From Aureibaculum sp. 2308TA14-22 (lineage in GTDB: Bacteria > Bacteroidota > Bacteroidia > Flavobacteriales > Flavobacteriaceae): DNA of 64,000 nt. Below, piece by piece: positions 1 through 64,000 of this stretch. The position numbers and the translations under genes are program-made. Within the stretch, counting starts at the first letter, position 1; each line of letters starts with the position of its first letter. The notes below the pieces were generated by a model, which was given only the letters and a program-made list of their open reading frames with translations, did no database searches and was not told the DNA's origin. The stretch is taken from the NCBI RefSeq assembly GCF_040538665.1, contig NZ_JBEWXT010000001.1, positions 3,064,501-3,128,500 on the forward strand, read 5' to 3'.

Positions 1-1143
1 TAGTTTTTCAAAAATAGAATTTTGTATGTCATTTGCAATTTCTACATCATTGGCTTCCAAAACCTGATTAAATAAGGTAATCAATTGCTCTAAAGATTTC
101 TCTTTATAAAGATCTTTCTTTTCCAGTTCTAACGTAATTACCGCTTTTCGATGGTTTTTTAAATAGGGTTCTAATTCTTTGGCAAGATTGCCGACCAATT
201 TACTTTTTATAGCCGTTTTACTTAAACTTTTCAAATTCGCGTGTTTTGTATTGGAAACATCATTTAAAAATTCGACCCAATTTTCAGAAGAATTTACCTC
301 AGTTGTTATGGTAGGTTCTTGAAAAGTCTGCAAAGCTTCAGCAATACTATTAGCACGCTGTTCCTGTAATTCAATATTGCGTTCTAAACTGCCTTCAACA
401 GAAGAATATGCCCTGATATTAATTGTCTTAATGTTAAAGTCAGTTAGGCGTAACGAATCGTACATGGGTTTTATATCTTCTTTTGAATAGGTAGCCTTAT
501 TCTTTTCAAAAGGAACTTCAAACTTAAACGTCTTATATTTTGTTACAAAACTCTCTTTATCTGCTGGTTTTATTTTTTTAGTTTGGTACGTCAAAGAATC
601 AAGGTACATGCCCATATCCAATAAATCCCAAGGATAACGTTCAATGTCATAAGTACTTTGATACCTACACATATTTTTGTTATTGAGAAAGAGCATGTTA
701 AACTCTAATTCGTCCGAAATCAATGCTTCAGGCAATGTACCCACCAATACCCTGAATTTACCGTTTCCAAAGGGTTTTAAGCCCTGTTTCAATTTTTGCA
801 TATACACAGGCTTCAATAACATTCCCCTAATTTGGGTTTTCGGAACTTCTGTCTCCGCACAATCATATAAGCTTTTTGGCACAACATCTATAGCAATGCC
901 ATCGCCTACTTTTTTAAAAAGCTGCTGAAAGAATTGTTTATCATTAATCTGAAAATAAAGTTTTTCCTTTTCTTGTTGTACTGAGAAACCAACTTCTTTT
1001 GGCTTTTGATTAAACAACTGGTTATAATATTGACATTTTTGCTCTCTATCCGCTTGTGGGAAAACAATATCGTAAGTGTTTTGGCTAAAAATTGTAGGTG
1101 TATAGAAAAGCAATAACAGGATTGTTAGGTAATATTTTTTCAT
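1..1143 (-). CDS. Secreted OmpA-like protein, C-terminus cut by window edge
   Basis: An open frame starts at the ATG at 1143 and runs off the left edge after 381 codons with no stop. It begins with a clear signal peptide (MKKYYLTILLLLFYTPTIFS, then Q). Around residues 230-270 there is an OmpA-C-like stretch, NIRAYSSVEGS followed by about 15 residues and ERNIELQEQRANSIAEAL, which resembles the peptidoglycan-binding OmpA signature in which a DGHTD-like turn precedes N-x-x-L-x-x-x-RA. Family knowledge suggests a periplasmic or outer-membrane-associated role. The region before the OmpA-like part is not recognised. The protein cannot be named further because its end is outside the window. Confidence 0.75.
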   Translation of the reverse strand, partial: MKKYYLTILLLLFYTPTIFSQNTYDIVFPQADREQKCQYYNQLFNQKPKEVGFSVQQEKEKLYFQINDKQFFQQLFKKVGDGIAIDVVPKSLYDCAETEVPKTQIRGMLLKPVYMQKLKQGLKPFGNGKFRVLVGTLPEALISDELEFNMLFLNNKNMCRYQSTYDIERYPWDLLDMGMYLDSLTYQTKKIKPADKESFVTKYKTFKFEVPFEKNKATYSKEDIKPMYDSLRLTDFNIKTINIRAYSSVEGSLERNIELQEQRANSIAEALQTFQEPTITTEVNSSENWVEFLNDVSNTKHANLKSLSKTAIKSKLVGNLAKELEPYLKNHRKAVITLELEKKDLYKEKSLEQLITLFNQVLEANDVEIANDIQNSIFEKL

Positions 1144-1247
1144 AGATTGGCTGCTTAGCGTTTTTTAATTTTTGTAGTAAAGTGTAAAATTAAAAAAAAA
1201 TTGTTTAAAAAGTGATTCAATTTTTGATTGAAATTTGAAAAAAAATG

Positions 1248-1652
1248 TCACTCCAAATCAGGCTTCTGTCGATTTACTTTCTTTTCAGAAAGTTTCTTTT
1301 TAGTTTTTAATCGTTTTCTAATGGCAGCTTTAGAGGGTTTTGTTTTTTTTCTGAGTTTGGGCTTTTTAAGTCCATTTTTTATGAGTTCTAAAAAACGCTT
1401 AATGGCGATTTCTTTGTTTTTATGTTGACTTCGACTTTCATCACAAAAAAGTATGAATACCTTCTCTTTAGTTAATCTATTAGCTAAATTTTTTAACAGT
1501 AATTGTTTCTGCTCATCAGTAAGTTCGTTAGAGTTTTCCAAGTCAAAAGTCAATTCAATTTTAGAGGAAACTTTATTAACATGCTGACCACCAGCACCAC
1601 TACTTCTAATAGCTTTAAAGGAAAGTTCTTTTACTAAATTTTCGGTATTCAT
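1248..1652 (-). CDS. arfB: Peptidyl-tRNA hydrolase ArfB (ribosome rescue)
   Basis: This 134-residue protein carries the release-factor catalytic motif GGQ at residues 21-23 in the context SSGAGGQHVNK, near the N-terminus. It lacks the stop-codon-reading domains of RF1 and RF2. The C-terminal third is very basic (KPKLRKKTKPSKAAIRKRLK and beyond), as in ArfB (YaeJ), where the tail enters the empty mRNA channel of ribosomes stalled on truncated mRNA so that GGQ can hydrolyse the peptidyl-tRNA. Length and layout fit the family. It lies downstream of a long palindrome on the same strand and is probably transcribed separately from, or as the last gene after, the NR-salvage genes. Confidence 0.92.
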   Translation of the reverse strand: MNTENLVKELSFKAIRSSGAGGQHVNKVSSKIELTFDLENSNELTDEQKQLLLKNLANRLTKEKVFILFCDESRSQHKNKEIAIKRFLELIKNGLKKPKLRKKTKPSKAAIRKRLKTKKKLSEKKVNRQKPDLE

Positions 1653-1660
1653 TATCTTTT

Positions 1661-1722
1661 ATTGTCTGGTCGAGCGGAGTCGAGACCTTGATAAACCTCT
1701 CGACTCCGCTCGAGGAGACAAT
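1661..1722. repeat. Long palindrome, 25-nt arms
   Basis: Arms 1661-1685 and 1698-1722 are reverse complements except for a GG/GG mismatch pair. The inner 16 bp (TCGAGCGGAGTCGAGA against TCTCGACTCCGCTCGA) are perfect and the loop is 12 nt. It is much more GC-rich than its surroundings. It fills most of the gap between the NadR-like gene and arfB. REP-like intergenic palindromes of this general look are common in Flavobacteriaceae. It could also slow or end transcription, but no clean T-tract follows. Confidence 0.85.
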
Positions 1723-1725
1723 CAT

Positions 1726-2385
1726 TTACAGGTTATAATTAGTACTTGTATCGCTATTCTGATGCAAAAAATGCATATCTAAATCTTCTAAATTTTTTGA
1801 AAAACTATCTAAGTTAGTCCGTTCTTCCAAAATACTGTCAATTGCTTTTGTAGCAGTTTTAAGTCGAGTCTGTTTGTTTCCTTTTAACAAAAGATATGGC
1901 CTATCATATTTTTTTAAAGCATTTTCAAAGGCATTAAACATTTCTAATCTTAAATCGGGTTTGTCACGTAAATCATCAGCTTCCCAAGGTGTGTCAATGT
2001 AAGTTAATAAGTATAAATCATACCTATTTGCAATTGCAGCTTTGTCTAATTTCGGATTTACAAATCCACCATAATATTCTTCTGAATACACTTTCGTTTC
2101 CAACAAGTCGGTATCACAAATCAAAACTTTATCGGCTTTTTTGGCCAATTTGTTTTCTAATTTCATCTGGCCTTGAGCAATTGGTAATAAATCAGAATTT
2201 TCACAGGTTTTACGGGTATTGTTCCATTTATCTTGAAGGTACTCACGGGCATATTCTGGCACCCAAACCGTATTGTAATATCGTGCCAATTGTTCTGAAA
2301 GCGTTGTTTTTCCTGTAGATTCAGGACCGAACAATACTACCTTTACAATATTTGCGTCTGTGGTTTGTCTAAGCTTTTTTTCCAT
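1726..2385 (-). CDS. NadR-like ribosylnicotinamide kinase (AAA ATPase)
   Basis: The P-loop GPESTGKTT (residues 20-28 from the chosen start) and the downstream VPEYAREYL motif match the C-terminal kinase domain of NadR, which phosphorylates nicotinamide riboside to NMN. The N-terminal DNA-binding and adenylyltransferase domains of enterobacterial NadR are absent, so this is a stand-alone kinase of about 219 residues. The frame stays open upstream to 2505, but the extension overlaps pnuC and reads as non-conserved sequence, so the ATG at 2385 is preferred. The remaining 43-bp overlap with pnuC suggests translational coupling. PnuC imports the substrate and this kinase would trap it. Confidence 0.85.
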   Translation of the reverse strand: MEKKLRQTTDANIVKVVLFGPESTGKTTLSEQLARYYNTVWVPEYAREYLQDKWNNTRKTCENSDLLPIAQGQMKLENKLAKKADKVLICDTDLLETKVYSEEYYGGFVNPKLDKAAIANRYDLYLLTYIDTPWEADDLRDKPDLRLEMFNAFENALKKYDRPYLLLKGNKQTRLKTATKAIDSILEERTNLDSFSKNLEDLDMHFLHQNSDTSTNYNL

Positions 2386-3053
2386 GCTATATACCCTTGA
2401 AATGCTAAAATTAAGAAAATTGTATATTGAATACCAGTAAAACCATACCCTTTTATAAAATAAAGTGGAATGGAAACAATGTTTCCTGCAATCCAAAAAG
2501 TCCAATTCTCTATTTTCTTATTGGCCATTAACCACATGGCAGCAAAAAATATTCCAGTGGTAAACGTATCCAAAAAAGGTGTTATTTTTCTAAAATCTTC
2601 CAAATTCCCTGAGGTCATATTTGATATTGCATAATTACAGCTTTCGGTAAACCCCAAATTATTGGGCATCACATTATAATAGCGATAGACTACAATAACA
2701 AAAACCGATGTAAACAAAAAGATACCCAACGTTTTTAATTTATCCTTTTCATTAGTTCTGGAAATGGTAATATGTTCGTTCGTTTTTGTAATTCTAGACC
2801 ACATGAACCATCCATAAATACTCATCAAGGTATAGTAAATATTTATGATTAAGTCGCCATATAAATTCCATTGAGACAATAAATACACATAAATAGCAGT
2901 ACTTATTATGCCTGTTGGAAAAACTAGAATATTTTCTTTTTTAGCGTAAAAAACACTTATCACTCCAAATAAAGCAGCAATAAACTCCAAGATTATATTT
3001 AGGGTTGTAGCTTCTTGATATGGTTCTAAAAAAAAATCAAATAGTGTTTCCAT
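2343..3053 (-). CDS. pnuC: Nicotinamide riboside transporter PnuC
   Basis: This 236-residue polytopic inner-membrane protein has about seven hydrophobic segments. It shows PnuC family features: the early FAALFGVISVFYAKKENI-like segment, a central W-x-x-Y-G region and the YYTLMSIYGWFMW helix. PnuC imports nicotinamide riboside by facilitated diffusion driven by phosphorylation inside the cell. Its end overlaps the NadR-like kinase and it begins 3 bp after the GGGP-synthase-family gene, so the three are probably one transcript. I saw no riboswitch, since there is no leader in front of the gene. Confidence 0.9.
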   Translation of the reverse strand: METLFDFFLEPYQEATTLNIILEFIAALFGVISVFYAKKENILVFPTGIISTAIYVYLLSQWNLYGDLIINIYYTLMSIYGWFMWSRITKTNEHITISRTNEKDKLKTLGIFLFTSVFVIVVYRYYNVMPNNLGFTESCNYAISNMTSGNLEDFRKITPFLDTFTTGIFFAAMWLMANKKIENWTFWIAGNIVSIPLYFIKGYGFTGIQYTIFLILAFQGYIAWKKSLDKPQTQIL

Positions 3054-3056
3054 TCA

Positions 3057-3770
3057 TTAAATAGTATCAAACCATAAATTATTCTCCTCAAAAGCTGTAC
3101 CAACAACCACTAAATCAGCACCAGAATCATAAGCATTTTTTAATTGCTGTTGGGTACGGATACCGCCACCAACGATAAGCGGGATTCTCAACTCCTTTTT
3201 TACCTTTTTGATAATTGCGGGGTTTACACTGTTTTCTGCCCCAGATCCCGCTTCAAGATAAATAAGTTTTTTTCCCGCATATTGTCCTGCTAAAGCTGTA
3301 TCGACTATTTTTCTAGTATCGTTTTGGGAAATTGGAGTGGTTTTGCTCACTTTTTGAACTGAAGTTTCAACGCCACCGTCAATTAAAATATACCCTGTCG
3401 GAATTATTTCTAGCGATGAATTTTTAAGTTTTGATACAGATTTAACTTGTTGATAAATTAAGTATTCAGGGTTGTCACCAGAAAGCAAAGACAAAAATAA
3501 AATGGCATCTGCTTTATCGGTAATTTGGGTGTAATCACCCGGAAAAATTACAATTGGCAATTGTGTATGTTTTTTTAATGCCTCGACCAGTTTTTCCGTT
3601 GCCCCTACATTAACAGTACTTCCACCAACAAATATAAAATCGGCTTTTTCATTAATCTTTTCTGAAATTAATGCAATGTTTTGCAATTGTATTTTATCAG
3701 GGTCCAATAAAATTGCCAGCAATTTTTTACTTTGATAAATGGAATCAGTTATGTGTTCGAGTATGTTCAA
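3057..3770 (-). CDS. Geranylgeranylglyceryl-phosphate synthase family protein
   Basis: This 237-residue TIM-barrel protein has the family marks of PcrB/GGGPS: LLDPDK near residue 22, FVGGSTVN near 47, the YLEAGSG phosphate-binding loop near 170 and IVGGGIRT near 195. Archaeal members join glycerol-1-phosphate to geranylgeranyl diphosphate to make ether lipids, and Bacillus PcrB makes heptaprenylglyceryl phosphate. Bacteroidota encode group II members whose physiological lipid product is poorly defined. The gene sits between a phosphopantetheinyl transferase and pnuC, which gives no functional hint. The start at 3770 is the only good ATG and the length is typical. Confidence 0.88.
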   Translation of the reverse strand: MNILEHITDSIYQSKKLLAILLDPDKIQLQNIALISEKINEKADFIFVGGSTVNVGATEKLVEALKKHTQLPIVIFPGDYTQITDKADAILFLSLLSGDNPEYLIYQQVKSVSKLKNSSLEIIPTGYILIDGGVETSVQKVSKTTPISQNDTRKIVDTALAGQYAGKKLIYLEAGSGAENSVNPAIIKKVKKELRIPLIVGGGIRTQQQLKNAYDSGADLVVVGTAFEENNLWFDTI

Positions 3771-3806
3771 GTGATGTTATAAGACTTCAAATATACGTAT
3801 AGAAAT

Positions 3807-4454
3807 TTAGCTGTCAGTGATTACTTCATCTAATGCATAAGTACACATAAAACCCTCAAATTCTAAAAAGTAAATACGATAGGTGCTCTTTTTCTTTTCA
3901 TACGTAATAGTTGCCGTAGTTTCAGTATCGGTAAGTGCAAAATCATCTACATAAATATGTTGTAAAAAACTCAGTCCCTCTTGTTCGTAAATTTTATACA
4001 GCGATTCTTTGGCACCCCATACTATGGTTAGTTTCCTTACCAGTTCATGTTCTGTTTTTATGTTTTTATAATCATCTACAGTAGTAAATTTATGGGCTAT
4101 TCTAACAATTTTATCACGCTGTTTTTCAATATCAATACCTACTTGTTTTGTTTTACTTAAAATTATTCCTGTAAAGGTAAAAGAGTGCGTTATGGAAATA
4201 AAGTTCCCGTCCTTTAAGTGCGGTTTCCCTAGATCATCATAATACAAATCGGCATCAACATAATCTAATTCTGCCAACAAATGTCTTATGCTCATAAAAC
4301 CTCTTTTGTGCAGTTCGGATTTCATCCCATCCACACGGCGTTGGCATTTTTTGGTCAGGGTAATTCCCTCATTTAAGGTTTCAAGTGACTCATCAATTTT
4401 CCAAATTAATACTTTGGTATTTTCATTAACCTTTAGAGTTTTGTAAAGCGGCAT
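3807..4454 (-). CDS. 4'-phosphopantetheinyl transferase (Sfp type)
   Basis: The protein has 215 residues. Two signature motifs are visible: GIDIE (D108 and E110, magnesium binding) and WGAKESLYK (residues 146-154). These define the Sfp/HetI/EntD superfamily, which transfers phosphopantetheine from CoA to carrier proteins. As no AcpS-type gene is seen in the window, this may be the enzyme that activates the fatty-acid carrier protein, but that is inference. It is divergent from ahcY. The spacing to the GGGP-synthase gene is 36 bp on the same strand, which suggests a short operon. Confidence 0.9.
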
Positions 4455-4474
4455 ATACTTATGAAGTTATTTTG

Positions 4475-4482
4475 TAACTTTG
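4475..4482 (+). promoter_or_regulatory. Bacteroidota -7 element for ahcY
   Basis: TAACTTTG matches the Bacteroidota sigma-ABfr consensus TAnnTTTG and is followed by CA. It lies 39 bp before the chosen ahcY ATG. A clear TTTG -33 element at the usual 19-21 bp spacing was not found. Its position inside the N-terminal extension of the longest open frame argues for the internal ahcY start. Confidence 0.55.
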
Positions 4483-4520
4483 CAGTCCGAAATTTTAATT
4501 ATAAAAAAATTACTAAAAAT

Positions 4521-5837
4521 ATGAGTACTAAAACAGCAACATATACACCTTACAAAGTTAAGGATATTTCTTTAGCAGATTGGGGTAGAAAAGAAATTGA
4601 ATTGGCAGAAGCAGAAATGCCTGGGTTGATGAGCTTACGCGAAGAATATAAAGATGAACAGCCCCTAAAGGGAGCTCGTATTGCTGGCTGTTTACACATG
4701 ACCATTCAAACAGCTGTGCTTATTGAAACATTAACTGCTTTAGGTGCAGAAGTTACTTGGAGTTCTTGTAATATTTTTTCTACGCAAGATCAAGCCGCCG
4801 CCGCCATTGCCGCAACGGGAGTACAAGTTTATGCATGGAAAGGCATGACTGAGGAGGAATTCAATTGGTGCATCGAACAAACCTTATTTTTCGGTGAAGA
4901 TAAAAAACCATTGAATATGATTTTAGATGATGGTGGGGATTTAACCAATATGGTGTTGGATGAGCACCCTGAATTAGTTGCTGAAATTAAAGGGTTGTCT
5001 GAAGAAACTACCACTGGTGTTCATAGGTTATATGATAGAATGAAAGAAGGCACATTAACAATGCCGGCTATAAATGTAAATGATTCGGTTACTAAATCTA
5101 AATTTGATAATAAATACGGATGTAGAGAAAGTGCCGTAGATGCCATAAGAAGGGCTACAGATGTTATGCTAGCTGGTAAGAGAGTGGTTGTTTGTGGTTA
5201 CGGTGATGTGGGTAAAGGTACCGCAGCTTCTTTTAAGGGAGCCGGTTCTATTGTTACGATAACTGAAATAGATCCTATTTGTGCATTACAAGCAGCTATG
5301 GATGGTTTTGAAGTTAAAAAATTAGAAACGGTTGTAGAAAAAGCAGATATTGTTATTACCACTACTGGTAATAAGGATATTGTTACGGGAGAGCATTTCT
5401 CGAAAATGAAAGATAAGACTATTGTTTGTAATATTGGTCATTTTGATAATGAAATTGCCGTAGAATGGCTGAACACCAATTATGGAAACACTAAAGTAGA
5501 AATCAAACCACAAGTTGATAAATATACCATTGACGGTAAAGACATTATATTATTAGCTGAAGGCCGTTTGGTAAATTTAGGTTGTGCAACAGGTCACCCT
5601 AGTTTTGTGATGAGTAATTCATTTACCAACCAAACGTTGGCTCAAATAGAATTGTGGAAAAACCACGATAATTACGAAAACAAAGTGTACATGCTACCTA
5701 AATACTTAGACGAAAAAGTAGCACGTTTACATTTAGAAAAAATTGGTGTTGAGCTAGAAACATTGAGAGAAGATCAAGCAAAATATATAGGTGTAGAAGT
5801 AGAAGGTCCTTATAAGCCAGATTATTACAGATATTAA
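4521..5837 (+). CDS. ahcY: Adenosylhomocysteinase (SAH hydrolase)
   Basis: The enzyme is NAD-dependent and splits S-adenosylhomocysteine into adenosine and homocysteine, clearing the inhibitor left by methyltransferases. Motifs are unmistakable: [17 protein letters not shown] near the N-terminus, DDGGDLT, the NAD-binding [16 protein letters not shown], and the C-terminal KPDYYRY. The longest frame starts at 4461, but its first 20 residues are not family-like and overlap the promoter. The ATG at 4521 gives [22 protein letters not shown] and 438 residues, the normal length. The universal-stress gene follows after 45 bp with no terminator seen. Confidence 0.97.
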
Positions 5838-5882
5838 TGTAATTATAAGATTTTTAATTAGCCATACCAAAAACACAACATT

Positions 5883-6668
5883 ATGAATACGATTTTAGTT
5901 CCCGTAGGTTCGCCCAGAAAGGCTTTGAACACCTTACAGTATGCAATAGACCTTGTTGAAGGTACACAGGCAAAAATTTATTTAGTGAAAGCTTATGGTG
6001 TTACTAAAGTGGCAGGGAGTTTAAAGAATATGGACGATTTTTTAGAAACCGAAGCAAATCTAGATTTGGAGAATGTTGTCAGTCATGTTAATAAAAAGGG
6101 GATAGAAGTTATTTCTAAATCTATTAGTGGAAATGCGAAGGATATAATTAAGCGTACAGCAAAACAATTAAAAATTGATCTAATAGTAGCTGGGTCTAGA
6201 AGTGATAGTAAGGTATTCATTAACAAAACACCAGGCTATCTAATCAAAAATACAGATTTACCAGTTTTGTTTGTCCCCAGAAATTACCGATTTGAAAAAG
6301 TAAATAAGGTTTTACTGGCAATTAAATCGGGCGTTATATCTTCGCCAGACGTTCTAATTCCTTTGGAAAAGGTGTTAAATAAATTTAATGCTCGATTAAA
6401 TATTTTGCGAGTTGTAACCCCTGATGTCCAAGAAGGAGATGACGTTATTAGCAAAGAATTAACATCATTGGAACACAATTTTATAACTTCTGAAAATACA
6501 ACGGTTTTTAAAGGTCTTTTGGAGAATATAGGGAACATAAACCCAGATTTATTATGTGTTATCAGGAGAAAAAGAGGTTTTTTTAAACGGCTTTGGGAAA
6601 AAGATAAGGTTTATAAAAAGGACTTTGAAAGTAATTTGCCTTTATTGGTTTTAAAAGGTTCTGAGTAA
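5883..6668 (+). CDS. Universal stress protein, two Usp domains
   Basis: The 261 residues fold into two Usp-like halves (about 1-140 and 145-261). The first opens with MNTILVPVGSPRKALNTLQYA and ends near VAGSRSDSKV...LPVLFVPR, which is the usual Usp end. The second half is more diverged and has no clear G-x2-G-x9-G(S/T) ATP-binding motif, so nucleotide binding is doubtful there. Tandem-Usp proteins of this length are common in Flavobacteriaceae. It is probably read with ahcY, and tRNA-Ala begins only 8 bp after its stop codon. Confidence 0.85.
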   Translation: MNTILVPVGSPRKALNTLQYAIDLVEGTQAKIYLVKAYGVTKVAGSLKNMDDFLETEANLDLENVVSHVNKKGIEVISKSISGNAKDIIKRTAKQLKIDLIVAGSRSDSKVFINKTPGYLIKNTDLPVLFVPRNYRFEKVNKVLLAIKSGVISSPDVLIPLEKVLNKFNARLNILRVVTPDVQEGDDVISKELTSLEHNFITSENTTVFKGLLENIGNINPDLLCVIRRKRGFFKRLWEKDKVYKKDFESNLPLLVLKGSE

Positions 6669-6676
6669 GCAATTTT

Positions 6677-6750
6677 GGGGCATTAGCTCAGTTGGCTAGA
6701 GCACTACGCTGGCAGCGTAGGGGTCATCGGTTCGAATCCGATATGCTCCA
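6677..6750 (+). tRNA. tRNA-Ala (GGC)
   Basis: The 74 nt fold as a cloverleaf. The acceptor stem GGGGCAT pairs with ATGCTCC with one G-T wobble. The D arm contains TAGCTCAGTTGGC. The anticodon stem CTACG/CGTAG encloses the loop CTGGCAG with anticodon GGC, and the T arm is ATCGG-TTCGAAT-CCGAT. The discriminator is A and CCA is not encoded. It starts 8 bp after the usp stop codon, so it is either cotranscribed with usp or uses a promoter inside usp. The 3' end is duplicated downstream. Confidence 0.96.
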
Positions 6751-6752
6751 CA

Positions 6753-6895
6753 AATAAAACCTTAAAAAGGTAAACTTTGTGAAGAGAGAAAATAACAAGC
6801 TCGCTTGATTATTTTTGATTGAACGAAGTTTTTTTAAGGTTTTTCAGAATGGGATTTTTGAGGAAAAAGCGTAAGCTAATCCGATATGCTCCACA
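6753..6895 (+). mobile_element. 143-bp insertion at tRNA-Ala 3' end, bounded by 18-bp direct repeats
   Basis: The last 16 nt of tRNA-Ala plus two bases (6735-6752, AATCCGATATGCTCCACA) recur exactly at 6878-6895. The 143 bp from 6753 to 6895 therefore look inserted between the tRNA and the hairpin terminator at 6905-6930 that would normally follow it. Inside are a 13-bp inverted repeat (6756-6768 against 6831-6843, AAAACCTTAAAAA) and a small CAAGC/GCTTG hairpin near 6797. No reading frame of note is present. This is the geometry of att sites left by tRNA-targeted integration, but no integrase is near, so it may instead be a local duplication or a tRNA-associated repeat family. Confidence 0.5.
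6878..6895 (+). repeat. Second copy of tRNA-Ala 3' end (18 bp)
   Basis: An exact copy of 6735-6752, covering the 3' strand of the T arm, the acceptor strand and the discriminator base. It is not preceded by any 5' half of a tRNA, so it is not a gene. Confidence 0.9.
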
Positions 6896-6904
6896 TCAAG
6901 CAGA

Positions 6905-6930
6905 AAAGCCACACGACAGTGTGGTTTTTT
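6905..6930 (+). terminator. Intrinsic terminator, hairpin CCACAC-GACA-GTGTGG
   Basis: A 6-bp GC-rich stem (6909-6914 with 6919-6924) is followed by six T residues. It is probably the original tRNA-Ala terminator displaced by the 143-bp insertion, because tRNA-Phe in this window has its terminator directly after the gene. Confidence 0.75.
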
Positions 6931-7157
6931 GTTTTATGAGAAATTAAGAAAGCTTGCTTTTTTTAATTTTGAGTGAAACAAAAATCATCATCCGACAGGA
7001 TGGTGGCTTTTTCTATTTGCAAATGCGGAGTTGTTTCGAATCAACGAAGTTAATCCAAAATATTTCATGCCTTAAAATAGAGATTGTTAACTATAACCGC
7101 TTTTGTTTTTTTCCATTATCTTTCCTATATTAAAATTCATTTTTATATAAACAAACA
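6931..7157. other. Non-coding repeat-rich gap before the SDR gene
   Basis: No plausible gene. It contains an AT-rich AAAGC/GCTTT palindrome near 6949-6960 that looks like a diverged relative of the one at about 6785-6825. A second hairpin at 6986-7005 (8 bp, loop GACA) is followed by GGCTTTTT, a second terminator-like structure. The last 60 bp hold TATCTTTC at 7117-7124, a possible weak -7 element for the SDR gene. Confidence 0.55.
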
Positions 7158-7871
7158 ATGAACGCACTCAACAACAAAGTAGCATACATAACAGGAGGTA
7201 CAAAAGGAATAGGATATGGCGTAGCAAAATGCTTATTAAATGCAGGAATGAGAGTTGCCATTAGTGGACGGAATTTAGCATCGGCAGAAAAAGCCGCTGC
7301 TGCATTAGGCAACAAAGACCAAGTATTGGCACTGAAATCCGATGTGACCAACTTAGAAAACGAAAAAGAGGCTATCACTAAAATAATCGAAAAGTGGGGA
7401 CAATTAAATCTTGTATTGGCTAATGCAGGTATCGGTAAATTTGCCCCGATTGACGAACTTTCTCCATCAGATTGGAACGCTATGATAGACACTAACCTTA
7501 CTGGTGTTTTTCATACCTTAAAGGGTTCAGTTGAAGCCTTAAAAAAATCAAAAGGGTATTTTATTACCCTAGCAAGTTTGGCAGGCACCAATTTCTTTGG
7601 TCAAGGTGCTGGATATAACGCCTCCAAATTCGGATTAGTGGGATTTACACAAGCGACAATGCTGGATTTACGGCCTTATGACATTAAAGTATCTACAATA
7701 ATGCCAGGTTCTGTAGCTACATATTTTAATGATAATAAACCTGATGAAAGCGATGCATGGAAAATACAGCCTGAAGACATCGGCAAACTGGTATTGGATT
7801 TATTGACCATGCATCCACGAACGTTGCCAAGTAAAATTGAGGTTAGACCTACAAGACCAGATTTGAAATAA
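7158..7871 (+). CDS. Short-chain dehydrogenase/reductase (classical SDR)
   Basis: The 237-residue Rossmann protein has the cofactor loop TGGTKGIG (residues 12-19), an ANAG motif near 91, the catalytic serine in TLASLAG and the catalytic YNASK pair. Arginine and asparagine in SGRN after beta-2 suggest NADP(H) preference. SDRs of this type reduce or oxidise carbonyl and hydroxyl groups. The substrate cannot be read from sequence, and the neighbours (tRNA-Ala tail and pckA) do not help. It appears to be a single-gene unit. Confidence 0.9.
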   Translation: MNALNNKVAYITGGTKGIGYGVAKCLLNAGMRVAISGRNLASAEKAAAALGNKDQVLALKSDVTNLENEKEAITKIIEKWGQLNLVLANAGIGKFAPIDELSPSDWNAMIDTNLTGVFHTLKGSVEALKKSKGYFITLASLAGTNFFGQGAGYNASKFGLVGFTQATMLDLRPYDIKVSTIMPGSVATYFNDNKPDESDAWKIQPEDIGKLVLDLLTMHPRTLPSKIEVRPTRPDLK

Positions 7872-8021
7872 ATTACTAATAAAAGAACAAAATTGAGCTA
7901 TTATTTTTAAAATATAAATAGGTTCAACAGTCACATTATCAACAATATATAATCTTGAAAACGTTATAGTAGATAATTAGATTAACTGATAAATGTCATA
8001 ATATTTTATTGCCTATTATGA

Positions 8022-8029
8022 TAAATTTG
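8022..8029 (+). promoter_or_regulatory. Bacteroidota -7 element for pckA
   Basis: TAAATTTG matches TAnnTTTG exactly and lies 40 bp before the pckA ATG. No convincing TTTG -33 partner at 19-21 bp was seen. Confidence 0.5.
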
Positions 8030-8069
8030 TACAGAGATTAAAGTTAAGTATTAAACTAAAATTATAAAG

Positions 8070-9668
8070 ATGAAGAATATCAAAGTTATTCAGGAGTTAC
8101 ACGATCTAGGAATTACGGGATACCATGAGGTTGTTTACAATCCTACTTATCAGGAATTGTACGACGCAGAAGTGTCTTATGCAAGAAAGGGTTTTGAAAA
8201 AGGGGCAGATACTTCTACGGGTGCTGTTGCCGTTAAGACTGGAGTTTTTACAGGACGCTCTCCTAAAGATAGATATATAGTAAAAGACGATATTACTAAA
8301 GATACTATTGACTGGAATAAGGTTAATGTACCAACTTCTAATGAAATATATCAGGATTTAAAAGGACTGGTTTTAGAACAACTTTCAACATCACCTAAAT
8401 TGTATGTAGTAGATGCATTTTGTGGTACCAACGTTGACACACGATTAAAAGTGCGTTTTGTGATGGAGGTAGCATGGCAAGCACATTTTGTTACTAACAT
8501 GTTTATTAGACCTTCAATTTACGAATTAGAAAATTTTGGTGAACCAGATTTTGTTGTGATGAATGGTTCAAAAACTGTGAACCCTAACTGGAAAGAACAA
8601 GGATTAAATTCTGAGAACTTTGTAGTGTTTAATTTGACAGAAAAAATCCAAATTATTGGTGGTACATGGTACGGAGGTGAAATGAAAAAAGGAATGTTCG
8701 CCATGATGAATTATTACTTACCATTGAAAGGAATGGCTTCAATGCACTGTTCCGCTAATGTTGGAGAAGACGGTGATGTAGCAGTATTTTTTGGTTTATC
8801 GGGAACTGGTAAAACTACCCTATCTGCAGATCCAAAACGTTACTTAATTGGTGATGACGAACATGGATGGGATGACAATGGTGTATTTAACTTTGAAGGT
8901 GGTTGTTATGCAAAAGTTATTGACTTAAGCGAAAAAAACGAACCAGATATTTGGAGGGCTATTAAAAGAGATGCACTATTAGAAAACGTTGTTGTTGATG
9001 AATATGGAGAAGTAGATTACTACGATCATTCAATTACACAAAATTCAAGAGTTTCATACCCAATTTACAATATCAATAAAATTGTATTGCCATCAAAAGC
9101 GGGTCATGCTAGTAAAATCATTTATCTATCTGCTGATGCATTTGGGGTATTACCTCCAGTTTCAGTTTTAGATGATGCACAAGCTCAGTACCATTTCTTA
9201 TGTGGGTTTACATCTAAATTAGCGGGAACAGAAAGAGGAATTACAGAACCTCAACCATCATTCTCCCCTGCATTTGGTGAAGCATTTTTAACGTTGAAAC
9301 CAACAATGTATTCTTCTACATTGGTTGCTAAAATGAAAGAACACAACGCAAAAGCGTATTTAGTAAATACGGGTTGGAACGGAACTGGAAAGAGAATATC
9401 GTTAAAAGATACACGTGCAATTATTGATGCCATATTAGATGGTTCAATTGATAAAGCTGAAACTGTTGACATTCCTTTCTTAAACTTAACAGCTCCAAAA
9501 GAATTACCAGGAGTAAGTGATATTTTAGATCCAAGGGATACCTATAAAGATGTTTCTGAATGGGAAGTGAAAGCTAAAAAATTAGCTGGTCTTTACATCA
9601 AAAACTTTGAAAAATATTGTGATACTGAAGAAGGGCGTGCTTTAGTAAAAGCTGGACCACAGTTATAA
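8070..9668 (+). CDS. pckA: Phosphoenolpyruvate carboxykinase (ATP)
   Basis: The enzyme converts oxaloacetate and ATP to phosphoenolpyruvate, ADP and CO2, the first committed step of gluconeogenesis. At 532 residues it has the normal length. Motifs seen are TGRSPKDR (61-68, oxaloacetate binding), [14 protein letters not shown] (metal-binding histidine/lysine region), the P-loop [11 protein letters not shown] (from 242) and GDDEHGWDD (from 261). The family is the ATP-dependent type and not the GTP type. It is monocistronic, with its own promoter and a strong terminator. Gluconeogenic output fits the glycogen cluster farther along. Confidence 0.97.
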
Positions 9669-9720
9669 GAAGATTCATTTTTTAATTGTATTAAGGTTAG
9701 AACTTTAATCTTATTTTAAT

Positions 9721-9756
9721 AAAAGAGCCTCATTTTAAAAATGAGGCTCTTTTTTG
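9721..9756. terminator. Strong intrinsic terminator after pckA
   Basis: A 15-bp perfect stem (AAAAGAGCCTCATTT with its complement, 9721-9735 and 9739-9753) with a 3-nt loop, followed by T residues. The A-rich left flank makes it usable from both strands, which also suits the convergent SLC13 gene. Confidence 0.88.
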
Positions 9757-9856
9757 GTTTACTTAGTTGGTAATAAGTAGTAATTTTTCAAGGATAGGTT
9801 ATCATATCAACTCATTTAACGCGATAATCCATTTTCCCTAATCTTCTAATTTTGTT

Positions 9857-11761
9857 TTAAAAAGGCCATATAACAGGCACAAGTAGCAAGGTTATTATAA
9901 AAAATAGTAAGAGTAATGGAGCACCTACTTTTAAATAGTCTATAAATTTATAACCCCCAGCAGTCATAACCATTGCATTTGTTGTTGTACCTACTGGTGT
10001 TAAAAAGGCAGTTGAGGCACTAATTGCAACTGCTATCATAAAAGGTTCTGGTGATATTTGTAAAGAGCCGGCTGCTAAAATTGCAATCGGTGCCATTAAT
10101 ACGGCAGTTGCACTGTTATTAATTACTTGACTGAAGGTTGTGGTGAGTAAAAAAATGCCTCCTAACAATAATATCGGGTGAACTGAACCCAAATAAGTAA
10201 CCAAATTACTTGCTATTAGTTGTGCTGTACCTGTTTTTTGCAAAGCGATACCCATAGGAATCATTGCAGCGATCATTACCACGCTTGTCCAACTAATACC
10301 TTTATAAGCTTTTGAAATAGGTACACATCCTGTAAGCATTACAACACCTGCACTAATTAAGGCAGCAATAGATCCAGGTACTATCTTAAAAACTAGTAAA
10401 ACAACCATTAAGACTAAAGCCCCTAAGGCTATATAAGATTTGAAAGTTAAGTTGTCTATATTCTTTGCCATTCTTTCTGGACTGCCACAAATTACTATAT
10501 TTTCGTGCTGTTGCTTTAAAGCTTCAATATCTTCCCATGCACCTCTTATTAAAAAGGCATCACCAGCTTTTACAACATTTTCTTTATCTATAATTGGTTT
10601 GCTATTACGAGAACCTGCAAGTAATTGTATGTTAAATCGTTGAAAATATTGACCTAATTTGCGTTTTCCAACCAAAATTGATTGTGGTGTTACAATAATT
10701 TCTGTCATACCAACTTCTTGGTTTAATAGGTTATTTTTTAGTTCCTCTTTAATAGATTCTAGCGGTAGCAACCCCAATCTAAATTTTATCATTAAATTAT
10801 TGATGGCTTCAGTATCACCTTTTACTGTTAGGATATCGTGATATCTCATTTCTGTATCAGGTGTAGGAAATTCAATAAAAGGCTCTACTCTTTTTAATAC
10901 ACTTGGATGTCTTCTTTTTAATCGGATAATAGAAATATGAAAATCATTTCCGAAATTCCAATCCTCAATTTTAGTATTTATTAGTGGTGAAACAGATCGT
11001 ATCCGTAACCTATAATAATCACCTTCAATTTTATAAGACTCTATCCATTTGTGTAAAGTTGACTCAATATTTACAGGTTTGTTATTTGTTTTATTTTTAG
11101 GCAACAATTTATAGCCTATATATCTAAAATAAAGTATTGCAATAATCAGTAAGGGCAAACCAATCAAAGCAAATTCAAAAAAAGAAAACCCCTCAAAACC
11201 AGCTTCGATAAGAGCATTGCTCGTTATAATATTTGGTGGTGTACCTGTTAATGTCAACAACCCACCAGTATTGGATCCAAAAGCAACGGGCATTAGTATT
11301 TTTGATGGCATTGTACCTATGCTCCAAGCCGAAGAAATAGTCATTGGCATTAATGTTGCCACGGTACCAGTATTGCTGACAAAGCCAGACAAAACACCAC
11401 CTCCCAGTGTTACCAAGACAAGTAATTTAGGTGCACTTTTACCAGCCCACTCTACAAACTTTTTACCCGCCAATGCAGTCCAACCAGTTTGCGAAAGTCC
11501 CTCTCCTATTATAAAAAGAGCTGCAATCATTATAACGGTAGGATTACTAAAACCGCTTAATGTTTCAGTAGCATCTAATATACCTGTTAAAAACAGGCTT
11601 ATCATGGAGATTAACGCTACAATATCTGGTGGAAATTTACCCCAAACAAATAAGGCAATAGTGATAGTTAAAATGGTCAACATTAAATAAATCATAACTC
11701 TAATTATAGTTAATACTTTTTTATCAACAGCTTCTAATAAAACCATTAATTTCGGCAACAA
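9857..11761 (-). CDS. SLC13 (DASS) family permease with two RCK_C domains
   Basis: The 634-residue inner-membrane protein starts with five to six hydrophobic segments, including FVSNTGTVATLMPM and GSNTGGLLTLTGTPPNI, the SNT and TGTPPN signatures of the SLC13 (divalent anion:Na+ symporter) family. Residues about 230-420 form a soluble insert with two TrkA-C/RCK_C-like modules (KRRHPSVLKR...MRYHDILTVKG and GAWEDIEALKQQ ends). The second transport half follows with INNSATAVLMAPIA and LTPVGTTTNAMVM. Relatives carry sulfate, phosphate or dicarboxylates, and the substrate is not decidable here. It is convergent with pckA and single. Confidence 0.88.
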   Translation of the reverse strand: MLPKLMVLLEAVDKKVLTIIRVMIYLMLTILTITIALFVWGKFPPDIVALISMISLFLTGILDATETLSGFSNPTVIMIAALFIIGEGLSQTGWTALAGKKFVEWAGKSAPKLLVLVTLGGGVLSGFVSNTGTVATLMPMTISSAWSIGTMPSKILMPVAFGSNTGGLLTLTGTPPNIITSNALIEAGFEGFSFFEFALIGLPLLIIAILYFRYIGYKLLPKNKTNNKPVNIESTLHKWIESYKIEGDYYRLRIRSVSPLINTKIEDWNFGNDFHISIIRLKRRHPSVLKRVEPFIEFPTPDTEMRYHDILTVKGDTEAINNLMIKFRLGLLPLESIKEELKNNLLNQEVGMTEIIVTPQSILVGKRKLGQYFQRFNIQLLAGSRNSKPIIDKENVVKAGDAFLIRGAWEDIEALKQQHENIVICGSPERMAKNIDNLTFKSYIALGALVLMVVLLVFKIVPGSIAALISAGVVMLTGCVPISKAYKGISWTSVVMIAAMIPMGIALQKTGTAQLIASNLVTYLGSVHPILLLGGIFLLTTTFSQVINNSATAVLMAPIAILAAGSLQISPEPFMIAVAISASTAFLTPVGTTTNAMVMTAGGYKFIDYLKVGAPLLLLFFIITLLLVPVIWPF

Positions 11762-11823
11762 ATGTATAATGATAGCTCATAAAGAAGTATGATAAATATC
11801 ATGGGTTGAACATCTGTTATATG

Positions 11824-12666
11824 CTAAAACCCTACAAAAACGCCTGATTTTTCAACGATTTCGAAAAGGTGCGGTGGTAACTTTTTTTCTTCCCAAGGAT
11901 GTTTCCCTCCAAAAGTGTGATTTGCATTTTTTATGGTATAAAGTTCACTGCTTTTAGACCAAAAATGCAAATTTTTTGCTTCATTCAATTTCACAGTTTC
12001 ATCATCTGTACCATGAATTATCAAATAGGGAATTTTCAAGTTTTCTACGGCAGTTTTAATATGCAATCTGTTCTTATTTGCTACAAAATTTTCATAGAAC
12101 TGATAATAATGTGGTAGTTGTTGCTTGGTTCTGGAATTCTCAATATACGAAACACCATGTTTTTTCCACAATTTCAAAATTTCACCTTGTGGGAATCTAG
12201 CTCCATAATCAGAAACACCAGCCCAGGTAATAACTTTACTTATGCGGTTGTCTTCGCTGGCTTTGATAGTAACAATGCCTCCACCTCTAGAATGACCTAT
12301 TAAGGTAATGTTTGTTGAGTCAACTTCATTTTTATATTCGCTTCCTTCCGAAATCCAATCAATAATAGCTTCTAAATCATCAAGTTCTTTTATAAAATTA
12401 TTTTGTCCAAAAGCTTCCAAATCGGGAAAATCAATCGGTTGTTTTACAGTACCTCCATTATGCGAAAAATTAAACTTGATAAAGAAAATACCATTTTTGG
12501 CGAAATTTTCTGCCACCAAATCCCAACAGCCCCAATCTTTAAAACCTTTATAACCGTGTGCAAAAATTACAACAGGTTTGGGTTGGTTATTTTCAATATA
12601 AAACACATCTGTTAAAATGGGTTTTTGGTGTTTCCCTTGTAGTTGAATGTTTCGTTTAATTATCAT
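11824..12666 (-). CDS. Alpha/beta hydrolase (dienelactone-hydrolase-like)
   Basis: This 280-residue cytosolic hydrolase has the nucleophile elbow GHSRGGG with Ser126, an acid at D221 or D222 (IIHGTDDETV) and the histidine H250 (NANHTFGG). The oxyanion HGYKGFKDWG lies near residue 38. The fold and motifs resemble the BAAT/dienelactone-hydrolase or acylaminoacyl-peptidase side of the superfamily. The substrate is unknown. Its start overlaps the end of the AddB-like gene by 4 bp (ATGA type), so the two are translationally coupled. Confidence 0.87.
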   Translation of the reverse strand: MIIKRNIQLQGKHQKPILTDVFYIENNQPKPVVIFAHGYKGFKDWGCWDLVAENFAKNGIFFIKFNFSHNGGTVKQPIDFPDLEAFGQNNFIKELDDLEAIIDWISEGSEYKNEVDSTNITLIGHSRGGGIVTIKASEDNRISKVITWAGVSDYGARFPQGEILKLWKKHGVSYIENSRTKQQLPHYYQFYENFVANKNRLHIKTAVENLKIPYLIIHGTDDETVKLNEAKNLHFWSKSSELYTIKNANHTFGGKHPWEEKKLPPHLFEIVEKSGVFVGF

Positions 12667-15395
12667 GTTGTAAATGGTGATTCTTTTTCTAGTATTGGAA
12701 TAGTTGGGTCAAATATTTCTACTAATAATTGTTTTAATTCGGTCTTAAAAAAGTCAATATCTTCTTGAGTTACTGTAGCTTTATTTATTTTTAAAAACCC
12801 TACTTTTAAATTTTTGAATGATACAATTCCGCTTTCTAAAGGTTGTTTATCTATGTTTAACCCTAATGATTCTGAAAACAACAGAGCATAAAAAAGCACT
12901 TGAAAACTTTTATTGTGCTTTTTATAATCTTTTGTTATTAAAGACCAATCTTTAATATTCAATTCTTTTTGCTCCACTTTTCCTGTTTTGTAATCTATGA
13001 TTCTGGTTGTTCCGTTAAGTTCGTCAATCCTATCTGCTTCACCAACCAGTTGAACTGGAAAGTTTAAACTCTCAACTTTAATTTTTAAAGTTAATTTCTT
13101 TTCTAAAGCTAAAATTTTCAAGACATTCCCATCTTTAATCAATCTTAATTCTTGATTTAAAAAATTAGTTACAAATTGTTGTGCCACATTATACACCAAT
13201 AAGTTTTTACCTTTAGAAATATTACCGCTGTTATACACTTCTTTAAACCATTTGCGAACCTCTGAAGAAACTTTAGACTTCATTTGAAGCAATGTGTCTT
13301 CGGTTAAAATTTCATTAATATAAGGCTCGTAGAGAGCTTCTAATGTTTTATGAATAATAGTTCCCAATGTATTTGCAGCTATAGTCTCTTCAACCTCTTC
13401 AATTTCTCTGATTTTAAGAATTTTTTGGTTGTAGAATTCTAATGGATTTAGAATATATTTAGTAAGTGTTGATGCTGAAAATCCTTTTTCAGCCAAGCCT
13501 TTTAATTCTTTATCGACAAATTCTTTTTTTGAAATTTCTTTAAAATCAATATTGGTTTTAACCACATTTGGGCTTACCACAATCTTTTCAACTTCATTTT
13601 TTTTTAAGATTTCCAATTGTGTTAAAAAGCGGCTTTGCTCACCCGAACCATAACTATCTGCTTCAGTGTTATAAATAACATATATATTTTCCGCACGTTG
13701 AATCAATCTAAAAAAGTGATAGGCAAAAATGGCGTCTTTTTCTTTGTAAGTAGGCAATCCCACCTCTCTTTTAATATCAAAAGGAATAAAAGAATTATCT
13801 GATTTCCCAGCAGGTAAAATCCCTTCGTTTACTGATGTGATGATTATATTTTTAAAATCAAGTACACGGGTTTCCAACACTCCCATAATTTGCAAACCTG
13901 ATAAAGGTTCTCCTTTAAAGGATAATTTTTCCATTTTAAGCATCTGGTTATAAAACACACTAAGCGTTTTAATATCTGTAATATGTCCAAACTTTTGGTT
14001 AAGGTTTAGCAATTGCTGAAAAATGGTGTAAAAACGAAACAGGTATTCTCTTTCAAGTTTGTTAAGATTTCTTTTTTTCTTTACAAGTTCAATATATTTA
14101 ATGCAGTTTTTTATAGCAGTATTAGCGTTATTTTCCCAGTTGTCGAATAAAAAAGAAAGCTTGTTGAACTCTGAATTATTATCAGCCAACCTTATTAAAC
14201 TCGATTTGGTTAGGTAAGTAAAATTATTAGCAGCAATTTTATATAGTAAATCATCAATAATTGCTGGGTTATTAAAAAAAGATTTTACCTGCGGATGATT
14301 TAATAATGCCAATACTTCTTTATAATAAAATGCTCCTTTTTTATGATGCATTTGAAGTTTAAGCAGATACTCAAAAACAGTACTCAAAGGAATATTTTTA
14401 AGCTCATACCCCATGGTAATATTAACACGCTCTACATCTGTTGGTAATGAATTTAAAGAAGCTCCGAGCATGGACTCTTCTGCCAAAACCAAAGCTGTAT
14501 CTGAAAAATTAGTAGTTGTATTGGCAATTTCTTTTAAAATTTCGCCAGCATATTTTATTTGCGAAATATCTTTTGGCGTGCCAATAATCTTAATCTTCTT
14601 TTTTGATGTAAACTCATCAGAAAACCAGTTGAAACCGTTTGTTATAAAATAATTCCATTTGGTCTTATATTTATCTATAAAATTAGAGACTTGCGGGTTA
14701 TTTTCTACAAAAAACTTATCTATGTCCCAATAGATTGTAGCTAAGTTATTATCTAGTAAACTCTTGAAAATGGTTTCTTCGGCTTTATTTAAAGCATTAA
14801 AACCAACCAAAACTATCTTATCGGGTGTGTTGTTAATGTACCATTCTATGTTTTCAACAGCTTCTCTGTATTGTAAGCCTTGATATCCTACCTTTTTTTC
14901 GAGTAAATAACCATAAAGTGTATTATAATAGCTTTCAAAATTTTCGTAAAACTTTACTTGATTTAAAATTAAATCTGTCTTTTGCTCTCCTTTTAATAAT
15001 GTTTCTAATCTTTTAATGTCCGTGAGGTAAGAGAATAGATAATTAGCGTCAACTAAATGTCTATCAATCTCATTAAAATCTTGAAGTAATAATGGAGCCC
15101 ATTTGACAAAGTTTTCAAAGCTTTCAGCTTTGTCCTTTTCTATTACTTTTTTATAAATAGTATAAAATTCAAATAACAAGTTTGTGTTGTCAATTGAATT
15201 AACTCTAGACAGCTCCTCAATAAACTCCTCAATACTTATTATTTTCGGCAGTATTGTAGTTTTTTTTAATTTAGATTTTAGCGTGTTTTTTAAAAATATT
15301 CCCGCTCTTTTACTGGGCAATACAAAAGTAAGTTCTGTACTGTTGCTATTCTTAGAAAGTACATCGGTTACAACCCGATTTAAAAAGCTTTGCAT
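12663..15395 (-). CDS. AddB-like PD-(D/E)XK nuclease family protein
   Basis: The protein of about 910 residues begins with an inactivated helicase-like region (VLPSKRAGIFLKNTL near the start, typical of AddB/RexB) and contains the NEGILPAG motif of UvrD-like relatives. It ends with a PD-(D/E)XK nuclease domain whose active-site residues are seen in LVGEADRIDEL and RIIDYKTGKVEQ. In Bacteroidota such proteins pair with a UvrD/AddA-type helicase-nuclease for double-strand-break resection, but no partner is in this window. The frame is open to 15416 (MLLNIQL...); the ATG at 15395 (MQSFLNRVV) looks more family-like and is chosen. Confidence 0.85.
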   Translation of the reverse strand: MQSFLNRVVTDVLSKNSNSTELTFVLPSKRAGIFLKNTLKSKLKKTTILPKIISIEEFIEELSRVNSIDNTNLLFEFYTIYKKVIEKDKAESFENFVKWAPLLLQDFNEIDRHLVDANYLFSYLTDIKRLETLLKGEQKTDLILNQVKFYENFESYYNTLYGYLLEKKVGYQGLQYREAVENIEWYINNTPDKIVLVGFNALNKAEETIFKSLLDNNLATIYWDIDKFFVENNPQVSNFIDKYKTKWNYFITNGFNWFSDEFTSKKKIKIIGTPKDISQIKYAGEILKEIANTTTNFSDTALVLAEESMLGASLNSLPTDVERVNITMGYELKNIPLSTVFEYLLKLQMHHKKGAFYYKEVLALLNHPQVKSFFNNPAIIDDLLYKIAANNFTYLTKSSLIRLADNNSEFNKLSFLFDNWENNANTAIKNCIKYIELVKKKRNLNKLEREYLFRFYTIFQQLLNLNQKFGHITDIKTLSVFYNQMLKMEKLSFKGEPLSGLQIMGVLETRVLDFKNIIITSVNEGILPAGKSDNSFIPFDIKREVGLPTYKEKDAIFAYHFFRLIQRAENIYVIYNTEADSYGSGEQSRFLTQLEILKKNEVEKIVVSPNVVKTNIDFKEISKKEFVDKELKGLAEKGFSASTLTKYILNPLEFYNQKILKIREIEEVEETIAANTLGTIIHKTLEALYEPYINEILTEDTLLQMKSKVSSEVRKWFKEVYNSGNISKGKNLLVYNVAQQFVTNFLNQELRLIKDGNVLKILALEKKLTLKIKVESLNFPVQLVGEADRIDELNGTTRIIDYKTGKVEQKELNIKDWSLITKDYKKHNKSFQVLFYALLFSESLGLNIDKQPLESGIVSFKNLKVGFLKINKATVTQEDIDFFKTELKQLLVEIFDPTIPILEKESPFTT

Positions 15396-15435
15396 TAGCT
15401 GAATATTTAATAACAAATTTACAAAATGAGTTCAA

Positions 15436-15467
15436 TAAAAAAAGCCACGCTTAAAAGCGTGGCTTTA
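15436..15467 (-). terminator. Intrinsic terminator after the OmpA gene
   Basis: A hairpin of AAAGCCACGCTT with its complement (15441-15452 and 15455-15466), followed on the minus strand by a run of seven T residues. It separates the OmpA transcript from the AddB-like gene. Confidence 0.85.
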
Positions 15468-15487
15468 ACATTTATTATTTAATTAAC

Positions 15488-16846
15488 TTAGTTCTTCAAG
15501 TTAATTTCAACTCTTCTGTTTTGAGCTCTACCTTTGCTTGTTCTGTTGTTAGCAATAGGATTAGCTTCACCAAAACCTTTAGAACTTAATCTTGTAGAAG
15601 ATATACCTTTTCCTACTAAGTAGTCTAATACCGCTTTTGCTCTTTCTTCAGATAATTTTTGGTTTATTTTATCAGAACCTGAGCTATCAGTATGACCGTC
15701 AACGCTGAAGTCAGAATCTTTGAATTCTTTCATAATATCAGCAATTAAATCTAATTTTTCAGCAACACCAGGTCTGAAAGAAGATTTTCCTGTGTTAAAG
15801 TAGATAGCTTTTGCAAACTCATCTAATTTAGCTTTAGCTTCAACAGTAATAACTTTTTCAGGACAACCTTGGTTAGAAGCAGGACCTGCTTCGTTTACAC
15901 AGTTATCATCTTTATCAAATACACCATCACCGTCAGTATCTGGCCAAGGACAACCTTTGTTTTCTTTTGGACCAGCTACATCTTTACACTCATCGTCTTT
16001 GTCATATACGCCATCACCGTCTGCATCTGGACAACCATTGTTTGCAGCAGTACCAGCATCATTTGGACATTGATCGTCTTTATCAGCAACACCATCACCA
16101 TCAGCATCTGGACAACCGTTTAAAGCGGCTAAACCAGCAACTTCTGGACAAGCATCATCGGCATCCTTAATACCATCTCCATCTGTATCTGGACAACCAT
16201 TGAAAGCTTCTAAACCAAATACTTCTGGACACTCATCATCCTTGTCATAAACACCATCACCATCAGTATCTTTTCCGCCAAATCTAATAGTTAAACCAGC
16301 AGCATGTTGGAAATGAGGTGCTACGTTATCTTCATCAAATGAATGTTTATAAGCGGTTTGTATATTAAGACCGATAAAGTCATTAAACCAAAAATTAGCA
16401 CCAAGACCACCGTTAACAGTACCTGCACTGTTATCATCTATGAACTGGTAACCACCACCGATATGAACATAAGGGTCAAACCATTTGCCATTGACAAATG
16501 CATATCTAATGTCTAAATCTGCACCAATGTAAGATAAATCGTTCGCAGACATATCTCCCATTTTTTCAATTTTGTTTAACGAACCTGCTAAACCTAAAGA
16601 AAAACCATTACCTAAATATCTACCAACTCTAAGTCTAGAAATAGATGGAATGATGTTGTAATGATCATCAACATTAATAAAATCGCTAAACCATCCTCCT
16701 GTTCCTGGTAAACCAGAGTTTGTAGGATAAAAATCTACCGCGTTAGCACCAAAGTCAATAGACCAAGGGTTGTTTTCGTCTTGTGCATTCATGCTGAAAC
16801 CAGCAAAAAGTGCAACTACGAATAAAACTTTTCTTAAGTGTTTCAT
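15488..16846 (-). CDS. OmpA family outer-membrane protein with thrombospondin type 3 repeats
   Basis: The 452 residues comprise a signal peptide ending near SMNA, a beta-barrel domain (about 25-192) rich in alternating aromatic strands, a row of calcium-binding DTDGDGVYDKDDECP-type TSP3 repeats (about 194-330) and a C-terminal OmpA domain (about 340-452). The OmpA domain carries the peptidoglycan-binding signature VDGHTDSSG and LSEERAKAV, then GRAQNRRVEI. It would anchor the outer membrane to the cell wall, with the acidic repeats as a Ca2+-stiffened linker. It has its own promoter and terminator and is expected to be abundant. Confidence 0.95.
   Translation of the reverse strand: MKHLRKVLFVVALFAGFSMNAQDENNPWSIDFGANAVDFYPTNSGLPGTGGWFSDFINVDDHYNIIPSISRLRVGRYLGNGFSLGLAGSLNKIEKMGDMSANDLSYIGADLDIRYAFVNGKWFDPYVHIGGGYQFIDDNSAGTVNGGLGANFWFNDFIGLNIQTAYKHSFDEDNVAPHFQHAAGLTIRFGGKDTDGDGVYDKDDECPEVFGLEAFNGCPDTDGDGIKDADDACPEVAGLAALNGCPDADGDGVADKDDQCPNDAGTAANNGCPDADGDGVYDKDDECKDVAGPKENKGCPWPDTDGDGVFDKDDNCVNEAGPASNQGCPEKVITVEAKAKLDEFAKAIYFNTGKSSFRPGVAEKLDLIADIMKEFKDSDFSVDGHTDSSGSDKINQKLSEERAKAVLDYLVGKGISSTRLSSKGFGEANPIANNRTSKGRAQNRRVEINLKN
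15860..16267 (-). repeat. TSP3 tandem-repeat coding region
   Basis: The DNA encodes about six D-x-D-G-D-G-(V/I)-x-D-x-x-D-x-C-P units with GLxxxNGCP-like joints. The recurring ACCATCACCATCAGTATCTGG-like blocks on the plus strand come from this protein periodicity. Such stretches are prone to copy-number change between strains. Confidence 0.8.
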
Positions 16847-16888
16847 TTTAATTAATTTAAATTATAGTTTCTGTTTTTAAATTTGTTG

Positions 16889-16896
16889 CAAATATA
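16889..16896 (-). promoter_or_regulatory. Bacteroidota -7 element for the OmpA gene
   Basis: On the minus strand TATATTTG followed by CA matches TAnnTTTG exactly, about 43 bp before the ATG. This fits a strongly expressed outer-membrane gene. Confidence 0.6.
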
Positions 16897-16983
16897 CGAA
16901 ATATAGTATATATCTAACTTTTTCTTGTTGTTTTTTTAATAATTGAGATATGTAACGTTAACTATTTGCTAATATTGTAACGC

Positions 16984-19122
16984 TTAGTAAAAAGTGGCTC
17001 TATTGTCTTCTATATCTGCAAACTTCTTTAAAATACTGTAAACTTTAGTACTTTTAGCTCTGTTAGCATTTTTAACAGCTGTAATTGATCCTGCATAATT
17101 TTCTAACGGTTGCGGACTGTCTTTTTTTGTGATTTTAGCCGCAAAAACACCATTTTTGGTATCAATATCGGTATAAAGTATGTTTTCTTTTAGTACTACT
17201 AACGTTGACACAATCTCCTCTGCTCTTCCAATTCCTGGTAATGTTGGGCTACCCAATGATACTGCTTTAGAAGATTGAACATTGGTATTAAATGTTTTTG
17301 CAATATCTTGTAGATTATCGCCTTTCATTTGTTCTTTTATCAAATTGCTCTTTTTTTCATTAAGTAATTTGGTTCTAAGTGTTGCTTTAGCAGCACCAAT
17401 ATTTAATCCTTTTTTATGCTTTGTAGTTAATTTAGCTACTACATAACCACCTTCAACATCAAAACGTTTTATTTCATTAACTTCACTTTCTGGATCAAAA
17501 GCCCAAGTAATAATTTGTCTTTGATTATTCAGGTTTGAAACCCTCTCATCCATAGCTTTTAAACCAACAACTGGTTGCACGGCCAAACCTTGTTCTTTAG
17601 CTAACTCTTCCATGTCTTTTCCGTCTGTTACAGCCGAAGCAAAAGTTTCCGCCTTTTGGTACACTGCACTTTCCGTTTCGTCAGAAGCAAGAATCTCTCT
17701 AGCAAATGTTGCTAGTTTTACATTTTTTTGAAGGTTTTTTTGTTCTTGAATTTCAATAATATGAAAACCATATTGCGATTTTACCACACCCATTTCTCCA
17801 ACATTATTTTCAAAAGTAAAATCTCTAAACACTGGTACCATAGTTTGATATACAAACCAATCTAAATCGCCACCTTTTGCTCCACTAACTTTGTCAGAAG
17901 ATAATGTTTTGGCCAAGTCTGCAAATTTAGACTTATCTCTTTTAACAATAGTCAATAAACTATCAGCAGTTGCTTTGGCCTGAGCTTCAGTCTCGGTAAT
18001 AGCCGGATCATTAGTAGCACCAACAAAAGGAATTAAAATATGACGTGCTCTAACCGAATCTGGCATTTGTTTTACTGCTACTAATTTGGTTACTTTAAAA
18101 AAGTTACCATCTTTATAAGGACCGTAAACATCACCAATGTTCAATTTAAAAACAGTATCTTTTAAAACTGGAGGAACTTTAGTTTTGGTATAAAAATTAT
18201 TATCCAATGGAATATCAGAAGAGTTATTTCTAAAAAACTCTTCTACATTTTGGGTAGTAGCTAAACCTTCAATTTTCACATTCGTTTTAGCCGCTGAGCT
18301 ATATTCCTCTCTGTCATTAATTATTTTTTCAACCTCAGCCTTAACCGCAGCTTCGTCTTCTGCCGAAGGTTTTGTGTCAAATTTTACAAAACTAATATCG
18401 CGAGAAGCTTCAGCCTTATAATCATTAGGGTGATTTTTTACATATTGCTCTATTTCATTATCCGTAACCGTAACCGCACTATCGGCAATATAAGTATAGG
18501 GCACATATACATATTCTAAATCAAGCTTAGTATTGTTAGCCATGTAGTGACGTTCGCCTTCTTTAAAAGTAGCACCTAATCCAGCAGAAACTAGGTTATT
18601 ATATGTTCTTAACTCTAAATTATTCTTAATATTTCTTTCATAATCTAACCAACTTAACCAAGCTTGTCTGCTCTGTGCATCATCGTCTTTAGCATCGTTT
18701 AAGGTAGCAATGTGTTCTTTGAATTTGTCTTCGTCAAAAAGTCCTGCCTCATTTTTAAATTGAGGGCCATCTTTAACCCAAGACTGTTTTAATATTTCAT
18801 CCCAAACATCTTTTTCACCAACAGCAACACCAGATTTTTCTAATTGGGCTTTGTAAATTTTTTCACGAATCAAACCTTCCCAAGCCATATTCACATTCTG
18901 CATATTGCTGCCTCTTCCGCCAGATAACGCTTTTTGTTGCTCAACCATTTGAGCAAATTCTTCCCTGCTAATATTTTCTCCGTTTATTTCTCCTATTGAG
19001 TTTGACTGAGCTCCAAAGCCTCCTCTGGTAAATACATCACCAATCACAAAGGAAAATAATGCTAATGCAATAATGATAATTAAGAATAATGAACGCTCTC
19101 TAATTTTAGATAAAATTGCCAT
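16984..19122 (-). CDS. Periplasmic peptidyl-prolyl isomerase/chaperone, PpiD/SurA type
   Basis: This 712-residue protein has one N-terminal membrane anchor (about residues 12-30, FLIIIIALALFSFVIGDVF) and then a periplasmic SurA_N-like region. A parvulin (rotamase) domain at about 357-465 starts ARHILIPF and includes GGDLDWF and QYGFHIIEI. A long C-terminal segment follows. The layout is that of PpiD, a membrane-tethered chaperone that receives proteins leaving the Sec channel. It belongs to an envelope-assembly neighbourhood with LptC and OMP genes. The gap of about 150 bp to the CNNM gene may hold its own promoter. Confidence 0.92.
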   Translation of the reverse strand: MAILSKIRERSLFLIIIIALALFSFVIGDVFTRGGFGAQSNSIGEINGENISREEFAQMVEQQKALSGGRGSNMQNVNMAWEGLIREKIYKAQLEKSGVAVGEKDVWDEILKQSWVKDGPQFKNEAGLFDEDKFKEHIATLNDAKDDDAQSRQAWLSWLDYERNIKNNLELRTYNNLVSAGLGATFKEGERHYMANNTKLDLEYVYVPYTYIADSAVTVTDNEIEQYVKNHPNDYKAEASRDISFVKFDTKPSAEDEAAVKAEVEKIINDREEYSSAAKTNVKIEGLATTQNVEEFFRNNSSDIPLDNNFYTKTKVPPVLKDTVFKLNIGDVYGPYKDGNFFKVTKLVAVKQMPDSVRARHILIPFVGATNDPAITETEAQAKATADSLLTIVKRDKSKFADLAKTLSSDKVSGAKGGDLDWFVYQTMVPVFRDFTFENNVGEMGVVKSQYGFHIIEIQEQKNLQKNVKLATFAREILASDETESAVYQKAETFASAVTDGKDMEELAKEQGLAVQPVVGLKAMDERVSNLNNQRQIITWAFDPESEVNEIKRFDVEGGYVVAKLTTKHKKGLNIGAAKATLRTKLLNEKKSNLIKEQMKGDNLQDIAKTFNTNVQSSKAVSLGSPTLPGIGRAEEIVSTLVVLKENILYTDIDTKNGVFAAKITKKDSPQPLENYAGSITAVKNANRAKSTKVYSILKKFADIEDNRATFY

Positions 19123-19275
19123 GTTAATTATGTATATATTTTATTTACTATTTTTATTACTTAAAGTGCTGAATTTAAAAGAACAAAGCTTAGTTTAAAT
19201 TCAGTCCGCGAAAATACAAAAAAATTAAAAGATTGGAGAAGTAAAAAGCTAAATTATTTAGTGTAAGTAAGATCA

Positions 19276-20535
19276 CTAATCTTCTTTAGAGAGCACCTTA
19301 AGGTAAACTTGTTCTATTTTAGACGAAGAAACCTCAAGAATAGTGAATTGAAAATTATCAATTGCTATAATTTCCTCTTTCTGTGGAATATTTTCTGTCG
19401 CATCGACAATTAAGCCACCAAGGGTTTCGTAGGCATCTCCTTCAGGCAAGGTCAAATTATATGTTTCGTTTACGTAATCCACCTCTAAACGAGCCGAAAG
19501 CTCAAACTCCCTATCGTTAATTTTTTCCTCTAAAAGTTCTACAGAATCATGTTCGTCTTCAATATCGCCAAAAAGTTCTTCAATAATATCTTCAATGGTT
19601 ATCAGCCCAGAAGTACCACCATATTCATCTAAAACAATAGCTACACTTTTTTGCTTTTTGGTAAGATCGTTAAGAATATCGTTTATCATCATTGTTTCGG
19701 GCATAGTTTCTATGGGAAGCAATAATGAACGTATCGTTTTTGGGTTTTTAAACAATTCAAAAGCATGTATATAGCCAATAACATCATCTAAAGATTCCTT
19801 ATAAACAATTATTTTTGATAATCCTGTTTCTACAAAAAGGGTTTTTAAATTTTTAACGGTATCGGTTACATCAATGGCAATTATATCCGTTCTAGGTATC
19901 ATTGCATCTCTAGCTCTTACATTATGAAAATCTAAGGCATTCTGAAAAATCTGTATTTCAGAATCTACCTCTTCATCAGAAATTTCCAGCTGTTCATTAA
20001 TATAGTCACCCAGTTCAGATTTTGTAAATGCCAATTGCACATCATCCTCTTTAGTGTTGAAGAATATACGAAGTACAAAATCAGAAATAATCATTATAAA
20101 ACTAGATATAAAATAAAATAGCAAAAAGAAAATATAAGTCGGTATGGCAAATATTTTTAGTGTTTCGTTGGAATAAACCCTAAAAATGGCTTTTGGCAAA
20201 AACTCTGCCGTGACCAATATAATTAGTGTTGAAATTAGGGTTTGAACCAGTAAAATTACAAAGGCATTGTATAAATAAGGTTCTAAATAAGGCATTAACA
20301 GTTCGCCCATAAAATACCCATAAACTACTAGGGCAATGTTGTTGCCCACCAACATGGTAGTAATAAATTTTGAAGGGTTTTCAGTTAATTTTGTCAACAC
20401 CCTTGAAAGAAAGGTGTCTTTCTTTTTTTCTAACTCAATATGCATTTTATTGGCAGAAACAAAGGCAATTTCCATCCCTGAAAAGAAAGCTGATAATAAA
20501 ATTGAAATAATTATTATGATAATTTGTCCTTCCAA
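19276..20535 (-). CDS. CNNM/CorC family membrane protein (DUF21, CBS pair, CorC_HlyC)
   Basis: The protein has 419 residues. An N-terminal DUF21 membrane domain has the signature SAFFSGMEIAFVSANK and about four helices. Two CBS domains follow (about 200-325; MIPRTDIIAID and SVAIVLDEYGGTSGLITIED), then a C-terminal CorC_HlyC domain. Relatives export or sense Mg2+ (CNNM/CorB), and the old label hemolysin is misleading. GldE, a gliding accessory protein of Flavobacteria, is a paralogue, but the neighbours here differ from the gldE locus, so GldE is not assigned. It begins 8 bp downstream of the M24 peptidase gene. Confidence 0.9.
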   Translation of the reverse strand: MEGQIIIIIISILLSAFFSGMEIAFVSANKMHIELEKKKDTFLSRVLTKLTENPSKFITTMLVGNNIALVVYGYFMGELLMPYLEPYLYNAFVILLVQTLISTLIILVTAEFLPKAIFRVYSNETLKIFAIPTYIFFLLFYFISSFIMIISDFVLRIFFNTKEDDVQLAFTKSELGDYINEQLEISDEEVDSEIQIFQNALDFHNVRARDAMIPRTDIIAIDVTDTVKNLKTLFVETGLSKIIVYKESLDDVIGYIHAFELFKNPKTIRSLLLPIETMPETMMINDILNDLTKKQKSVAIVLDEYGGTSGLITIEDIIEELFGDIEDEHDSVELLEEKINDREFELSARLEVDYVNETYNLTLPEGDAYETLGGLIVDATENIPQKEEIIAIDNFQFTILEVSSSKIEQVYLKVLSKED

Positions 20536-20543
20536 ATTTTAAT

Positions 20544-21881
20544 TTAGTTAGTGTTAATGATATGAATGCTTTCTTGTCTAGGGTCTATATATCTAAATCC
20601 GTCTTTACCAAAAAACCCAGGTTCTTCAAGCATAATTCTTACATCTCTAGCCCATTCCTTAATATAAACCGTAGTGTTCAATTCTATGGCAAAGGCAGTA
20701 TTTTCAAATAACGGGTAATCTCCCTTAACAGGAACTCCTCCTTGTGCATCCCACATGCCTATTGTTGGACCAGCCGAATGTCCATAAGTCCCTAACGGAT
20801 GGGTATAAATGGAAGGACGCAAACCTACTTCTTTTGCTTCTTTTAAGGATTTTAATAATATTTCGTTACCTGTTTTGCCAGCAATAAAATTAGTAGTAAA
20901 AATATCCTGTAATTGATTCCCTTTTTTAAAAGCATTAACTAAAAAATATGGAACTTCAGTTTCATCATCTTCTAAAACATAAGCATGTTGTTGGCAGTCG
21001 GTATTTAATCTTAAATAGGTAATACCAAAATCACAGTGCAGCAAATCTCCTTTTTGAATGGTATTTTCAGAAGGGCGTTTAGAAAAAGAAGTAATATGAC
21101 TACCCAACTTTTCGTTATTGCGTTGAATATCTACTGTAGGGTGAAACCAAGTTTTTAAGCCTAAATCATTTACTTTTTGACGTAAGAACCAAACCACATC
21201 ATCCGTTGTGGTTTTGCCTGGAGTAATTACTTTGGACGAAAACGTCTCAGCAATAACATCATGCGTAAGTTTAGATAAAAACTCAAACACTTTCATTTCT
21301 TTTTTGGTACGTATTTCTATCCAAGCAATAGCCAATTTTTCTGCCGAAACAATTTTTTCCTTATATGTTTTAGGTAATGCTTTTGTAAACCAATCGTAAT
21401 CCGTTTTAACCAAGCCATCTGCAATTCCAAAATGAGTTGACATGTTTAAACCGATTTTAGCTGGGTTTCTATCTTTTATAAGTTGAAAAAGGGCTTTCCA
21501 TTGATCTGGCTGTTCTTCTTTATTCCAGGCCGATTTAATATTTTCGCCAACATTATAACGTGCAACTGCCAATTTTTCAATGGTGTTTTTTTCTTTATCG
21601 CGATAAAAAACCAGTACTGTTCTCCTTCTGGCATTTAACCAAGTAGAAGGCAGCATGGTTCGCATTACAGGGTCTTCGTTATATTCTCTTGAAATGAGAA
21701 TCCACATATCAATTCCCGTTTTATCCATTAACGAAGGCAACAAATTATCAAACCTATCTTTTAAAATTTCATCTACTGCATTGGCTCTATCGCGTAAAGG
21801 CAAAATTTGAGCTTCTGAAGTACATAAAAAACTCAGATTAATAAACAGAAACATTACAATTATTCTATTCATTGGTTTCAT
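20544..21881 (-). CDS. Secreted M24 family metallopeptidase (proline-peptidase-like)
   Basis: From the chosen ATG (21881) the product is 445 residues with a signal peptide (MKPMNRIIVMFLFINLSFLC, then TSEAQ). The pita-bread metal ligands are visible: the aspartates in HCDFG and LNTDCQ, the histidine in THPLGTYGHSAGP, and glutamates in FAIELNT and MLEEPGF. The fold is that of Xaa-Pro aminopeptidase or prolidase, and the signal peptide places it in the periplasm or outside. The frame is open to 21911. The 17-bp overlap with the 74-residue membrane gene suggests coupling. Confidence 0.87.
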   Translation of the reverse strand: MKPMNRIIVMFLFINLSFLCTSEAQILPLRDRANAVDEILKDRFDNLLPSLMDKTGIDMWILISREYNEDPVMRTMLPSTWLNARRRTVLVFYRDKEKNTIEKLAVARYNVGENIKSAWNKEEQPDQWKALFQLIKDRNPAKIGLNMSTHFGIADGLVKTDYDWFTKALPKTYKEKIVSAEKLAIAWIEIRTKKEMKVFEFLSKLTHDVIAETFSSKVITPGKTTTDDVVWFLRQKVNDLGLKTWFHPTVDIQRNNEKLGSHITSFSKRPSENTIQKGDLLHCDFGITYLRLNTDCQQHAYVLEDDETEVPYFLVNAFKKGNQLQDIFTTNFIAGKTGNEILLKSLKEAKEVGLRPSIYTHPLGTYGHSAGPTIGMWDAQGGVPVKGDYPLFENTAFAIELNTTVYIKEWARDVRIMLEEPGFFGKDGFRYIDPRQESIHIINTN

Positions 21882-22089
21882 TTTTATTTTTTTTATAATG
21901 ACCCGCTTCAATCTTTCTTCTAAAATGCCGTTTGAAAAAATACATAAACACGGCTAACACAGCAAATGCCAATAAAAAATAGGAATTATTGCGTTCTCCC
22001 GGCTGATTGAACCTATAAATACCATCTACTAATAAAATGACCCCAATGACCAAATATCCATATTCAAAAAAGCGTCTTAAATTTTTCAT
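21865..22089 (-). CDS. Small membrane protein, 74 residues, unknown function
   Basis: Two hydrophobic segments (about 9-25, YGYLVIGVILLVDGIYR, and 37-52, YFLLAFAVLAVFMYFF) are joined by a short polar turn with QPGERNN, followed by a basic tail (KRHFRRKIEAGHYKKNKN). I do not recognise the family. It begins 2 bp after lptC and overlaps the M24 gene, so it is cotranscribed with lptC. Its tight place in an envelope operon argues that it is real. Confidence 0.75.
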   Translation of the reverse strand: MKNLRRFFEYGYLVIGVILLVDGIYRFNQPGERNNSYFLLAFAVLAVFMYFFKRHFRRKIEAGHYKKNKNETNE

Positions 22090-22091
22090 TT

Positions 22092-22688
22092 TTATTTTTT
22101 TATCGTATCTGTTTTTATCTCATTATCTTCCTTTACATAAACAACCCCGCTTGGATTGCTAGTAATAACTTTAGTTAAATCTTCATTTGATTCAAAGCCC
22201 GAACCCTTTAAAGTATCTAACTTTCTGTACAATCTAAAGGCTTTTTCTGTATAAATATAGTGTGTATTCTGATCCCAAAAAAGCTGATCGGTATATAATC
22301 TACTTTTGTCTTTATGATTTATCACAACCACATCTCCTTTTACTTCTGATATTTTAGTTTTGGTATAGGTTTTTGCATAATTGCCCATCAACGTAACAGA
22401 ATCTCCTAATTGATCGTAATTAGTAACTTCTATACCTTCTGGAAATTCTTGATAGGGATGTTCGGTTCTGTTGCCAAAATCGTACATTAAAGGTGTTATC
22501 AATTTTGTTTTTACCCGCCCGGAATCGGTATGAATTAAATATACATCATTGGCTACACCAATAGGCAAGTTTTTTTCGGCCAAAAAATCTTGTACCTCTT
22601 TAATATCGTTACCGCACGAAAAAAGTAGTGCTGCTAAAAAAATAGCAGCACTAAAAATTTTAATTTTATGAAAATCTGATTTTAACAT
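22092..22688 (-). CDS. lptC: LPS export ABC transporter periplasmic protein LptC
   Basis: The 198-residue protein has an N-terminal hydrophobic segment ending in a lipobox-like LLFSC (Cys25), then the LptC jelly-roll region with repeated beta strands (VYLIHTDSGRVKTKLITPLM and YAKTYTKTKISEVKGDVVV). LptC passes lipopolysaccharide from the LptB2FG pump to LptA across the periplasm. Bacteroidota versions are often predicted lipoproteins, unlike the E. coli protein with its helix anchor. It lies in the envelope cluster 9 bp after the TPR gene. Confidence 0.87.
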   Translation of the reverse strand: MLKSDFHKIKIFSAAIFLAALLFSCGNDIKEVQDFLAEKNLPIGVANDVYLIHTDSGRVKTKLITPLMYDFGNRTEHPYQEFPEGIEVTNYDQLGDSVTLMGNYAKTYTKTKISEVKGDVVVINHKDKSRLYTDQLFWDQNTHYIYTEKAFRLYRKLDTLKGSGFESNEDLTKVITSNPSGVVYVKEDNEIKTDTIKK

Positions 22689-22697
22689 CAGTAAAAT

Positions 22698-24062
22698 TTA
22701 CGGAATTCTAACCGTAGTCCCAATCCAGCAACCAACCCTATGAGAGTCTCCAGATTTTTTACCTTCATTAAAAATCAATTTTTTTGAAGGGGCGTTTTTT
22801 AAATAAGACCTGATTGATCTACTCGCTTTAGTGGCAATTCCAGGATCAACTGCTTTTGCTTTAGATGCCATGTTTGCAGCGGCTACATAAACCATTCTTT
22901 TTTCAAATTCCGATTGTCCACAGCTATTAGCACTACTACTGTACAGACTTGCAATCAATAAATAAGCGTTACCCAAACTTGGTCTTACTTTTAAAGCTCT
23001 ATACGCATAGTCTCTGGCAGTAGATTTACTCCTATTTCTATATTGATAAGCTATACCTAACAAATAATTTGCTTTTTTAAACGGATCTGTTTCCAGATCT
23101 ATAGCCTTATTCTTATATTCTAAAGACTTTTTTGTCTCGCCACGCTCCTCTAAAATACCTGCATAAAATATATATGCTTTAGAAGATGGCTCTATTGTTA
23201 CCCAAGCTTCAACCATTTTAGGATATAAATCATCTTCTGTACATTCTTTAGCAAACATTCTAGATACTGCTCTTTTTAACCATTTAGGATCTGTCTTGTT
23301 TGCGTCAAAACTCTTCTTGTATAAAGGTATTAACCTGTCGCAGGTTGCAACTTCACCAAGAGTTTGATCTAATATTGGCTCTACTTGACCTAATCCTCTT
23401 AAATTAATAGCGTTATTTTTTTGCTTTAATTTTTCTTTCTTTGTTAAGTTACTTGTTAAAGAATCTTTTAAGTTCAACTTGTCCAACTCTTCAGTTAGTT
23501 TATCCATTTTATCGTTAACACCATCTAAAACATCATCATAGGTATCAAACACTTTTTGAGCATCGGTATCCTTGTTTCGTTCAGTTACCATTTTAAAATA
23601 TTCCGCTATGTTTTTAATGCTCATCTCGGTTGGGTCTTCCTTAAAGGCAGCCTCCAATTTTTCAAATATTGCGTCTTCGGATGCGTTGCGTTCTTTTAAC
23701 GAAATGGCCCAATCACTATATACTTTACCTAAATTTTTAGGAAAGATCTTAATACGCTTTGCATAAATTTCATCAATTAATTTACTTGCAGCACTTTTAT
23801 CCGAACCGTTTTTATACATGTTTTCGGCTATCTTTAAGCCATCTGCATAAATGTACTGAGAAGCTTTTGGACAGTTATCGTAACACCATTTCCAGTTTTC
23901 ATAAGCTCCGTCATAATTGCCCGCCTTAACACTTTCATGAAATAGCGATAAATTTTGTTTACATTTATCGGGTTCAGCCCCATACTTATCTTGTCCATAA
24001 ACATTGCTTACCCCTGTTACCAGTAATAAACCTAAAACCAAATTTGTAATTATTCTTTTCAT
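22698..24062 (-). CDS. Secreted tetratricopeptide-repeat protein
   Basis: The 454 residues start with a signal peptide (MKRIITNLVLGLLLVTGVSN, then VYGQ). The middle and C-terminal parts are helical repeats of TPR type, for example around AYIFYAGILEERGETKKSLE and DYAYRALKVRPSLGNAYLLI. The function is not known. The gene sits between an outer-membrane beta-barrel gene and lptC in an order common in flavobacteria, which suggests a periplasmic scaffold in envelope assembly. That last step is inference only. Confidence 0.83.
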   Translation of the reverse strand: MKRIITNLVLGLLLVTGVSNVYGQDKYGAEPDKCKQNLSLFHESVKAGNYDGAYENWKWCYDNCPKASQYIYADGLKIAENMYKNGSDKSAASKLIDEIYAKRIKIFPKNLGKVYSDWAISLKERNASEDAIFEKLEAAFKEDPTEMSIKNIAEYFKMVTERNKDTDAQKVFDTYDDVLDGVNDKMDKLTEELDKLNLKDSLTSNLTKKEKLKQKNNAINLRGLGQVEPILDQTLGEVATCDRLIPLYKKSFDANKTDPKWLKRAVSRMFAKECTEDDLYPKMVEAWVTIEPSSKAYIFYAGILEERGETKKSLEYKNKAIDLETDPFKKANYLLGIAYQYRNRSKSTARDYAYRALKVRPSLGNAYLLIASLYSSSANSCGQSEFEKRMVYVAAANMASKAKAVDPGIATKASRSIRSYLKNAPSKKLIFNEGKKSGDSHRVGCWIGTTVRIP

Positions 24063-24107
24063 TTTAAAAGGTATTAATTAATCTTACATTCCACTTTAAG
24101 GCTTTAA

Positions 24108-25376
24108 CTATTGTATAGTTCTCTTAACAAACCATCTATCATTTAGTGTTAAACCGAGGCGAAAGTTAAAATAATTTTCTTTAATAAGCGAATTTTTTGT
24201 TTCTCCTCTTTTACCAAACTCAAAACCGAGGTTTAAATTTGACAATTGTTTGCCTATGGGTAATCCTACTCCAAAAGACATGCCAAGATCGTTAACCTTA
24301 TCATTATTTACCATTAAACCAGTTTGTTTGTAACTAAAACCAGCTCTGTAAGTAATTCGTTGCCAGTAACTTGAAATAGAGTTTATTTTAGGAATATAAA
24401 AACCGCCAACCGATACTCTATTTGTTTTGTCGTAGCTTACTCTTGTGTTATTTGCCAACACACCATCGGTAAAATCAATTGCGTTTTGAAAACTATATTC
24501 TAAACCAGCATACCACCTGTTTTCTTCACCCAGACCAACACTTAAAATAGTATTTAAGGGTTTTTTTACCTCACCGCTAAAAGATTTATTAACCAATGTG
24601 TCTCTAGGGCTAATTGATCCATTGTTTGTATTTACTAATGTAAACAAGACTTCATCACCATCATTAGAGAGGCTGTTTTTTAAATGAAAAACTGCTCCGC
24701 TTTTTAACATCAGTTTGTCTGAAACTTTAGTATTGTACTGTAACCCCGCTTTAGCCGTAAACCCATTTAACCTAGAATTCGATTTATGCATTGTTGCTAA
24801 TTGTACGCCATCCCTTCTGTTGAGCAATGTATTCTCGATACTTCCGAAAACATAAGCCGCTTCTAAACCAAGGCTGAAATTTTTATGTAAACTGTAACCA
24901 AACCCCAGAAAAACCCTGTTTGTACCGCCTTTACCGTTAAAAGCATTTATCTCGGTTAATTCACCTTCAGCATCTTTAAATTCTTCAGTTAACGAATAGC
25001 CAACGGTAGTATTTGGCTGTAAACCAAAAGAAAAACCTGCTTTGGTTCCAAGGGGTATACCCAATGCAAAATAAGACAACGATGCCGTTGATGCCGAACC
25101 TTTATTTGTACCATCGTTTATTTGAATTGACTTGTTTTGTCCTGCAATAGTGTAGTTAGTTAATTGTAAATACGCCAATGCTGCAGGGTTAGTAAAGGTC
25201 AATTGGTAATAACTATTAAACGCTGCACCAATTTGCCCCATACTCATTTCTTCAACAGTTTTTTGAGCATTTTCTTCTCCAATACCAAAAAAAGAATAAG
25301 GTGAAGCATTGTTTTTTTGAGCAAAGCCCTGAATAGATAAAAGGACAAGTAATAATCCTATAAGTTTCTTAATCAT
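24108..25376 (-). CDS. Outer-membrane beta-barrel protein (OmpP1/FadL-like)
   Basis: The 422-residue product has a signal peptide (MIKKLIGLLLVLLSIQGFA). An early ASPYSFFGIGEENAQ segment and a run of amphipathic beta strands ending in RLGLTLNDRWFVKRTIQ follow. The early GSTxAA-like FNSYYQLTFTNPAALAYL segment, with alanines after NP, resembles FadL/OmpP1 family hatch regions. It is likely a porin-like transporter of the outer membrane, substrate unknown. The start overlaps the end of coaX by 4 bp, so translation is coupled. Confidence 0.82.
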   Translation of the reverse strand: MIKKLIGLLLVLLSIQGFAQKNNASPYSFFGIGEENAQKTVEEMSMGQIGAAFNSYYQLTFTNPAALAYLQLTNYTIAGQNKSIQINDGTNKGSASTASLSYFALGIPLGTKAGFSFGLQPNTTVGYSLTEEFKDAEGELTEINAFNGKGGTNRVFLGFGYSLHKNFSLGLEAAYVFGSIENTLLNRRDGVQLATMHKSNSRLNGFTAKAGLQYNTKVSDKLMLKSGAVFHLKNSLSNDGDEVLFTLVNTNNGSISPRDTLVNKSFSGEVKKPLNTILSVGLGEENRWYAGLEYSFQNAIDFTDGVLANNTRVSYDKTNRVSVGGFYIPKINSISSYWQRITYRAGFSYKQTGLMVNNDKVNDLGMSFGVGLPIGKQLSNLNLGFEFGKRGETKNSLIKENYFNFRLGLTLNDRWFVKRTIQ

Positions 25377-26092
25377 TCGTCTAGATTGTAAATCAATATG
25401 CTGTTAAGTCCTTCCAATAAAAAATTTGGAGTGGCAAATATGCTACTTTTTAGCTTTTTAGCCAAGAAATTTGTGTCTCCTCCTGTTAAAACTACTGTTA
25501 AATTTGAGTATTTACGGTTATATTGCTCTATAACTCCATCTATTTCTTGAATAAATCCATTCAAAACCCCAGAATGAATGGAGCTTTCTGTATCATTCCC
25601 GATTAATTCATAATCAGCTTGTTTTAACAATGGTAAATTAGCAGTAAATTCATTGAGTGATTTGTACCTTATATTTATCCCTGGCGAAATTGCACCGCCT
25701 AAATATTCATTTTTAGCATTTATAAAATCGTAAGTGATACAGGTGCCAGCATCTATTATTAAAACATTTTTTTTAGGATATTGGTAAGCTGCTGCACTTG
25801 CTAATGCAATTCGGTCCACACCTAAAGTTTTGGGTGTTTTGTATTTATTTATAAATGGAACTTTGGTTTGATAGTTTAATTCAACATAGGTGTCAAACTT
25901 ATTAAGATCTAAGTCTAACAACGTATTGGATACAGAAGCATTAATAACATTTTTTATTGGATATTCCTTTACTAATTTTTTAATGTTGGAGTTTATATTG
26001 TTATACTCTGAAATTAAACTCCGCACCCTATTATCTCCATCAAAAACAGCTATTTTAGTTCTGGTATTGCCTATATCGATTATTAAATTCAT
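25373..26092 (-). CDS. coaX: Type III pantothenate kinase
   Basis: CoaX phosphorylates pantothenate in the first step of coenzyme A synthesis. At 239 residues it has family length. Motifs of the ASKHA fold are the N-terminal DIGNTRTK (D6, phosphate 1), TLGVDRIALA (pantothenate pocket) and LIIDAGTCITYD (phosphate 2), plus GGAISPGI and VLTGGD near the end. Type III enzymes usually need K+ or NH4+ and are not feedback-inhibited by CoA. It is the first gene of the minus-strand envelope block. Confidence 0.95.
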   Translation of the reverse strand: MNLIIDIGNTRTKIAVFDGDNRVRSLISEYNNINSNIKKLVKEYPIKNVINASVSNTLLDLDLNKFDTYVELNYQTKVPFINKYKTPKTLGVDRIALASAAAYQYPKKNVLIIDAGTCITYDFINAKNEYLGGAISPGINIRYKSLNEFTANLPLLKQADYELIGNDTESSIHSGVLNGFIQEIDGVIEQYNRKYSNLTVVLTGGDTNFLAKKLKSSIFATPNFLLEGLNSILIYNLDE

Positions 26093-26142
26093 ATCTTATT
26101 ATAAAGGCTTGTAAAAGTACGAATAGATTTTTTACGATTTTG

Positions 26143-26175
26143 TTTTGATTAGTAATAAATTAAAATTTATATTTG
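26143..26175 (+). promoter_or_regulatory. Promoter of tRNA-Phe
   Basis: TTTTG at 26143-26147 and TATATTTG at 26168-26175 are separated by 20 bp. This is the complete Bacteroidota -33/-7 pattern (TTTG, N19-21, TAnnTTTG). The tRNA starts 20 bp downstream, leaving a short leader. Confidence 0.75.
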
Positions 26176-26194
26176 CAACCGCTTTAAAAGCAAT

Positions 26195-26267
26195 GGTGCC
26201 TTAGCTCAGTTGGTAGAGCAATGGACTGAAAATCCATGTGTCCCTGGTTCGATCCCTGGAGGCACCA
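26195..26267 (+). tRNA. tRNA-Phe (GAA)
   Basis: The 73-nt cloverleaf has acceptor GGTGCCT/AGGCACC, D arm TAGCTCAGTTGGTAGAGC, anticodon stem TGGA(C)/(A)TCCA with loop CTGAAAA (anticodon GAA) and T arm CCTGG-TTCGATC-CCTGG. The discriminator is A and CCA is not encoded. It is a single unit with its own promoter and terminator. Confidence 0.96.
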
Positions 26268-26268
26268 C

Positions 26269-26297
26269 AAAAAACCCGAACTTAGTTCGGGTTTTTT
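26269..26297 (+). terminator. Intrinsic terminator of tRNA-Phe
   Basis: A hairpin ACCCGAAC/GTTCGGGT followed by six T residues begins directly after the tRNA. This is the normal arrangement, against which the tRNA-Ala tail looks altered. Confidence 0.88.
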
Positions 26298-26412
26298 GTT
26301 TTTAAGACTTTTGACCGTTTAATTAAAATATATCATCCTGTATTCTTATCAAAAAGATTCAATTAGACTTAAAAAATGTAACTTGCACAACATATAAATC
26401 AGATATAATAAT

Positions 26413-27750
26413 ATGAATTGGGAACAACTACTCTCATTAAAAAAATATGGCGATACAAAGCCACGAGAACGCAAAACACAGAACGAAACCAGAATAGGTT
26501 TTGAGGTTGATTACGATCGTATTATTTTCTCTGATTCTTTCCGAAGTTTACAGGATAAAACACAAGTAATACCCCTTTCTAAAACCGATTTTGTACATAC
26601 TCGATTAACACATAGTTTAGAAGTTTCGGTTGTTGGGCGTTCTTTAGGGAGAATAGTTGGCAAGGCTCTATTGGAAAAATATCCAAACTTAAAAGCACTA
26701 GGCTATCAAATAAACGATTTTGGAGCCATTGTGGCAAGTGCTTGTTTGGCACACGACATTGGCAACCCGCCTTTTGGGCATAGTGGCGAAAAAGCAATTG
26801 GGGAGTATTTTAAATCTGGTAACGGTTTAAAATATAAAAGCGAACTATCCGACAAAGAATGGCAAGATTTGATTGATTTTGAAGGCAATGCCAATGGTTT
26901 CAAAATCTTAACAGAGTCAAGAAAAGGTGTTGAGGGAGGTTTGCGATTATCATATGCTACGCTAGGTGCTTTTATGAAATACCCCAAAGAATCGCTGCCA
27001 AAAAAACCTACAACCAATATTGTGGATAAAAAATATGGCTTTTTTCAATCAGATAGAGCTACTTTTTTAGATGTTGTAAAAAGTCTAAACTTAAAACAAA
27101 ACAGAAAGGAAGACATTTCTTATTTAAGACATCCTTTGGCTTTTTTAGTTGAAGCTGCTGATGATATTTGTTATACAATTATTGATTTTGAAGACGGCAT
27201 CAATTTAGGGTGGATAGAAGAAGAGTTTGCTCTAGAGTATTTGATAAAATTGGTAAAAGATACCATTAATACCGAAAAATATCACCAATTAACTACAAAA
27301 CAAGACAGAATAAGTTATTTACGTGCGTTGACGATTGGCAATTTAATCAATGAAGCTGCTACTGTTTTTTTAGAGAATGAAGCGGAAATACTCGCAGGAG
27401 AGTATCAAATTTCTTTACTAGAAAAATGTAAGTACCAGGCTCAAATCAATGATATTATTAACATTAGTGTAAAAAATGTATATCAACGTAAAGAAGTTAT
27501 TGAAAAAGAGATTTCTGGCTATAAAGTATTGGCAGACTTATTAGATGTTTTTATTACTGCCATAAACAACTCTTTTAATCAACAACCAAGCAGTTATGAT
27601 AAGTTGATACTAAATTTAGTACCTGAAAAGCATCAAAGCACTAACAACAATACTTATGATAGAATACTTTCTGTTTGTGGCTTTATTGCGGGCATGTCAG
27701 ATGGGGCTGCTATTTTATTACATAAAAAAATAAAAGGTGTGGAAATATAA
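26413..27750 (+). CDS. dgt: Deoxyguanosinetriphosphate triphosphohydrolase family protein
   Basis: The 445-residue HD-domain enzyme carries metal ligands in VHTRLTHSLEV (H62 and H67 region) and CLAHDIGNPPFGHSGE (H114, D115), with the later aspartate in EAADDICYTIIDFEDG. The RDRIxxSxxFRRLxxKTQV-like start (YDRIIFSDSFRSLQDKTQVI) is typical. Dgt enzymes cut dNTPs to deoxynucleoside and tripolyphosphate, adjusting dNTP pools. Some dGTPases also limit phage, but nothing around this one suggests a defence role. It stands alone, downstream of tRNA-Phe. Confidence 0.92.
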   Translation: MNWEQLLSLKKYGDTKPRERKTQNETRIGFEVDYDRIIFSDSFRSLQDKTQVIPLSKTDFVHTRLTHSLEVSVVGRSLGRIVGKALLEKYPNLKALGYQINDFGAIVASACLAHDIGNPPFGHSGEKAIGEYFKSGNGLKYKSELSDKEWQDLIDFEGNANGFKILTESRKGVEGGLRLSYATLGAFMKYPKESLPKKPTTNIVDKKYGFFQSDRATFLDVVKSLNLKQNRKEDISYLRHPLAFLVEAADDICYTIIDFEDGINLGWIEEEFALEYLIKLVKDTINTEKYHQLTTKQDRISYLRALTIGNLINEAATVFLENEAEILAGEYQISLLEKCKYQAQINDIINISVKNVYQRKEVIEKEISGYKVLADLLDVFITAINNSFNQQPSSYDKLILNLVPEKHQSTNNNTYDRILSVCGFIAGMSDGAAILLHKKIKGVEI

Positions 27751-27765
27751 AAAAGCCCATCCTAA

Positions 27766-27782
27766 CCTTCCCAAAGGGAAGG
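27766..27782. other. Short hairpin between convergent dgt and the DUF3078 gene
   Basis: CCTTCCC-AAA-GGGAAGG is a 7-bp perfect stem with a 3-nt loop in the 120-bp convergent gap. No T-tract follows on either strand, so it is only a possible terminator. A partly related CCTTC...GGAAGGG segment lies at about 27851-27868. Confidence 0.5.
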
Positions 27783-27870
27783 AATATTGGGTCGCACATT
27801 GGATATTAAAAAGCAAATGATCTTATTCTTTTTGTAGCATTAATCCTCGCTCCTTCAGGGAAGGGCTTCC

Positions 27871-29250
27871 TTAAAACCTATACATAACACCAATGCCTAA
27901 AAACTGTTTAAGTTGCACTCTGGCACCCAACGTTTCTAGTGTACCGTCATTATTTATATCTTCTTTATATTTTACATCATCATCATAAATTAAATGACCG
28001 CCAATACTAGCCCTCATGTATTTGTTGATTCTTAACGCAAAGTTAAGCTCCCAATCAACATCAATATTCCCAAACTTATTCAAATAATCGGAGTATAAGC
28101 TCAATTTATTGGTCATCAACACATTTTTAACAATCTCTTTGTTCCATAAACTTTCAACTAAAAACCCAAACTCATTTCTTGATCGTTGCCCAGGAGTAAC
28201 ACCAAAAGCTCCGCTATCAGATAAGTCTTTATCGAAAACCAAAGTAGATTTTAAAGTTATAGGCGATAAGTATAGCGAGAATTTTTGCTGCTTGATCTCA
28301 TAATGCGATCCTGCTCCCAAAAACACATATGCAGGGGCAAACATTCTAGAAATAGGATTATCGGTATTAGGATATTTATATCCGTTGGTGAATTGTGTTT
28401 TAAAGTTAAATTTCATGGAATAAAACCAATTGGAAACCGTGTCTCTTCTATATCCAAAAATAGATTTAAACTCAAATCTATCTTCAGTTTTTCTTAATTC
28501 TCTATCTTCTTGTGAGTTAAGCCCGTAACGCATGTACAATTCATTGTTCCAAAGTAAGTGTACTTTTTTATAAAGTCTAACCAAATCAACCTTGAGTAGT
28601 CCAGAAACCGAATTGTTACCACCTGCATTCCAATTGACAAAGGCAGCTTCATTTAAATCTAAACCAATACTGTTACGCCTCTCCCACCAAACGGGTTCAT
28701 CTGCATATTTGGTAGTGTCAATTTCTGCTATTTTTATTGGATTTATAACCTTTAATGTGTCAATTACTAAGTTTTTTATTGGAGCAATATAACTTTTCTC
28801 TTTGGGTAGGGGAATGTAAGTAGTATCGCTGGTAAGTTCGTTTATGGTCATTCTATAACGTTCACTAAAGGTATATTCATTACTTAATGAATCATATTCT
28901 ATGGTATAAAATGGCTTCAGTAGCGATTCCATTTTAATCTTTAATGAATCCATTTTTGTTAACCTTCTAACCGAATCTATTTTTATATAATTACCTACTG
29001 AATCCAATTGAATAACAACATCTAATGTATCGTTTAGCTGAAATCTTTTTATGGTATCTCTAGGTTTTACGGGGCTTATGGTGTCAGACATAAACATGTC
29101 TAGTACTTTTTTTACAGTACCAGAGTTTCGCAAAGAATCGGTGTTGCTAATGGTTTCTATTACATTAACCTTTGTACTATCAATTGTTTGAGCGAAAGCA
29201 CTTGTAGCGAAGAGAAATACAATTATTGAGAAGATAACCTTATTTTTCAC
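27871..29250 (-). CDS. DUF3078 domain-containing outer-membrane-associated protein
   Basis: The 459-residue product has a signal peptide (MKNKVIFSIIVFLFATSAFA). A proline/serine-poor linker carries repeated DTI/DSL segments, and a C-terminal beta-rich domain of about 270 residues starts WWERRNSIGLDLNEAAFVNW and ends GIGVMYRF, the aromatic end expected for an outer-membrane barrel. This C-terminal part matches DUF3078, a Bacteroidota family without known function. It lies 47 bp after dxs on the same strand, an order common in flavobacteria. Confidence 0.82.
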   Translation of the reverse strand: MKNKVIFSIIVFLFATSAFAQTIDSTKVNVIETISNTDSLRNSGTVKKVLDMFMSDTISPVKPRDTIKRFQLNDTLDVVIQLDSVGNYIKIDSVRRLTKMDSLKIKMESLLKPFYTIEYDSLSNEYTFSERYRMTINELTSDTTYIPLPKEKSYIAPIKNLVIDTLKVINPIKIAEIDTTKYADEPVWWERRNSIGLDLNEAAFVNWNAGGNNSVSGLLKVDLVRLYKKVHLLWNNELYMRYGLNSQEDRELRKTEDRFEFKSIFGYRRDTVSNWFYSMKFNFKTQFTNGYKYPNTDNPISRMFAPAYVFLGAGSHYEIKQQKFSLYLSPITLKSTLVFDKDLSDSGAFGVTPGQRSRNEFGFLVESLWNKEIVKNVLMTNKLSLYSDYLNKFGNIDVDWELNFALRINKYMRASIGGHLIYDDDVKYKEDINNDGTLETLGARVQLKQFLGIGVMYRF

Positions 29251-29297
29251 TGTTCTAATTTTATATGATAAAATTATTTGGTTTAGTTGAATGAAAA

Positions 29298-31073
29298 TTA
29301 AGTCCGCAAATATAGTGCTTTTTTTATAGTTGCCACAGTCAAGCCGATACTGTTAAATAATTCTTCTGTTTTACCATGCTCAATAAATTTATCAGGAATG
29401 CCCAGAATTTCAATGTTTTTATTTTTATATCCTTGTTGTTGAGCAAATTCTAATATTGCAGTCCCAAAACCACCTACAATCGTACCGTCCTCAACAGTAA
29501 TAATGGTATCGAATTTTTTAAGAATAGTATGCAGTAGCTTCTCGTCCAATGGCTTTACAAAACGCATATTATAATAGGCAATTTCATCTTTATTGGGAAT
29601 ATGAGTATATGCCTCTATAACCCTATTCCCGATAGTTCCAATGCTCAACACAGCAATTTTAGAACCTTCTTTTAGTATTTGTCCCTTACCGATTTCTAAT
29701 TTGGAAAATGGTTGTTTCCAATCTAACATCGTGCCTCTTCCTCTTGGGTATCTGATGGCAATCGGGGCATCAAGACCCAATTGTGCAGTAAACATAATGT
29801 TTCTTAATTCTAGTTCGTTTAAAGGAGCAAATACTATTAAATTAGGGATACAACGTAAATATGCCAAATCAAAAACTCCATGATGGGTAGCACCATCCTC
29901 ACCAACCAACCCAGCTCTATCTAAACAAAAAATAACTGGCAATTTTTGCAAAGCAACATCGTGTATTACCTGATCGTAAGCACGTTGTAAAAATGTGGAG
30001 TAAATATTACAAAAAGGTATTAACCCTTGTGTTGCCATACCAGCCGCTAAGGTTACCGCATGCTGTTCAGCAATACCAACATCAAAAGCCCTTTCGGGAA
30101 TTTCATCTAACATAAATTTAAGTGAACTCCCTGTTGGCATCGCTGGTGTTATACCTACTATTTTCTCATTCTTTTTGGCTAATTCAACTAAAGTCAATCC
30201 AAAAACATCTTGATATTTTGGAAGTTCTTTTAAGTCCGTTTTGGCAACTAGTTCTCCAGTTTTAGCATCGAATTTTCCAGGAGCATGGTATTTTACTTGG
30301 TTTTCTTCCGCTTGTTGTAAACCTTTCCCTTTGGTAGTGATTATATGTAAAAACTTAGGGCCTTTTACGGTTTTTAAACGCTCTAGTTCTGACAATAATT
30401 TAGGTAAGTTATGACCGTCAATTGGGCCTGAATAGTCGATATTAAAAGCTTCAATAATATTGTGTTTTCTATCTCTTTTGTTGTTTTTAATATTGGTCAA
30501 ATAATTTTTTAAAGCACCAACACTTGGGTCAATACCCATTGCATTATCATTTAAAATAATTAAAATATTTGCTTTACTAACACCGACATGGTTTAGTGCT
30601 TCAAACGCCATACCACTTGCAATACTGGCATCACCAATAACCGCAATATGTTGTTTACTTATTTCTCCTTTTAATTGAGAAGCGATTGCCATTCCCAAAA
30701 CTGCAGAAATAGATGTAGAAGAATGGCCTACACCAAAAGCATCATATTCACTTTCACTTCTTTTAGGGAAGCCAGAAATGCCTCCTAATTGCCTGTTGGT
30801 TTCAAATACTTCCTTTCTACCTGTTAAAATTTTATGTCCGTATGCCTGATGGCCGACATCCCAAACCAATAAATCGTTTGGTGTATCAAAAACATAATGT
30901 AAGGCAATCGTTAACTCTGTTACACCTAAGCTGGCTCCCAAATGCCCTTCTTTTGTAGCTACAATATTGATGATAAACTCACGTAGCTCTTTTGCCAATT
31001 GAGGTAGTTCTTCTTTGGGCAATTTGCGTAAATCTTTGGGGTTTATAATATGTTGTAACAAGTCATTTGACAT
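29298..31073 (-). CDS. dxs: 1-deoxy-D-xylulose-5-phosphate synthase
   Basis: Dxs joins pyruvate and glyceraldehyde-3-phosphate with thiamine diphosphate as cofactor, the entry step of the MEP isoprenoid pathway. The 591 residues include GHLGASLGV, GHQAYGHKILTGR, the ThDP-binding GDASIASGMAFEALNH...NDN stretch, the transketolase middle domain (DVGIAEQHAVTLAAGMA) and GDGATHHGVFDLAYLR (seen as EDGATHHGVFD). It is divergent from tadA. The probable -7 element lies only about 5 bp before the ATG, so the mRNA may be leaderless. Confidence 0.96.
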   Translation of the reverse strand: MSNDLLQHIINPKDLRKLPKEELPQLAKELREFIINIVATKEGHLGASLGVTELTIALHYVFDTPNDLLVWDVGHQAYGHKILTGRKEVFETNRQLGGISGFPKRSESEYDAFGVGHSSTSISAVLGMAIASQLKGEISKQHIAVIGDASIASGMAFEALNHVGVSKANILIILNDNAMGIDPSVGALKNYLTNIKNNKRDRKHNIIEAFNIDYSGPIDGHNLPKLLSELERLKTVKGPKFLHIITTKGKGLQQAEENQVKYHAPGKFDAKTGELVAKTDLKELPKYQDVFGLTLVELAKKNEKIVGITPAMPTGSSLKFMLDEIPERAFDVGIAEQHAVTLAAGMATQGLIPFCNIYSTFLQRAYDQVIHDVALQKLPVIFCLDRAGLVGEDGATHHGVFDLAYLRCIPNLIVFAPLNELELRNIMFTAQLGLDAPIAIRYPRGRGTMLDWKQPFSKLEIGKGQILKEGSKIAVLSIGTIGNRVIEAYTHIPNKDEIAYYNMRFVKPLDEKLLHTILKKFDTIITVEDGTIVGGFGTAILEFAQQQGYKNKNIEILGIPDKFIEHGKTEELFNSIGLTVATIKKALYLRT

Positions 31074-31077
31074 AATA

Positions 31078-31085
31078 CAAATGTA
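31078..31085 (-). promoter_or_regulatory. Candidate -7 element for dxs
   Basis: On the minus strand TACATTTG matches TAnnTTTG. It ends 4 bp before the dxs ATG, which would place the transcription start at or next to the start codon. A TTTT tract lies about 18 bp upstream as a weak -33 partner. Confidence 0.4.
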
Positions 31086-31151
31086 CGAGTTGCTTTTGAT
31101 ATTAAAATATTTACGATATGAAATTGTATTTTTACCAAAATATTTAAATCA

Positions 31152-31601
31152 ATGCTCAATCCTTTTGACGATACGTATTTTATGAAACGTGCTTTACAAG
31201 AAGCCGAAACTGCTTTTGATAAGAACGAAGTACCTATTGGAGCGGTTATTGTAATTAAAAACCAAATTATAGCAAGAGCACACAATTTAACGGAAACACT
31301 AAACGATGTTACTGCACATGCCGAAATGCAGGCCTTTACCGCCGCAGCTGATTATTTGGGTGGAAAATATTTAAAAGATTGTACGTTGTATGTTACTTTA
31401 GAACCTTGCCAAATGTGTGCGGGTGCAAGCTATTGGACTCAAATAGGTAAAATAGTGTATGGTGCAAAAGATGAGCAACGCGGTTTTGAACATTACAATA
31501 CACAACTGCATCCTAAAACAAAAGTAATTGGAGGCATCTTAGAAACTGAATGTAGCGACCTAATTAAACGGTTTTTTATTGAAAAGCGTAATTTGAATTG
31601 A
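31152..31601 (+). CDS. tadA: tRNA adenosine(34) deaminase TadA
   Basis: The 149-residue zinc deaminase has the motif HAE (H56, E58) and PCQMC (C86, C89). The surrounding DVTAHAEMQA and TLEPCQMCAGA are those of TadA, which makes inosine at the wobble position of tRNA-Arg(ACG). The C-terminus (FEHYNTQLHPKTKVIGGI) also fits TadA better than guanine deaminase. The start at 31152 gives the usual length. It is a single gene divergent from dxs. Confidence 0.92.
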   Translation: MLNPFDDTYFMKRALQEAETAFDKNEVPIGAVIVIKNQIIARAHNLTETLNDVTAHAEMQAFTAAADYLGGKYLKDCTLYVTLEPCQMCAGASYWTQIGKIVYGAKDEQRGFEHYNTQLHPKTKVIGGILETECSDLIKRFFIEKRNLN

Positions 31602-31651
31602 CGCTAGCCTCACTTTGTTCTTGCTGTTATCGGGATTATTTCAGTGTATTA

Positions 31652-31897
31652 TTATTCCTTTAAATCTTCTTTATCAATCTTAAAAGGGTTCTTACTATTA
31701 GGATCTAATACATATTTTTTATACTTGCCATTTCTAAAACGATAAAAAATAAATAAAGGCATTAAAATAAAAGATAAAAATAAAATGGATAATCCAATAA
31801 CTACTTCTCCTTTTGGGTGGTTCTGGTATTTTAAATAGCCACCAATAATCATAGACATCAGAAAAATAATAAAGAAAATTTTTAAAAGGAGCCTCAT
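31652..31897 (-). CDS. Small two-helix membrane protein, unknown
   Basis: The 81 residues hold two hydrophobic helices (about 3-21 and 33-52) and a polar, charged tail ending KNPFKIDKEDLKE. No named family is recognised. It begins 24 bp after the deoxynucleoside kinase gene on the same strand and is probably its operon partner. The clean signal-anchor layout and AT-normal composition support a real gene. Confidence 0.7.
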   Translation of the reverse strand: MRLLLKIFFIIFLMSMIIGGYLKYQNHPKGEVVIGLSILFLSFILMPLFIFYRFRNGKYKKYVLDPNSKNPFKIDKEDLKE

Positions 31898-31921
31898 TAA
31901 TCTAAAATTTCAAGTCCACAT

Positions 31922-32536
31922 CTAAAACAATCCGTGCAGTTGAGCATCAATTTTATCTACAATAACACCTAAATCTTCAGGTTTATCGACAATATTTAAA
32001 TTGTCAATATCTACGATCAATAATTTACCTTTAGTATATGTGCTAATCCAAGCTTCATAACGTTCGTTCAATCGACTTAAATAATCAATGCTTATGGAGT
32101 TTTCATATTCTCTACCGCGATTATGAATCTGTCCGACTAAGGTCTGAATGCTTGCTCGTAAGTAAATTAATAAATCTGGTGGAGATACTAATTTTTCCAT
32201 CAATTGAAACAGTGTGGAATAATTAGTAAAGTCGCGATTGGTCATTAAGCCCATAGCGTGCAAGTTCGGGGCAAAAATATGGGCATCTTCGTAAATAGTT
32301 CTGTCCTGAATAATATTTTTTCCACTTTCGTGAATTTCTAATATTTGACTGAATCTGCTGTTCAAAAAGTAAATTTGCAAGTTAAAAGACCATCTTTCCA
32401 TTTCAGAGTAAAAATCATCTAAATAGGGATTCTCTTCTACCGATTCAAAATGTGGTGTCCATTTGTAATGTTTTGCTAATAATTTGGTAAGTGTTGTTTT
32501 TCCTGCTCCTATATTTCCTGCAATGGCAACGTGCAT
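31922..32536 (-). CDS. Deoxynucleoside kinase (dNK family)
   Basis: The 204-residue kinase opens with the P-loop GNIGAGKTT (7-15). It carries the EENPYLDDFY lid-side region, the DRTIYEDAHIF motif (catalytic ERS/DR element) and LIYLRAS. The family phosphorylates deoxyadenosine, deoxyguanosine or deoxycytidine for salvage. Base specificity is not readable by eye. With dgt and dCMP deaminase nearby on the chromosome it adds to a set of dNTP-pool genes, though they are not one operon. Confidence 0.9.
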   Translation of the reverse strand: MHVAIAGNIGAGKTTLTKLLAKHYKWTPHFESVEENPYLDDFYSEMERWSFNLQIYFLNSRFSQILEIHESGKNIIQDRTIYEDAHIFAPNLHAMGLMTNRDFTNYSTLFQLMEKLVSPPDLLIYLRASIQTLVGQIHNRGREYENSISIDYLSRLNERYEAWISTYTKGKLLIVDIDNLNIVDKPEDLGVIVDKIDAQLHGLF

Positions 32537-32576
32537 GCTGTTGGTTTTAGTTTAATAAAAAAGTGCTTAAAGATAC

Positions 32577-33371
32577 TTAAATTTTTAAGAATGAAAACAC
32601 AAAAATAGTTGTACCATCAAAGATATATATCTCATTCTTATTTATATAAAAACTTTCGATAGAAATTTCTTTTTCTAATGCAATGGATGTAACTTTATCA
32701 TTATTCAGTCTGTGTAAATTATTATCTTTTAAATAAATAAGGTTCTCCTTAAATAATTTAACATCTATAACATCAGAAACCTCTATCTCGTTCAAAGAAG
32801 TACCATACTCATTAAATTGTAGGATACTATTTTTTCCAATTAGCCAACAATTTTTATAGGAACTCACTAATTTTTTAGCCTTAAAATCTGCTGTACTGAA
32901 TGAAAGTGACTGACTGGTAAACGTAACTTTTTTAGTATTATAATTATAGGTTTGTAGCGTATTATCATCTAAACTATAAATCCATAAATTATTATTGGAT
33001 GAACCTGCTACCAATGAAATATTTTTAGAAAGTAGAGCTTCGTTAAAATCAATTCGATTTGATAATTCGTTTAACTTATTGTCCAGTAAAATAACGGTAT
33101 TAAAATCGTTATAAAAAAGTATAATTTTTAAAGGGTTTTTAATGTCAATCGATGTTATTTTGCCTAATTGGGTATTGCTGTAAGATAAAGTCTTTTTATC
33201 ATCCTTTTTATAGAATGTATTGTTCTTTATATAATAGATATTATCAAATTCATCAACACCTATAAACTCATCTGCAGTAAGTTCAAACTGATTCATGAAC
33301 TTTATTTCTATTTCTTGTGCATAAACAAAAAATAAATTAAAAAGTAAAAAACCAGAAATCAAATATTTCAT
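32577..33371 (-). CDS. Secreted beta-propeller-like protein, unknown
   Basis: From the ATG at 33371 the product is 264 residues. It has a signal peptide (MKYLISGFLLFNLFFVYA, then Q) and then a string of short beta-strand repeats with N/D-rich turns, such as EFDNIYYIKNNTFYK and NLIYLKDNNLHRL. This looks like an NHL or WD-type propeller of about 40-residue units. I do not know a function. The frame is open to 33380, but the second ATG gives a better signal peptide. It lies 40 bp upstream of the kinase gene on the same strand. Confidence 0.72.
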   Translation of the reverse strand: MKYLISGFLLFNLFFVYAQEIEIKFMNQFELTADEFIGVDEFDNIYYIKNNTFYKKDDKKTLSYSNTQLGKITSIDIKNPLKIILFYNDFNTVILLDNKLNELSNRIDFNEALLSKNISLVAGSSNNNLWIYSLDDNTLQTYNYNTKKVTFTSQSLSFSTADFKAKKLVSSYKNCWLIGKNSILQFNEYGTSLNEIEVSDVIDVKLFKENLIYLKDNNLHRLNNDKVTSIALEKEISIESFYINKNEIYIFDGTTIFVFSFLKI

Positions 33372-33415
33372 AGATAACAAAAGTAATAAATATAAATTTT
33401 CAATTATTCTTTAAT

Positions 33416-35671
33416 CTATTTTCTAATTGGTATTTTTAGGAAATGCCTTTTTAAATTCATATGCTTCAATAAATTGTGCGAAAAGGTTAACATATTCTGT
33501 ACTTCATCAGTACGGGCAATATGAAGGTATTTAAATATCATCAAAGCCTCTCCATTACTTTCTATATGGTGAGTTTCGTTTTGTTCTAAGAAACTTATAA
33601 GGTCGTCTGTAAAAAAAGCTCTGATCGCCTCTTCATCTTCTCCGCTTAATTGAAATTTACCCGAAAAACCTGCGTACTTAACAAAATTAATATCTCCTCT
33701 TGCACCAGAAAAAACTTTTACCCGATCAAAAATTTTATCAAAAAGGCCTTCCTTATCAATTATAAATCTCGGAATTGGGGAAGGCAATCGAACAATCTGT
33801 ACTGTAGTTTGATATACCTCCAAAGCTAGCAATGCTCCTTCGTCAAAAACAATATCAGCAATTTCCCATTGGGCATTATTCTCAACATCTAAACCCTGTA
33901 AAGAATTACTCTTCATTTCTATTGGGCGAGAATCGAAGAAATGAAAATTTCTAAGATAAGAAGTGTTCCAATCAACTTCACGCTGAAAAGACCAACCATT
34001 TCTATTAGCCACTTTTTGTAAACGAATTTGACGTTTGGTAATTCGTTTTTTAACACGACCTGTTATAATTTTCAATGCTCTATTATGGCTCGTAGAGGCA
34101 ACATGATTATCTAACCCGATGAGTTTAACGTCTCCACCATTGTTATCATGAATTCGCTTAAAATCAATTAAATTTTCCATTATTGTAAGATCTACGAGGC
34201 GTGTTTGAGCCATGTCAATCCGTACAGTTGATCCTTCAGGAATTTCTTCTAACAATTTATCCAATTGCAGAGCATATAAAAAATTTGCTACTCCTTTTAA
34301 CTTAACATCATAAGAACCATTTTCTAATTTGTAAACTTTTGAGCCTGATTTATAAATCTTTTTAAAGAATGATATAAAGCCAACTTTAGCCAATAATATG
34401 TGCAAAATTAATGTAACTAGAATACCACCGATAATTCCATAAAGTAAGTCGGTAAATAAAGTAATTATAAGTGTAGAAGATAGAAATAACAACTGTTCAA
34501 CACCCTGGTCATAAGCGTGCTTGAATACTTTTGGTGAGGCTAATTTAAAACCTGTATGCACTAAGATTGCCGCTAGAGCCGCCAAGGGTACACTTCTTAA
34601 AACTGGTGCTAAGATTAGCACAAAAAGTATGAGAAAAATGCCATGATAAAAATTAGACCATTTAGTTTTGGCATTACTATTTACATTAACCGTACTACGA
34701 ACAATTACATTTATTATTGGAAGTCCGCCCAATGCCCCTGATACCATCGTACTTAAACCTACACCTATTAAGTCTTTGTTAAGGTTTGTCGTTCTCTTGT
34801 AAGGATCTAATTTATCTACCGCTCTAGCACTTGCCAAGGTAATCACCGACGCAATTGTGGTTATAGATGAAACAGTGAGCCAAAAAGCAAATGTGCCTAT
34901 CATTGCAAAATCGGGATGCATAATACTGTCTAAGGGATTATCAGGAATATCAATTAATAAATTGGGACCCACAGTATATGTTTTTCCTAAAAAGGGTATG
35001 CTATGTTCAGTAAAAAAATCAAACCCAAATACTATCGGTAATGCTAATAGTAAAACCCACATCGGAGCTGGTATTGCACGAATAAATTTATTATTAATGT
35101 TTTTATAAAAAACGAGTACCAAAATACCTACTAATGCAATCGAAAAAACAAAAGGGTTTATTTCAGGAATTTTGTGGAAAGCGTCAGTTAGCGTACCTAT
35201 TATATTTTTAGCATCGGAGGTGGTTCCTAAAGCAAAATGAATTTGTTTTGCAAAAATAATAACTCCAATTGCCGCTAAAATACCATGTAATACTGAAGAT
35301 GGTAACAATTTTGCAAACCTTCCCATTTTTAAGAACCCCAATAAAGCTTGAATAGCTCCAGATACCACAATTGCCGCCAAAACGTAATTGATATTACCAT
35401 CTAAAACAGCTAGACCTCCTAAAACAGCGGCAATTAAGCCCGCCCCGGGGCCATTAATTGTTAAATTGCCTCCTCGAAAAAAGGTAGTAACTACTCCTGC
35501 AATAATTGAAGATAGTACACCCGACATTGGAGATACATTAGATGCTACTGCAATCCCTAATGCTAAAGGTAATGCCACTAATGATACCGTTAATGCTGCT
35601 GAAACATCATTCCTCCAATTCTCTCTAAGTCCTTTAAACCCTTTTGAAGGAACTATGTTACTCGTATTCAT
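33416..35671 (-). CDS. SulP family anion transporter with STAS and long C-terminal region
   Basis: The 751-residue protein has a SulP membrane domain (about 15-430) with LPLALGIAVASNVSPMSGV and GPGAGLIAAVLGG, then a STAS-like domain (about 450-540, RIDMAQTRLVDLTIMENL). A further 190-residue soluble segment from about 560 to the end is not typical of SulP. SulP members move sulfate, bicarbonate or dicarboxylates, usually with Na+ or H+. A bicarbonate role is common for this type but not proven here. It is divergent from a Na+/H+ or K+/H+ antiporter. Confidence 0.87.
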   Translation of the reverse strand: MNTSNIVPSKGFKGLRENWRNDVSAALTVSLVALPLALGIAVASNVSPMSGVLSSIIAGVVTTFFRGGNLTINGPGAGLIAAVLGGLAVLDGNINYVLAAIVVSGAIQALLGFLKMGRFAKLLPSSVLHGILAAIGVIIFAKQIHFALGTTSDAKNIIGTLTDAFHKIPEINPFVFSIALVGILVLVFYKNINNKFIRAIPAPMWVLLLALPIVFGFDFFTEHSIPFLGKTYTVGPNLLIDIPDNPLDSIMHPDFAMIGTFAFWLTVSSITTIASVITLASARAVDKLDPYKRTTNLNKDLIGVGLSTMVSGALGGLPIINVIVRSTVNVNSNAKTKWSNFYHGIFLILFVLILAPVLRSVPLAALAAILVHTGFKLASPKVFKHAYDQGVEQLLFLSSTLIITLFTDLLYGIIGGILVTLILHILLAKVGFISFFKKIYKSGSKVYKLENGSYDVKLKGVANFLYALQLDKLLEEIPEGSTVRIDMAQTRLVDLTIMENLIDFKRIHDNNGGDVKLIGLDNHVASTSHNRALKIITGRVKKRITKRQIRLQKVANRNGWSFQREVDWNTSYLRNFHFFDSRPIEMKSNSLQGLDVENNAQWEIADIVFDEGALLALEVYQTTVQIVRLPSPIPRFIIDKEGLFDKIFDRVKVFSGARGDINFVKYAGFSGKFQLSGEDEEAIRAFFTDDLISFLEQNETHHIESNGEALMIFKYLHIARTDEVQNMLTFSHNLLKHMNLKRHFLKIPIRK

Positions 35672-35713
35672 TAATTTAAAAAGGTTAATTATTTTAAGGT
35701 TAAGTCAAAACGT

Positions 35714-35744
35714 GAAAGATACTTCTTTTTAAGCAGACTCAAAA
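35714..35744 (-). promoter_or_regulatory. Promoter of the SulP gene
   Basis: On the minus strand TTTTG (35740-35744) and TATCTTTC (35714-35721) lie 18 bp apart. This is near the Bacteroidota consensus apart from the last base of the -7 box. Confidence 0.45.
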
Positions 35745-35812
35745 TGCTTTTCTCTACCTAAAAAATAATTGCTAAAACTATTTTATTTAGTATTTTCACA
35801 AAAAATTAACCA

Positions 35813-37636
35813 ATGATTGAATTAGCAGGAATAATAATTTTAGGTATACTGGCACAATGGGTGGCTTGGAAATTTAAAATACCTGCTATTTTACCTTTAA
35901 TTTTAATTGGTCTATTAGTTGGGCCAATTGCGGCAGAATTTTTGTCAGATGACGGTACAAAATGGATAGAACCCATTTGGAATGGTGAAAAAGGTTTATT
36001 TCCAGGTGAAGGTTTGTACTACTTTGTTTCGTTAGCCATCAGTATTATTTTATTTGAGGGTGGGTTAACACTAAAAAGAAACGAGATTAAATCCGTGGGT
36101 CCTGCAATTACTAAATTAATTACATTAGGAGCGGCTATAACTTTTTTTGGGGCGGCCATTGTGGCTCATTATCTCTTTAACTTGAGTTGGGAATTATGTT
36201 TTTTGTTTTCGGGCTTAATCATTGTTACTGGACCTACTGTAATAACACCGATTCTAAGGAATATTCCACTAAAAAAAGACGTTTCTACAGTATTAAAATG
36301 GGAAGGGATTTTAATTGACCCTATAGGAGCTTTAGTTGCTGTATTGGTTTTTGAATTCATCAGTGTAGGCGGTGATAGTGGTTTTACAAAAACAGCATTG
36401 TTAGAGTTTGGCAAAATTCTACTTTTCGGAACTACTTTTGGATTTACTTTTGCCCATGCTCTAGCATTTGCTATTAATAAAAACTTAATACCTCATTATT
36501 TATTAAATGTAGTTTCACTCTCAACGGTACTTTTGGTGTACGTAGAGTCCGACCTTTTTGCACATGAATCTGGGTTATTAGCAGTTGTTGTAATGGGAAT
36601 GGTTTTAGGTAACAATAAGTTAGATAATATTAAAGAACTGTTATATTTTAAGGAATCTTTAAGTGTACTGCTCATCTCAATACTATTTATTTTGCTGGCA
36701 GCTAACATGAATATTGACGACCTTATGCTGCTCTATAACTGGAACACCCTAATTTTATTTCTAATTGTAGTGTTTTTAATTAGGCCATTAGGTGTGTTTT
36801 TAAGTACAACTGGCTCCAAGTTAAAATTTAATGAAAAGTTATTTATAAGTTGGGTTGGGCCACGTGGTATAGTAGCTGCAGGTATTGCCTCATTATTTGG
36901 TAGCAAACTTTTAAGAAATGGTGTGGAAGGGGCTGAATATATTACGCCCTTGGTATTTATGATTGTATTAGGTACCGTATTGTTCAATGCCACCACAGCA
37001 AGGATGTTTGCAAAAGTTGTAGGTGTGTTTTTAACAAAATCAGAAGGAATTGTAATTGTTGGTGCATCGAAAATATCTCGCTTAATTGGTCAGTATTTAT
37101 TGAACAATGGAAGGCATATAGTTCTAATTGATAGTAATCAATCTAATCTTGATAATGCCAAAGAATTAGGTTTAGAAACTATGAATGCAAATGTTTATTC
37201 TGATACGTTGACCGATAATATAGAATTAAATGATGTAGGTTATCTAATGGCATTAACCGCTAATTCTGACATTAATAAGTACGTAATTAATAAATTCAAA
37301 GATTCCTTTGGTGAAAATGGAACATTTAGATTAGTAACTACTACCGAAATGAACGATGCTCAAAACAATCCAAAAGAAGGGTTATTCTCACATACCGATG
37401 ATTTTTATTCATTAAATGAAGTTGCTCGTAATCATCCTAATATACATGAGATTGATTTAGATTCTAAAGAGCATTATAATCAGTTAATTGAAATTACCGA
37501 AAAGGACAATGATATTGTTCCTATTTTTATCAAAAACAAAACAGGTATTTTAGAGATTATACCGGCATATAATAAGAATGTTAAAATAGAAGAGGGTTCA
37601 CAACTAGTGTATCTAGGTAAGGAAATTAAAAAATAA
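35813..37636 (+). CDS. Cation:proton antiporter (CPA family) with TrkA-N domain
   Basis: The 607 residues contain about 12 membrane helices (residues 1-400) with the CPA motif ILFEGGLTL and GLIIVTGPTVITPILR, and WVGPRGIVAAGIASLF. A cytoplasmic RCK (TrkA-N) domain from about residue 415 has GIVIVGASKISRLIGQYLL and the acidic VLIDSNQSN that binds NAD or a nucleotide. The C-terminus resembles RCK_C. Relatives exchange Na+ or K+ for H+. It is divergent from the SulP gene and convergent with the ferredoxin gene. Confidence 0.9.
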   Translation: MIELAGIIILGILAQWVAWKFKIPAILPLILIGLLVGPIAAEFLSDDGTKWIEPIWNGEKGLFPGEGLYYFVSLAISIILFEGGLTLKRNEIKSVGPAITKLITLGAAITFFGAAIVAHYLFNLSWELCFLFSGLIIVTGPTVITPILRNIPLKKDVSTVLKWEGILIDPIGALVAVLVFEFISVGGDSGFTKTALLEFGKILLFGTTFGFTFAHALAFAINKNLIPHYLLNVVSLSTVLLVYVESDLFAHESGLLAVVVMGMVLGNNKLDNIKELLYFKESLSVLLISILFILLAANMNIDDLMLLYNWNTLILFLIVVFLIRPLGVFLSTTGSKLKFNEKLFISWVGPRGIVAAGIASLFGSKLLRNGVEGAEYITPLVFMIVLGTVLFNATTARMFAKVVGVFLTKSEGIVIVGASKISRLIGQYLLNNGRHIVLIDSNQSNLDNAKELGLETMNANVYSDTLTDNIELNDVGYLMALTANSDINKYVINKFKDSFGENGTFRLVTTTEMNDAQNNPKEGLFSHTDDFYSLNEVARNHPNIHEIDLDSKEHYNQLIEITEKDNDIVPIFIKNKTGILEIIPAYNKNVKIEEGSQLVYLGKEIKK

Positions 37637-37645
37637 TATTTTTAT

Positions 37646-37996
37646 TTATTCACTTATTTCAGATTCTGGTGCCAATTCAACTTTTAATCCATCCAATTCA
37701 TCTTTTAAATAAATTTGACAACCCAAGCGACTATTCTCTTTAACATAAAAAGCTTGATCGAGCATATCTTCTTCTTCCATGCTCATCTCAGGCAGTTCCA
37801 GTTCCGGTGTTTCCACATAACATTGACAAGAAGCACACATAGCCATACCGCCACAAATACCAATAGTTCCTTCGGGAGCAAGTTCATAAGCCCTGACCAG
37901 TTCCATAACGTTCATATTCATATCCGTAGGGGCATCCAGTTTATGGGTTTTACCTTCACGGTCAGTAATGGTAACTTTTATTGTGTTTTCTTTCAT
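37646..37996 (-). CDS. 2Fe-2S ferredoxin (adrenodoxin type)
   Basis: From the ATG at 37996 the protein is 116 residues. Four cysteines follow the C-x5-C-x2-C...C pattern (CGGMAMCASC and later GCQIYL), the adrenodoxin-type plant-fold [2Fe-2S] set. The open frame extends to 38041, but the extra 15 residues are not ferredoxin-like. The acidic C-terminus is typical. It is 81 bp downstream of a TrxR-like ferredoxin reductase gene and most likely is its electron partner. Confidence 0.88.
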   Translation of the reverse strand: MKENTIKVTITDREGKTHKLDAPTDMNMNVMELVRAYELAPEGTIGICGGMAMCASCQCYVETPELELPEMSMEEEDMLDQAFYVKENSRLGCQIYLKDELDGLKVELAPESEISE

Positions 37997-38076
37997 ATTT
38001 AATGAAAAACTTAATTGCTCAATTAGTTCTCGATATACCACGCAAAAAGGCGTAGCACTTGAACTGACAAAGTTTA

Positions 38077-39132
38077 TTAAATCTTTGTCGTAACCGCTTT
38101 TTGCTGTTCTTTCTTTACACCATCAAAACCTGTAATACCCGAAACTGTCGTGTACTTCATAACCAATTTTTTGGCATCAGGATTGATAATTTTGTAAGCC
38201 GATTGCACCATAATCGTAGCCTCATGAAATCCGCAAAGAATCAATTTCAGCTTTCCAGGATAGGTATTTACATCACCAATGGCAAAAATACCTGGAATAT
38301 TGGTGCTATAATCAGTAGCGTTATCAACAACTATGGCATTTTTCTCTATTTCCAGCCCCCAATTGGCAATTGGTCCCAATTTTGGTGATAGCCCAAAAAG
38401 TGGAATAAAATGGTCTACTTCAAGGGTTTTGTTACCTTCTTGGGTATGCTTTATTGTAACGGATTCTACTTTGTCCTGTCCGTGTATTTCAACAACTTCC
38501 GATTCTGTCAATAAGTTTATCTTTCCCTTCTTTACCAGTTCCTTTACTTTCTCTACCGAGTCCAAAGCACCTCTAAATTCCGTTCTTCGATGAACCAAGG
38601 TTACTTCTTTGGCAATACTGGTCAAAAAAATAGACCAGTCCAAGGCAGAATCTCCTCCCCCGGCAATAATTATTTTTTTGTCTTTGTAGAAATTCGGTTC
38701 TCTAATAATATACTCAACACCTTTGTCTTCGTAATCCACAATTTCCTTAATAGGTGGTTTTCTGGGTTCAAACGAGCCTAAGCCTCCAGCAATGGCAACA
38801 ACTGGAGCGTGGTGTTCAGTACCTTTATTAGTAGTAACCACAAAACTACCATCATCTAATTTTTTTATTGTTTCTGCACGTTCGCCTAAGGTATATGTAG
38901 GTTGAAACGGTGCAATTTGCTCTTCCAAATTCGTAATGAGTTCTCCTGCCAAAACGGACGGATAACCAGGAATATCGTAAATCGGTTTTTTGGGATAAAT
39001 TTCGGCCAATTGTCCACCGGGAATGGGCAGAGCATCAATCAAATGACAGCGTAACTTCAATAATCCCGCCTCAAATACCGTAAAAAGCCCTACAGGACCT
39101 GCACCAATTATAAGTATATCCGTTTTAATCAT
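38077..39132 (-). CDS. Ferredoxin-NADP+ reductase, thioredoxin-reductase-like type
   Basis: The 351-residue flavoprotein begins ILIIGAGPVGLF (FAD Rossmann loop) and carries PIPGGQLAEIYPKKPIYDIPGYP, a C-terminal FAD motif GIFAIGDVN and an NADPH-binding IIAGGGDSALD. It lacks the redox-active CxxC of thioredoxin reductase. This is the pattern of YumC/FNR-type ferredoxin reductases. The ATG at 39132 is preferred to 39153 because the extra residues do not match the family. It stands just upstream of the ferredoxin gene on the same strand. Confidence 0.9.
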   Translation of the reverse strand: MIKTDILIIGAGPVGLFTVFEAGLLKLRCHLIDALPIPGGQLAEIYPKKPIYDIPGYPSVLAGELITNLEEQIAPFQPTYTLGERAETIKKLDDGSFVVTTNKGTEHHAPVVAIAGGLGSFEPRKPPIKEIVDYEDKGVEYIIREPNFYKDKKIIIAGGGDSALDWSIFLTSIAKEVTLVHRRTEFRGALDSVEKVKELVKKGKINLLTESEVVEIHGQDKVESVTIKHTQEGNKTLEVDHFIPLFGLSPKLGPIANWGLEIEKNAIVVDNATDYSTNIPGIFAIGDVNTYPGKLKLILCGFHEATIMVQSAYKIINPDAKKLVMKYTTVSGITGFDGVKKEQQKAVTTKI

Positions 39133-39211
39133 TATATTTTTGATTTTATGCAAAAATAGAAACTAAATTTATATAGAAATGTAATAATTATCACATTAAA
39201 TCCTTGTGCTT

Positions 39212-41614
39212 TTAACCAATTATATGCAATTCATTAAAGTCTTTATCGACTTTAAGTATATTGTCACCGTTCGGTTTTACTTTTTTCAGGTCTATTTCTT
39301 CATTATCTACCTCTATTTTTGAAATTTTGAACGGTAATCCGTGCAAATGAATCTTAAACGTTTTGTACTCGGCATCAAATCTACCCGATTTGTGCTGTTG
39401 AAGAATCAGTTGTTTTTCTTTACCACTTAGTTTAAATGTTCTAAAACTATACTTTCCTTTTCTATAATCATTTCCATCATGCGAATCATCAAACAAGAAA
39501 GATTTTTCTTTACCTAATTTATAGTACAGGTCTAATTTAATCTGATCCATCTGCTTTTCATCTACGTACTGTTGTATAGGATACTTAGGGATGATAGCCC
39601 CAGCTTTTATAAATATTGGCATGGTGTCCATATCACTGTTTACCCAAAGTTCTTTGCCTCCGGTAATCAGTTCATCGTTCCAAAAATTGTACCAATCGCC
39701 TTTAGGGATGTACATTCTTCTCCCTTTGGAGTTAGGCTCGAGGATGGGACAGACCAGCATTTTATCACCAAAGATAAATTCATCGGTTCTAAAATGCGTT
39801 TGAATATCCGCTTGATCAAACATTACCAATGACTTTAAGATAGGCGTTCCGTCTGAGTAATACTTCCAAAAGGCAGTATAAAGGTATGGTAACAACTGAT
39901 ATCGCATTTCTATGAATTTTCTTACGATATCCGTTACCTCGTCACCAAAGGCCCAAGGTTCTTGGTCACCATGATCTCCTGAGGAATGTACACGGCAAAA
40001 CGGGTGAAAAATACCTAGTTGAATCCATCTTGCAAACAATTCACCATCAGGCTGTTCAGCAAACCCACCGATATCGCTTCCTGCAAAGGAAAATCCGGAC
40101 ATAGACATACGTTGGGCTTGTATATTAGCTATCCAAAGATGTTCCCAAGTAGCTACATTATCCCCTGTCCAAGAACTTGTATAGCGTTGAGTACCAGAAT
40201 ACGCAGATCGGGTAATAACGAACGGCCTTTTTGGGTAGGCAAACTTTTTTAAGCCTTTATACGTGGCACGTGCCATTTGCATTCCGTAAATGTTGTGTGC
40301 TTTGCGGTGGCTACAAGGATTACCGTCATAATCGTGACGTACATCGTCTGGAAAGGTCTTGTTAGGTACTTCCATTACAGCGGGTTCGTTCATATCGTTC
40401 CAAACACCTCGTACACCAATATCCTCAATCAGCTCTTTGAACAAGCCTGACCACCATTCCCTAACCTCGGGATTGGTATAATCCGGAAAATAACATTGCC
40501 CAGGCCACACTTTACCTTTCATATAAGGCCCATCGGCACGTTTACAGAAATAATCGTTCTCCAGACCTTCCTTAAAGACATCGTACTCCATATCTATTTT
40601 AATGCCCGGATCTATAATTGCCACGGTTTTGAATCCATCATCCGAGAGTTCTTTTACCATCCGCTTCGGATCTGGGAAATACTCCTTGTTCCAAGTAAAA
40701 CATCTAAATCCTTCCATATAATCGATATCTAAGTAAATAGCATCACAGGGAATTTGTAGTTTTCTAAACGTAGAGGTTACCTCTTTTACCTTACTTTCAG
40801 GGTAGTAGCTCCATTTACATTGATGAAAACCCAAAGACCACATAGGTGGCATTTGGTGCGGCTTACCCGTAAGATCGGTATAATTGGCAATAACATCATT
40901 CATTTCAGGACCATAGATGAAATAGTAGTTCATCTCGCCACCTTGAGCCCAAAAGCTCATTACATCTTTACGTTCTTGAGCAAAATCAAAATAAGATCTA
41001 AAGGTGTTGTCAAAGAAAATACCGTAGGATTTTCCGTTGCTCAGTCCTGTAAAAAACGGGATAGCCTTGTATATAGGGTCAGTATCCTTTCCATAAGCGT
41101 ACGAATCGGTTACCCAATTTTGAAAACGCTTACCCTTAAGATTCAGATGCGTAGGTTTATCGCCCAAGCCATAGTAGCTTTCGCCCTTTACAGATACCTT
41201 GCTCATTTTCACAATGTTACCACCGTGTTGATAGCTTTCTTCCCAATGGAAACCGATTTCGTCTTTATTGATAAGTGCCTTGTCGTTGGCATCGTACAGA
41301 GCAACTTTTGCATCGGCTTTGTTGATGCAGCATATTAATTTTTCGGTTGTAATACGATATTCCGTTTTGGTTTCCTCAATGTCTAGAATGTCATATCCTT
41401 TGTTGGCATACTTGGTTATGGCATAAGAAAAGTCCTTGTCAAAAACGCCAGTAGTGGTATATCTAAAACGAATAACGCTATCACGGATTACCGTTACCTG
41501 GAGAGTTACACCATTGGCTGTAAAAAAATGAAAGGTATCTACATTTTTTTCGTATGCGATTATATTTGATGGAAACTGATTCCCTTTAATTTCTAGTTCC
41601 GTATTTGTAATCAT
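39212..41614 (-). CDS. Glycoside hydrolase family 31 (alpha-glucosidase type)
   Basis: The 800-residue enzyme has a GH31 layout. An N-terminal beta-sandwich is followed by a TIM barrel from about 255 (PPMWSLGFHQCKWSY), the nucleophile D407 in GVWNDMNEP, the acid/base D485 in SSWTGDN, and C-terminal sheets. No signal peptide is seen, so it is cytosolic. GH31 members cleave alpha-glucosyl or alpha-xylosyl ends. Next to glgA-glgC-glgB, trimming of glycogen or maltodextrins is likely. A terminator separates it from glgB, and it has its own -7 element, so expression is at least partly independent. Confidence 0.92.
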   Translation of the reverse strand: MITNTELEIKGNQFPSNIIAYEKNVDTFHFFTANGVTLQVTVIRDSVIRFRYTTTGVFDKDFSYAITKYANKGYDILDIEETKTEYRITTEKLICCINKADAKVALYDANDKALINKDEIGFHWEESYQHGGNIVKMSKVSVKGESYYGLGDKPTHLNLKGKRFQNWVTDSYAYGKDTDPIYKAIPFFTGLSNGKSYGIFFDNTFRSYFDFAQERKDVMSFWAQGGEMNYYFIYGPEMNDVIANYTDLTGKPHQMPPMWSLGFHQCKWSYYPESKVKEVTSTFRKLQIPCDAIYLDIDYMEGFRCFTWNKEYFPDPKRMVKELSDDGFKTVAIIDPGIKIDMEYDVFKEGLENDYFCKRADGPYMKGKVWPGQCYFPDYTNPEVREWWSGLFKELIEDIGVRGVWNDMNEPAVMEVPNKTFPDDVRHDYDGNPCSHRKAHNIYGMQMARATYKGLKKFAYPKRPFVITRSAYSGTQRYTSSWTGDNVATWEHLWIANIQAQRMSMSGFSFAGSDIGGFAEQPDGELFARWIQLGIFHPFCRVHSSGDHGDQEPWAFGDEVTDIVRKFIEMRYQLLPYLYTAFWKYYSDGTPILKSLVMFDQADIQTHFRTDEFIFGDKMLVCPILEPNSKGRRMYIPKGDWYNFWNDELITGGKELWVNSDMDTMPIFIKAGAIIPKYPIQQYVDEKQMDQIKLDLYYKLGKEKSFLFDDSHDGNDYRKGKYSFRTFKLSGKEKQLILQQHKSGRFDAEYKTFKIHLHGLPFKISKIEVDNEEIDLKKVKPNGDNILKVDKDFNELHIIG

Positions 41615-41639
41615 AAATTGGGTATTGTAAAACAGTTGG

Positions 41640-41647
41640 CAAAAGTA
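41640..41647 (-). promoter_or_regulatory. -7 element for the GH31 gene
   Basis: On the minus strand TACTTTTG matches TAnnTTTG and is followed by CC. It lies 25 bp before the GH31 ATG and downstream of the glgB terminator, supporting a separate transcript. Confidence 0.5.
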
Positions 41648-41720
41648 CTAAATTTTGCCACTATAAGGCCTGTCAAATAACTAAAAAATAGAGTGGAATA
41701 TTGTAAATAAGGTAAAAATA

Positions 41721-41757
41721 AAAAACCTCAACACGTTTTAATATACGTTGAGGTTTT
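41721..41757 (-). terminator. Intrinsic terminator between glgB and the GH31 gene
   Basis: The hairpin AAAACCTCAAC/GTTGAGGTTTT (with one bulge and a short AT loop) is followed on the minus strand by a T-rich tract. It ends the glgACB transcript. Confidence 0.8.
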
Positions 41758-41777
41758 AAAAATTAGATAAAACTTCC

Positions 41778-43685
41778 TTACATCATCTTAAACACAATTA
41801 CCCCTAATGGTGGAATTTTAATCGTTGCTGAATAAGGCTTATTATGTAGTTTTTTCTTTTTTGCAGTAATTTGTCGGGTGTTTGAAAGTCCGCTACCACC
41901 ATATTTTTTGGCGTCGCTATTAAATATCTCTTTAATCTTGACCTTTCGTGGTAAGCCAATATCATATTTTTCAATAGTTTTGGGCGTAAAGTTACAGACC
42001 ACAACTCTATCGTTTTCTTTATCATGTCCTTTTCGGATGTAGGCTAAAATGGAATTTTTGCTATCATCTAAACTTATCCATTCAAAACCTTCGTGACTGA
42101 ACGCTTTTTCATATAAAGCTGGTGTATCACGATAAAATTGATTGAGATCCTTAAAAAATGTTTGTGTATTCTTGTGCAGTTCAAATTCCAACAAGTTCCA
42201 TTGTAAGCTGGTTTTAAAATTCCATTCATCGTATTGCCCAAACTCACCACCCATAAAAACCAGATTAGTACCTGGATGTGTAAACATATAGCCGTAAAGC
42301 AATCTCAAATTGGCAAAGCGTTGCCATTCATCGCCAGGCATTCGTCCTAAAATAGATCTTTTCCCATACACCACTTCGTCGTGCGATAGAGGCAACATAA
42401 AATGCTCCGAAAAAGCATAGGCCAAACTGAACGTAATATCATTTTGATGATGCTGTCTGTAAATGGGGTCTTTACCAAAATAATCTAAGGTATCATGCAT
42501 CCAACCCATCATCCATTTCATACCGAATCCCAATCCGTCATGTTCAACCGCACGAGTAACACCTGGAAAAGCAGTAGATTCCTCGGCAATGGTGATTACA
42601 CCCTCAAAATTATCCTGAACAGCCTGATTGAATTCTTTTAATAATGAAACAGCGGCCAAATTTTCTCTTTCACCATAAATATTTGGTTCCCATTCACCAT
42701 CATCACGTGAATAATCCAAGTATAGCATTGACGCTACGGCATCTACACGCAGGCAATCTATATTGTACTTTTCTAACCAAAATAAGGCGTTACTAATCAG
42801 AAAAGAACGTACTTCGTTTCTGTCATAATTAAAAATAAGGCTTTTCCAATCTTGATGATAGCCTTTCCTGCGGTCGGGATGTTCATATAAATGCGAACCA
42901 TCAAAAAAGCCCAATCCGTGATCGTCCGACGGAAAATGTGACGGCACCCAATCTAAAATTACACCAATATCATTTTGGTGAAACTGATCTACCAAATACA
43001 TAAAATCTTGAGGTGTTCCAAAACGTGAAGTAGGAGCAAAGTAGCCTGTTAACTGATAACCCCAAGAAGGATCATAGGGGTATTCCATAATGGGCATCAA
43101 CTCAATATGGGTAAAGTTCATTTCCTTAACGTACTGGACCAATTTTTTTGCCAATTGCTTATAGGTCAATCGCTCATTGGCATCGGTTTTCATCCATGAA
43201 TCCAGATGTACTTCGTAAACGGAATAGGGTTTATCCAGTCCGTTTTTATCCTTTCTATAGCCCATCCATTTTTTGTCCTTCCATTTATAATCATCAATAT
43301 CCCAGACAATGGAGGCCGTTTTAGGCGGATGTTCGCACCGTCTCGCATATGGATCTGCTTTTTCGGTAATTACGTCGTTATGGTTGCTATGGATTTTGTA
43401 TTTATACAAACTGCCTTTCCCTACATCGGGAATAAAACCTTCCCAGATTCCAGAGGCGTCCCAACGCACATTTAATGGATGGTTGTGTGCTGACCAGTGG
43501 TTAAAATCACCAATGACGGAAACCAGTTTTGCCGAAGGTGCCCAAACGGCAAAATAGGTGCCTTTGATACCATCTACTGTGGTGATATGCGAACCGAATT
43601 TTTCGTACAGTTTAAAATGTTTGCCTGATTTGAAAAGGTCAATGTCAAAATCAGTAAATAGGCTATAAGTTGTAACTTTGGTCAT
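41778..43685 (-). CDS. glgB: 1,4-alpha-glucan branching enzyme
   Basis: GlgB makes the alpha-1,6 branches of glycogen. The 635 residues contain an N-terminal CBM48 (about 35-125, YFAVWAPSAKLVSVIGDFN) and a GH13 barrel. The catalytic set is D315 (IDCLRVDAVASML), E368 (TIAEESTAFPG) and the final aspartate in LPLSHDEVVYG. The C-terminal domain ends in PPLGVIVFKMM. It follows glgC by 52 bp and belongs to the glgA-glgC-glgB operon. Confidence 0.97.
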   Translation of the reverse strand: MTKVTTYSLFTDFDIDLFKSGKHFKLYEKFGSHITTVDGIKGTYFAVWAPSAKLVSVIGDFNHWSAHNHPLNVRWDASGIWEGFIPDVGKGSLYKYKIHSNHNDVITEKADPYARRCEHPPKTASIVWDIDDYKWKDKKWMGYRKDKNGLDKPYSVYEVHLDSWMKTDANERLTYKQLAKKLVQYVKEMNFTHIELMPIMEYPYDPSWGYQLTGYFAPTSRFGTPQDFMYLVDQFHQNDIGVILDWVPSHFPSDDHGLGFFDGSHLYEHPDRRKGYHQDWKSLIFNYDRNEVRSFLISNALFWLEKYNIDCLRVDAVASMLYLDYSRDDGEWEPNIYGERENLAAVSLLKEFNQAVQDNFEGVITIAEESTAFPGVTRAVEHDGLGFGMKWMMGWMHDTLDYFGKDPIYRQHHQNDITFSLAYAFSEHFMLPLSHDEVVYGKRSILGRMPGDEWQRFANLRLLYGYMFTHPGTNLVFMGGEFGQYDEWNFKTSLQWNLLEFELHKNTQTFFKDLNQFYRDTPALYEKAFSHEGFEWISLDDSKNSILAYIRKGHDKENDRVVVCNFTPKTIEKYDIGLPRKVKIKEIFNSDAKKYGGSGLSNTRQITAKKKKLHNKPYSATIKIPPLGVIVFKMM

Positions 43686-43737
43686 AAATTATGGTACGGG
43701 GTAATATAAAACAATAGTGAAATAAACAGTTTAAGCA

Positions 43738-45006
43738 TTAAATAACATATCCTTTGGGAATTATAGCGTTCTTTTTAATAACTACAATACCGTCTTTAAT
43801 TACATAATCATCAGTTTCTTTATCTTTTAAATGTTTCCCTCCATTAATTCTTACATCATCACCAATTCTACAATTTTTATCAATGATGGCATTTTTTATA
43901 AAACATCTTTCTCCAATTCCCATTAAAATCGGTGTTTTCTTTCTGTTTATTTCTTCCAAAGATTCGTAATAATCACATCCCATCATGTAGGTGTTAATTA
44001 CAGTTGATTCTTTTCCTATTCTTGATCTAATACCAATAACTGAGGTTTCAATTTTTGCTGCTTGGACTATACAACCTTCCGCAATTACAGCTTTATCTAA
44101 AACCGTTCCTGATACTTTTGAGGTTGGTAATATTCTTGCTCTGGTATAAACTCTTTGATCCTTATCATAAAGATTGAACTTCGGAATATTATCGGTTAAG
44201 CCCAAGTTGGCTTCAAAGAAAGAATCTATATTACCAATATCAGTCCAATATCCTTCAAACTGATAACTCAGCGTTTTGTGATCTTTTATAGCATGCGGAA
44301 TAATTTCTTTACCAAAATCATTAGTATCTGGATTGCTCATTAAATCAATTAACAGCTGTCTGTTAAAAATATAAATACCCATTGAAGCTAAGTAATTTCT
44401 ACCTTCTTTTTTCATGTCTTTACTAACTTCAGATGTCCAATCTGGTAATAACTCAGCATCAGGCTTTTCAACGAAAGAAGTTATCACATTGTCCTCATCT
44501 GCTTTTAAAATACCGAATGAAGTTGCGTCTTTAGCATTAACTGGAATAGTGGCAATAGATATTTCAGCATCTTTTTTAATATGTTCTTGCAACATCAAAT
44601 CATAATCCATTTGATATAATTGATCTCCAGATAAAATTAGAGCATATTTAAAATCGTGACGTAAAAAATGATGCATACTTTGCCTTACAGCATCAGCCGT
44701 CCCCTGAAACCAAGACTGACTATGAATTGTCTGTTCAGCAGCTAAAACATCTACAAAAGCAGAGCTGAAAAAACTAAAGTGATACGTATTTTTAATATGC
44801 CTGTTTAATGATGCAGAATTAAACTGTGTTAATACATAAATCCTTTTAATATCACTATTAATACAATTAGAGATAGGAATATCAACCAACCTATATTTAC
44901 CAGCAATAGGTACAGCCGGTTTAGATCTTGATTCTGTTAATGGGTAAAGTCTTGATCCTTGCCCTCCTCCTAATATAATAGATAATACATCATTGGTAAT
45001 ATTCAT
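43738..45006 (-). CDS. glgC: Glucose-1-phosphate adenylyltransferase
   Basis: GlgC makes ADP-glucose from glucose-1-phosphate and ATP, the regulated first step of glycogen synthesis. The 422 residues include the nucleotide-binding LGGGQGSRLYPLTESRSKPAVP at the N-terminus and the SGDQLYQMDYDLML acidic motif. A glucose-1-P-binding lysine lies in VTSFVEKPDAEL, and a C-terminal left-handed beta-helix has hexapeptide repeats. It lies 2 bp downstream of glgA, so they are translationally linked. Confidence 0.97.
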   Translation of the reverse strand: MNITNDVLSIILGGGQGSRLYPLTESRSKPAVPIAGKYRLVDIPISNCINSDIKRIYVLTQFNSASLNRHIKNTYHFSFFSSAFVDVLAAEQTIHSQSWFQGTADAVRQSMHHFLRHDFKYALILSGDQLYQMDYDLMLQEHIKKDAEISIATIPVNAKDATSFGILKADEDNVITSFVEKPDAELLPDWTSEVSKDMKKEGRNYLASMGIYIFNRQLLIDLMSNPDTNDFGKEIIPHAIKDHKTLSYQFEGYWTDIGNIDSFFEANLGLTDNIPKFNLYDKDQRVYTRARILPTSKVSGTVLDKAVIAEGCIVQAAKIETSVIGIRSRIGKESTVINTYMMGCDYYESLEEINRKKTPILMGIGERCFIKNAIIDKNCRIGDDVRINGGKHLKDKETDDYVIKDGIVVIKKNAIIPKGYVI

Positions 45007-45008
45007 AA

Positions 45009-46415
45009 TTATTTTTTTAAAGATTTATATAAATTAATATACGCTTGTGCCGAAGAATCCCACGAATGGTCAATTTCCATGATTAAATTACGGATTTTTT
45101 TGAACTTTTTCAAATCTTTGTACAATAGCGTTGCTCTTTGCATTGTATTTACCACTTCTTCGACCGAAAGTTGGTGGTGCACAAAACCAAATCCGCCGCT
45201 TTCAACATCAATAACCGTATCTTTTAGTCCACCAATACTATTTACTATTGGTATGGTGCCGTAACGCAGAGCGTACATCTGGTTGAGGCCACAGGGTTCT
45301 ACCCGCGATGGCATCAACAGAAAATCTGCACCAGCGTAGATAATATGTGCCAGTTTTTCGTCGTAGCCGATGTAGGCATTGTAATTGTCCTTATGCTTAT
45401 AAGTAAGTACTTGTAGGGCATTCTCAATATCTTTTTGCCCTGAGCCTAACAATAAAATATTAATGTCCAAATGAGTTAGGGCAGCATCAAAAATTTGCGG
45501 AAAAAGATCAGCTCCTTTCTCTCCTACTAATCTACCTATAAATGAAAATAAGGGTTTCTTCGGGTCTAGCCCAAACTCTTTACAGAGAAACTCCTTATTG
45601 ACTTTTCTTCCGCCATTAACTGTTTTTTGCGTGTACTTTTTTACAATATAACTGTCCGTACGCGGATTCCACACATTGGCATCTATTCCATTTAAAATAC
45701 CTACACACTTGCCGCTTTCATGATTAAGAAGATTCTCCAGTCCGTTGGCATTGTTTTTTAGTTCTTCCATGTAACTTGGTGATACCGTAGTCACTTTCCA
45801 TGCACTTTTAATGGCAGCAGCCAAGGGGTTTATCATTTGGTCCCAATCAATCAAACCTACTTGATCAAAATCAAATTCGGGGATCATATATACCTTATCA
45901 TGCGAAAACCATCCTTGGTATTGGGCATTATGAATAGTAACAATAGTTGGAATACTATTAAGTTGCTGGTATTTATACGATTGTCCCATCATAAAAGGGA
46001 TTAGCCCTGTATGATGATCGTGGCAATGCACCACATTTGGCTTTTTCTTTCTTAGCATAACCCAATCTAATACAGCTATCTGAAATGCTAAAAAACGTTC
46101 CGTATCTTCTGAAGAATACACGTAGTTTTTATATAATAAGGTAGGAATATCTACAAAATAAAGGTCGTAGCCTAAATCATTGTCCTCCAAGGTCAATATG
46201 TTGACGTCAAGGTCAAAAACCCCTAACTTTACTTTAGAGCTAGCTATTGTGTTAAAAGTATGTGATTGCGTAAAAGCATTATCATAGAAAGGCATAATTG
46301 CCTCACTGGTTACACCCAGTTTATTTTGATACTTAGGCAATGAACCAACTACATCTGCCAAACCGCCAACCTTGGCAATAGGGTAACACTCCGCACTGAC
46401 ATGTAAAATATTCAT
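45009..46415 (-). CDS. glgA: Glycogen synthase (ADP-glucose, GT5)
   Basis: GlgA transfers glucose from ADP-glucose to the growing alpha-1,4 chain. The 468 residues have a GT5 layout. KVGGLADVVGSLP at residues 16-28 holds the K-x-G-G ADP-glucose loop, VHCHDHHTGLIPF is the acceptor region, and a C-terminal Rossmann half carries FIGRLVGEKG and the catalytic glutamate region MPSRVEPCGLNQMYALRYGTIP. It is the first gene of the operon and is divergent from the lectin gene. Confidence 0.97.
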   Translation of the reverse strand: MNILHVSAECYPIAKVGGLADVVGSLPKYQNKLGVTSEAIMPFYDNAFTQSHTFNTIASSKVKLGVFDLDVNILTLEDNDLGYDLYFVDIPTLLYKNYVYSSEDTERFLAFQIAVLDWVMLRKKKPNVVHCHDHHTGLIPFMMGQSYKYQQLNSIPTIVTIHNAQYQGWFSHDKVYMIPEFDFDQVGLIDWDQMINPLAAAIKSAWKVTTVSPSYMEELKNNANGLENLLNHESGKCVGILNGIDANVWNPRTDSYIVKKYTQKTVNGGRKVNKEFLCKEFGLDPKKPLFSFIGRLVGEKGADLFPQIFDAALTHLDINILLLGSGQKDIENALQVLTYKHKDNYNAYIGYDEKLAHIIYAGADFLLMPSRVEPCGLNQMYALRYGTIPIVNSIGGLKDTVIDVESGGFGFVHHQLSVEEVVNTMQRATLLYKDLKKFKKIRNLIMEIDHSWDSSAQAYINLYKSLKK

Positions 46416-46548
46416 TTAGGTAAGGTTTGAGAAAATTAAATTTACAAAATGTTTTTATAATACTACTAAAAAATCATCTTTTTTCTTTAAAATTTAGGTT
46501 AATAGAATTGACTACTTTTACCTAATTAAAATTGATTCATTAGTTGTT

Positions 46549-49053
46549 TTGAAAAAACCCTTACTTTATTTTTGTGCTTCTTTCCTATTATTTTTCAACT
46601 TTAGTTGGTCTCAAAATAACATCCCTCCGACAATTAATGCCGTTGGAAATGAAATATATTGTCCATTATCTGAAATTAATATTGTTGCCCATTTTGATAT
46701 TGTAGACCCTGACGATACCACAATTAAAGCATTATATATTCAAATTTCTGAAGGGTATGTTAATAGTGACGATTTATTAAAGTTGGATAACGCTTCAAAT
46801 CATCCAAATATAGCTACTGAATGGAGTTTGCCGGAAGGAAAGCTGACTTTGCAAAGTACAAATGCTACAGAAGTCAATTATACAGATTTAATTGCTGCGG
46901 TTAAAGATGTTATTTTTACAAATAGTTCAACAACCGTTTCAGGGACTCGTTCTTTTTCATTTAACATAGGTTCTGCTAACTATTTACCCTCAACAGATCA
47001 TTATTACGAGTATGTTTCGGATATTGGAATTACTTGGACAGCTGCCAAAGCAGCAGCAGCAAGCAGAACTTATTTTGGCCTACAAGGCTATTTGGTTACC
47101 TTAACTTCCGCAGAAGAGGCAAAATTAGCAGGAGAACAAGCCAAAGGTACAGGCTGGATTGGCGGTAGCGATGCCGAAAAAGAAGGAGAATGGAAATGGG
47201 AAACCGGACCAGAAAAAGGTACTGTCTTTTGGAATGGACTTGCTAATGGCACTACACCAAATTTTGCTTTTTGGAACACCAATGAACCTAACGATTTAAA
47301 CGGAGAGGACTATGCACATATTACTGCTCCAACTATTGGAATTTCTGGTTCTTGGAACGATTTAAGTAATACCGGAAATACTTCTGGTAATTATCAACCC
47401 AAAGGTTACATTGTTGAATATGGTGGCATGCCGGGCGATCCTATTGTTAATATTTCAGCAAGTACTAATATGTACATTCCTGCAATCACTTCAACAGTCC
47501 CAGCAACTAGATGTGGGCCTGGTGAAGTTACGCTAATTGCAACATCAGATGTTGGAAATGTGGTTTGGCATGATACTCCAACTGGAGGAACTACATTATT
47601 CATTGGCGAAAATTTCACACCTAACGTTGCAAACAGCACCACTTTTTATGCTTCCGTTGTAGGAGCAGGATGCGATGAAAGTATTAGAATACCCATAGTA
47701 GCTACCGTTAAAGAATTGCCAGATATTAAATCGGTATTAAGCTTTAAAAATTGTGATGTTGATGGGGTTGTCGATGGGTTTACTGATTTCAACCTAAATG
47801 AAGCAACTGAAATTATTACAAAAGGCAATAGCGAATTGGCCGTAAGTTATCATTTATCATCTGATGATGCCGAGGATAAAATCAATATTATTGATTCCAA
47901 TTCCTTTAATAATCAAAATGCAACTACTATTTACGCCAGAGTAGAAAACCCCAATGCCTGTTTTTTGATTTCTACGTTAAATTTAGAAGTTTCAACTACA
48001 ACTTTTCCTGAAAATTATACTTACAATTTAGAAACTTGTGATTATTTAGATACCAACGATGGGATTGCAAATTTTGACCTTACACTAGCGTATAATCACA
48101 TGATTGACCAATTTCCAACGGGTCAAAATTTAAAGGTGACTTATTTCAAAAACCTTAACGACGCACAACTGGAAAGAAATGAAATAACCAATCAGATAAA
48201 TTATATTAATGAAACGCCTTACGCCGAAACACTTTTTGTTCGTGTAGAAAGTGCTGATAATGGGGCTTGTTTTGGTATTGGCCCAAATTTAGTGTTAACT
48301 GTGAATCCAAGTCCTGAGTTTGAAGTAAATTCAGATGCTGCTTTATGTTTAAATATTGGTACGCTAACGTTGGAAACTTATAACGCAAATGGCAATTATA
48401 GTTATGAATGGAAGAATGAAAATAACGAAATAATCAGTACTGAACCCACAACAACTGTAACTTCTAAAGGCATTTATACGGTTACGGCAACATCCAACTT
48501 AAACTGTACTTCTACTCCAAAAACAATTACCGTAAAAGAATCCGATTTAGCCAATATTACTTTAGCCGATATACTTATTAAGGATGATTCAGAAAATAAT
48601 ACCATAACTATAAATACCGTAAACCTTGGTATTGGTGATTATGAATTTGTGTTGGATGATGAGTATGGTGTTTATCAAACAGAGCCTTTTCTCCAAAATG
48701 TAGCTGCCGGAATTCACACATTATATATTAGAGAGCAAAATAATTGCGGAATTATAAGTATTGAAGTTTTTGTTATTGGATTTCCCAAATTCTTTACACC
48801 AAACAACGACGGGTTTAATGATTATTGGCAAATTAAAGGAATTAACGTAGACACTTACCAAATGTCAACCATTTATATTTATGACAGATATGGGAAACTA
48901 TTAGCTAAAAAAGATGTGAATGATTTAGGTTGGGATGGCAATTTCAAAGGTAAACCAATGCCTGCCAATGATTATTGGTTTAAAGTACAACTTAGAGATA
49001 AAAATGGAAATGTACGAAACAGAAAAGGGCATTTTAGTTTGATAAGGAGATAA
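46549..49053 (+). CDS. Secreted C-type-lectin protein with T9SS type B sorting domain
   Basis: The 834 residues start with a signal peptide (MKKPLLYFCASFLLFFNFSW, then SQ). The only in-frame start is TTG at 46549, as no ATG lies upstream. Order: a cadherin-like or beta-rich region (about 25-143); a C-type lectin domain (about 146-292) with the sugar-binding EPN (246-248) and WND (269-271) motifs; Ig-like and unnamed beta modules; and a C-terminal CHU_C/gliding-type domain (about 745-834, KFFTPNNDGFNDYWQIKG...GHFSLIRR), the type B signal for T9SS export. It is probably a cell-surface adhesin. The ligand is unknown. Confidence 0.9.
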   Translation: MKKPLLYFCASFLLFFNFSWSQNNIPPTINAVGNEIYCPLSEINIVAHFDIVDPDDTTIKALYIQISEGYVNSDDLLKLDNASNHPNIATEWSLPEGKLTLQSTNATEVNYTDLIAAVKDVIFTNSSTTVSGTRSFSFNIGSANYLPSTDHYYEYVSDIGITWTAAKAAAASRTYFGLQGYLVTLTSAEEAKLAGEQAKGTGWIGGSDAEKEGEWKWETGPEKGTVFWNGLANGTTPNFAFWNTNEPNDLNGEDYAHITAPTIGISGSWNDLSNTGNTSGNYQPKGYIVEYGGMPGDPIVNISASTNMYIPAITSTVPATRCGPGEVTLIATSDVGNVVWHDTPTGGTTLFIGENFTPNVANSTTFYASVVGAGCDESIRIPIVATVKELPDIKSVLSFKNCDVDGVVDGFTDFNLNEATEIITKGNSELAVSYHLSSDDAEDKINIIDSNSFNNQNATTIYARVENPNACFLISTLNLEVSTTTFPENYTYNLETCDYLDTNDGIANFDLTLAYNHMIDQFPTGQNLKVTYFKNLNDAQLERNEITNQINYINETPYAETLFVRVESADNGACFGIGPNLVLTVNPSPEFEVNSDAALCLNIGTLTLETYNANGNYSYEWKNENNEIISTEPTTTVTSKGIYTVTATSNLNCTSTPKTITVKESDLANITLADILIKDDSENNTITINTVNLGIGDYEFVLDDEYGVYQTEPFLQNVAAGIHTLYIREQNNCGIISIEVFVIGFPKFFTPNNDGFNDYWQIKGINVDTYQMSTIYIYDRYGKLLAKKDVNDLGWDGNFKGKPMPANDYWFKVQLRDKNGNVRNRKGHFSLIRR

Positions 49054-49054
49054 A

Positions 49055-49627
49055 TTAGGATAAAACTTCGCTCACTTTCTCTTTTAAAACAGGCAACACA
49101 TCTTGCTCAAACCACAGGTTTTTTGTCAACCAAAAACGATTTCTAGGTGAAGGGTGCGGCAATACAAAATAGTTGGGTAAGTATTCGTGATAGTTTTTAA
49201 CAGTTTCAGTCAATGTTGTTTTAGCTTTATCCTTTAAATAATACTTTTGAGCATACATTCCAATTAGAATAATCAGTTCAACATTCGGCATTTTTTCTAA
49301 AATTTGTTGATGCCATAACGGTGCACATTCGGGTCTTGGAGGTAAATCACCTGACTTCCCTTTGCCAGGATAGCAAAAGCCCATCGGTATTATGGCATTT
49401 TTCCTTACATCATAAAAAGTTTCGTCAGAAATAGCTAGCCATTTTCGCAATTGTTTTCCGCTTGGGTCATCCCAAGGTATTCCTGTTTTATGGACTTTTG
49501 TTCCTGGGGCTTGACCGATAATTATAATCTTAGATTCAATACTCGCCCTAAAAACCGGTCTCGGCCCTAAAGCTAAATGTGATTTGCAGACCTCACACTT
49601 TCTGATATCGCTTAATAAATCTTTCAT
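49055..49627 (-). CDS. Uracil-DNA glycosylase superfamily protein
   Basis: From the ATG at 49627 the product is 190 residues. UDG-fold motifs are IIIIGQAPGTKVHKTGIPWDDPSG (motif 1, catalytic loop) and LPHPSPRNRFW (motif 2, DNA clamp). Residues include a CxxC near the start (CEVCKSH) and further cysteines in GFCYPGKG and RPECAPLW, a set compatible with a 4Fe-4S cluster as in family 4/5 glycosylases, though spacing differs. It may remove uracil or other lesions from DNA. It begins just after the DUF819 gene stop and ends 1 bp from the convergent lectin gene. Confidence 0.82.
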   Translation of the reverse strand: MKDLLSDIRKCEVCKSHLALGPRPVFRASIESKIIIIGQAPGTKVHKTGIPWDDPSGKQLRKWLAISDETFYDVRKNAIIPMGFCYPGKGKSGDLPPRPECAPLWHQQILEKMPNVELIILIGMYAQKYYLKDKAKTTLTETVKNYHEYLPNYFVLPHPSPRNRFWLTKNLWFEQDVLPVLKEKVSEVLS

Positions 49628-49628
49628 G

Positions 49629-50753
49629 CTATACAACAAGCCATTTAAACAAATAGATAGTTAACATTCCCCAAAAAGTACCTGTTGCCATGCTTAAAAT
49701 AGCCAAAATAATGGCATGTGGCATCCATTTTTTTTCATATGCAGCAGTAACAGCTGGTGCAGTTGCAATGCCTCCGACATTGGCCATACTGGCAATTGGT
49801 ACCCAGGCTGTATTTATATTTAAAACTTTAGCGACAATCAACATAATTATAAAATGGCTTACCAACCAAATAATTAAAAACCCTAAGAAACCCCATTCAA
49901 ATTGAACCAAACTAAATTTTAGTTTTAAACCTAGAACAGCCATTACAATTAGAATTAAAATTCCACCTAGTTTTAGCACAAACTTAAAATTCCATTTGGG
50001 AATGAAATTGCTGAATAATAATCCTAATATGGATAATACAATAATTTTTACCACGAAACTTTCCACAAACATATTGGTTGCCAATACCGTAAAAAGCAAT
50101 AATATAAAACACAAAACGGGTTTGATAAATTCCGTATTTAGGCTTTTGATTTCATCAGGCATTGCCAAATTAGTTATCTTAAGTTTTCTGTTTAGAAATC
50201 CACTTTTTTTAATCGTTTGGAACATTAAAATTGTCCAAATATTGACCAAAATATTGTCCAATACCAAAACAGTCAGAAATATGTTTTCTGGACATTCCAC
50301 TAATTCTTTTAAAACGAGTTGGCTTGTGCTACCGCCAATCCAGCTACCAACTATTGGCGGAATTCCTTTCCAATACTCTTGATTTACAAAAGTTTGAGTT
50401 ATCAGTTCTGTATCTAAGAAAATATAAGCTAAGGTTACAGGAAAAATAGCGATCCACATAGAGCCCAGAGCGAACAATAAAATAGGTTTCCATCCAATAG
50501 CTTTTAATTGACCTATGGACAAACTACTCATTACGGCAACAATAGCAAGTGGAATAAAATAGGTTTTACTGTAATCGTGAATGCCATCCGCAGAAAAGTC
50601 TTGCCCTAATAATGCAGAAATTCCAGCAGGTATTAAATAGGCCAACAAAATAGCAGGCACCCAATCAAATAAAGATTTAATGTGTTTATTTTCCCATTTA
50701 TCGAGATAAAAAACAGCTACAACTGTAAAAATTGTGATAAGCCAAGGGGTCAT
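49629..50753 (-). CDS. DUF819 family integral membrane protein
   Basis: The 374-residue protein has about ten hydrophobic helices and the DUF819 marks: PAILLAYLIPAGISALLG near the start, GSWIGGSTSQLVL in the middle and ANVGGIATAPAVTAAYEKKWMPHAIILAILS near the end. DUF819 (YjcL-like) proteins are predicted transporters of unknown substrate. It precedes the UDG-family gene on the same strand, so they are likely cotranscribed. Confidence 0.9.
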   Translation of the reverse strand: MTPWLITIFTVVAVFYLDKWENKHIKSLFDWVPAILLAYLIPAGISALLGQDFSADGIHDYSKTYFIPLAIVAVMSSLSIGQLKAIGWKPILLFALGSMWIAIFPVTLAYIFLDTELITQTFVNQEYWKGIPPIVGSWIGGSTSQLVLKELVECPENIFLTVLVLDNILVNIWTILMFQTIKKSGFLNRKLKITNLAMPDEIKSLNTEFIKPVLCFILLLFTVLATNMFVESFVVKIIVLSILGLLFSNFIPKWNFKFVLKLGGILILIVMAVLGLKLKFSLVQFEWGFLGFLIIWLVSHFIIMLIVAKVLNINTAWVPIASMANVGGIATAPAVTAAYEKKWMPHAIILAILSMATGTFWGMLTIYLFKWLVV

Positions 50754-51116
50754 GGGTTAGTTGTTGAGAATTATACTGTTGAAAGATACTCTTTTTTAAA
50801 TATCTAATTTCTTTATTTTGAAACGTGGCGAAATGGCAAGGTTTTTTGTTTTAAACTTGATTACATGAACACATCACTTGGAACGAAAGCGATCAAATAC
50901 ACCAAAAAGTACCATACTAAACAAACTTAAATCCTACAAATAAGTTAAAACAAACTCATTTTTGCTGATAATTGAGTTTGCAAAAATAAGTTTTGATACG
51001 ATTACTGTACATAAAACTATTCTTGATATCATCAAGTTATGTCCTTTTTTTCTAGAATAAAAAACACATTTTTACAAACATAGAGAAGAAATCTCCTTTT
51101 ATTTAAAAAAAGTATT
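50754..51116. other. 363-bp gap, mostly featureless
   Basis: Contains the inverted repeat CAAACTCA/TGAGTTTG (50951-50958 with 50973-50980, 14-nt loop) and a small GAGA/TCTC hairpin near 51082. No tRNA, terminator or clear -7 box was found. It sits between the start of the DUF819 gene (minus) and a small plus-strand ORF, so it should hold their divergent promoters. Confidence 0.5.
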
Positions 51117-51308
51117 ATGAAATTATATTTAATATTGGTTGGTATAGCATTAATTTTCAACTCATTAAGCTTAGGCAAGCTCTTTAGGTTAATCTTACTC
51201 AGAATTTTATACCCAAAAGCGACTATTAAGCAAATAGAAAGTTTTGAAAAAAATACAAAAAAGCATGATTTTACAAATTGGTTTAAAAAGGGTGCTAAAA
51301 GTGATTGA
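51117..51308 (+). CDS. Possible small membrane protein, 63 residues
   Basis: Residues 3-31 are hydrophobic with a short gap (LYLILVGIALIFNSLSLGKL) and the C-terminal half is basic and amphipathic (KATIKQIESFEKNTKKHDF). No family is recognised. It has an ATG, an AT-rich upstream region and composition like its neighbours. It ends 39 bp before the stop of the convergent PNGase F gene. Chance frames of this size occur in AT-rich DNA, so confidence is moderate. Confidence 0.45.
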   Translation: MKLYLILVGIALIFNSLSLGKLFRLILLRILYPKATIKQIESFEKNTKKHDFTNWFKKGAKSD

Positions 51309-51347
51309 TTATTACCTTCATAACTACTACAAACTCATCTTCTCATT

Positions 51348-52373
51348 TCAATTCACAACTGGTTTTTCAATCGGTGTATCGCTTTCAACAACCAAATATG
51401 TTGAAATTGAATAATAGGCTTTACCATTACCATCATCATTTGACCAATCTTCAAAACTATAATCAAAATTTAGAGTTTGTCCTGACAATGCCGTTGGCAA
51501 TTCATTTATTCGCAAAGGAACTTCTTGACCAGGACACCAACCTGCTCTATCACCTTGCCAATTACCGTTTTGCGGACTTACAGGGTTTGAGGCACATCCT
51601 ATTGGGTCTAGGCTATATTTAATATCATTTTCTCCGATAGCCAAAGTGTGTATTCTAAAGCACCATTCCGCACAACCTCTTCCACCATTGTCATTTGGTG
51701 TTGCATGTCCCCAACCAGAAACAATAGTTCTTAATTTTGTGTTTGAGGCATTTTCTGGAATTACCACATTACCTTTTAGCTTAATGGTCGCAAGCAATTC
51801 TTCACCATAGGGAATCTGTTGAGAATTGGCAGTATAATCAACCAAAGGCACAATGGCCGAGTATTTATATTTTGGCTTTCCTTCTTTAACTTTAAAATCA
51901 ACGGTTAACAACCAGCCTTCTTTAGTCCACACTTCAACAAACGATTTGAGTTGTACAGCTCCTTTTAAAATGGACTTAAAATCAGTAACATCAAAGACAA
52001 AGCCTAGAGTTCGTTGTGAATTATCTACACCATAAGGGGTAATATATCTGCCCAGTTCATACCAAATATTTGTTTTTGAATCTTTTACCTTAATATTGGC
52101 AAATACATCCCAAGCACCGCAGCCACCTGTTGGACAATCTAATTTAACATACATTAAAATTTCTTCAACATTATCACTGTTTTCGGGAAAATCAAATGTT
52201 TGTTCTACACTTTGTTTTAAATCAGCACTGAAACCTAAATGCGTCTTGTTAAACGTATTGACTGTAATTGTTTCAAACACTTCTTCTTCAGGATCTGAAT
52301 CACTTTTGCATCCAATAGCTACAACTATTAGTAGTATTAAACAGCAAAGTTTTGATATTTTACTTGTTATCAT
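51348..52373 (-). CDS. PNGase F homologue, predicted lipoprotein
   Basis: The 341 residues start with a lipoprotein signal (lipobox VAIGC, Cys22), then a short acidic linker. The two-lobed eight-stranded beta fold of peptide-N-glycosidase F follows: CPTGGCGAWDVFANIKV with D89, SFVEVWTKEG with E147, SGWGHATPNDNGGRGCAEWCFR with E236, and DRAGWCPGQEVP. These acids match the D60, E118 and E206 active-site set of the Elizabethkingia enzyme, so activity is likely. PNGase F releases intact N-glycans from asparagine. Anchored to a membrane, it may feed on or process eukaryotic glycoproteins. It is 10 bp downstream of rsmI on the same strand. Confidence 0.93.
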   Translation of the reverse strand: MITSKISKLCCLILLIVVAIGCKSDSDPEEEVFETITVNTFNKTHLGFSADLKQSVEQTFDFPENSDNVEEILMYVKLDCPTGGCGAWDVFANIKVKDSKTNIWYELGRYITPYGVDNSQRTLGFVFDVTDFKSILKGAVQLKSFVEVWTKEGWLLTVDFKVKEGKPKYKYSAIVPLVDYTANSQQIPYGEELLATIKLKGNVVIPENASNTKLRTIVSGWGHATPNDNGGRGCAEWCFRIHTLAIGENDIKYSLDPIGCASNPVSPQNGNWQGDRAGWCPGQEVPLRINELPTALSGQTLNFDYSFEDWSNDDGNGKAYYSISTYLVVESDTPIEKPVVN

Positions 52374-52383
52374 TTCTTGTTAT

Positions 52384-53064
52384 TTATTTTTTATTATTTC
52401 CTGCTACAATTAATACAAACTCTCCTTTCGGCGGTTTATTCTCAAAATGTATGAGCACTTCTTTCAATGTTCCTCTAATAGTTTCTTCATAAAGCTTGGT
52501 CAACTCCCGCGAAACGGAAATTCTTCTATCCTCACCAAAGTATTTAGCAAATTGTGTCAATGTTTTTATCAATTTGTGGGGCGACTCATAAAAAATCATA
52601 GTTCTAGATTCTTCAGCTAAGATTTCCAATCGGGTTTGCCTTCCCTTTTTTATAGGTAAAAACCCTTCAAACACAAATTTATCATTAGGTAATCCACTAT
52701 TAACTAAAGCAGGAACAAAAGCAGTTGCACCTGGTAAACATTCTACTTCAATATTATTTTCTATACAAGCTCGGGCTAATAAAAATCCAGGATCAGAAAT
52801 TGCCGGTGTGCCTGCATCAGAAATTAAGGCAATTGATTCTCCTGATTTTAAACGTTCAACAAGTCGCGTAACCATTTTATGCTCGTTATGCATATGATGA
52901 CTTTGCATGGGTGTACCGATATCAAAATGTTTTAATAATTTGCCTGAAGTACGAGTGTCTTCTGCCAAAATAGTATCTACTTCTTTCAAAACCTTTATAG
53001 CCCTAAAAGTCATATCTTCTAAATTACCTATTGGAGTAGGTACAATATATAGTTTTGAAATCAC
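52384..53064 (-). CDS. rsmI: 16S rRNA (cytidine(1402)-2'-O)-methyltransferase
   Basis: RsmI 2'-O-methylates C1402 of 16S rRNA near the P site. The 226 residues show the tetrapyrrole-methylase fold marks: LYIVPTPIGNLEDMTFRAIKVL at the start, LAEDTRTSGKLL, ALISDAGTPAISDPG (SAM loop) and PSGATAFVPALVNSGLPNDKF-like text (PGATAFVPAL). The C-terminus PKGEFVLIVAG is typical. It begins divergently from the HupE-like gene, with a TTAACA/TGTTAA dyad (53086-53104) in the gap. Confidence 0.96.
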   Translation of the reverse strand: MISKLYIVPTPIGNLEDMTFRAIKVLKEVDTILAEDTRTSGKLLKHFDIGTPMQSHHMHNEHKMVTRLVERLKSGESIALISDAGTPAISDPGFLLARACIENNIEVECLPGATAFVPALVNSGLPNDKFVFEGFLPIKKGRQTRLEILAEESRTMIFYESPHKLIKTLTQFAKYFGEDRRISVSRELTKLYEETIRGTLKEVLIHFENKPPKGEFVLIVAGNNKK

Positions 53065-53146
53065 TTTAAAAATTTGGAGTGCAATTTAACAAAGTTTGTG
53101 TTAATAGTATTTCTATTTTCTTTTTAAGAATTTGTATTTTTATCCC

Positions 53147-53728
53147 ATGGAAGATTTTATCTTATACTTGAAATTAGGCTTATACCATGTGTTGGATTGG
53201 GAGGCTTACGATCATATATGGTTTTTGGTGGCCTTAGCGGTAATCTACAATTTTAATAATTTGAAAAAAGTAATTTGGCTAGTAACGCTTTTTACCATTG
53301 GCCACACGCTTACATTAGCCTTGGCGGCTTACAAAGTGATAAGCATAGATATTGCCATTGTTGAGTTTTTAATTCCCGTAACTATTTTTATTACAGCGGT
53401 TGTTAATATTCTTACCGTTAAAAAAGAATTGCAAAAAAGTTCTAATATAAATTTGGTTTTCGCCTTAGTCTTTGGATTAATACACGGGCTAGGCTTTTCT
53501 AATTATTTTAGAATGCTTATGGACGAAAGCGAGGCCAAATTAGTGCCTTTACTGGAATTTGCCCTAGGTATAGAAATTGCCCAAGTAATTATAGTAATGG
53601 CAATTTTAACATCGGGTTATGTGGCACAGTACTTTTTCAAGGTTTCAAAAAGAGATTGGGTACTGGTACTCTCTTCTATAGTTATTGGTGTAGTAATACC
53701 TATGCTATCAGAACGTATATTTTGGTAA
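53147..53728 (+). CDS. HupE/UreJ-like membrane protein
   Basis: From the ATG at 53147 the product is 193 residues with about six membrane helices. Histidines within helices (GLYHVLDW, AYDHIWFL, TIGHTLTLA and GLIHGLGFS) are the putative metal-binding pattern of HupE/UreJ, which carry nickel or cobalt. The open frame runs 15 bp further upstream using TTG, which is not needed. No urease or hydrogenase genes are nearby, so the metal is uncertain. A dCMP deaminase and an S41 peptidase follow on the same strand. Confidence 0.83.
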   Translation: MEDFILYLKLGLYHVLDWEAYDHIWFLVALAVIYNFNNLKKVIWLVTLFTIGHTLTLALAAYKVISIDIAIVEFLIPVTIFITAVVNILTVKKELQKSSNINLVFALVFGLIHGLGFSNYFRMLMDESEAKLVPLLEFALGIEIAQVIIVMAILTSGYVAQYFFKVSKRDWVLVLSSIVIGVVIPMLSERIFW

Positions 53729-53792
53729 AAATTTAACAAAAAACCCATTATTTTATCAGTACTTTGCCGACTAATATTTCGTTATATTTAGA

Positions 53793-54212
53793 ATGACACC
53801 CGAAAAACAACTCAAATACGATGTTGCCTATTTAAAAATGGCAAAAGAATGGGCAAAATTATCTTACTGCAAACGCCGTCAAGTGGGTGCGTTAATCGTT
53901 AAAGGTAAAATGATAATTTCTGACGGTTATAACGGCACACCAACTGGTTTTGAAAATGTATGTGAAGATGACGAAAATTATACCAAATGGTACGTGCTAC
54001 ACGCCGAGGCCAATGCCATTTTAAAAGTAGCTTCATCAACACAAAGTTGCAAAGGTGCTACACTTTATATAACCATGTCGCCCTGCAAAGAATGTAGCAA
54101 ACTAATCCATCAATCAGGTATAAAAAGGGTGGTTTATGCCGATGCTTATAAAGATGATTCAGGATTGAAATTTTTGGAAAAAGCGGGTGTAGAATTAGTT
54201 TATATTAATTAG
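53793..54212 (+). CDS. dCMP deaminase family protein
   Basis: The 139-residue zinc enzyme has the active-site HAE (H70, E72) and PCKEC (C98, C101) set. It includes SYCKRRQVGALIVK and YNGTPTGFENVC typical of dCMP deaminase and ComEB. It would turn dCMP into dUMP for thymidylate synthesis. The S41 protease gene begins 5 bp after it, so the pair is one transcript. Confidence 0.92.
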   Translation: MTPEKQLKYDVAYLKMAKEWAKLSYCKRRQVGALIVKGKMIISDGYNGTPTGFENVCEDDENYTKWYVLHAEANAILKVASSTQSCKGATLYITMSPCKECSKLIHQSGIKRVVYADAYKDDSGLKFLEKAGVELVYIN

Positions 54213-54217
54213 AAGTA

Positions 54218-55807
54218 ATGAAAAACAACAAAATATATTATCCTCTGTTTTTAGCTATGGCAGTAGCCTTAGGTATTTTTATTGGCAGTATGTTAGATTA
54301 TCCTCAAAAAAATGCTGCGTTACTATTTAATACCAATCCTCAAGAAGCAAAAATTAAGCGATTAATAAATTATATTCAATACGATTACGTCGACAAAATA
54401 AATACCGATAGTTTATTAGACGGTACCATCAGAAATATCTTGGATAAATTAGATCCGCATTCGGTATATATTCCAGCTAGCGAACATGATGCTATTGCCG
54501 ATGAAATGAACGGAGAATTTGTAGGTGTGGGCATTCGCTTTTTTATGTATAACGATTCTTTAACCGTTACCAATGTGGTAAAAGACGGGCCAAGTGATAA
54601 AGCAGGTATTGAAGCAGGAGATAGAATTTTAATTGCCGATAATGATACTTTGTTTGGAAAACAGTTAAACAGTAGTTATATAATTAAAAAACTTAAAGGC
54701 GAACCCAAAACAAAAGTTAAGGTAAAAGTATACAGAAAATATAAAGATACTTTGTTAAATTTTACCTTAAAAAGGGGTACAATTCCGTTAGAGAGTGTAC
54801 CAAGTTATTATATGCTAACCGATACTTTGGGTTATATAAAAATAGACAAATTTGCCAATACTACTTACGATGAGTTTAAAACTGCTTTAAACACATTGCA
54901 GAAAAAAAACATGAAACGTTTGGTTTTGGATTTAAGAGGAAACCCTGGAGGGTATTTAGAAATTGCAAATCAAATTATTGACGAATTTTTGGAAGACGAT
55001 AAATTGATTGTTTTTACAAAAAACAAAGGTGGTAAAATTGAAAAAAGTTTTGCCACTTCAAAAGGCGATTTCGAGAACGGTCAAATATATGTGCTTATTG
55101 ATGAGGTTTCGGCTTCTGCCAGTGAAATTGTAGCGGGTGCCCTGCAAGATAATGACAAAGGTGTTATTGTAGGCCGTCGCTCTTTTGGAAAAGGTTTGGT
55201 ACAACAAGAAATGGAATTGGGCGATGGTTCGGCCGTAAGGTTAACCGTTTCGCGGTATTATACTCCAACCGGTAGATCTATCCAAAAACCCTATAATACA
55301 GAAAGTGGAGAAAGTTATTATAATGACAGATTAGCTAGATATCATAATGGAGAACTGACTAATGGCGATAGTATTAAGGTCGTCGATTCCTTAAAGTTTG
55401 TTACACCAAAAGGTAAAAGCGTTTACGGTGGTGGCGGTATTGTTCCAGACGTTTTTGTGAGTATAGATACCACTGCTTATTTTGGCAGGTTTCATTTTAG
55501 AGCCATTCAAGATTTTGTTTTTAATTATATGGATAATCATCGTGAAACAATGAATAAATGGGAAATTACTGACTTTAAACAAAACTTTGATAGTGATGAT
55601 GAAATTTTAAAAGAATATCTTTCTGGTTTTGATGACCAAAGTAAAATTGCCGCTCAAAGTATGCCCTACATAAAGCGTTACTTAAAAGCACTTTTTGCAA
55701 GAAATTTATATGGTGAGAACATTTTTTATCAAGTATTAAATCAAAATGATGAAATGCTAAAAAAAGTAAAGGAGCTAGAAATGCAGATAGATTATATTAA
55801 GCATTAA
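54218..55807 (+). CDS. S41 family C-terminal processing peptidase (CtpA/Prc type)
   Basis: The 529 residues start with a membrane anchor or signal (FLAMAVALGIFIGSML). A PDZ domain (about 90-172, FVGVGIRFF...GPSDKAGIEAGDRIL) and an S41 catalytic domain follow. The catalytic dyad is Ser300 in VSASASEI and Lys325 in SFGKGLVQQ, 25 residues apart as in Prc. C-terminal processing peptidases trim envelope proteins in the periplasm. It is linked to the dCMP deaminase gene and convergent with the FAD protein. Confidence 0.94.
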   Translation: MKNNKIYYPLFLAMAVALGIFIGSMLDYPQKNAALLFNTNPQEAKIKRLINYIQYDYVDKINTDSLLDGTIRNILDKLDPHSVYIPASEHDAIADEMNGEFVGVGIRFFMYNDSLTVTNVVKDGPSDKAGIEAGDRILIADNDTLFGKQLNSSYIIKKLKGEPKTKVKVKVYRKYKDTLLNFTLKRGTIPLESVPSYYMLTDTLGYIKIDKFANTTYDEFKTALNTLQKKNMKRLVLDLRGNPGGYLEIANQIIDEFLEDDKLIVFTKNKGGKIEKSFATSKGDFENGQIYVLIDEVSASASEIVAGALQDNDKGVIVGRRSFGKGLVQQEMELGDGSAVRLTVSRYYTPTGRSIQKPYNTESGESYYNDRLARYHNGELTNGDSIKVVDSLKFVTPKGKSVYGGGGIVPDVFVSIDTTAYFGRFHFRAIQDFVFNYMDNHRETMNKWEITDFKQNFDSDDEILKEYLSGFDDQSKIAAQSMPYIKRYLKALFARNLYGENIFYQVLNQNDEMLKKVKELEMQIDYIKH

Positions 55808-55838
55808 ATTTATTTTATTGTTTTATTATGATGTCAAC

Positions 55839-56450
55839 TTACTTTATCTTATCATGCACTTTGGTATTCTCTCCATTATTCCATTTAGTTAAAATATCCG
55901 TAGCTACGGATGCTCCACTACCGCAAGCAATAGCAAATTGACTTCGCCATCCTGCCAAAGTACCAGCAACGTAAATTCCATTGTCAACCAAATGATCGTT
56001 GTTTTTTAGTTGAATCCTGTTCTTTTCAGGCTTTGTTTTTTGATGAGGTTCTACAAATTGTTCTAATCCTTTTATAAAGAAAGTATTAGTATAGCCAACG
56101 GCAATTACAATTTCTTTGGCGTTGTAGACAGACTTGTTAGTATAGACAGCATAACCATTGTCTAAATGCATAACCTCAATTACTTTTTCCTTTTCAATTT
56201 GCTCAATATGTGGATATAACGCTGAGAGTTGATTTTTCCCATTTTCAAGAATATGACGACCAGTAGTACCTGCGTCTAACCCCAACACATTATTAAACAA
56301 GGCATCTTGCAGATGAGAAGCCTTTTGATGAGTTACTATTCCCACGTTTTTGTCCTTAACAAAATCCTTTTCTTTCGCTGAACCTAAAATTAATGCACAA
56401 GACATTCCCGCTGCACCACCTCCAATTATTAAAACATCAAAATTTTTCAT
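55839..56450 (-). CDS. Compact FAD-dependent oxidoreductase
   Basis: This is only 203 residues, whereas thioredoxin-reductase-like proteins have about 300. It contains the FAD loop IIGGGAAGMSCAL (8-20) and a C-terminal GIYVAGTLAGWRSQFAIACGSGASVA motif like that of TrxR-type FAD domains. It has no second Rossmann loop for NADPH and no CxxC. The frame is intact, so this is a reduced form and not a fresh deletion. It lies 4 bp from marC on the same strand. The redox partner is unknown. Confidence 0.8.
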   Translation of the reverse strand: MKNFDVLIIGGGAAGMSCALILGSAKEKDFVKDKNVGIVTHQKASHLQDALFNNVLGLDAGTTGRHILENGKNQLSALYPHIEQIEKEKVIEVMHLDNGYAVYTNKSVYNAKEIVIAVGYTNTFFIKGLEQFVEPHQKTKPEKNRIQLKNNDHLVDNGIYVAGTLAGWRSQFAIACGSGASVATDILTKWNNGENTKVHDKIK

Positions 56451-56454
56451 TTAT

Positions 56455-57033
56455 CTAATGATTAAACAAGTCTTGAATATTAGCTGCAAATAACTTTACG
56501 GCAATGGCCAGTAAAATTACACCAAATATTTTTCTAACTACGTCTATCCCTCCTTTACCCAATAAACGTTCAATTTTTTTAGATGACTTTAATACTACAT
56601 ATACAAAAACAATATTAATTACAATGGCAATAATAACACTAATTAGTTGAAATTCAGCACGTAAAGAAAGTATGGTGGTCATAGTACCCGCACCTGCAAT
56701 TAAAGGGAATGCCAATGGCACAACACTAGCGGTTTCTGGGGCATCATGTTTGTACAACTCTATACCTAATACCATTTCTAATGCTAAAAAGAAGATTACA
56801 AATGCACCCGCCACAGCAAATGAATTGACATCAACTCCTATTAGTTTTAAAATTTCTTCTCCAACAAACAGAAAAGCAATCATAAGTATAACCGCAACAA
56901 TTGATGCTTTTTCTGATTGAATATGTCCTACTTTTTGACGTAAATCTATTATTATAGGTATGCTACCCACTATATCTATAACAGCAAATAAGACCATAGT
57001 TGCCGTCAATATTTCTCTAAAATCTAACTGCAT
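56455..57033 (-). CDS. MarC family integral membrane protein
   Basis: From the ATG at 57033 there are 192 residues and about six helices. MarC signatures are LFAVIDIVGSIPIIIDLRQ at the start, VVPLAFPLIAGAGTMTTILSL in the middle and FGVILLAIAVKLF at the end. The extension to 57060 is charged and not family-like. MarC proteins have no proven transport substrate, and the old link to antibiotic resistance is not supported. Its end is 4 bp from the FAD protein start on the same strand. Confidence 0.88.
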   Translation of the reverse strand: MQLDFREILTATMVLFAVIDIVGSIPIIIDLRQKVGHIQSEKASIVAVILMIAFLFVGEEILKLIGVDVNSFAVAGAFVIFFLALEMVLGIELYKHDAPETASVVPLAFPLIAGAGTMTTILSLRAEFQLISVIIAIVINIVFVYVVLKSSKKIERLLGKGGIDVVRKIFGVILLAIAVKLFAANIQDLFNH

Positions 57034-57141
57034 TTTCTTTGTTTTTACAATTTTCGGCAAAAGTATAAATCTAAACGGATTAAACTAATAAAAAGCAAAG
57101 ATTTTTTATGTGTATTTTTGTCCTGAAAATTTAGAAGAAAA

Positions 57142-57711
57142 ATGTTTCAATTAGGTAAAACCATCGTTTCTGAAGAAATTATTGAAAACGACTTTGTTTG
57201 TAATCTTTTTGCTTGTAAAGGAACATGTTGTGTGGATGGTGAAGCCGGGGCACCACTTGAGGAAGAAGAGTTAAAAACATTGATGGATATTTATCCAAAA
57301 GTAAAATCTTATTTAACGAAAGAAGGTATTGATGCCATTGAAAATCAGGGGTTATTTATTACTGTTGACGGAGAATATGAAACGCCATTAATACCCAGTG
57401 ACGACAGTTGTGCTTTTATCAATTATGACGACAAAGGCATTGCTCAATGCGGCATCGAAGAGGCCTATAACCAAGGAGAAATTGATTTTAAAAAGCCTAT
57501 TTCTTGTCATTTGTACCCTGTTAGAGTAAGTAATTATTCAGAATTTGCAGCAGTTAATTACCATAAATGGGAAATTTGTGATGATGCTTGCACACTAGGC
57601 AAGGAGCTACAAGTTCCGGTGTACAAATTTGTAAAACAAGCATTGATTAGAAAGTTTGGAGAAGATTGGTATATGGAGTTGGAGAAAGTTGCACTAAAAA
57701 TAAAAAAGTAG
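57142..57711 (+). CDS. DUF3109 family cysteine-rich protein
   Basis: The 189-residue cytosolic protein has a conserved cysteine set: CNLFACKGTCCVDGEAGAPL near the start, then CAFINYDDKGIAQCGIEEA, PISCHLYPVRV and ICDDACTLG. These match DUF3109, a family related to YkgJ-type zinc or iron-sulfur binding proteins. A role in metal binding is likely, but the function is unknown. The gene is divergent from marC. Confidence 0.86.
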   Translation: MFQLGKTIVSEEIIENDFVCNLFACKGTCCVDGEAGAPLEEEELKTLMDIYPKVKSYLTKEGIDAIENQGLFITVDGEYETPLIPSDDSCAFINYDDKGIAQCGIEEAYNQGEIDFKKPISCHLYPVRVSNYSEFAAVNYHKWEICDDACTLGKELQVPVYKFVKQALIRKFGEDWYMELEKVALKIKK

Positions 57712-57759
57712 CTGTAATCTTTTTATCAATTTTTTAAGACCCTTACTAAGGTAAATTTA

Positions 57760-57767
57760 TATATTTG
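57760..57767 (+). promoter_or_regulatory. -7 element for the small beta-barrel gene
   Basis: TATATTTG followed by CA is an exact TAnnTTTG match 27 bp before the ATG at 57795. Confidence 0.6.
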
Positions 57768-57794
57768 CAATACAAAACAGTTAAATTTTAAACT

Positions 57795-58310
57795 ATGAAA
57801 ATTATTAAAAAATTAGTGTTTGCAATTGTTTTAATTGCTAGTGCATCTTCAATTAATGCTCAATTCGCTATTGGTGGAGGTTTAGGTTATAATGATAAAA
57901 TTAATGCTCCAGGTCTAGTTGTTAAAGCTGAATTTGAAATTATGGAAAATATTGCCATTTCACCGAGTGTATCCTATTTTTCAGGATCAGAAGCTAGGTT
58001 AGTAGATAATACTTACAAAAATAACTTATTTGCGGTGGATGTTAACGGACATTATAAAATTGAAGTGATGATGGATGAATTGGATGTTTACCCTCTAGCA
58101 GGCTTAAATTATTCTAGTTATAAGAATGGAGGATTTAGATTTGGAGATGATGGAATAAGACAAAATGAAGGAAATGCCTTAGGGCTGAATCTTGGTGGCG
58201 GAGGTAGATGGTCTTTTTCTGATAATTTAAGTGCTTTTGCCGAAGTAAAATATACGATTAGTGATTTTAGCCAAGTTGTAATTGCTGCTGGAGTCTTATT
58301 TGAGTTGTAA
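57795..58310 (+). CDS. Small outer-membrane beta-barrel protein
   Basis: The 171 residues carry a signal peptide (MKIIKKLVFAIVLIASASSINA) and about eight amphipathic strands (AIGGGLGYND, NIAISPSVSYFSG, LDVYPLAGLNYSSYKN, LGLNLGGGGRWSF and similar). It ends VIAAGVLFEL, an outer-membrane-style C-terminus. It resembles OmpW/OMP_b-brl families. The function is unknown. It has its own promoter and a strong terminator. Confidence 0.85.
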   Translation: MKIIKKLVFAIVLIASASSINAQFAIGGGLGYNDKINAPGLVVKAEFEIMENIAISPSVSYFSGSEARLVDNTYKNNLFAVDVNGHYKIEVMMDELDVYPLAGLNYSSYKNGGFRFGDDGIRQNEGNALGLNLGGGGRWSFSDNLSAFAEVKYTISDFSQVVIAAGVLFEL

Positions 58311-58332
58311 TTCAAGTAAATCAATTTTATTG

Positions 58333-58366
58333 AAAAAAGAGCCAAATAAAATTGGCTCTTTTTTTG
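58333..58366 (+). terminator. Intrinsic terminator after the beta-barrel gene
   Basis: The hairpin AGAGCCAA/TTGGCTCT with A-tract and T-tract arms (58333-58345 to about 58366) ends the short transcript. Confidence 0.88.
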
Positions 58367-58481
58367 TTTTTAAGCAGAACTTCGCAACCCTAGTAAACGT
58401 AATGGTTCACTAAATAAACCTATTTTTATTCTACTGATAACCAGTACTTTATTCTTATTTATTTTTCTAAGTAATAAACAA

Positions 58482-58521
58482 TTTTTAACGTGTTTGTTAA
58501 AAACTTCACGTGTTTTGTGAA
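58482..58521. promoter_or_regulatory. Two tandem dyads upstream of nrdBA (candidate operator)
   Basis: Dyad 1 is TTTTTAAC-GTGTTT-GTTAAAAA (58482-58503, perfect 8-bp arms). Dyad 2 is TTCAC-GTGTTTT-GTGAA (58505-58521, 5-bp arms). They share the ACGTGTTT core, and their centres are about 20.5 bp, two helical turns, apart. They lie about 105-145 bp before nrdB. Arrays like this often bind two dimers of a repressor. They do not resemble the classical NrdR box well. Confidence 0.5.
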
Positions 58522-58626
58522 TAATTATGGCTTTGATTCTTCGCCAAAAAAATCAATCTTTGTGAACTCGGTTTTATCAAAAAATCCAGCAACTATTTTT
58601 TCTAACTTTTTTAAACTAATTGTAAT

Positions 58627-59598
58627 ATGTCGCAAGTAGAGCCAATTTTACAGCCCAATGATAACAGATTCGTAATTTTCCCTATCCAACATCCAGATTT
58701 ATGGGAATGGTATAAATTACAACAAGCTAGTATTTGGACCGCTGAAGAAATTGATTTAGAAAAAGATGTTACGGATTGGAATAACAAATTAACTGACGAC
58801 GAAAAATACTTTATAAAACACGTACTAGCATTTTTCGCAGCTTCTGACGGCATTGTTAATGAAAATTTAGCAGAGAATTTTGTGTCAGAAGTACAATATA
58901 CTGAGGCGAAGTTCTTTTACGGGTTTCAGATTATGATGGAAAACATTCACTCTGAAGTATATTCTTTACTCATAGATACTTATGTAAAGGACGAAAAGGA
59001 AAAAGACCAGCTATTTAGAGCCATTGAGGTTTTTCCTGCTATTAGAGACAAAGCACAATGGGCATTAAAATGGATTGATAGCCCTAGTTTTGCAGAACGT
59101 CTGATTGCTTTTGCTGCCGTTGAAGGTATTTTCTTTTCTGGAAGTTTCTGCTCTATATTTTGGCTAAAGAAAAGAGGCCTTTTACCTGGACTTACATTCT
59201 CAAATGAGTTAATTTCTAGAGACGAAGGCATGCACTGCGATTTTGCCGTGCACCTACATAACAATCACATGGTAAATAAGGTGCCGAAGGCTCGAATTAC
59301 AGAAATACTTTGTGATGCCCTTGATATAGAAAGAAGTTTTATAACAGAATCGCTTCCTGTCAGTCTTATTGGCATGAATGCCAAATTAATGACTGAATAC
59401 TTAGAGTTTGTAACTGACAGGCTTTTAGTAGAATTTGGCTGCGAAAAAGTATATAATTCAGCCAACCCTTTCGACTTTATGGAAATGATTTCTTTAGAAG
59501 GTAAAACTAATTTCTTTGAGAAAAAAGTTTCTGAATACCAAAAAGCTGGTGTAAAATCTGGTGGGACAGGTAGCATTAGTTTTGATGCTGATTTTTAA
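58627..59598 (+). CDS. nrdB: Class Ia ribonucleotide reductase beta subunit
   Basis: The 323-residue diiron protein has D74 (FFAASDGIV) and E105, H108 and radical Tyr112 in [11 protein letters not shown] (ExxHxxxY). Later ligands are E in [10 protein letters not shown] and E/H in [10 protein letters not shown]. It stores the tyrosyl radical used by NrdA. The radical tyrosine is intact, so this is a Tyr-radical Ia-type R2 and not a phenylalanine (Ic) variant. It precedes nrdA by 45 bp. Confidence 0.96.
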
Positions 59599-59643
59599 AA
59601 TACCCTAACTAAACTTTAATAACTTTAATAACCAACAATAACT

Positions 59644-62106
59644 ATGTATGTACTAAAAAGAGACGGAAAGAGAGAGCCAGTAATGTTTGACAAAATTACC
59701 TCTAGGGTAAGAAAAATGTGTTACGGATTAAACAAACTGGTCGATCCTGTAAAAGTTGCCATGCGTGTTATTGAAGGGCTTTACGATGGTGTTTCAACTT
59801 CTGAATTGGATAGTTTAGCTGCTGAGATTGCCGCTACTATGACCGTTCAACATCCTGATTATGCTAAATTAGCTGCTAGGATTGCCGTTTCTAACTTACA
59901 TAAAAACACCAAAAAATCATTCTCAGATACAATGACGGACTTGTACCAATACGTAAATCCACGTACTGGTAAAAAAGGACCAATGATTGCTGATGATGTT
60001 TATAAAATTATTCAAAAGAATGCTGAAAAATTAGATTCTACCATAATTTATAATCGTGATTTTAATTATGACTTTTTTGGCTTTAAAACTTTAGAACGAT
60101 CATATTTATTAAGAATAAACGGAAACATAGTTGAGCGTCCTCAACATATGTTAATGCGTGTGTCTATCGGTATTCATTTAGATGATATTGATGCGGCAAT
60201 TGAGACATATGAGTTAATGAGTAAAAAATATTTTACTCATGCCACTCCTACTTTGTTTAATGCAGGTACACCAAAACCACAAATGTCATCTTGTTTTTTA
60301 TTGCAAATGCAAGAAGATAGTATAGATGGTATTTACGATACGCTAAAACAAACCGCAAGAATTTCTCAATCTGCTGGCGGTATTGGCTTGTCTTTGCATA
60401 ATATTAGGGCTACAGGTTCATACATTAGAGGTACTAATGGTACTTCAAACGGTATTGTACCTATGTTACGTGTTTTTAACGATACTGCACGTTATGTAGA
60501 TCAAGGTGGTGGTAAACGTAAAGGTTCTTTTGCTATGTATTTAGAGCCTTGGCATGCTGATATTTTCGACTTTTTAGATTTAAAAAAGAATCACGGTAAA
60601 GAAGAAATGCGTGCTCGCGATTTATTTTATGCCATGTGGATTCCTGATTTATTTATGAAACGCGTACAAGAAGACGGTGAATGGACGTTGATGTGCCCTA
60701 ACGAGTGTCCGCATTTATTTGATACCTATGGTGACGAATTTGAAAAATTATATGAAGGTTATGAAAAAGTAGGAAAAGGAAGAAAAACCATCCAAGCTCG
60801 TGAGTTATGGGAGAAAATATTAGAATCTCAAATTGAAACGGGTACACCTTACATGTTGTATAAAGATTCGGTAAACAGAAAATCGAATCAGAAGAATTTA
60901 GGTACAATCCGTTCTTCAAATTTATGTACCGAAATTATGGAATATACGGCAAAAGACGAAGTTGCTGTATGTAATCTGGCTTCTATTGCAATGCCTATGT
61001 TTATTAGTGAAGATGCTGAAGGTAAAAAATATTTTAACCATAAAAAGTTGTTTGACGTTACAAAAAAAGCAACTCGTAATTTAGACACGGTAATTGATAG
61101 AAATTATTATCCTGTAAAAGAAGCTGAAAATTCTAATTTCCGTCATAGACCAATTGGGTTAGGTATTCAAGGACTAGCAGACGCATTTATTATGTTACGT
61201 TTACCGTTTACCTCTGACGAAGCCAAAAAACTAAATCAAGATATTTTTGAAACACTTTATTTTGCTGCAGTAACCTCGTCTATGGAAATTGCTAAAGCAA
61301 AAGGAGCCTATTCTACATTTAAAGGTTCTCCAATGTCAGAAGGCGAATTCCAATTTAATATGTGGAATGTTTCTGAAGATGATCTTAGTGGAAATTGGGA
61401 CTGGAAAAAATTGCGTAAAAATGTAATGAAACATGGTGTGCGTAATTCGTTATTAGTTGCACCAATGCCAACAGCATCTACTTCTCAGATTTTAGGAAAC
61501 AACGAAGCTTTTGAGCCTTATACTTCAAATATTTATACTCGAAGAGTACTTTCGGGAGAGTTTATTGTGGTTAACAAGCATTTGTTAGAAGATTTAGTAG
61601 AGCTTAATCTTTGGGACAATACAATGAAAGAAAGTATTATGCGTGCAAATGGTTCTATTCAACATATCGAGGAAATTCCACAAGAATTAAAAGACTTGTA
61701 TAAAACAGTTTGGGAATTGAGCATGAAAGATATCATAGATATGGCTCGTCAAAGAGGATATTTTATCGATCAATCTCAGTCGTTGAACTTATTCTTAAAA
61801 GATCCTGATTATGGTAAACTGACTTCAATGCATTATTACGCTTGGAAATCTGGCTTAAAAACTGGTATGTATTATCTAAGAACTAAATCAGCAGTAAATG
61901 CTACTCAATTTACCTTAACTAACACAAAGAAAGAAGAAATTAAGAAGCCAGAAGCTGTGGCACTTGAAACACAAGTGAATGTTGAAAAATCTTCAACTCC
62001 CGTAATTTCAGATGATACTTCAATGACACCAGAAGAGTATAAAGCAATGATTGCCTTGGCTAAAGAAAGTCAAGGTGATGATGATTGTTTAATGTGTGGA
62101 TCTTAG
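59644..62106 (+). CDS. nrdA: Class Ia ribonucleotide reductase alpha subunit
   Basis: NrdA reduces ribonucleoside diphosphates. The 820 residues have an N-terminal ATP-cone (about 1-95, dATP feedback), the catalytic barrel with C217 (MSSCFLL), N426-C428-E430 (SSNLCTEIM) and C443 (AVCNLASIA), and a flexible tail ending DDCLMCGS. The CxxC in the tail re-reduces the active site. The order nrdB-nrdA is usual in Bacteroidota. A terminator follows at 62141. Confidence 0.97.
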
Positions 62107-62140
62107 TTTAGATTCAAAAAAAATTAGTTCTGTTTAATTT

Positions 62141-62178
62141 AAAAAATCTCGAAGCTAAATTGGTTTCGAGATTTTTTA
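62141..62178 (+). terminator. Intrinsic terminator after nrdA
   Basis: A 13-bp stem AAAAAATCTCGAA/TTCGAGATTTTTT with an AT-rich loop and a T run on the plus strand. It closes nrdBA. Confidence 0.87.
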
Positions 62179-62316
62179 TTTTTCAAAACAATAAATATTA
62201 CTCTTCATTTTAATTCTGAACATTGTTTGAAATATAATAGATTGAAGTATTAAACTATATAAATTTTGGGATAGTTTCTAAATTCTAAATAGAATTAATA
62301 ATCTTAATTATTTATA

Positions 62317-62377
62317 TTTACATTCAGTTAACGTTAATTTTACATTAAATTAACATTGTAATAACTGAACTATAACA
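62317..62377 (+). promoter_or_regulatory. Pho-box-like array of hexamers at 11-bp period
   Basis: Hexamers TTTACA (62317), TTAACG (62328), TTTACA (62339), TTAACA (62350), ATAACT (62361) and ATAACA (62372) start every 11 bp without a break. TTWACA every 11 bp is the architecture of PhoP/PhoB binding sites (for example B. subtilis TTAACA with 5-bp spacers). They run right up to the Na/Pi cotransporter ATG. TATATTTA at 62313-62320 is a near -7 box overlapping the first unit. Binding by a PhoB homologue is inference. Confidence 0.6.
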
Positions 62378-64000
62378 TGATTAGAAAAGCATTCTTTTTT
62401 GTTCTATTAGTTGTTTTGGGTATTATTTTATACTTCAGTCCAAACTTTAAAACTATAGCAGCTGGTGTTGCCATATTGCTTTTTGGCATGATAATGCTTG
62501 AGGAAGGCTTCAAAGTATTTACCAAGGGGCCATTACAAAATATCTTAAAAAAAGCTACCGATAGGCTTTATAAAAGTATAAGCCTAGGAGCATTAGTAAC
62601 AGCATTTATTCAATCAAGCTCTTTAGTTTCAGTAATTACCATTTCATTCATTAGTGCTGGGCTAATTAGTTTAGCAGGAGGCATAGGGTTAATTTTTGGA
62701 GCCAATATTGGAACTACAGCTACAGCTTGGCTAGTGGCTGGTTTTGGTCTAAAAATTAAAATATCTGCATTAGCTATGCCTATGTTGGTTTTTGGAATTA
62801 TATTTTCTCTCCAAAAAAAGATTTCATTAAAAGGTATAGGAAACGTATTAGCAGGATTAGGGTTTTTCTTTCTTGGTATTCACTATATGAAAGAAGGGTT
62901 TGATGTATTTAAGGAGTATATAGATTTAACTCAATATGCCGTTTCTGGGGTTTTAGGAGTTATTATTTATACCGGATTGGGCATTGTTATTACTACCATA
63001 TTACAATCTAGCAGTGCAACATTGGCATTAATTTTAACAGCGTTGGCTGCTGGACAAATTGAATATGAAAATGCTTTAGCATTGGCTATAGGAGCCAATA
63101 TAGGAACTACCATTACTGCAGTTTTAGGCTCTTTAAGTTCAAATATTGCTGGTAAAAGACTAGCAGGAGCCCACTTAATTTTTAATGTAGTTACTGGCAT
63201 TGTAGCTTTAGCATTGATTTTCCCTTTGGCCAATTTGGTAGATTATTTATCTGAAGCTTTTGGTATCTCAGCGACTGATTACACTTTAAAATTAGCTCTA
63301 TTTCATACTATATTTAATATTTTAGGAGTCCTTTTAATGATTCCTTTTATTAAAAGATTAGAACGATTTTTATTACGGTTTTTTAAAGAAAAAACAGATA
63401 AAGATATTGACGAACCTAAATACTTAAATGAAGCCGTTTTAGAGTTTCCTGGCTCAGCTATATCTGCTTTAATTAATGAATCTAAGTATTTATATAAAAA
63501 TGCCATTTTTGAAATTGTTGCACATGGTTTGAATATACACAGAGGGGATATTAAATCAAACGAAAAGCCTAAAGATATCGTTAAAAAGACTGTAGAAGTT
63601 ATGGAGGTTGATGTAGAAGAATTATACTATAAAAAAGTAAAATCTATTTATGGTGAAATAATTAGATATGCTTCAACTGCACAAAACAACTTAAAACTAA
63701 ACCAAAGACAAACTGAAAAAATAAATGAGATTAAAATTGCCAATCGTAAAATGGTCGAAATCATTAAAGATGTGCGGGAATTAAATAAAAATATAAATTT
63801 TTCTGCCAATATTGATAATAAGCATTTACAAGATGAATATGACTATTTCAGAAAAAAAATAATAAAAGTATTACGAGTTATTTATTTGTTTAGAAAGGCG
63901 GATAATCCTGAAGAATATGCTGAAAAATTAACTCGATTAAAGAAGGATGCCAAAGAAAATAATAGAAAAAGTCATAAATCTATTGACAAGTTAATTAGAA
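62377..64000 (+). CDS. Na+/Pi cotransporter family protein, C-terminus cut by window end
   Basis: The visible 541 residues start MIRKAFFFVLLVVLGIIL. They carry the NaPi-II hallmark inverted repeats: TAFIQSSSLVSVITISF with GANIGTTATAW, and TTILQSSSATLALILTALAAG with AIGANIGTTITAV. After about eight helices there is a soluble PhoU-like C-terminal region from about 365 (YLNEAVLEFPGSAISALINE...) with long coiled helices, still running at the window end. It imports phosphate or, in some bacteria, exports it. The upstream hexamer array supports phosphate control. Confidence 0.92.
   Translation, partial: MIRKAFFFVLLVVLGIILYFSPNFKTIAAGVAILLFGMIMLEEGFKVFTKGPLQNILKKATDRLYKSISLGALVTAFIQSSSLVSVITISFISAGLISLAGGIGLIFGANIGTTATAWLVAGFGLKIKISALAMPMLVFGIIFSLQKKISLKGIGNVLAGLGFFFLGIHYMKEGFDVFKEYIDLTQYAVSGVLGVIIYTGLGIVITTILQSSSATLALILTALAAGQIEYENALALAIGANIGTTITAVLGSLSSNIAGKRLAGAHLIFNVVTGIVALALIFPLANLVDYLSEAFGISATDYTLKLALFHTIFNILGVLLMIPFIKRLERFLLRFFKEKTDKDIDEPKYLNEAVLEFPGSAISALINESKYLYKNAIFEIVAHGLNIHRGDIKSNEKPKDIVKKTVEVMEVDVEELYYKKVKSIYGEIIRYASTAQNNLKLNQRQTEKINEIKIANRKMVEIIKDVRELNKNINFSANIDNKHLQDEYDYFRKKIIKVLRVIYLFRKADNPEEYAEKLTRLKKDAKENNRKSHKSIDKLIR

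Follow-up and report, generated by a model that had tools for sequence, protein, structure and literature searches.

The closest described counterparts of the array considered here are the binding sites of PhoB- and PhoP-type regulators. The PhoP box of Bacillus subtilis is made of TT(A/T/C)ACA repeats at 11-bp intervals, often with several units and sometimes reaching into genes. The Pho box of Escherichia coli is of the CTGTCAT type, and at PhoB promoters it occupies the place of the upstream promoter element. The E. coli box consists of two 11-bp direct-repeat units (PMC4415409). In Bacteroides fragilis, PhoB binds its pst promoter, and a consensus is absent from the passages of that report covered here (PMC3547664). 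For PhoP of Riemerella anatipestifer, DAP-seq and EMSA are reported to give a binding motif with TTTAACA as its most conserved letters, 583 DAP-seq peaks and a resemblance of the motif to that of ArcA (PMC9603813). In the literature searched, we found no published Pho-box consensus for Bacteroidetes.

Results

The repeat array and the gene that follows it

The window is the whole 64-kb stretch of DNA that was analysed, from Aureibaculum sp. 2308TA14-22. Six hexamers stand in it at exact 11-bp steps at 62317-62377, ahead of a gene for a Na+/Pi cotransporter of the nptA type (Table 1). The preliminary description had pointed to these hexamers and their period; all six were recovered, and the self-match peaks and shuffles agree with it. 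Units 1-4 match TTWACA at 23/24 positions, while units 5 and 6 are weak (4/6 and 5/6), and the last base of the ATAACA at 62372 is the A of the ATG at 62377. The four-unit core very probably represents overlapping PhoB-box pairs, and the two weak units may in part be start-codon context. The self-match of 62300-62380 reaches 54% at shifts of 11 and 22, against 24-45% at most others; values of 51-52% at shifts 6 and 16 reflect the AT pattern within each unit. When both strands of the whole window were scored, the array ranked first for 3, 4, 5 and 6 units, and a search for three TTWACA units with one mismatch gave four matches genome-wide, two of them inside the array. When the 270-bp intergenic region before nptA was dinucleotide-shuffled 5000 times, the 4-, 5- and 6-unit scores were never equalled (0/5000) and the 3-unit score was equalled twice (2/5000).

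Table 1. Coordinates of the array, the neighbouring elements and the related Pho-box arrays. Positions are those of the window, except for those marked L049, which count within the region at genome positions 3125001-3145000.
Feature	Coordinates	Strand	Basis
Unit hexamers	TTTACA 62317, TTAACG 62328, TTTACA 62339, TTAACA 62350, ATAACT 62361, ATAACA 62372	+	
Putative operator core, four strong 11-bp units, TTTACATTCAG TTAACGTTAAT TTTACATTAAA TTAACA	62317..62355	+	positions, PWM, shuffles
Two weaker in-phase units, ATAACT and ATAACA	62361..62377	+	position and sequence
One-mismatch -7-like element TATATTTA (TAnnTTTG), overlapping unit 1	62313..62320	+	scan
One-mismatch -7-like element TAATTTTA within the array	62335..62342	+	scan
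One-mismatch -7-like element TAACATTG within unit 4	62351..62358	+	scan
Hairpin with T-run after the ribonucleotide reductase gene	62141..62177	+	by eye
nptA-like Na+/Pi cotransporter gene, continuing past the window end	62377..64000	+	PF02690, NF037997, full ORF
11-bp Pho-box array before pit	L049 5998-6090	-	motif scan
11-bp Pho-box arrays before pstS, two sites	L049 10451-10495	-	motif scan
11-bp Pho-box array before OprP-like porin	L049 11892	-	motif scan

The full nptA reading frame, followed past the window end, occupies L049 1877-3640 and encodes 587 aa. Its product had been called a Na/Pi cotransporter with a PhoU-like tail; the transporter and its Na_Pi family assignment stand (PF02690 at 2.8e-45, with NF037997 also matching), and the tail gave no match to Pfam PhoU. 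A different true start codon, which had been offered as one way to account for the position of the array, is unlikely because an in-frame TAA TAA lies 5' of the ATG and the orthologous proteins align from residue 1. The genes 5' of nptA encode the large and small chains of ribonucleotide reductase, and the hairpin between them and nptA is likely a terminator that would part nptA from nrd. Just past the window edge, on the opposite strand and convergent with nptA, lies a phosphate cluster with genes for a Pit-type transporter bearing a long C-terminal extension, phoU, pstB, pstA, pstC, pstS and an OprP-like porin, followed by pgi; pstB, pstA, pstC and pgi were identified from their sequences.

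An independently learned motif marks the phosphate genes

A motif was learned by expectation-maximisation on the regions upstream of porin, pit and pstS genes of relatives, with nptA and the present genome left out. The sole motif obtained, WAACATTAAGTTAACATTRG, consists of two units 11 bp apart and carries 17.5 bits. Its best three plus-strand matches in the 64-kb window are all in the nptA array, at 62340 (16.1 bits), 62329 (12.4) and 62318 (11.1). In the present genome it scores 21.7 bits before the porin gene, 20.1 before pit, 17.9 and 16.9 at two pstS sites that sit 44 bp (four units) apart, 16.1 before nptA and 12.9 at a site 79 bp upstream of a phoB-like gene. Matches above 9 bits in the L049 region occur only before nptA, pit, pstS and the porin gene, including an overlapping opposite-strand reading at pit. 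A genome-wide scan with a covariance model built on sequence only, which at first scored 150/3531 candidates and missed the porin site, placed 4 of the 17 matches listed in the 13-kb phosphate cluster (binomial P about 4e-7) and one about 60-80 bp upstream of phoB. The hexamers had been read as Pho boxes that should recur before other phosphate genes. This reading gains from the enrichment of the independent motif before pstS, pit and the OprP-like porin gene, here and in relatives, and from the site at phoB; the expectation held for these four genes and failed for alkaline phosphatase, whose upstream region in this genome has no motif site. The period itself is also specific: a score of 15 was reached at period 11 in 24/34 porin upstream loci and in 12/82 nptA loci, compared with 0-4 at other periods in either set.

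Some further matches lie elsewhere. A 16.2-bit antisense match falls inside the phoB-like coding sequence (L146 1404, minus strand). The top match of the genome-wide model (L152 1500, minus strand; matrix score 18.5 bits) falls, by eye, between genes for an mscL-like channel and an alanine racemase, and could be one more target or a chance match. At the far ends of five regions from relatives (L116, L081, L082, L078 and L056), strong Pho-box matches stand before lipoprotein and TonB-receptor-like genes, which are candidate additions to the Pho regulon.

The genome encodes six OmpR-type regulators, a PhoB candidate and five others. The candidate, which is the product of the phoB-like gene in the L146 region, matches TIGR02154 PhoB best, at 203 bits where the curated cut-off is 296. 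After it comes a gene for a PhoR/PnpS-like kinase, whose match is also below its NCBIfam cut-off. The pair adjoins a PF04101 glycosyltransferase gene, and the phosphate-responsive phoBR locus of Flavobacterium johnsoniae likewise has a glycosyltransferase neighbour (PMC8115612).

Position of the boxes relative to the promoter

The Bacteroidetes -7 element is TAnnTTTG (PMC6847099). The TTTG follows the proximal unit of the box by 19 bp in 23/33 porin sites and 5/9 pstS sites, and by 30 bp, i.e. one unit more, in 22/33 pit sites; in the present genome, by eye, pstS fits 19 bp and both pit and porin fit 30 bp. Because of this fixed spacing to TTTG, we read the Pho box as standing in for the -33 element at the porin, pstS and pit promoters. 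The fixed distance found at porin and pstS (19 bp) and at pit (30 bp) is missing at nptA, where no TTTG was found 19 or 30 bp past any unit or in the interval between array and ATG, and no exact TAnnTTTG occurs in 62107-62420. The -7 candidates of the array region, each with one mismatch, begin at 62313, 62335 and 62351, and all lie inside the array or at its edge. The first takes the same place, by eye, as a TATTTGC box in the upstream region of Lutibacter oceani (L058). The second would imply a leader of about 30 nt, using published spacing and leader lengths (PMC6847099), and the third is probably the -7 box meant in the preliminary description. Flavobacterial leaders are usually 20-35 nt (PMC9723704, PMC6847099) and leaderless mRNAs make up only 5.5% in F. 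psychrophilum (PMC9723704), so the true nptA transcription start probably lies beneath the array. An array that reaches the start codon and overlaps a possible -7 box had been called an odd place for an activator, and the comparison bears this out, since the other Pho promoters keep the TTTG 19 or 30 bp off and nptA does not. The missing spacing at nptA speaks against activation, not against binding by PhoB.

The array in relatives

Conservation of the box is strong upstream of porin and pit genes, present at pstS and limited to a minority of genera at nptA. Most of the 82 nptA orthologues lack an array; those that carry one recur in Lutibacter, Winogradskyella, Maribacter and Eudoraea. The nearest congeners lack it, and before an 84%-identical nptA copy in one of them (G013, region L050) at most one unit is left, TTTACG. 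The same congener has a pst cluster and a second, assembly-gapped nptA copy (C96 3294-4846) in pieces of 66-86% identity. The preliminary description had named loss of the 11-bp spacing in close relatives as an outcome that would speak against it, and at nptA the array is indeed missing from the nearest congeners. We read the nptA array as lineage-specific, an interpretation under which its absence in congeners leaves the evidence for the regulon standing. The presence of an array showed no clean link with an adjacent pst cluster, as several pst-bearing loci lack one.

The nptA arrays of other genera that lie near the start codon have a TTTG in the activation register in 0/7 cases, compared with 12/18 porin and 4/5 pstS arrays (together 16/23; hypergeometric probability about 0.002); pit arrays reach 2/9 by this count, though 22/33 by the matrix. 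In 4/7 of the nptA arrays a TTTG lies at the array or within 25 bp before it. As a pointer to repression this contrast is suggestive only, because the spacing rule came from the porin, pit and pstS genes themselves and the comparison, on 7 loci, was picked after the fact.

Discussion

From the array, the shared motif, the gene set and the promoter geometry, all of them computed, we infer binding by PhoB and a response to phosphate, and favour repression over activation. The array is very likely an operator for a PhoB-type regulator, and nptA a member of the Pho regulon of this species, because the same motif stands before the phosphate genes and the Riemerella PhoP core is TTTAACA. Tandem DNA-binding domains of PhoB would sit head to tail on consecutive 11-bp units. 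During phosphate starvation, phosphorylated PhoB would activate porin, pstS and pit from boxes in the -33 place. At nptA, PhoB would coat 62317-62377 and so hide the start codon, the start of transcription and all plausible -7 elements. Because it would cover these, nptA expression would most likely be lowered once the high-affinity Pst system is on. Repression by occlusion is the net effect that we favour over activation at nptA, at even odds, and the whole explanation, operator and repression together, has in our estimate a probability of about 0.5. Weighing against it are the lack of an array in the nearest congeners and in most nptA orthologues, the low scores of the PhoB candidate under the NCBIfam cut-offs, the five further OmpR-type regulators and the alkaline phosphatase gene, which has no site.

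The same operator could serve activation of nptA in starvation, through a non-consensus -7 element inside the array or at its 3' end, or through distal units that aid recruitment. We consider this possible at rather less than even odds. Every neighbouring Pho promoter looks activated, nptA and pst of Staphylococcus aureus need PhoPR and rise as phosphate drops (PMC13170248), and Eudoraea (L110) has a TTATTTGC box 22 bp past the last strong unit. However, the lack of a suitably placed TTTG at nptA speaks against it, and an activator bound to the start codon leaves scant room for a leader where leaderless mRNAs are as rare as in F. psychrophilum (PMC9723704).

Occlusion by PhoB also has to be set against two readings without PhoB. 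It is improbable that another OmpR-family regulator binds the repeats, with the phosphate genes sharing that regulator secondarily. The choice of six OmpR-type regulators would suit this, as would the 583 peaks and ArcA-like motif of Riemerella PhoP, by which the motif need not be phosphate-specific (PMC9603813); however, the motif was learned purely from pst, pit and porin genes, and a site also stands before the phoB-like gene, which has a neighbour in common with the phoBR locus of F. johnsoniae, itself phosphate-responsive. Still more improbable, to the point of being very doubtful, is an account with no regulator at all, in which the repeats are a chance product of AT-rich sequence, curved DNA or start-codon context. 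The spacer is AT-rich, the array is absent from congeners, and the A(-3) preference at initiation (PMC6847099) could account for the two weak terminal units, with ATAAC ahead of the ATG, but the shuffles, the match to an independent motif, the adjoining phosphate cluster with the same motif and the excess of arrays at period 11 compared with other periods all argue against this account.

Extending the PhoB operator with repression to the family, we tentatively propose that a single Pho-box code may serve Flavobacteriaceae in two geometries. Boxes that precede the -7 element by 19 or 30 bp would activate pst, pit and porin genes, and long arrays over the nptA -7 element, start site and start codon would shut off the Na-driven importer upon Pst induction, with the nptA operator gained and lost rapidly between species. 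In the cycling of phosphorus in sea and soil, the phosphate regulon of Bacteroidetes is important. With the motif and the 19/30-bp spacing rule, the Pho regulon of flavobacteria can be predicted from sequence, and nptA offers a sharp test of whether one regulator can repress by position.

Comparison with known systems

The Riemerella PhoP motif is from the same order, Flavobacteriales, and has the same hexamer core, with binding established by DAP-seq and EMSA; in contrast, its authors present an ArcA-like motif and a link to virulence, and the passages of their report covered here make no mention of direct repeats at 11 bp or of a distance to the -7 element (PMC9603813). The S. aureus nptA gene, under PhoPR, belongs to the same transporter family and is likewise under phosphate two-component control, but it is induced at low phosphate, whereas the geometry of flavobacterial nptA suggests repression (PMC13170248). 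The B. subtilis PhoP box resembles the nptA array in its nearly identical hexamer and equal spacing; it differs in phylum and promoter type, and the regulators are compared here at the level of the OmpR family. With the E. coli Pho box, the present boxes share 11-bp head-to-tail units and the control of pst genes, and those of porin, pstS and pit also take the place of the upstream promoter element, as in E. coli. Unlike the E. coli box, the flavobacterial box is of the TTAACAT type and is tied to the Bacteroidetes -7 box, and at nptA it is extended into a long array that overlaps the start codon.
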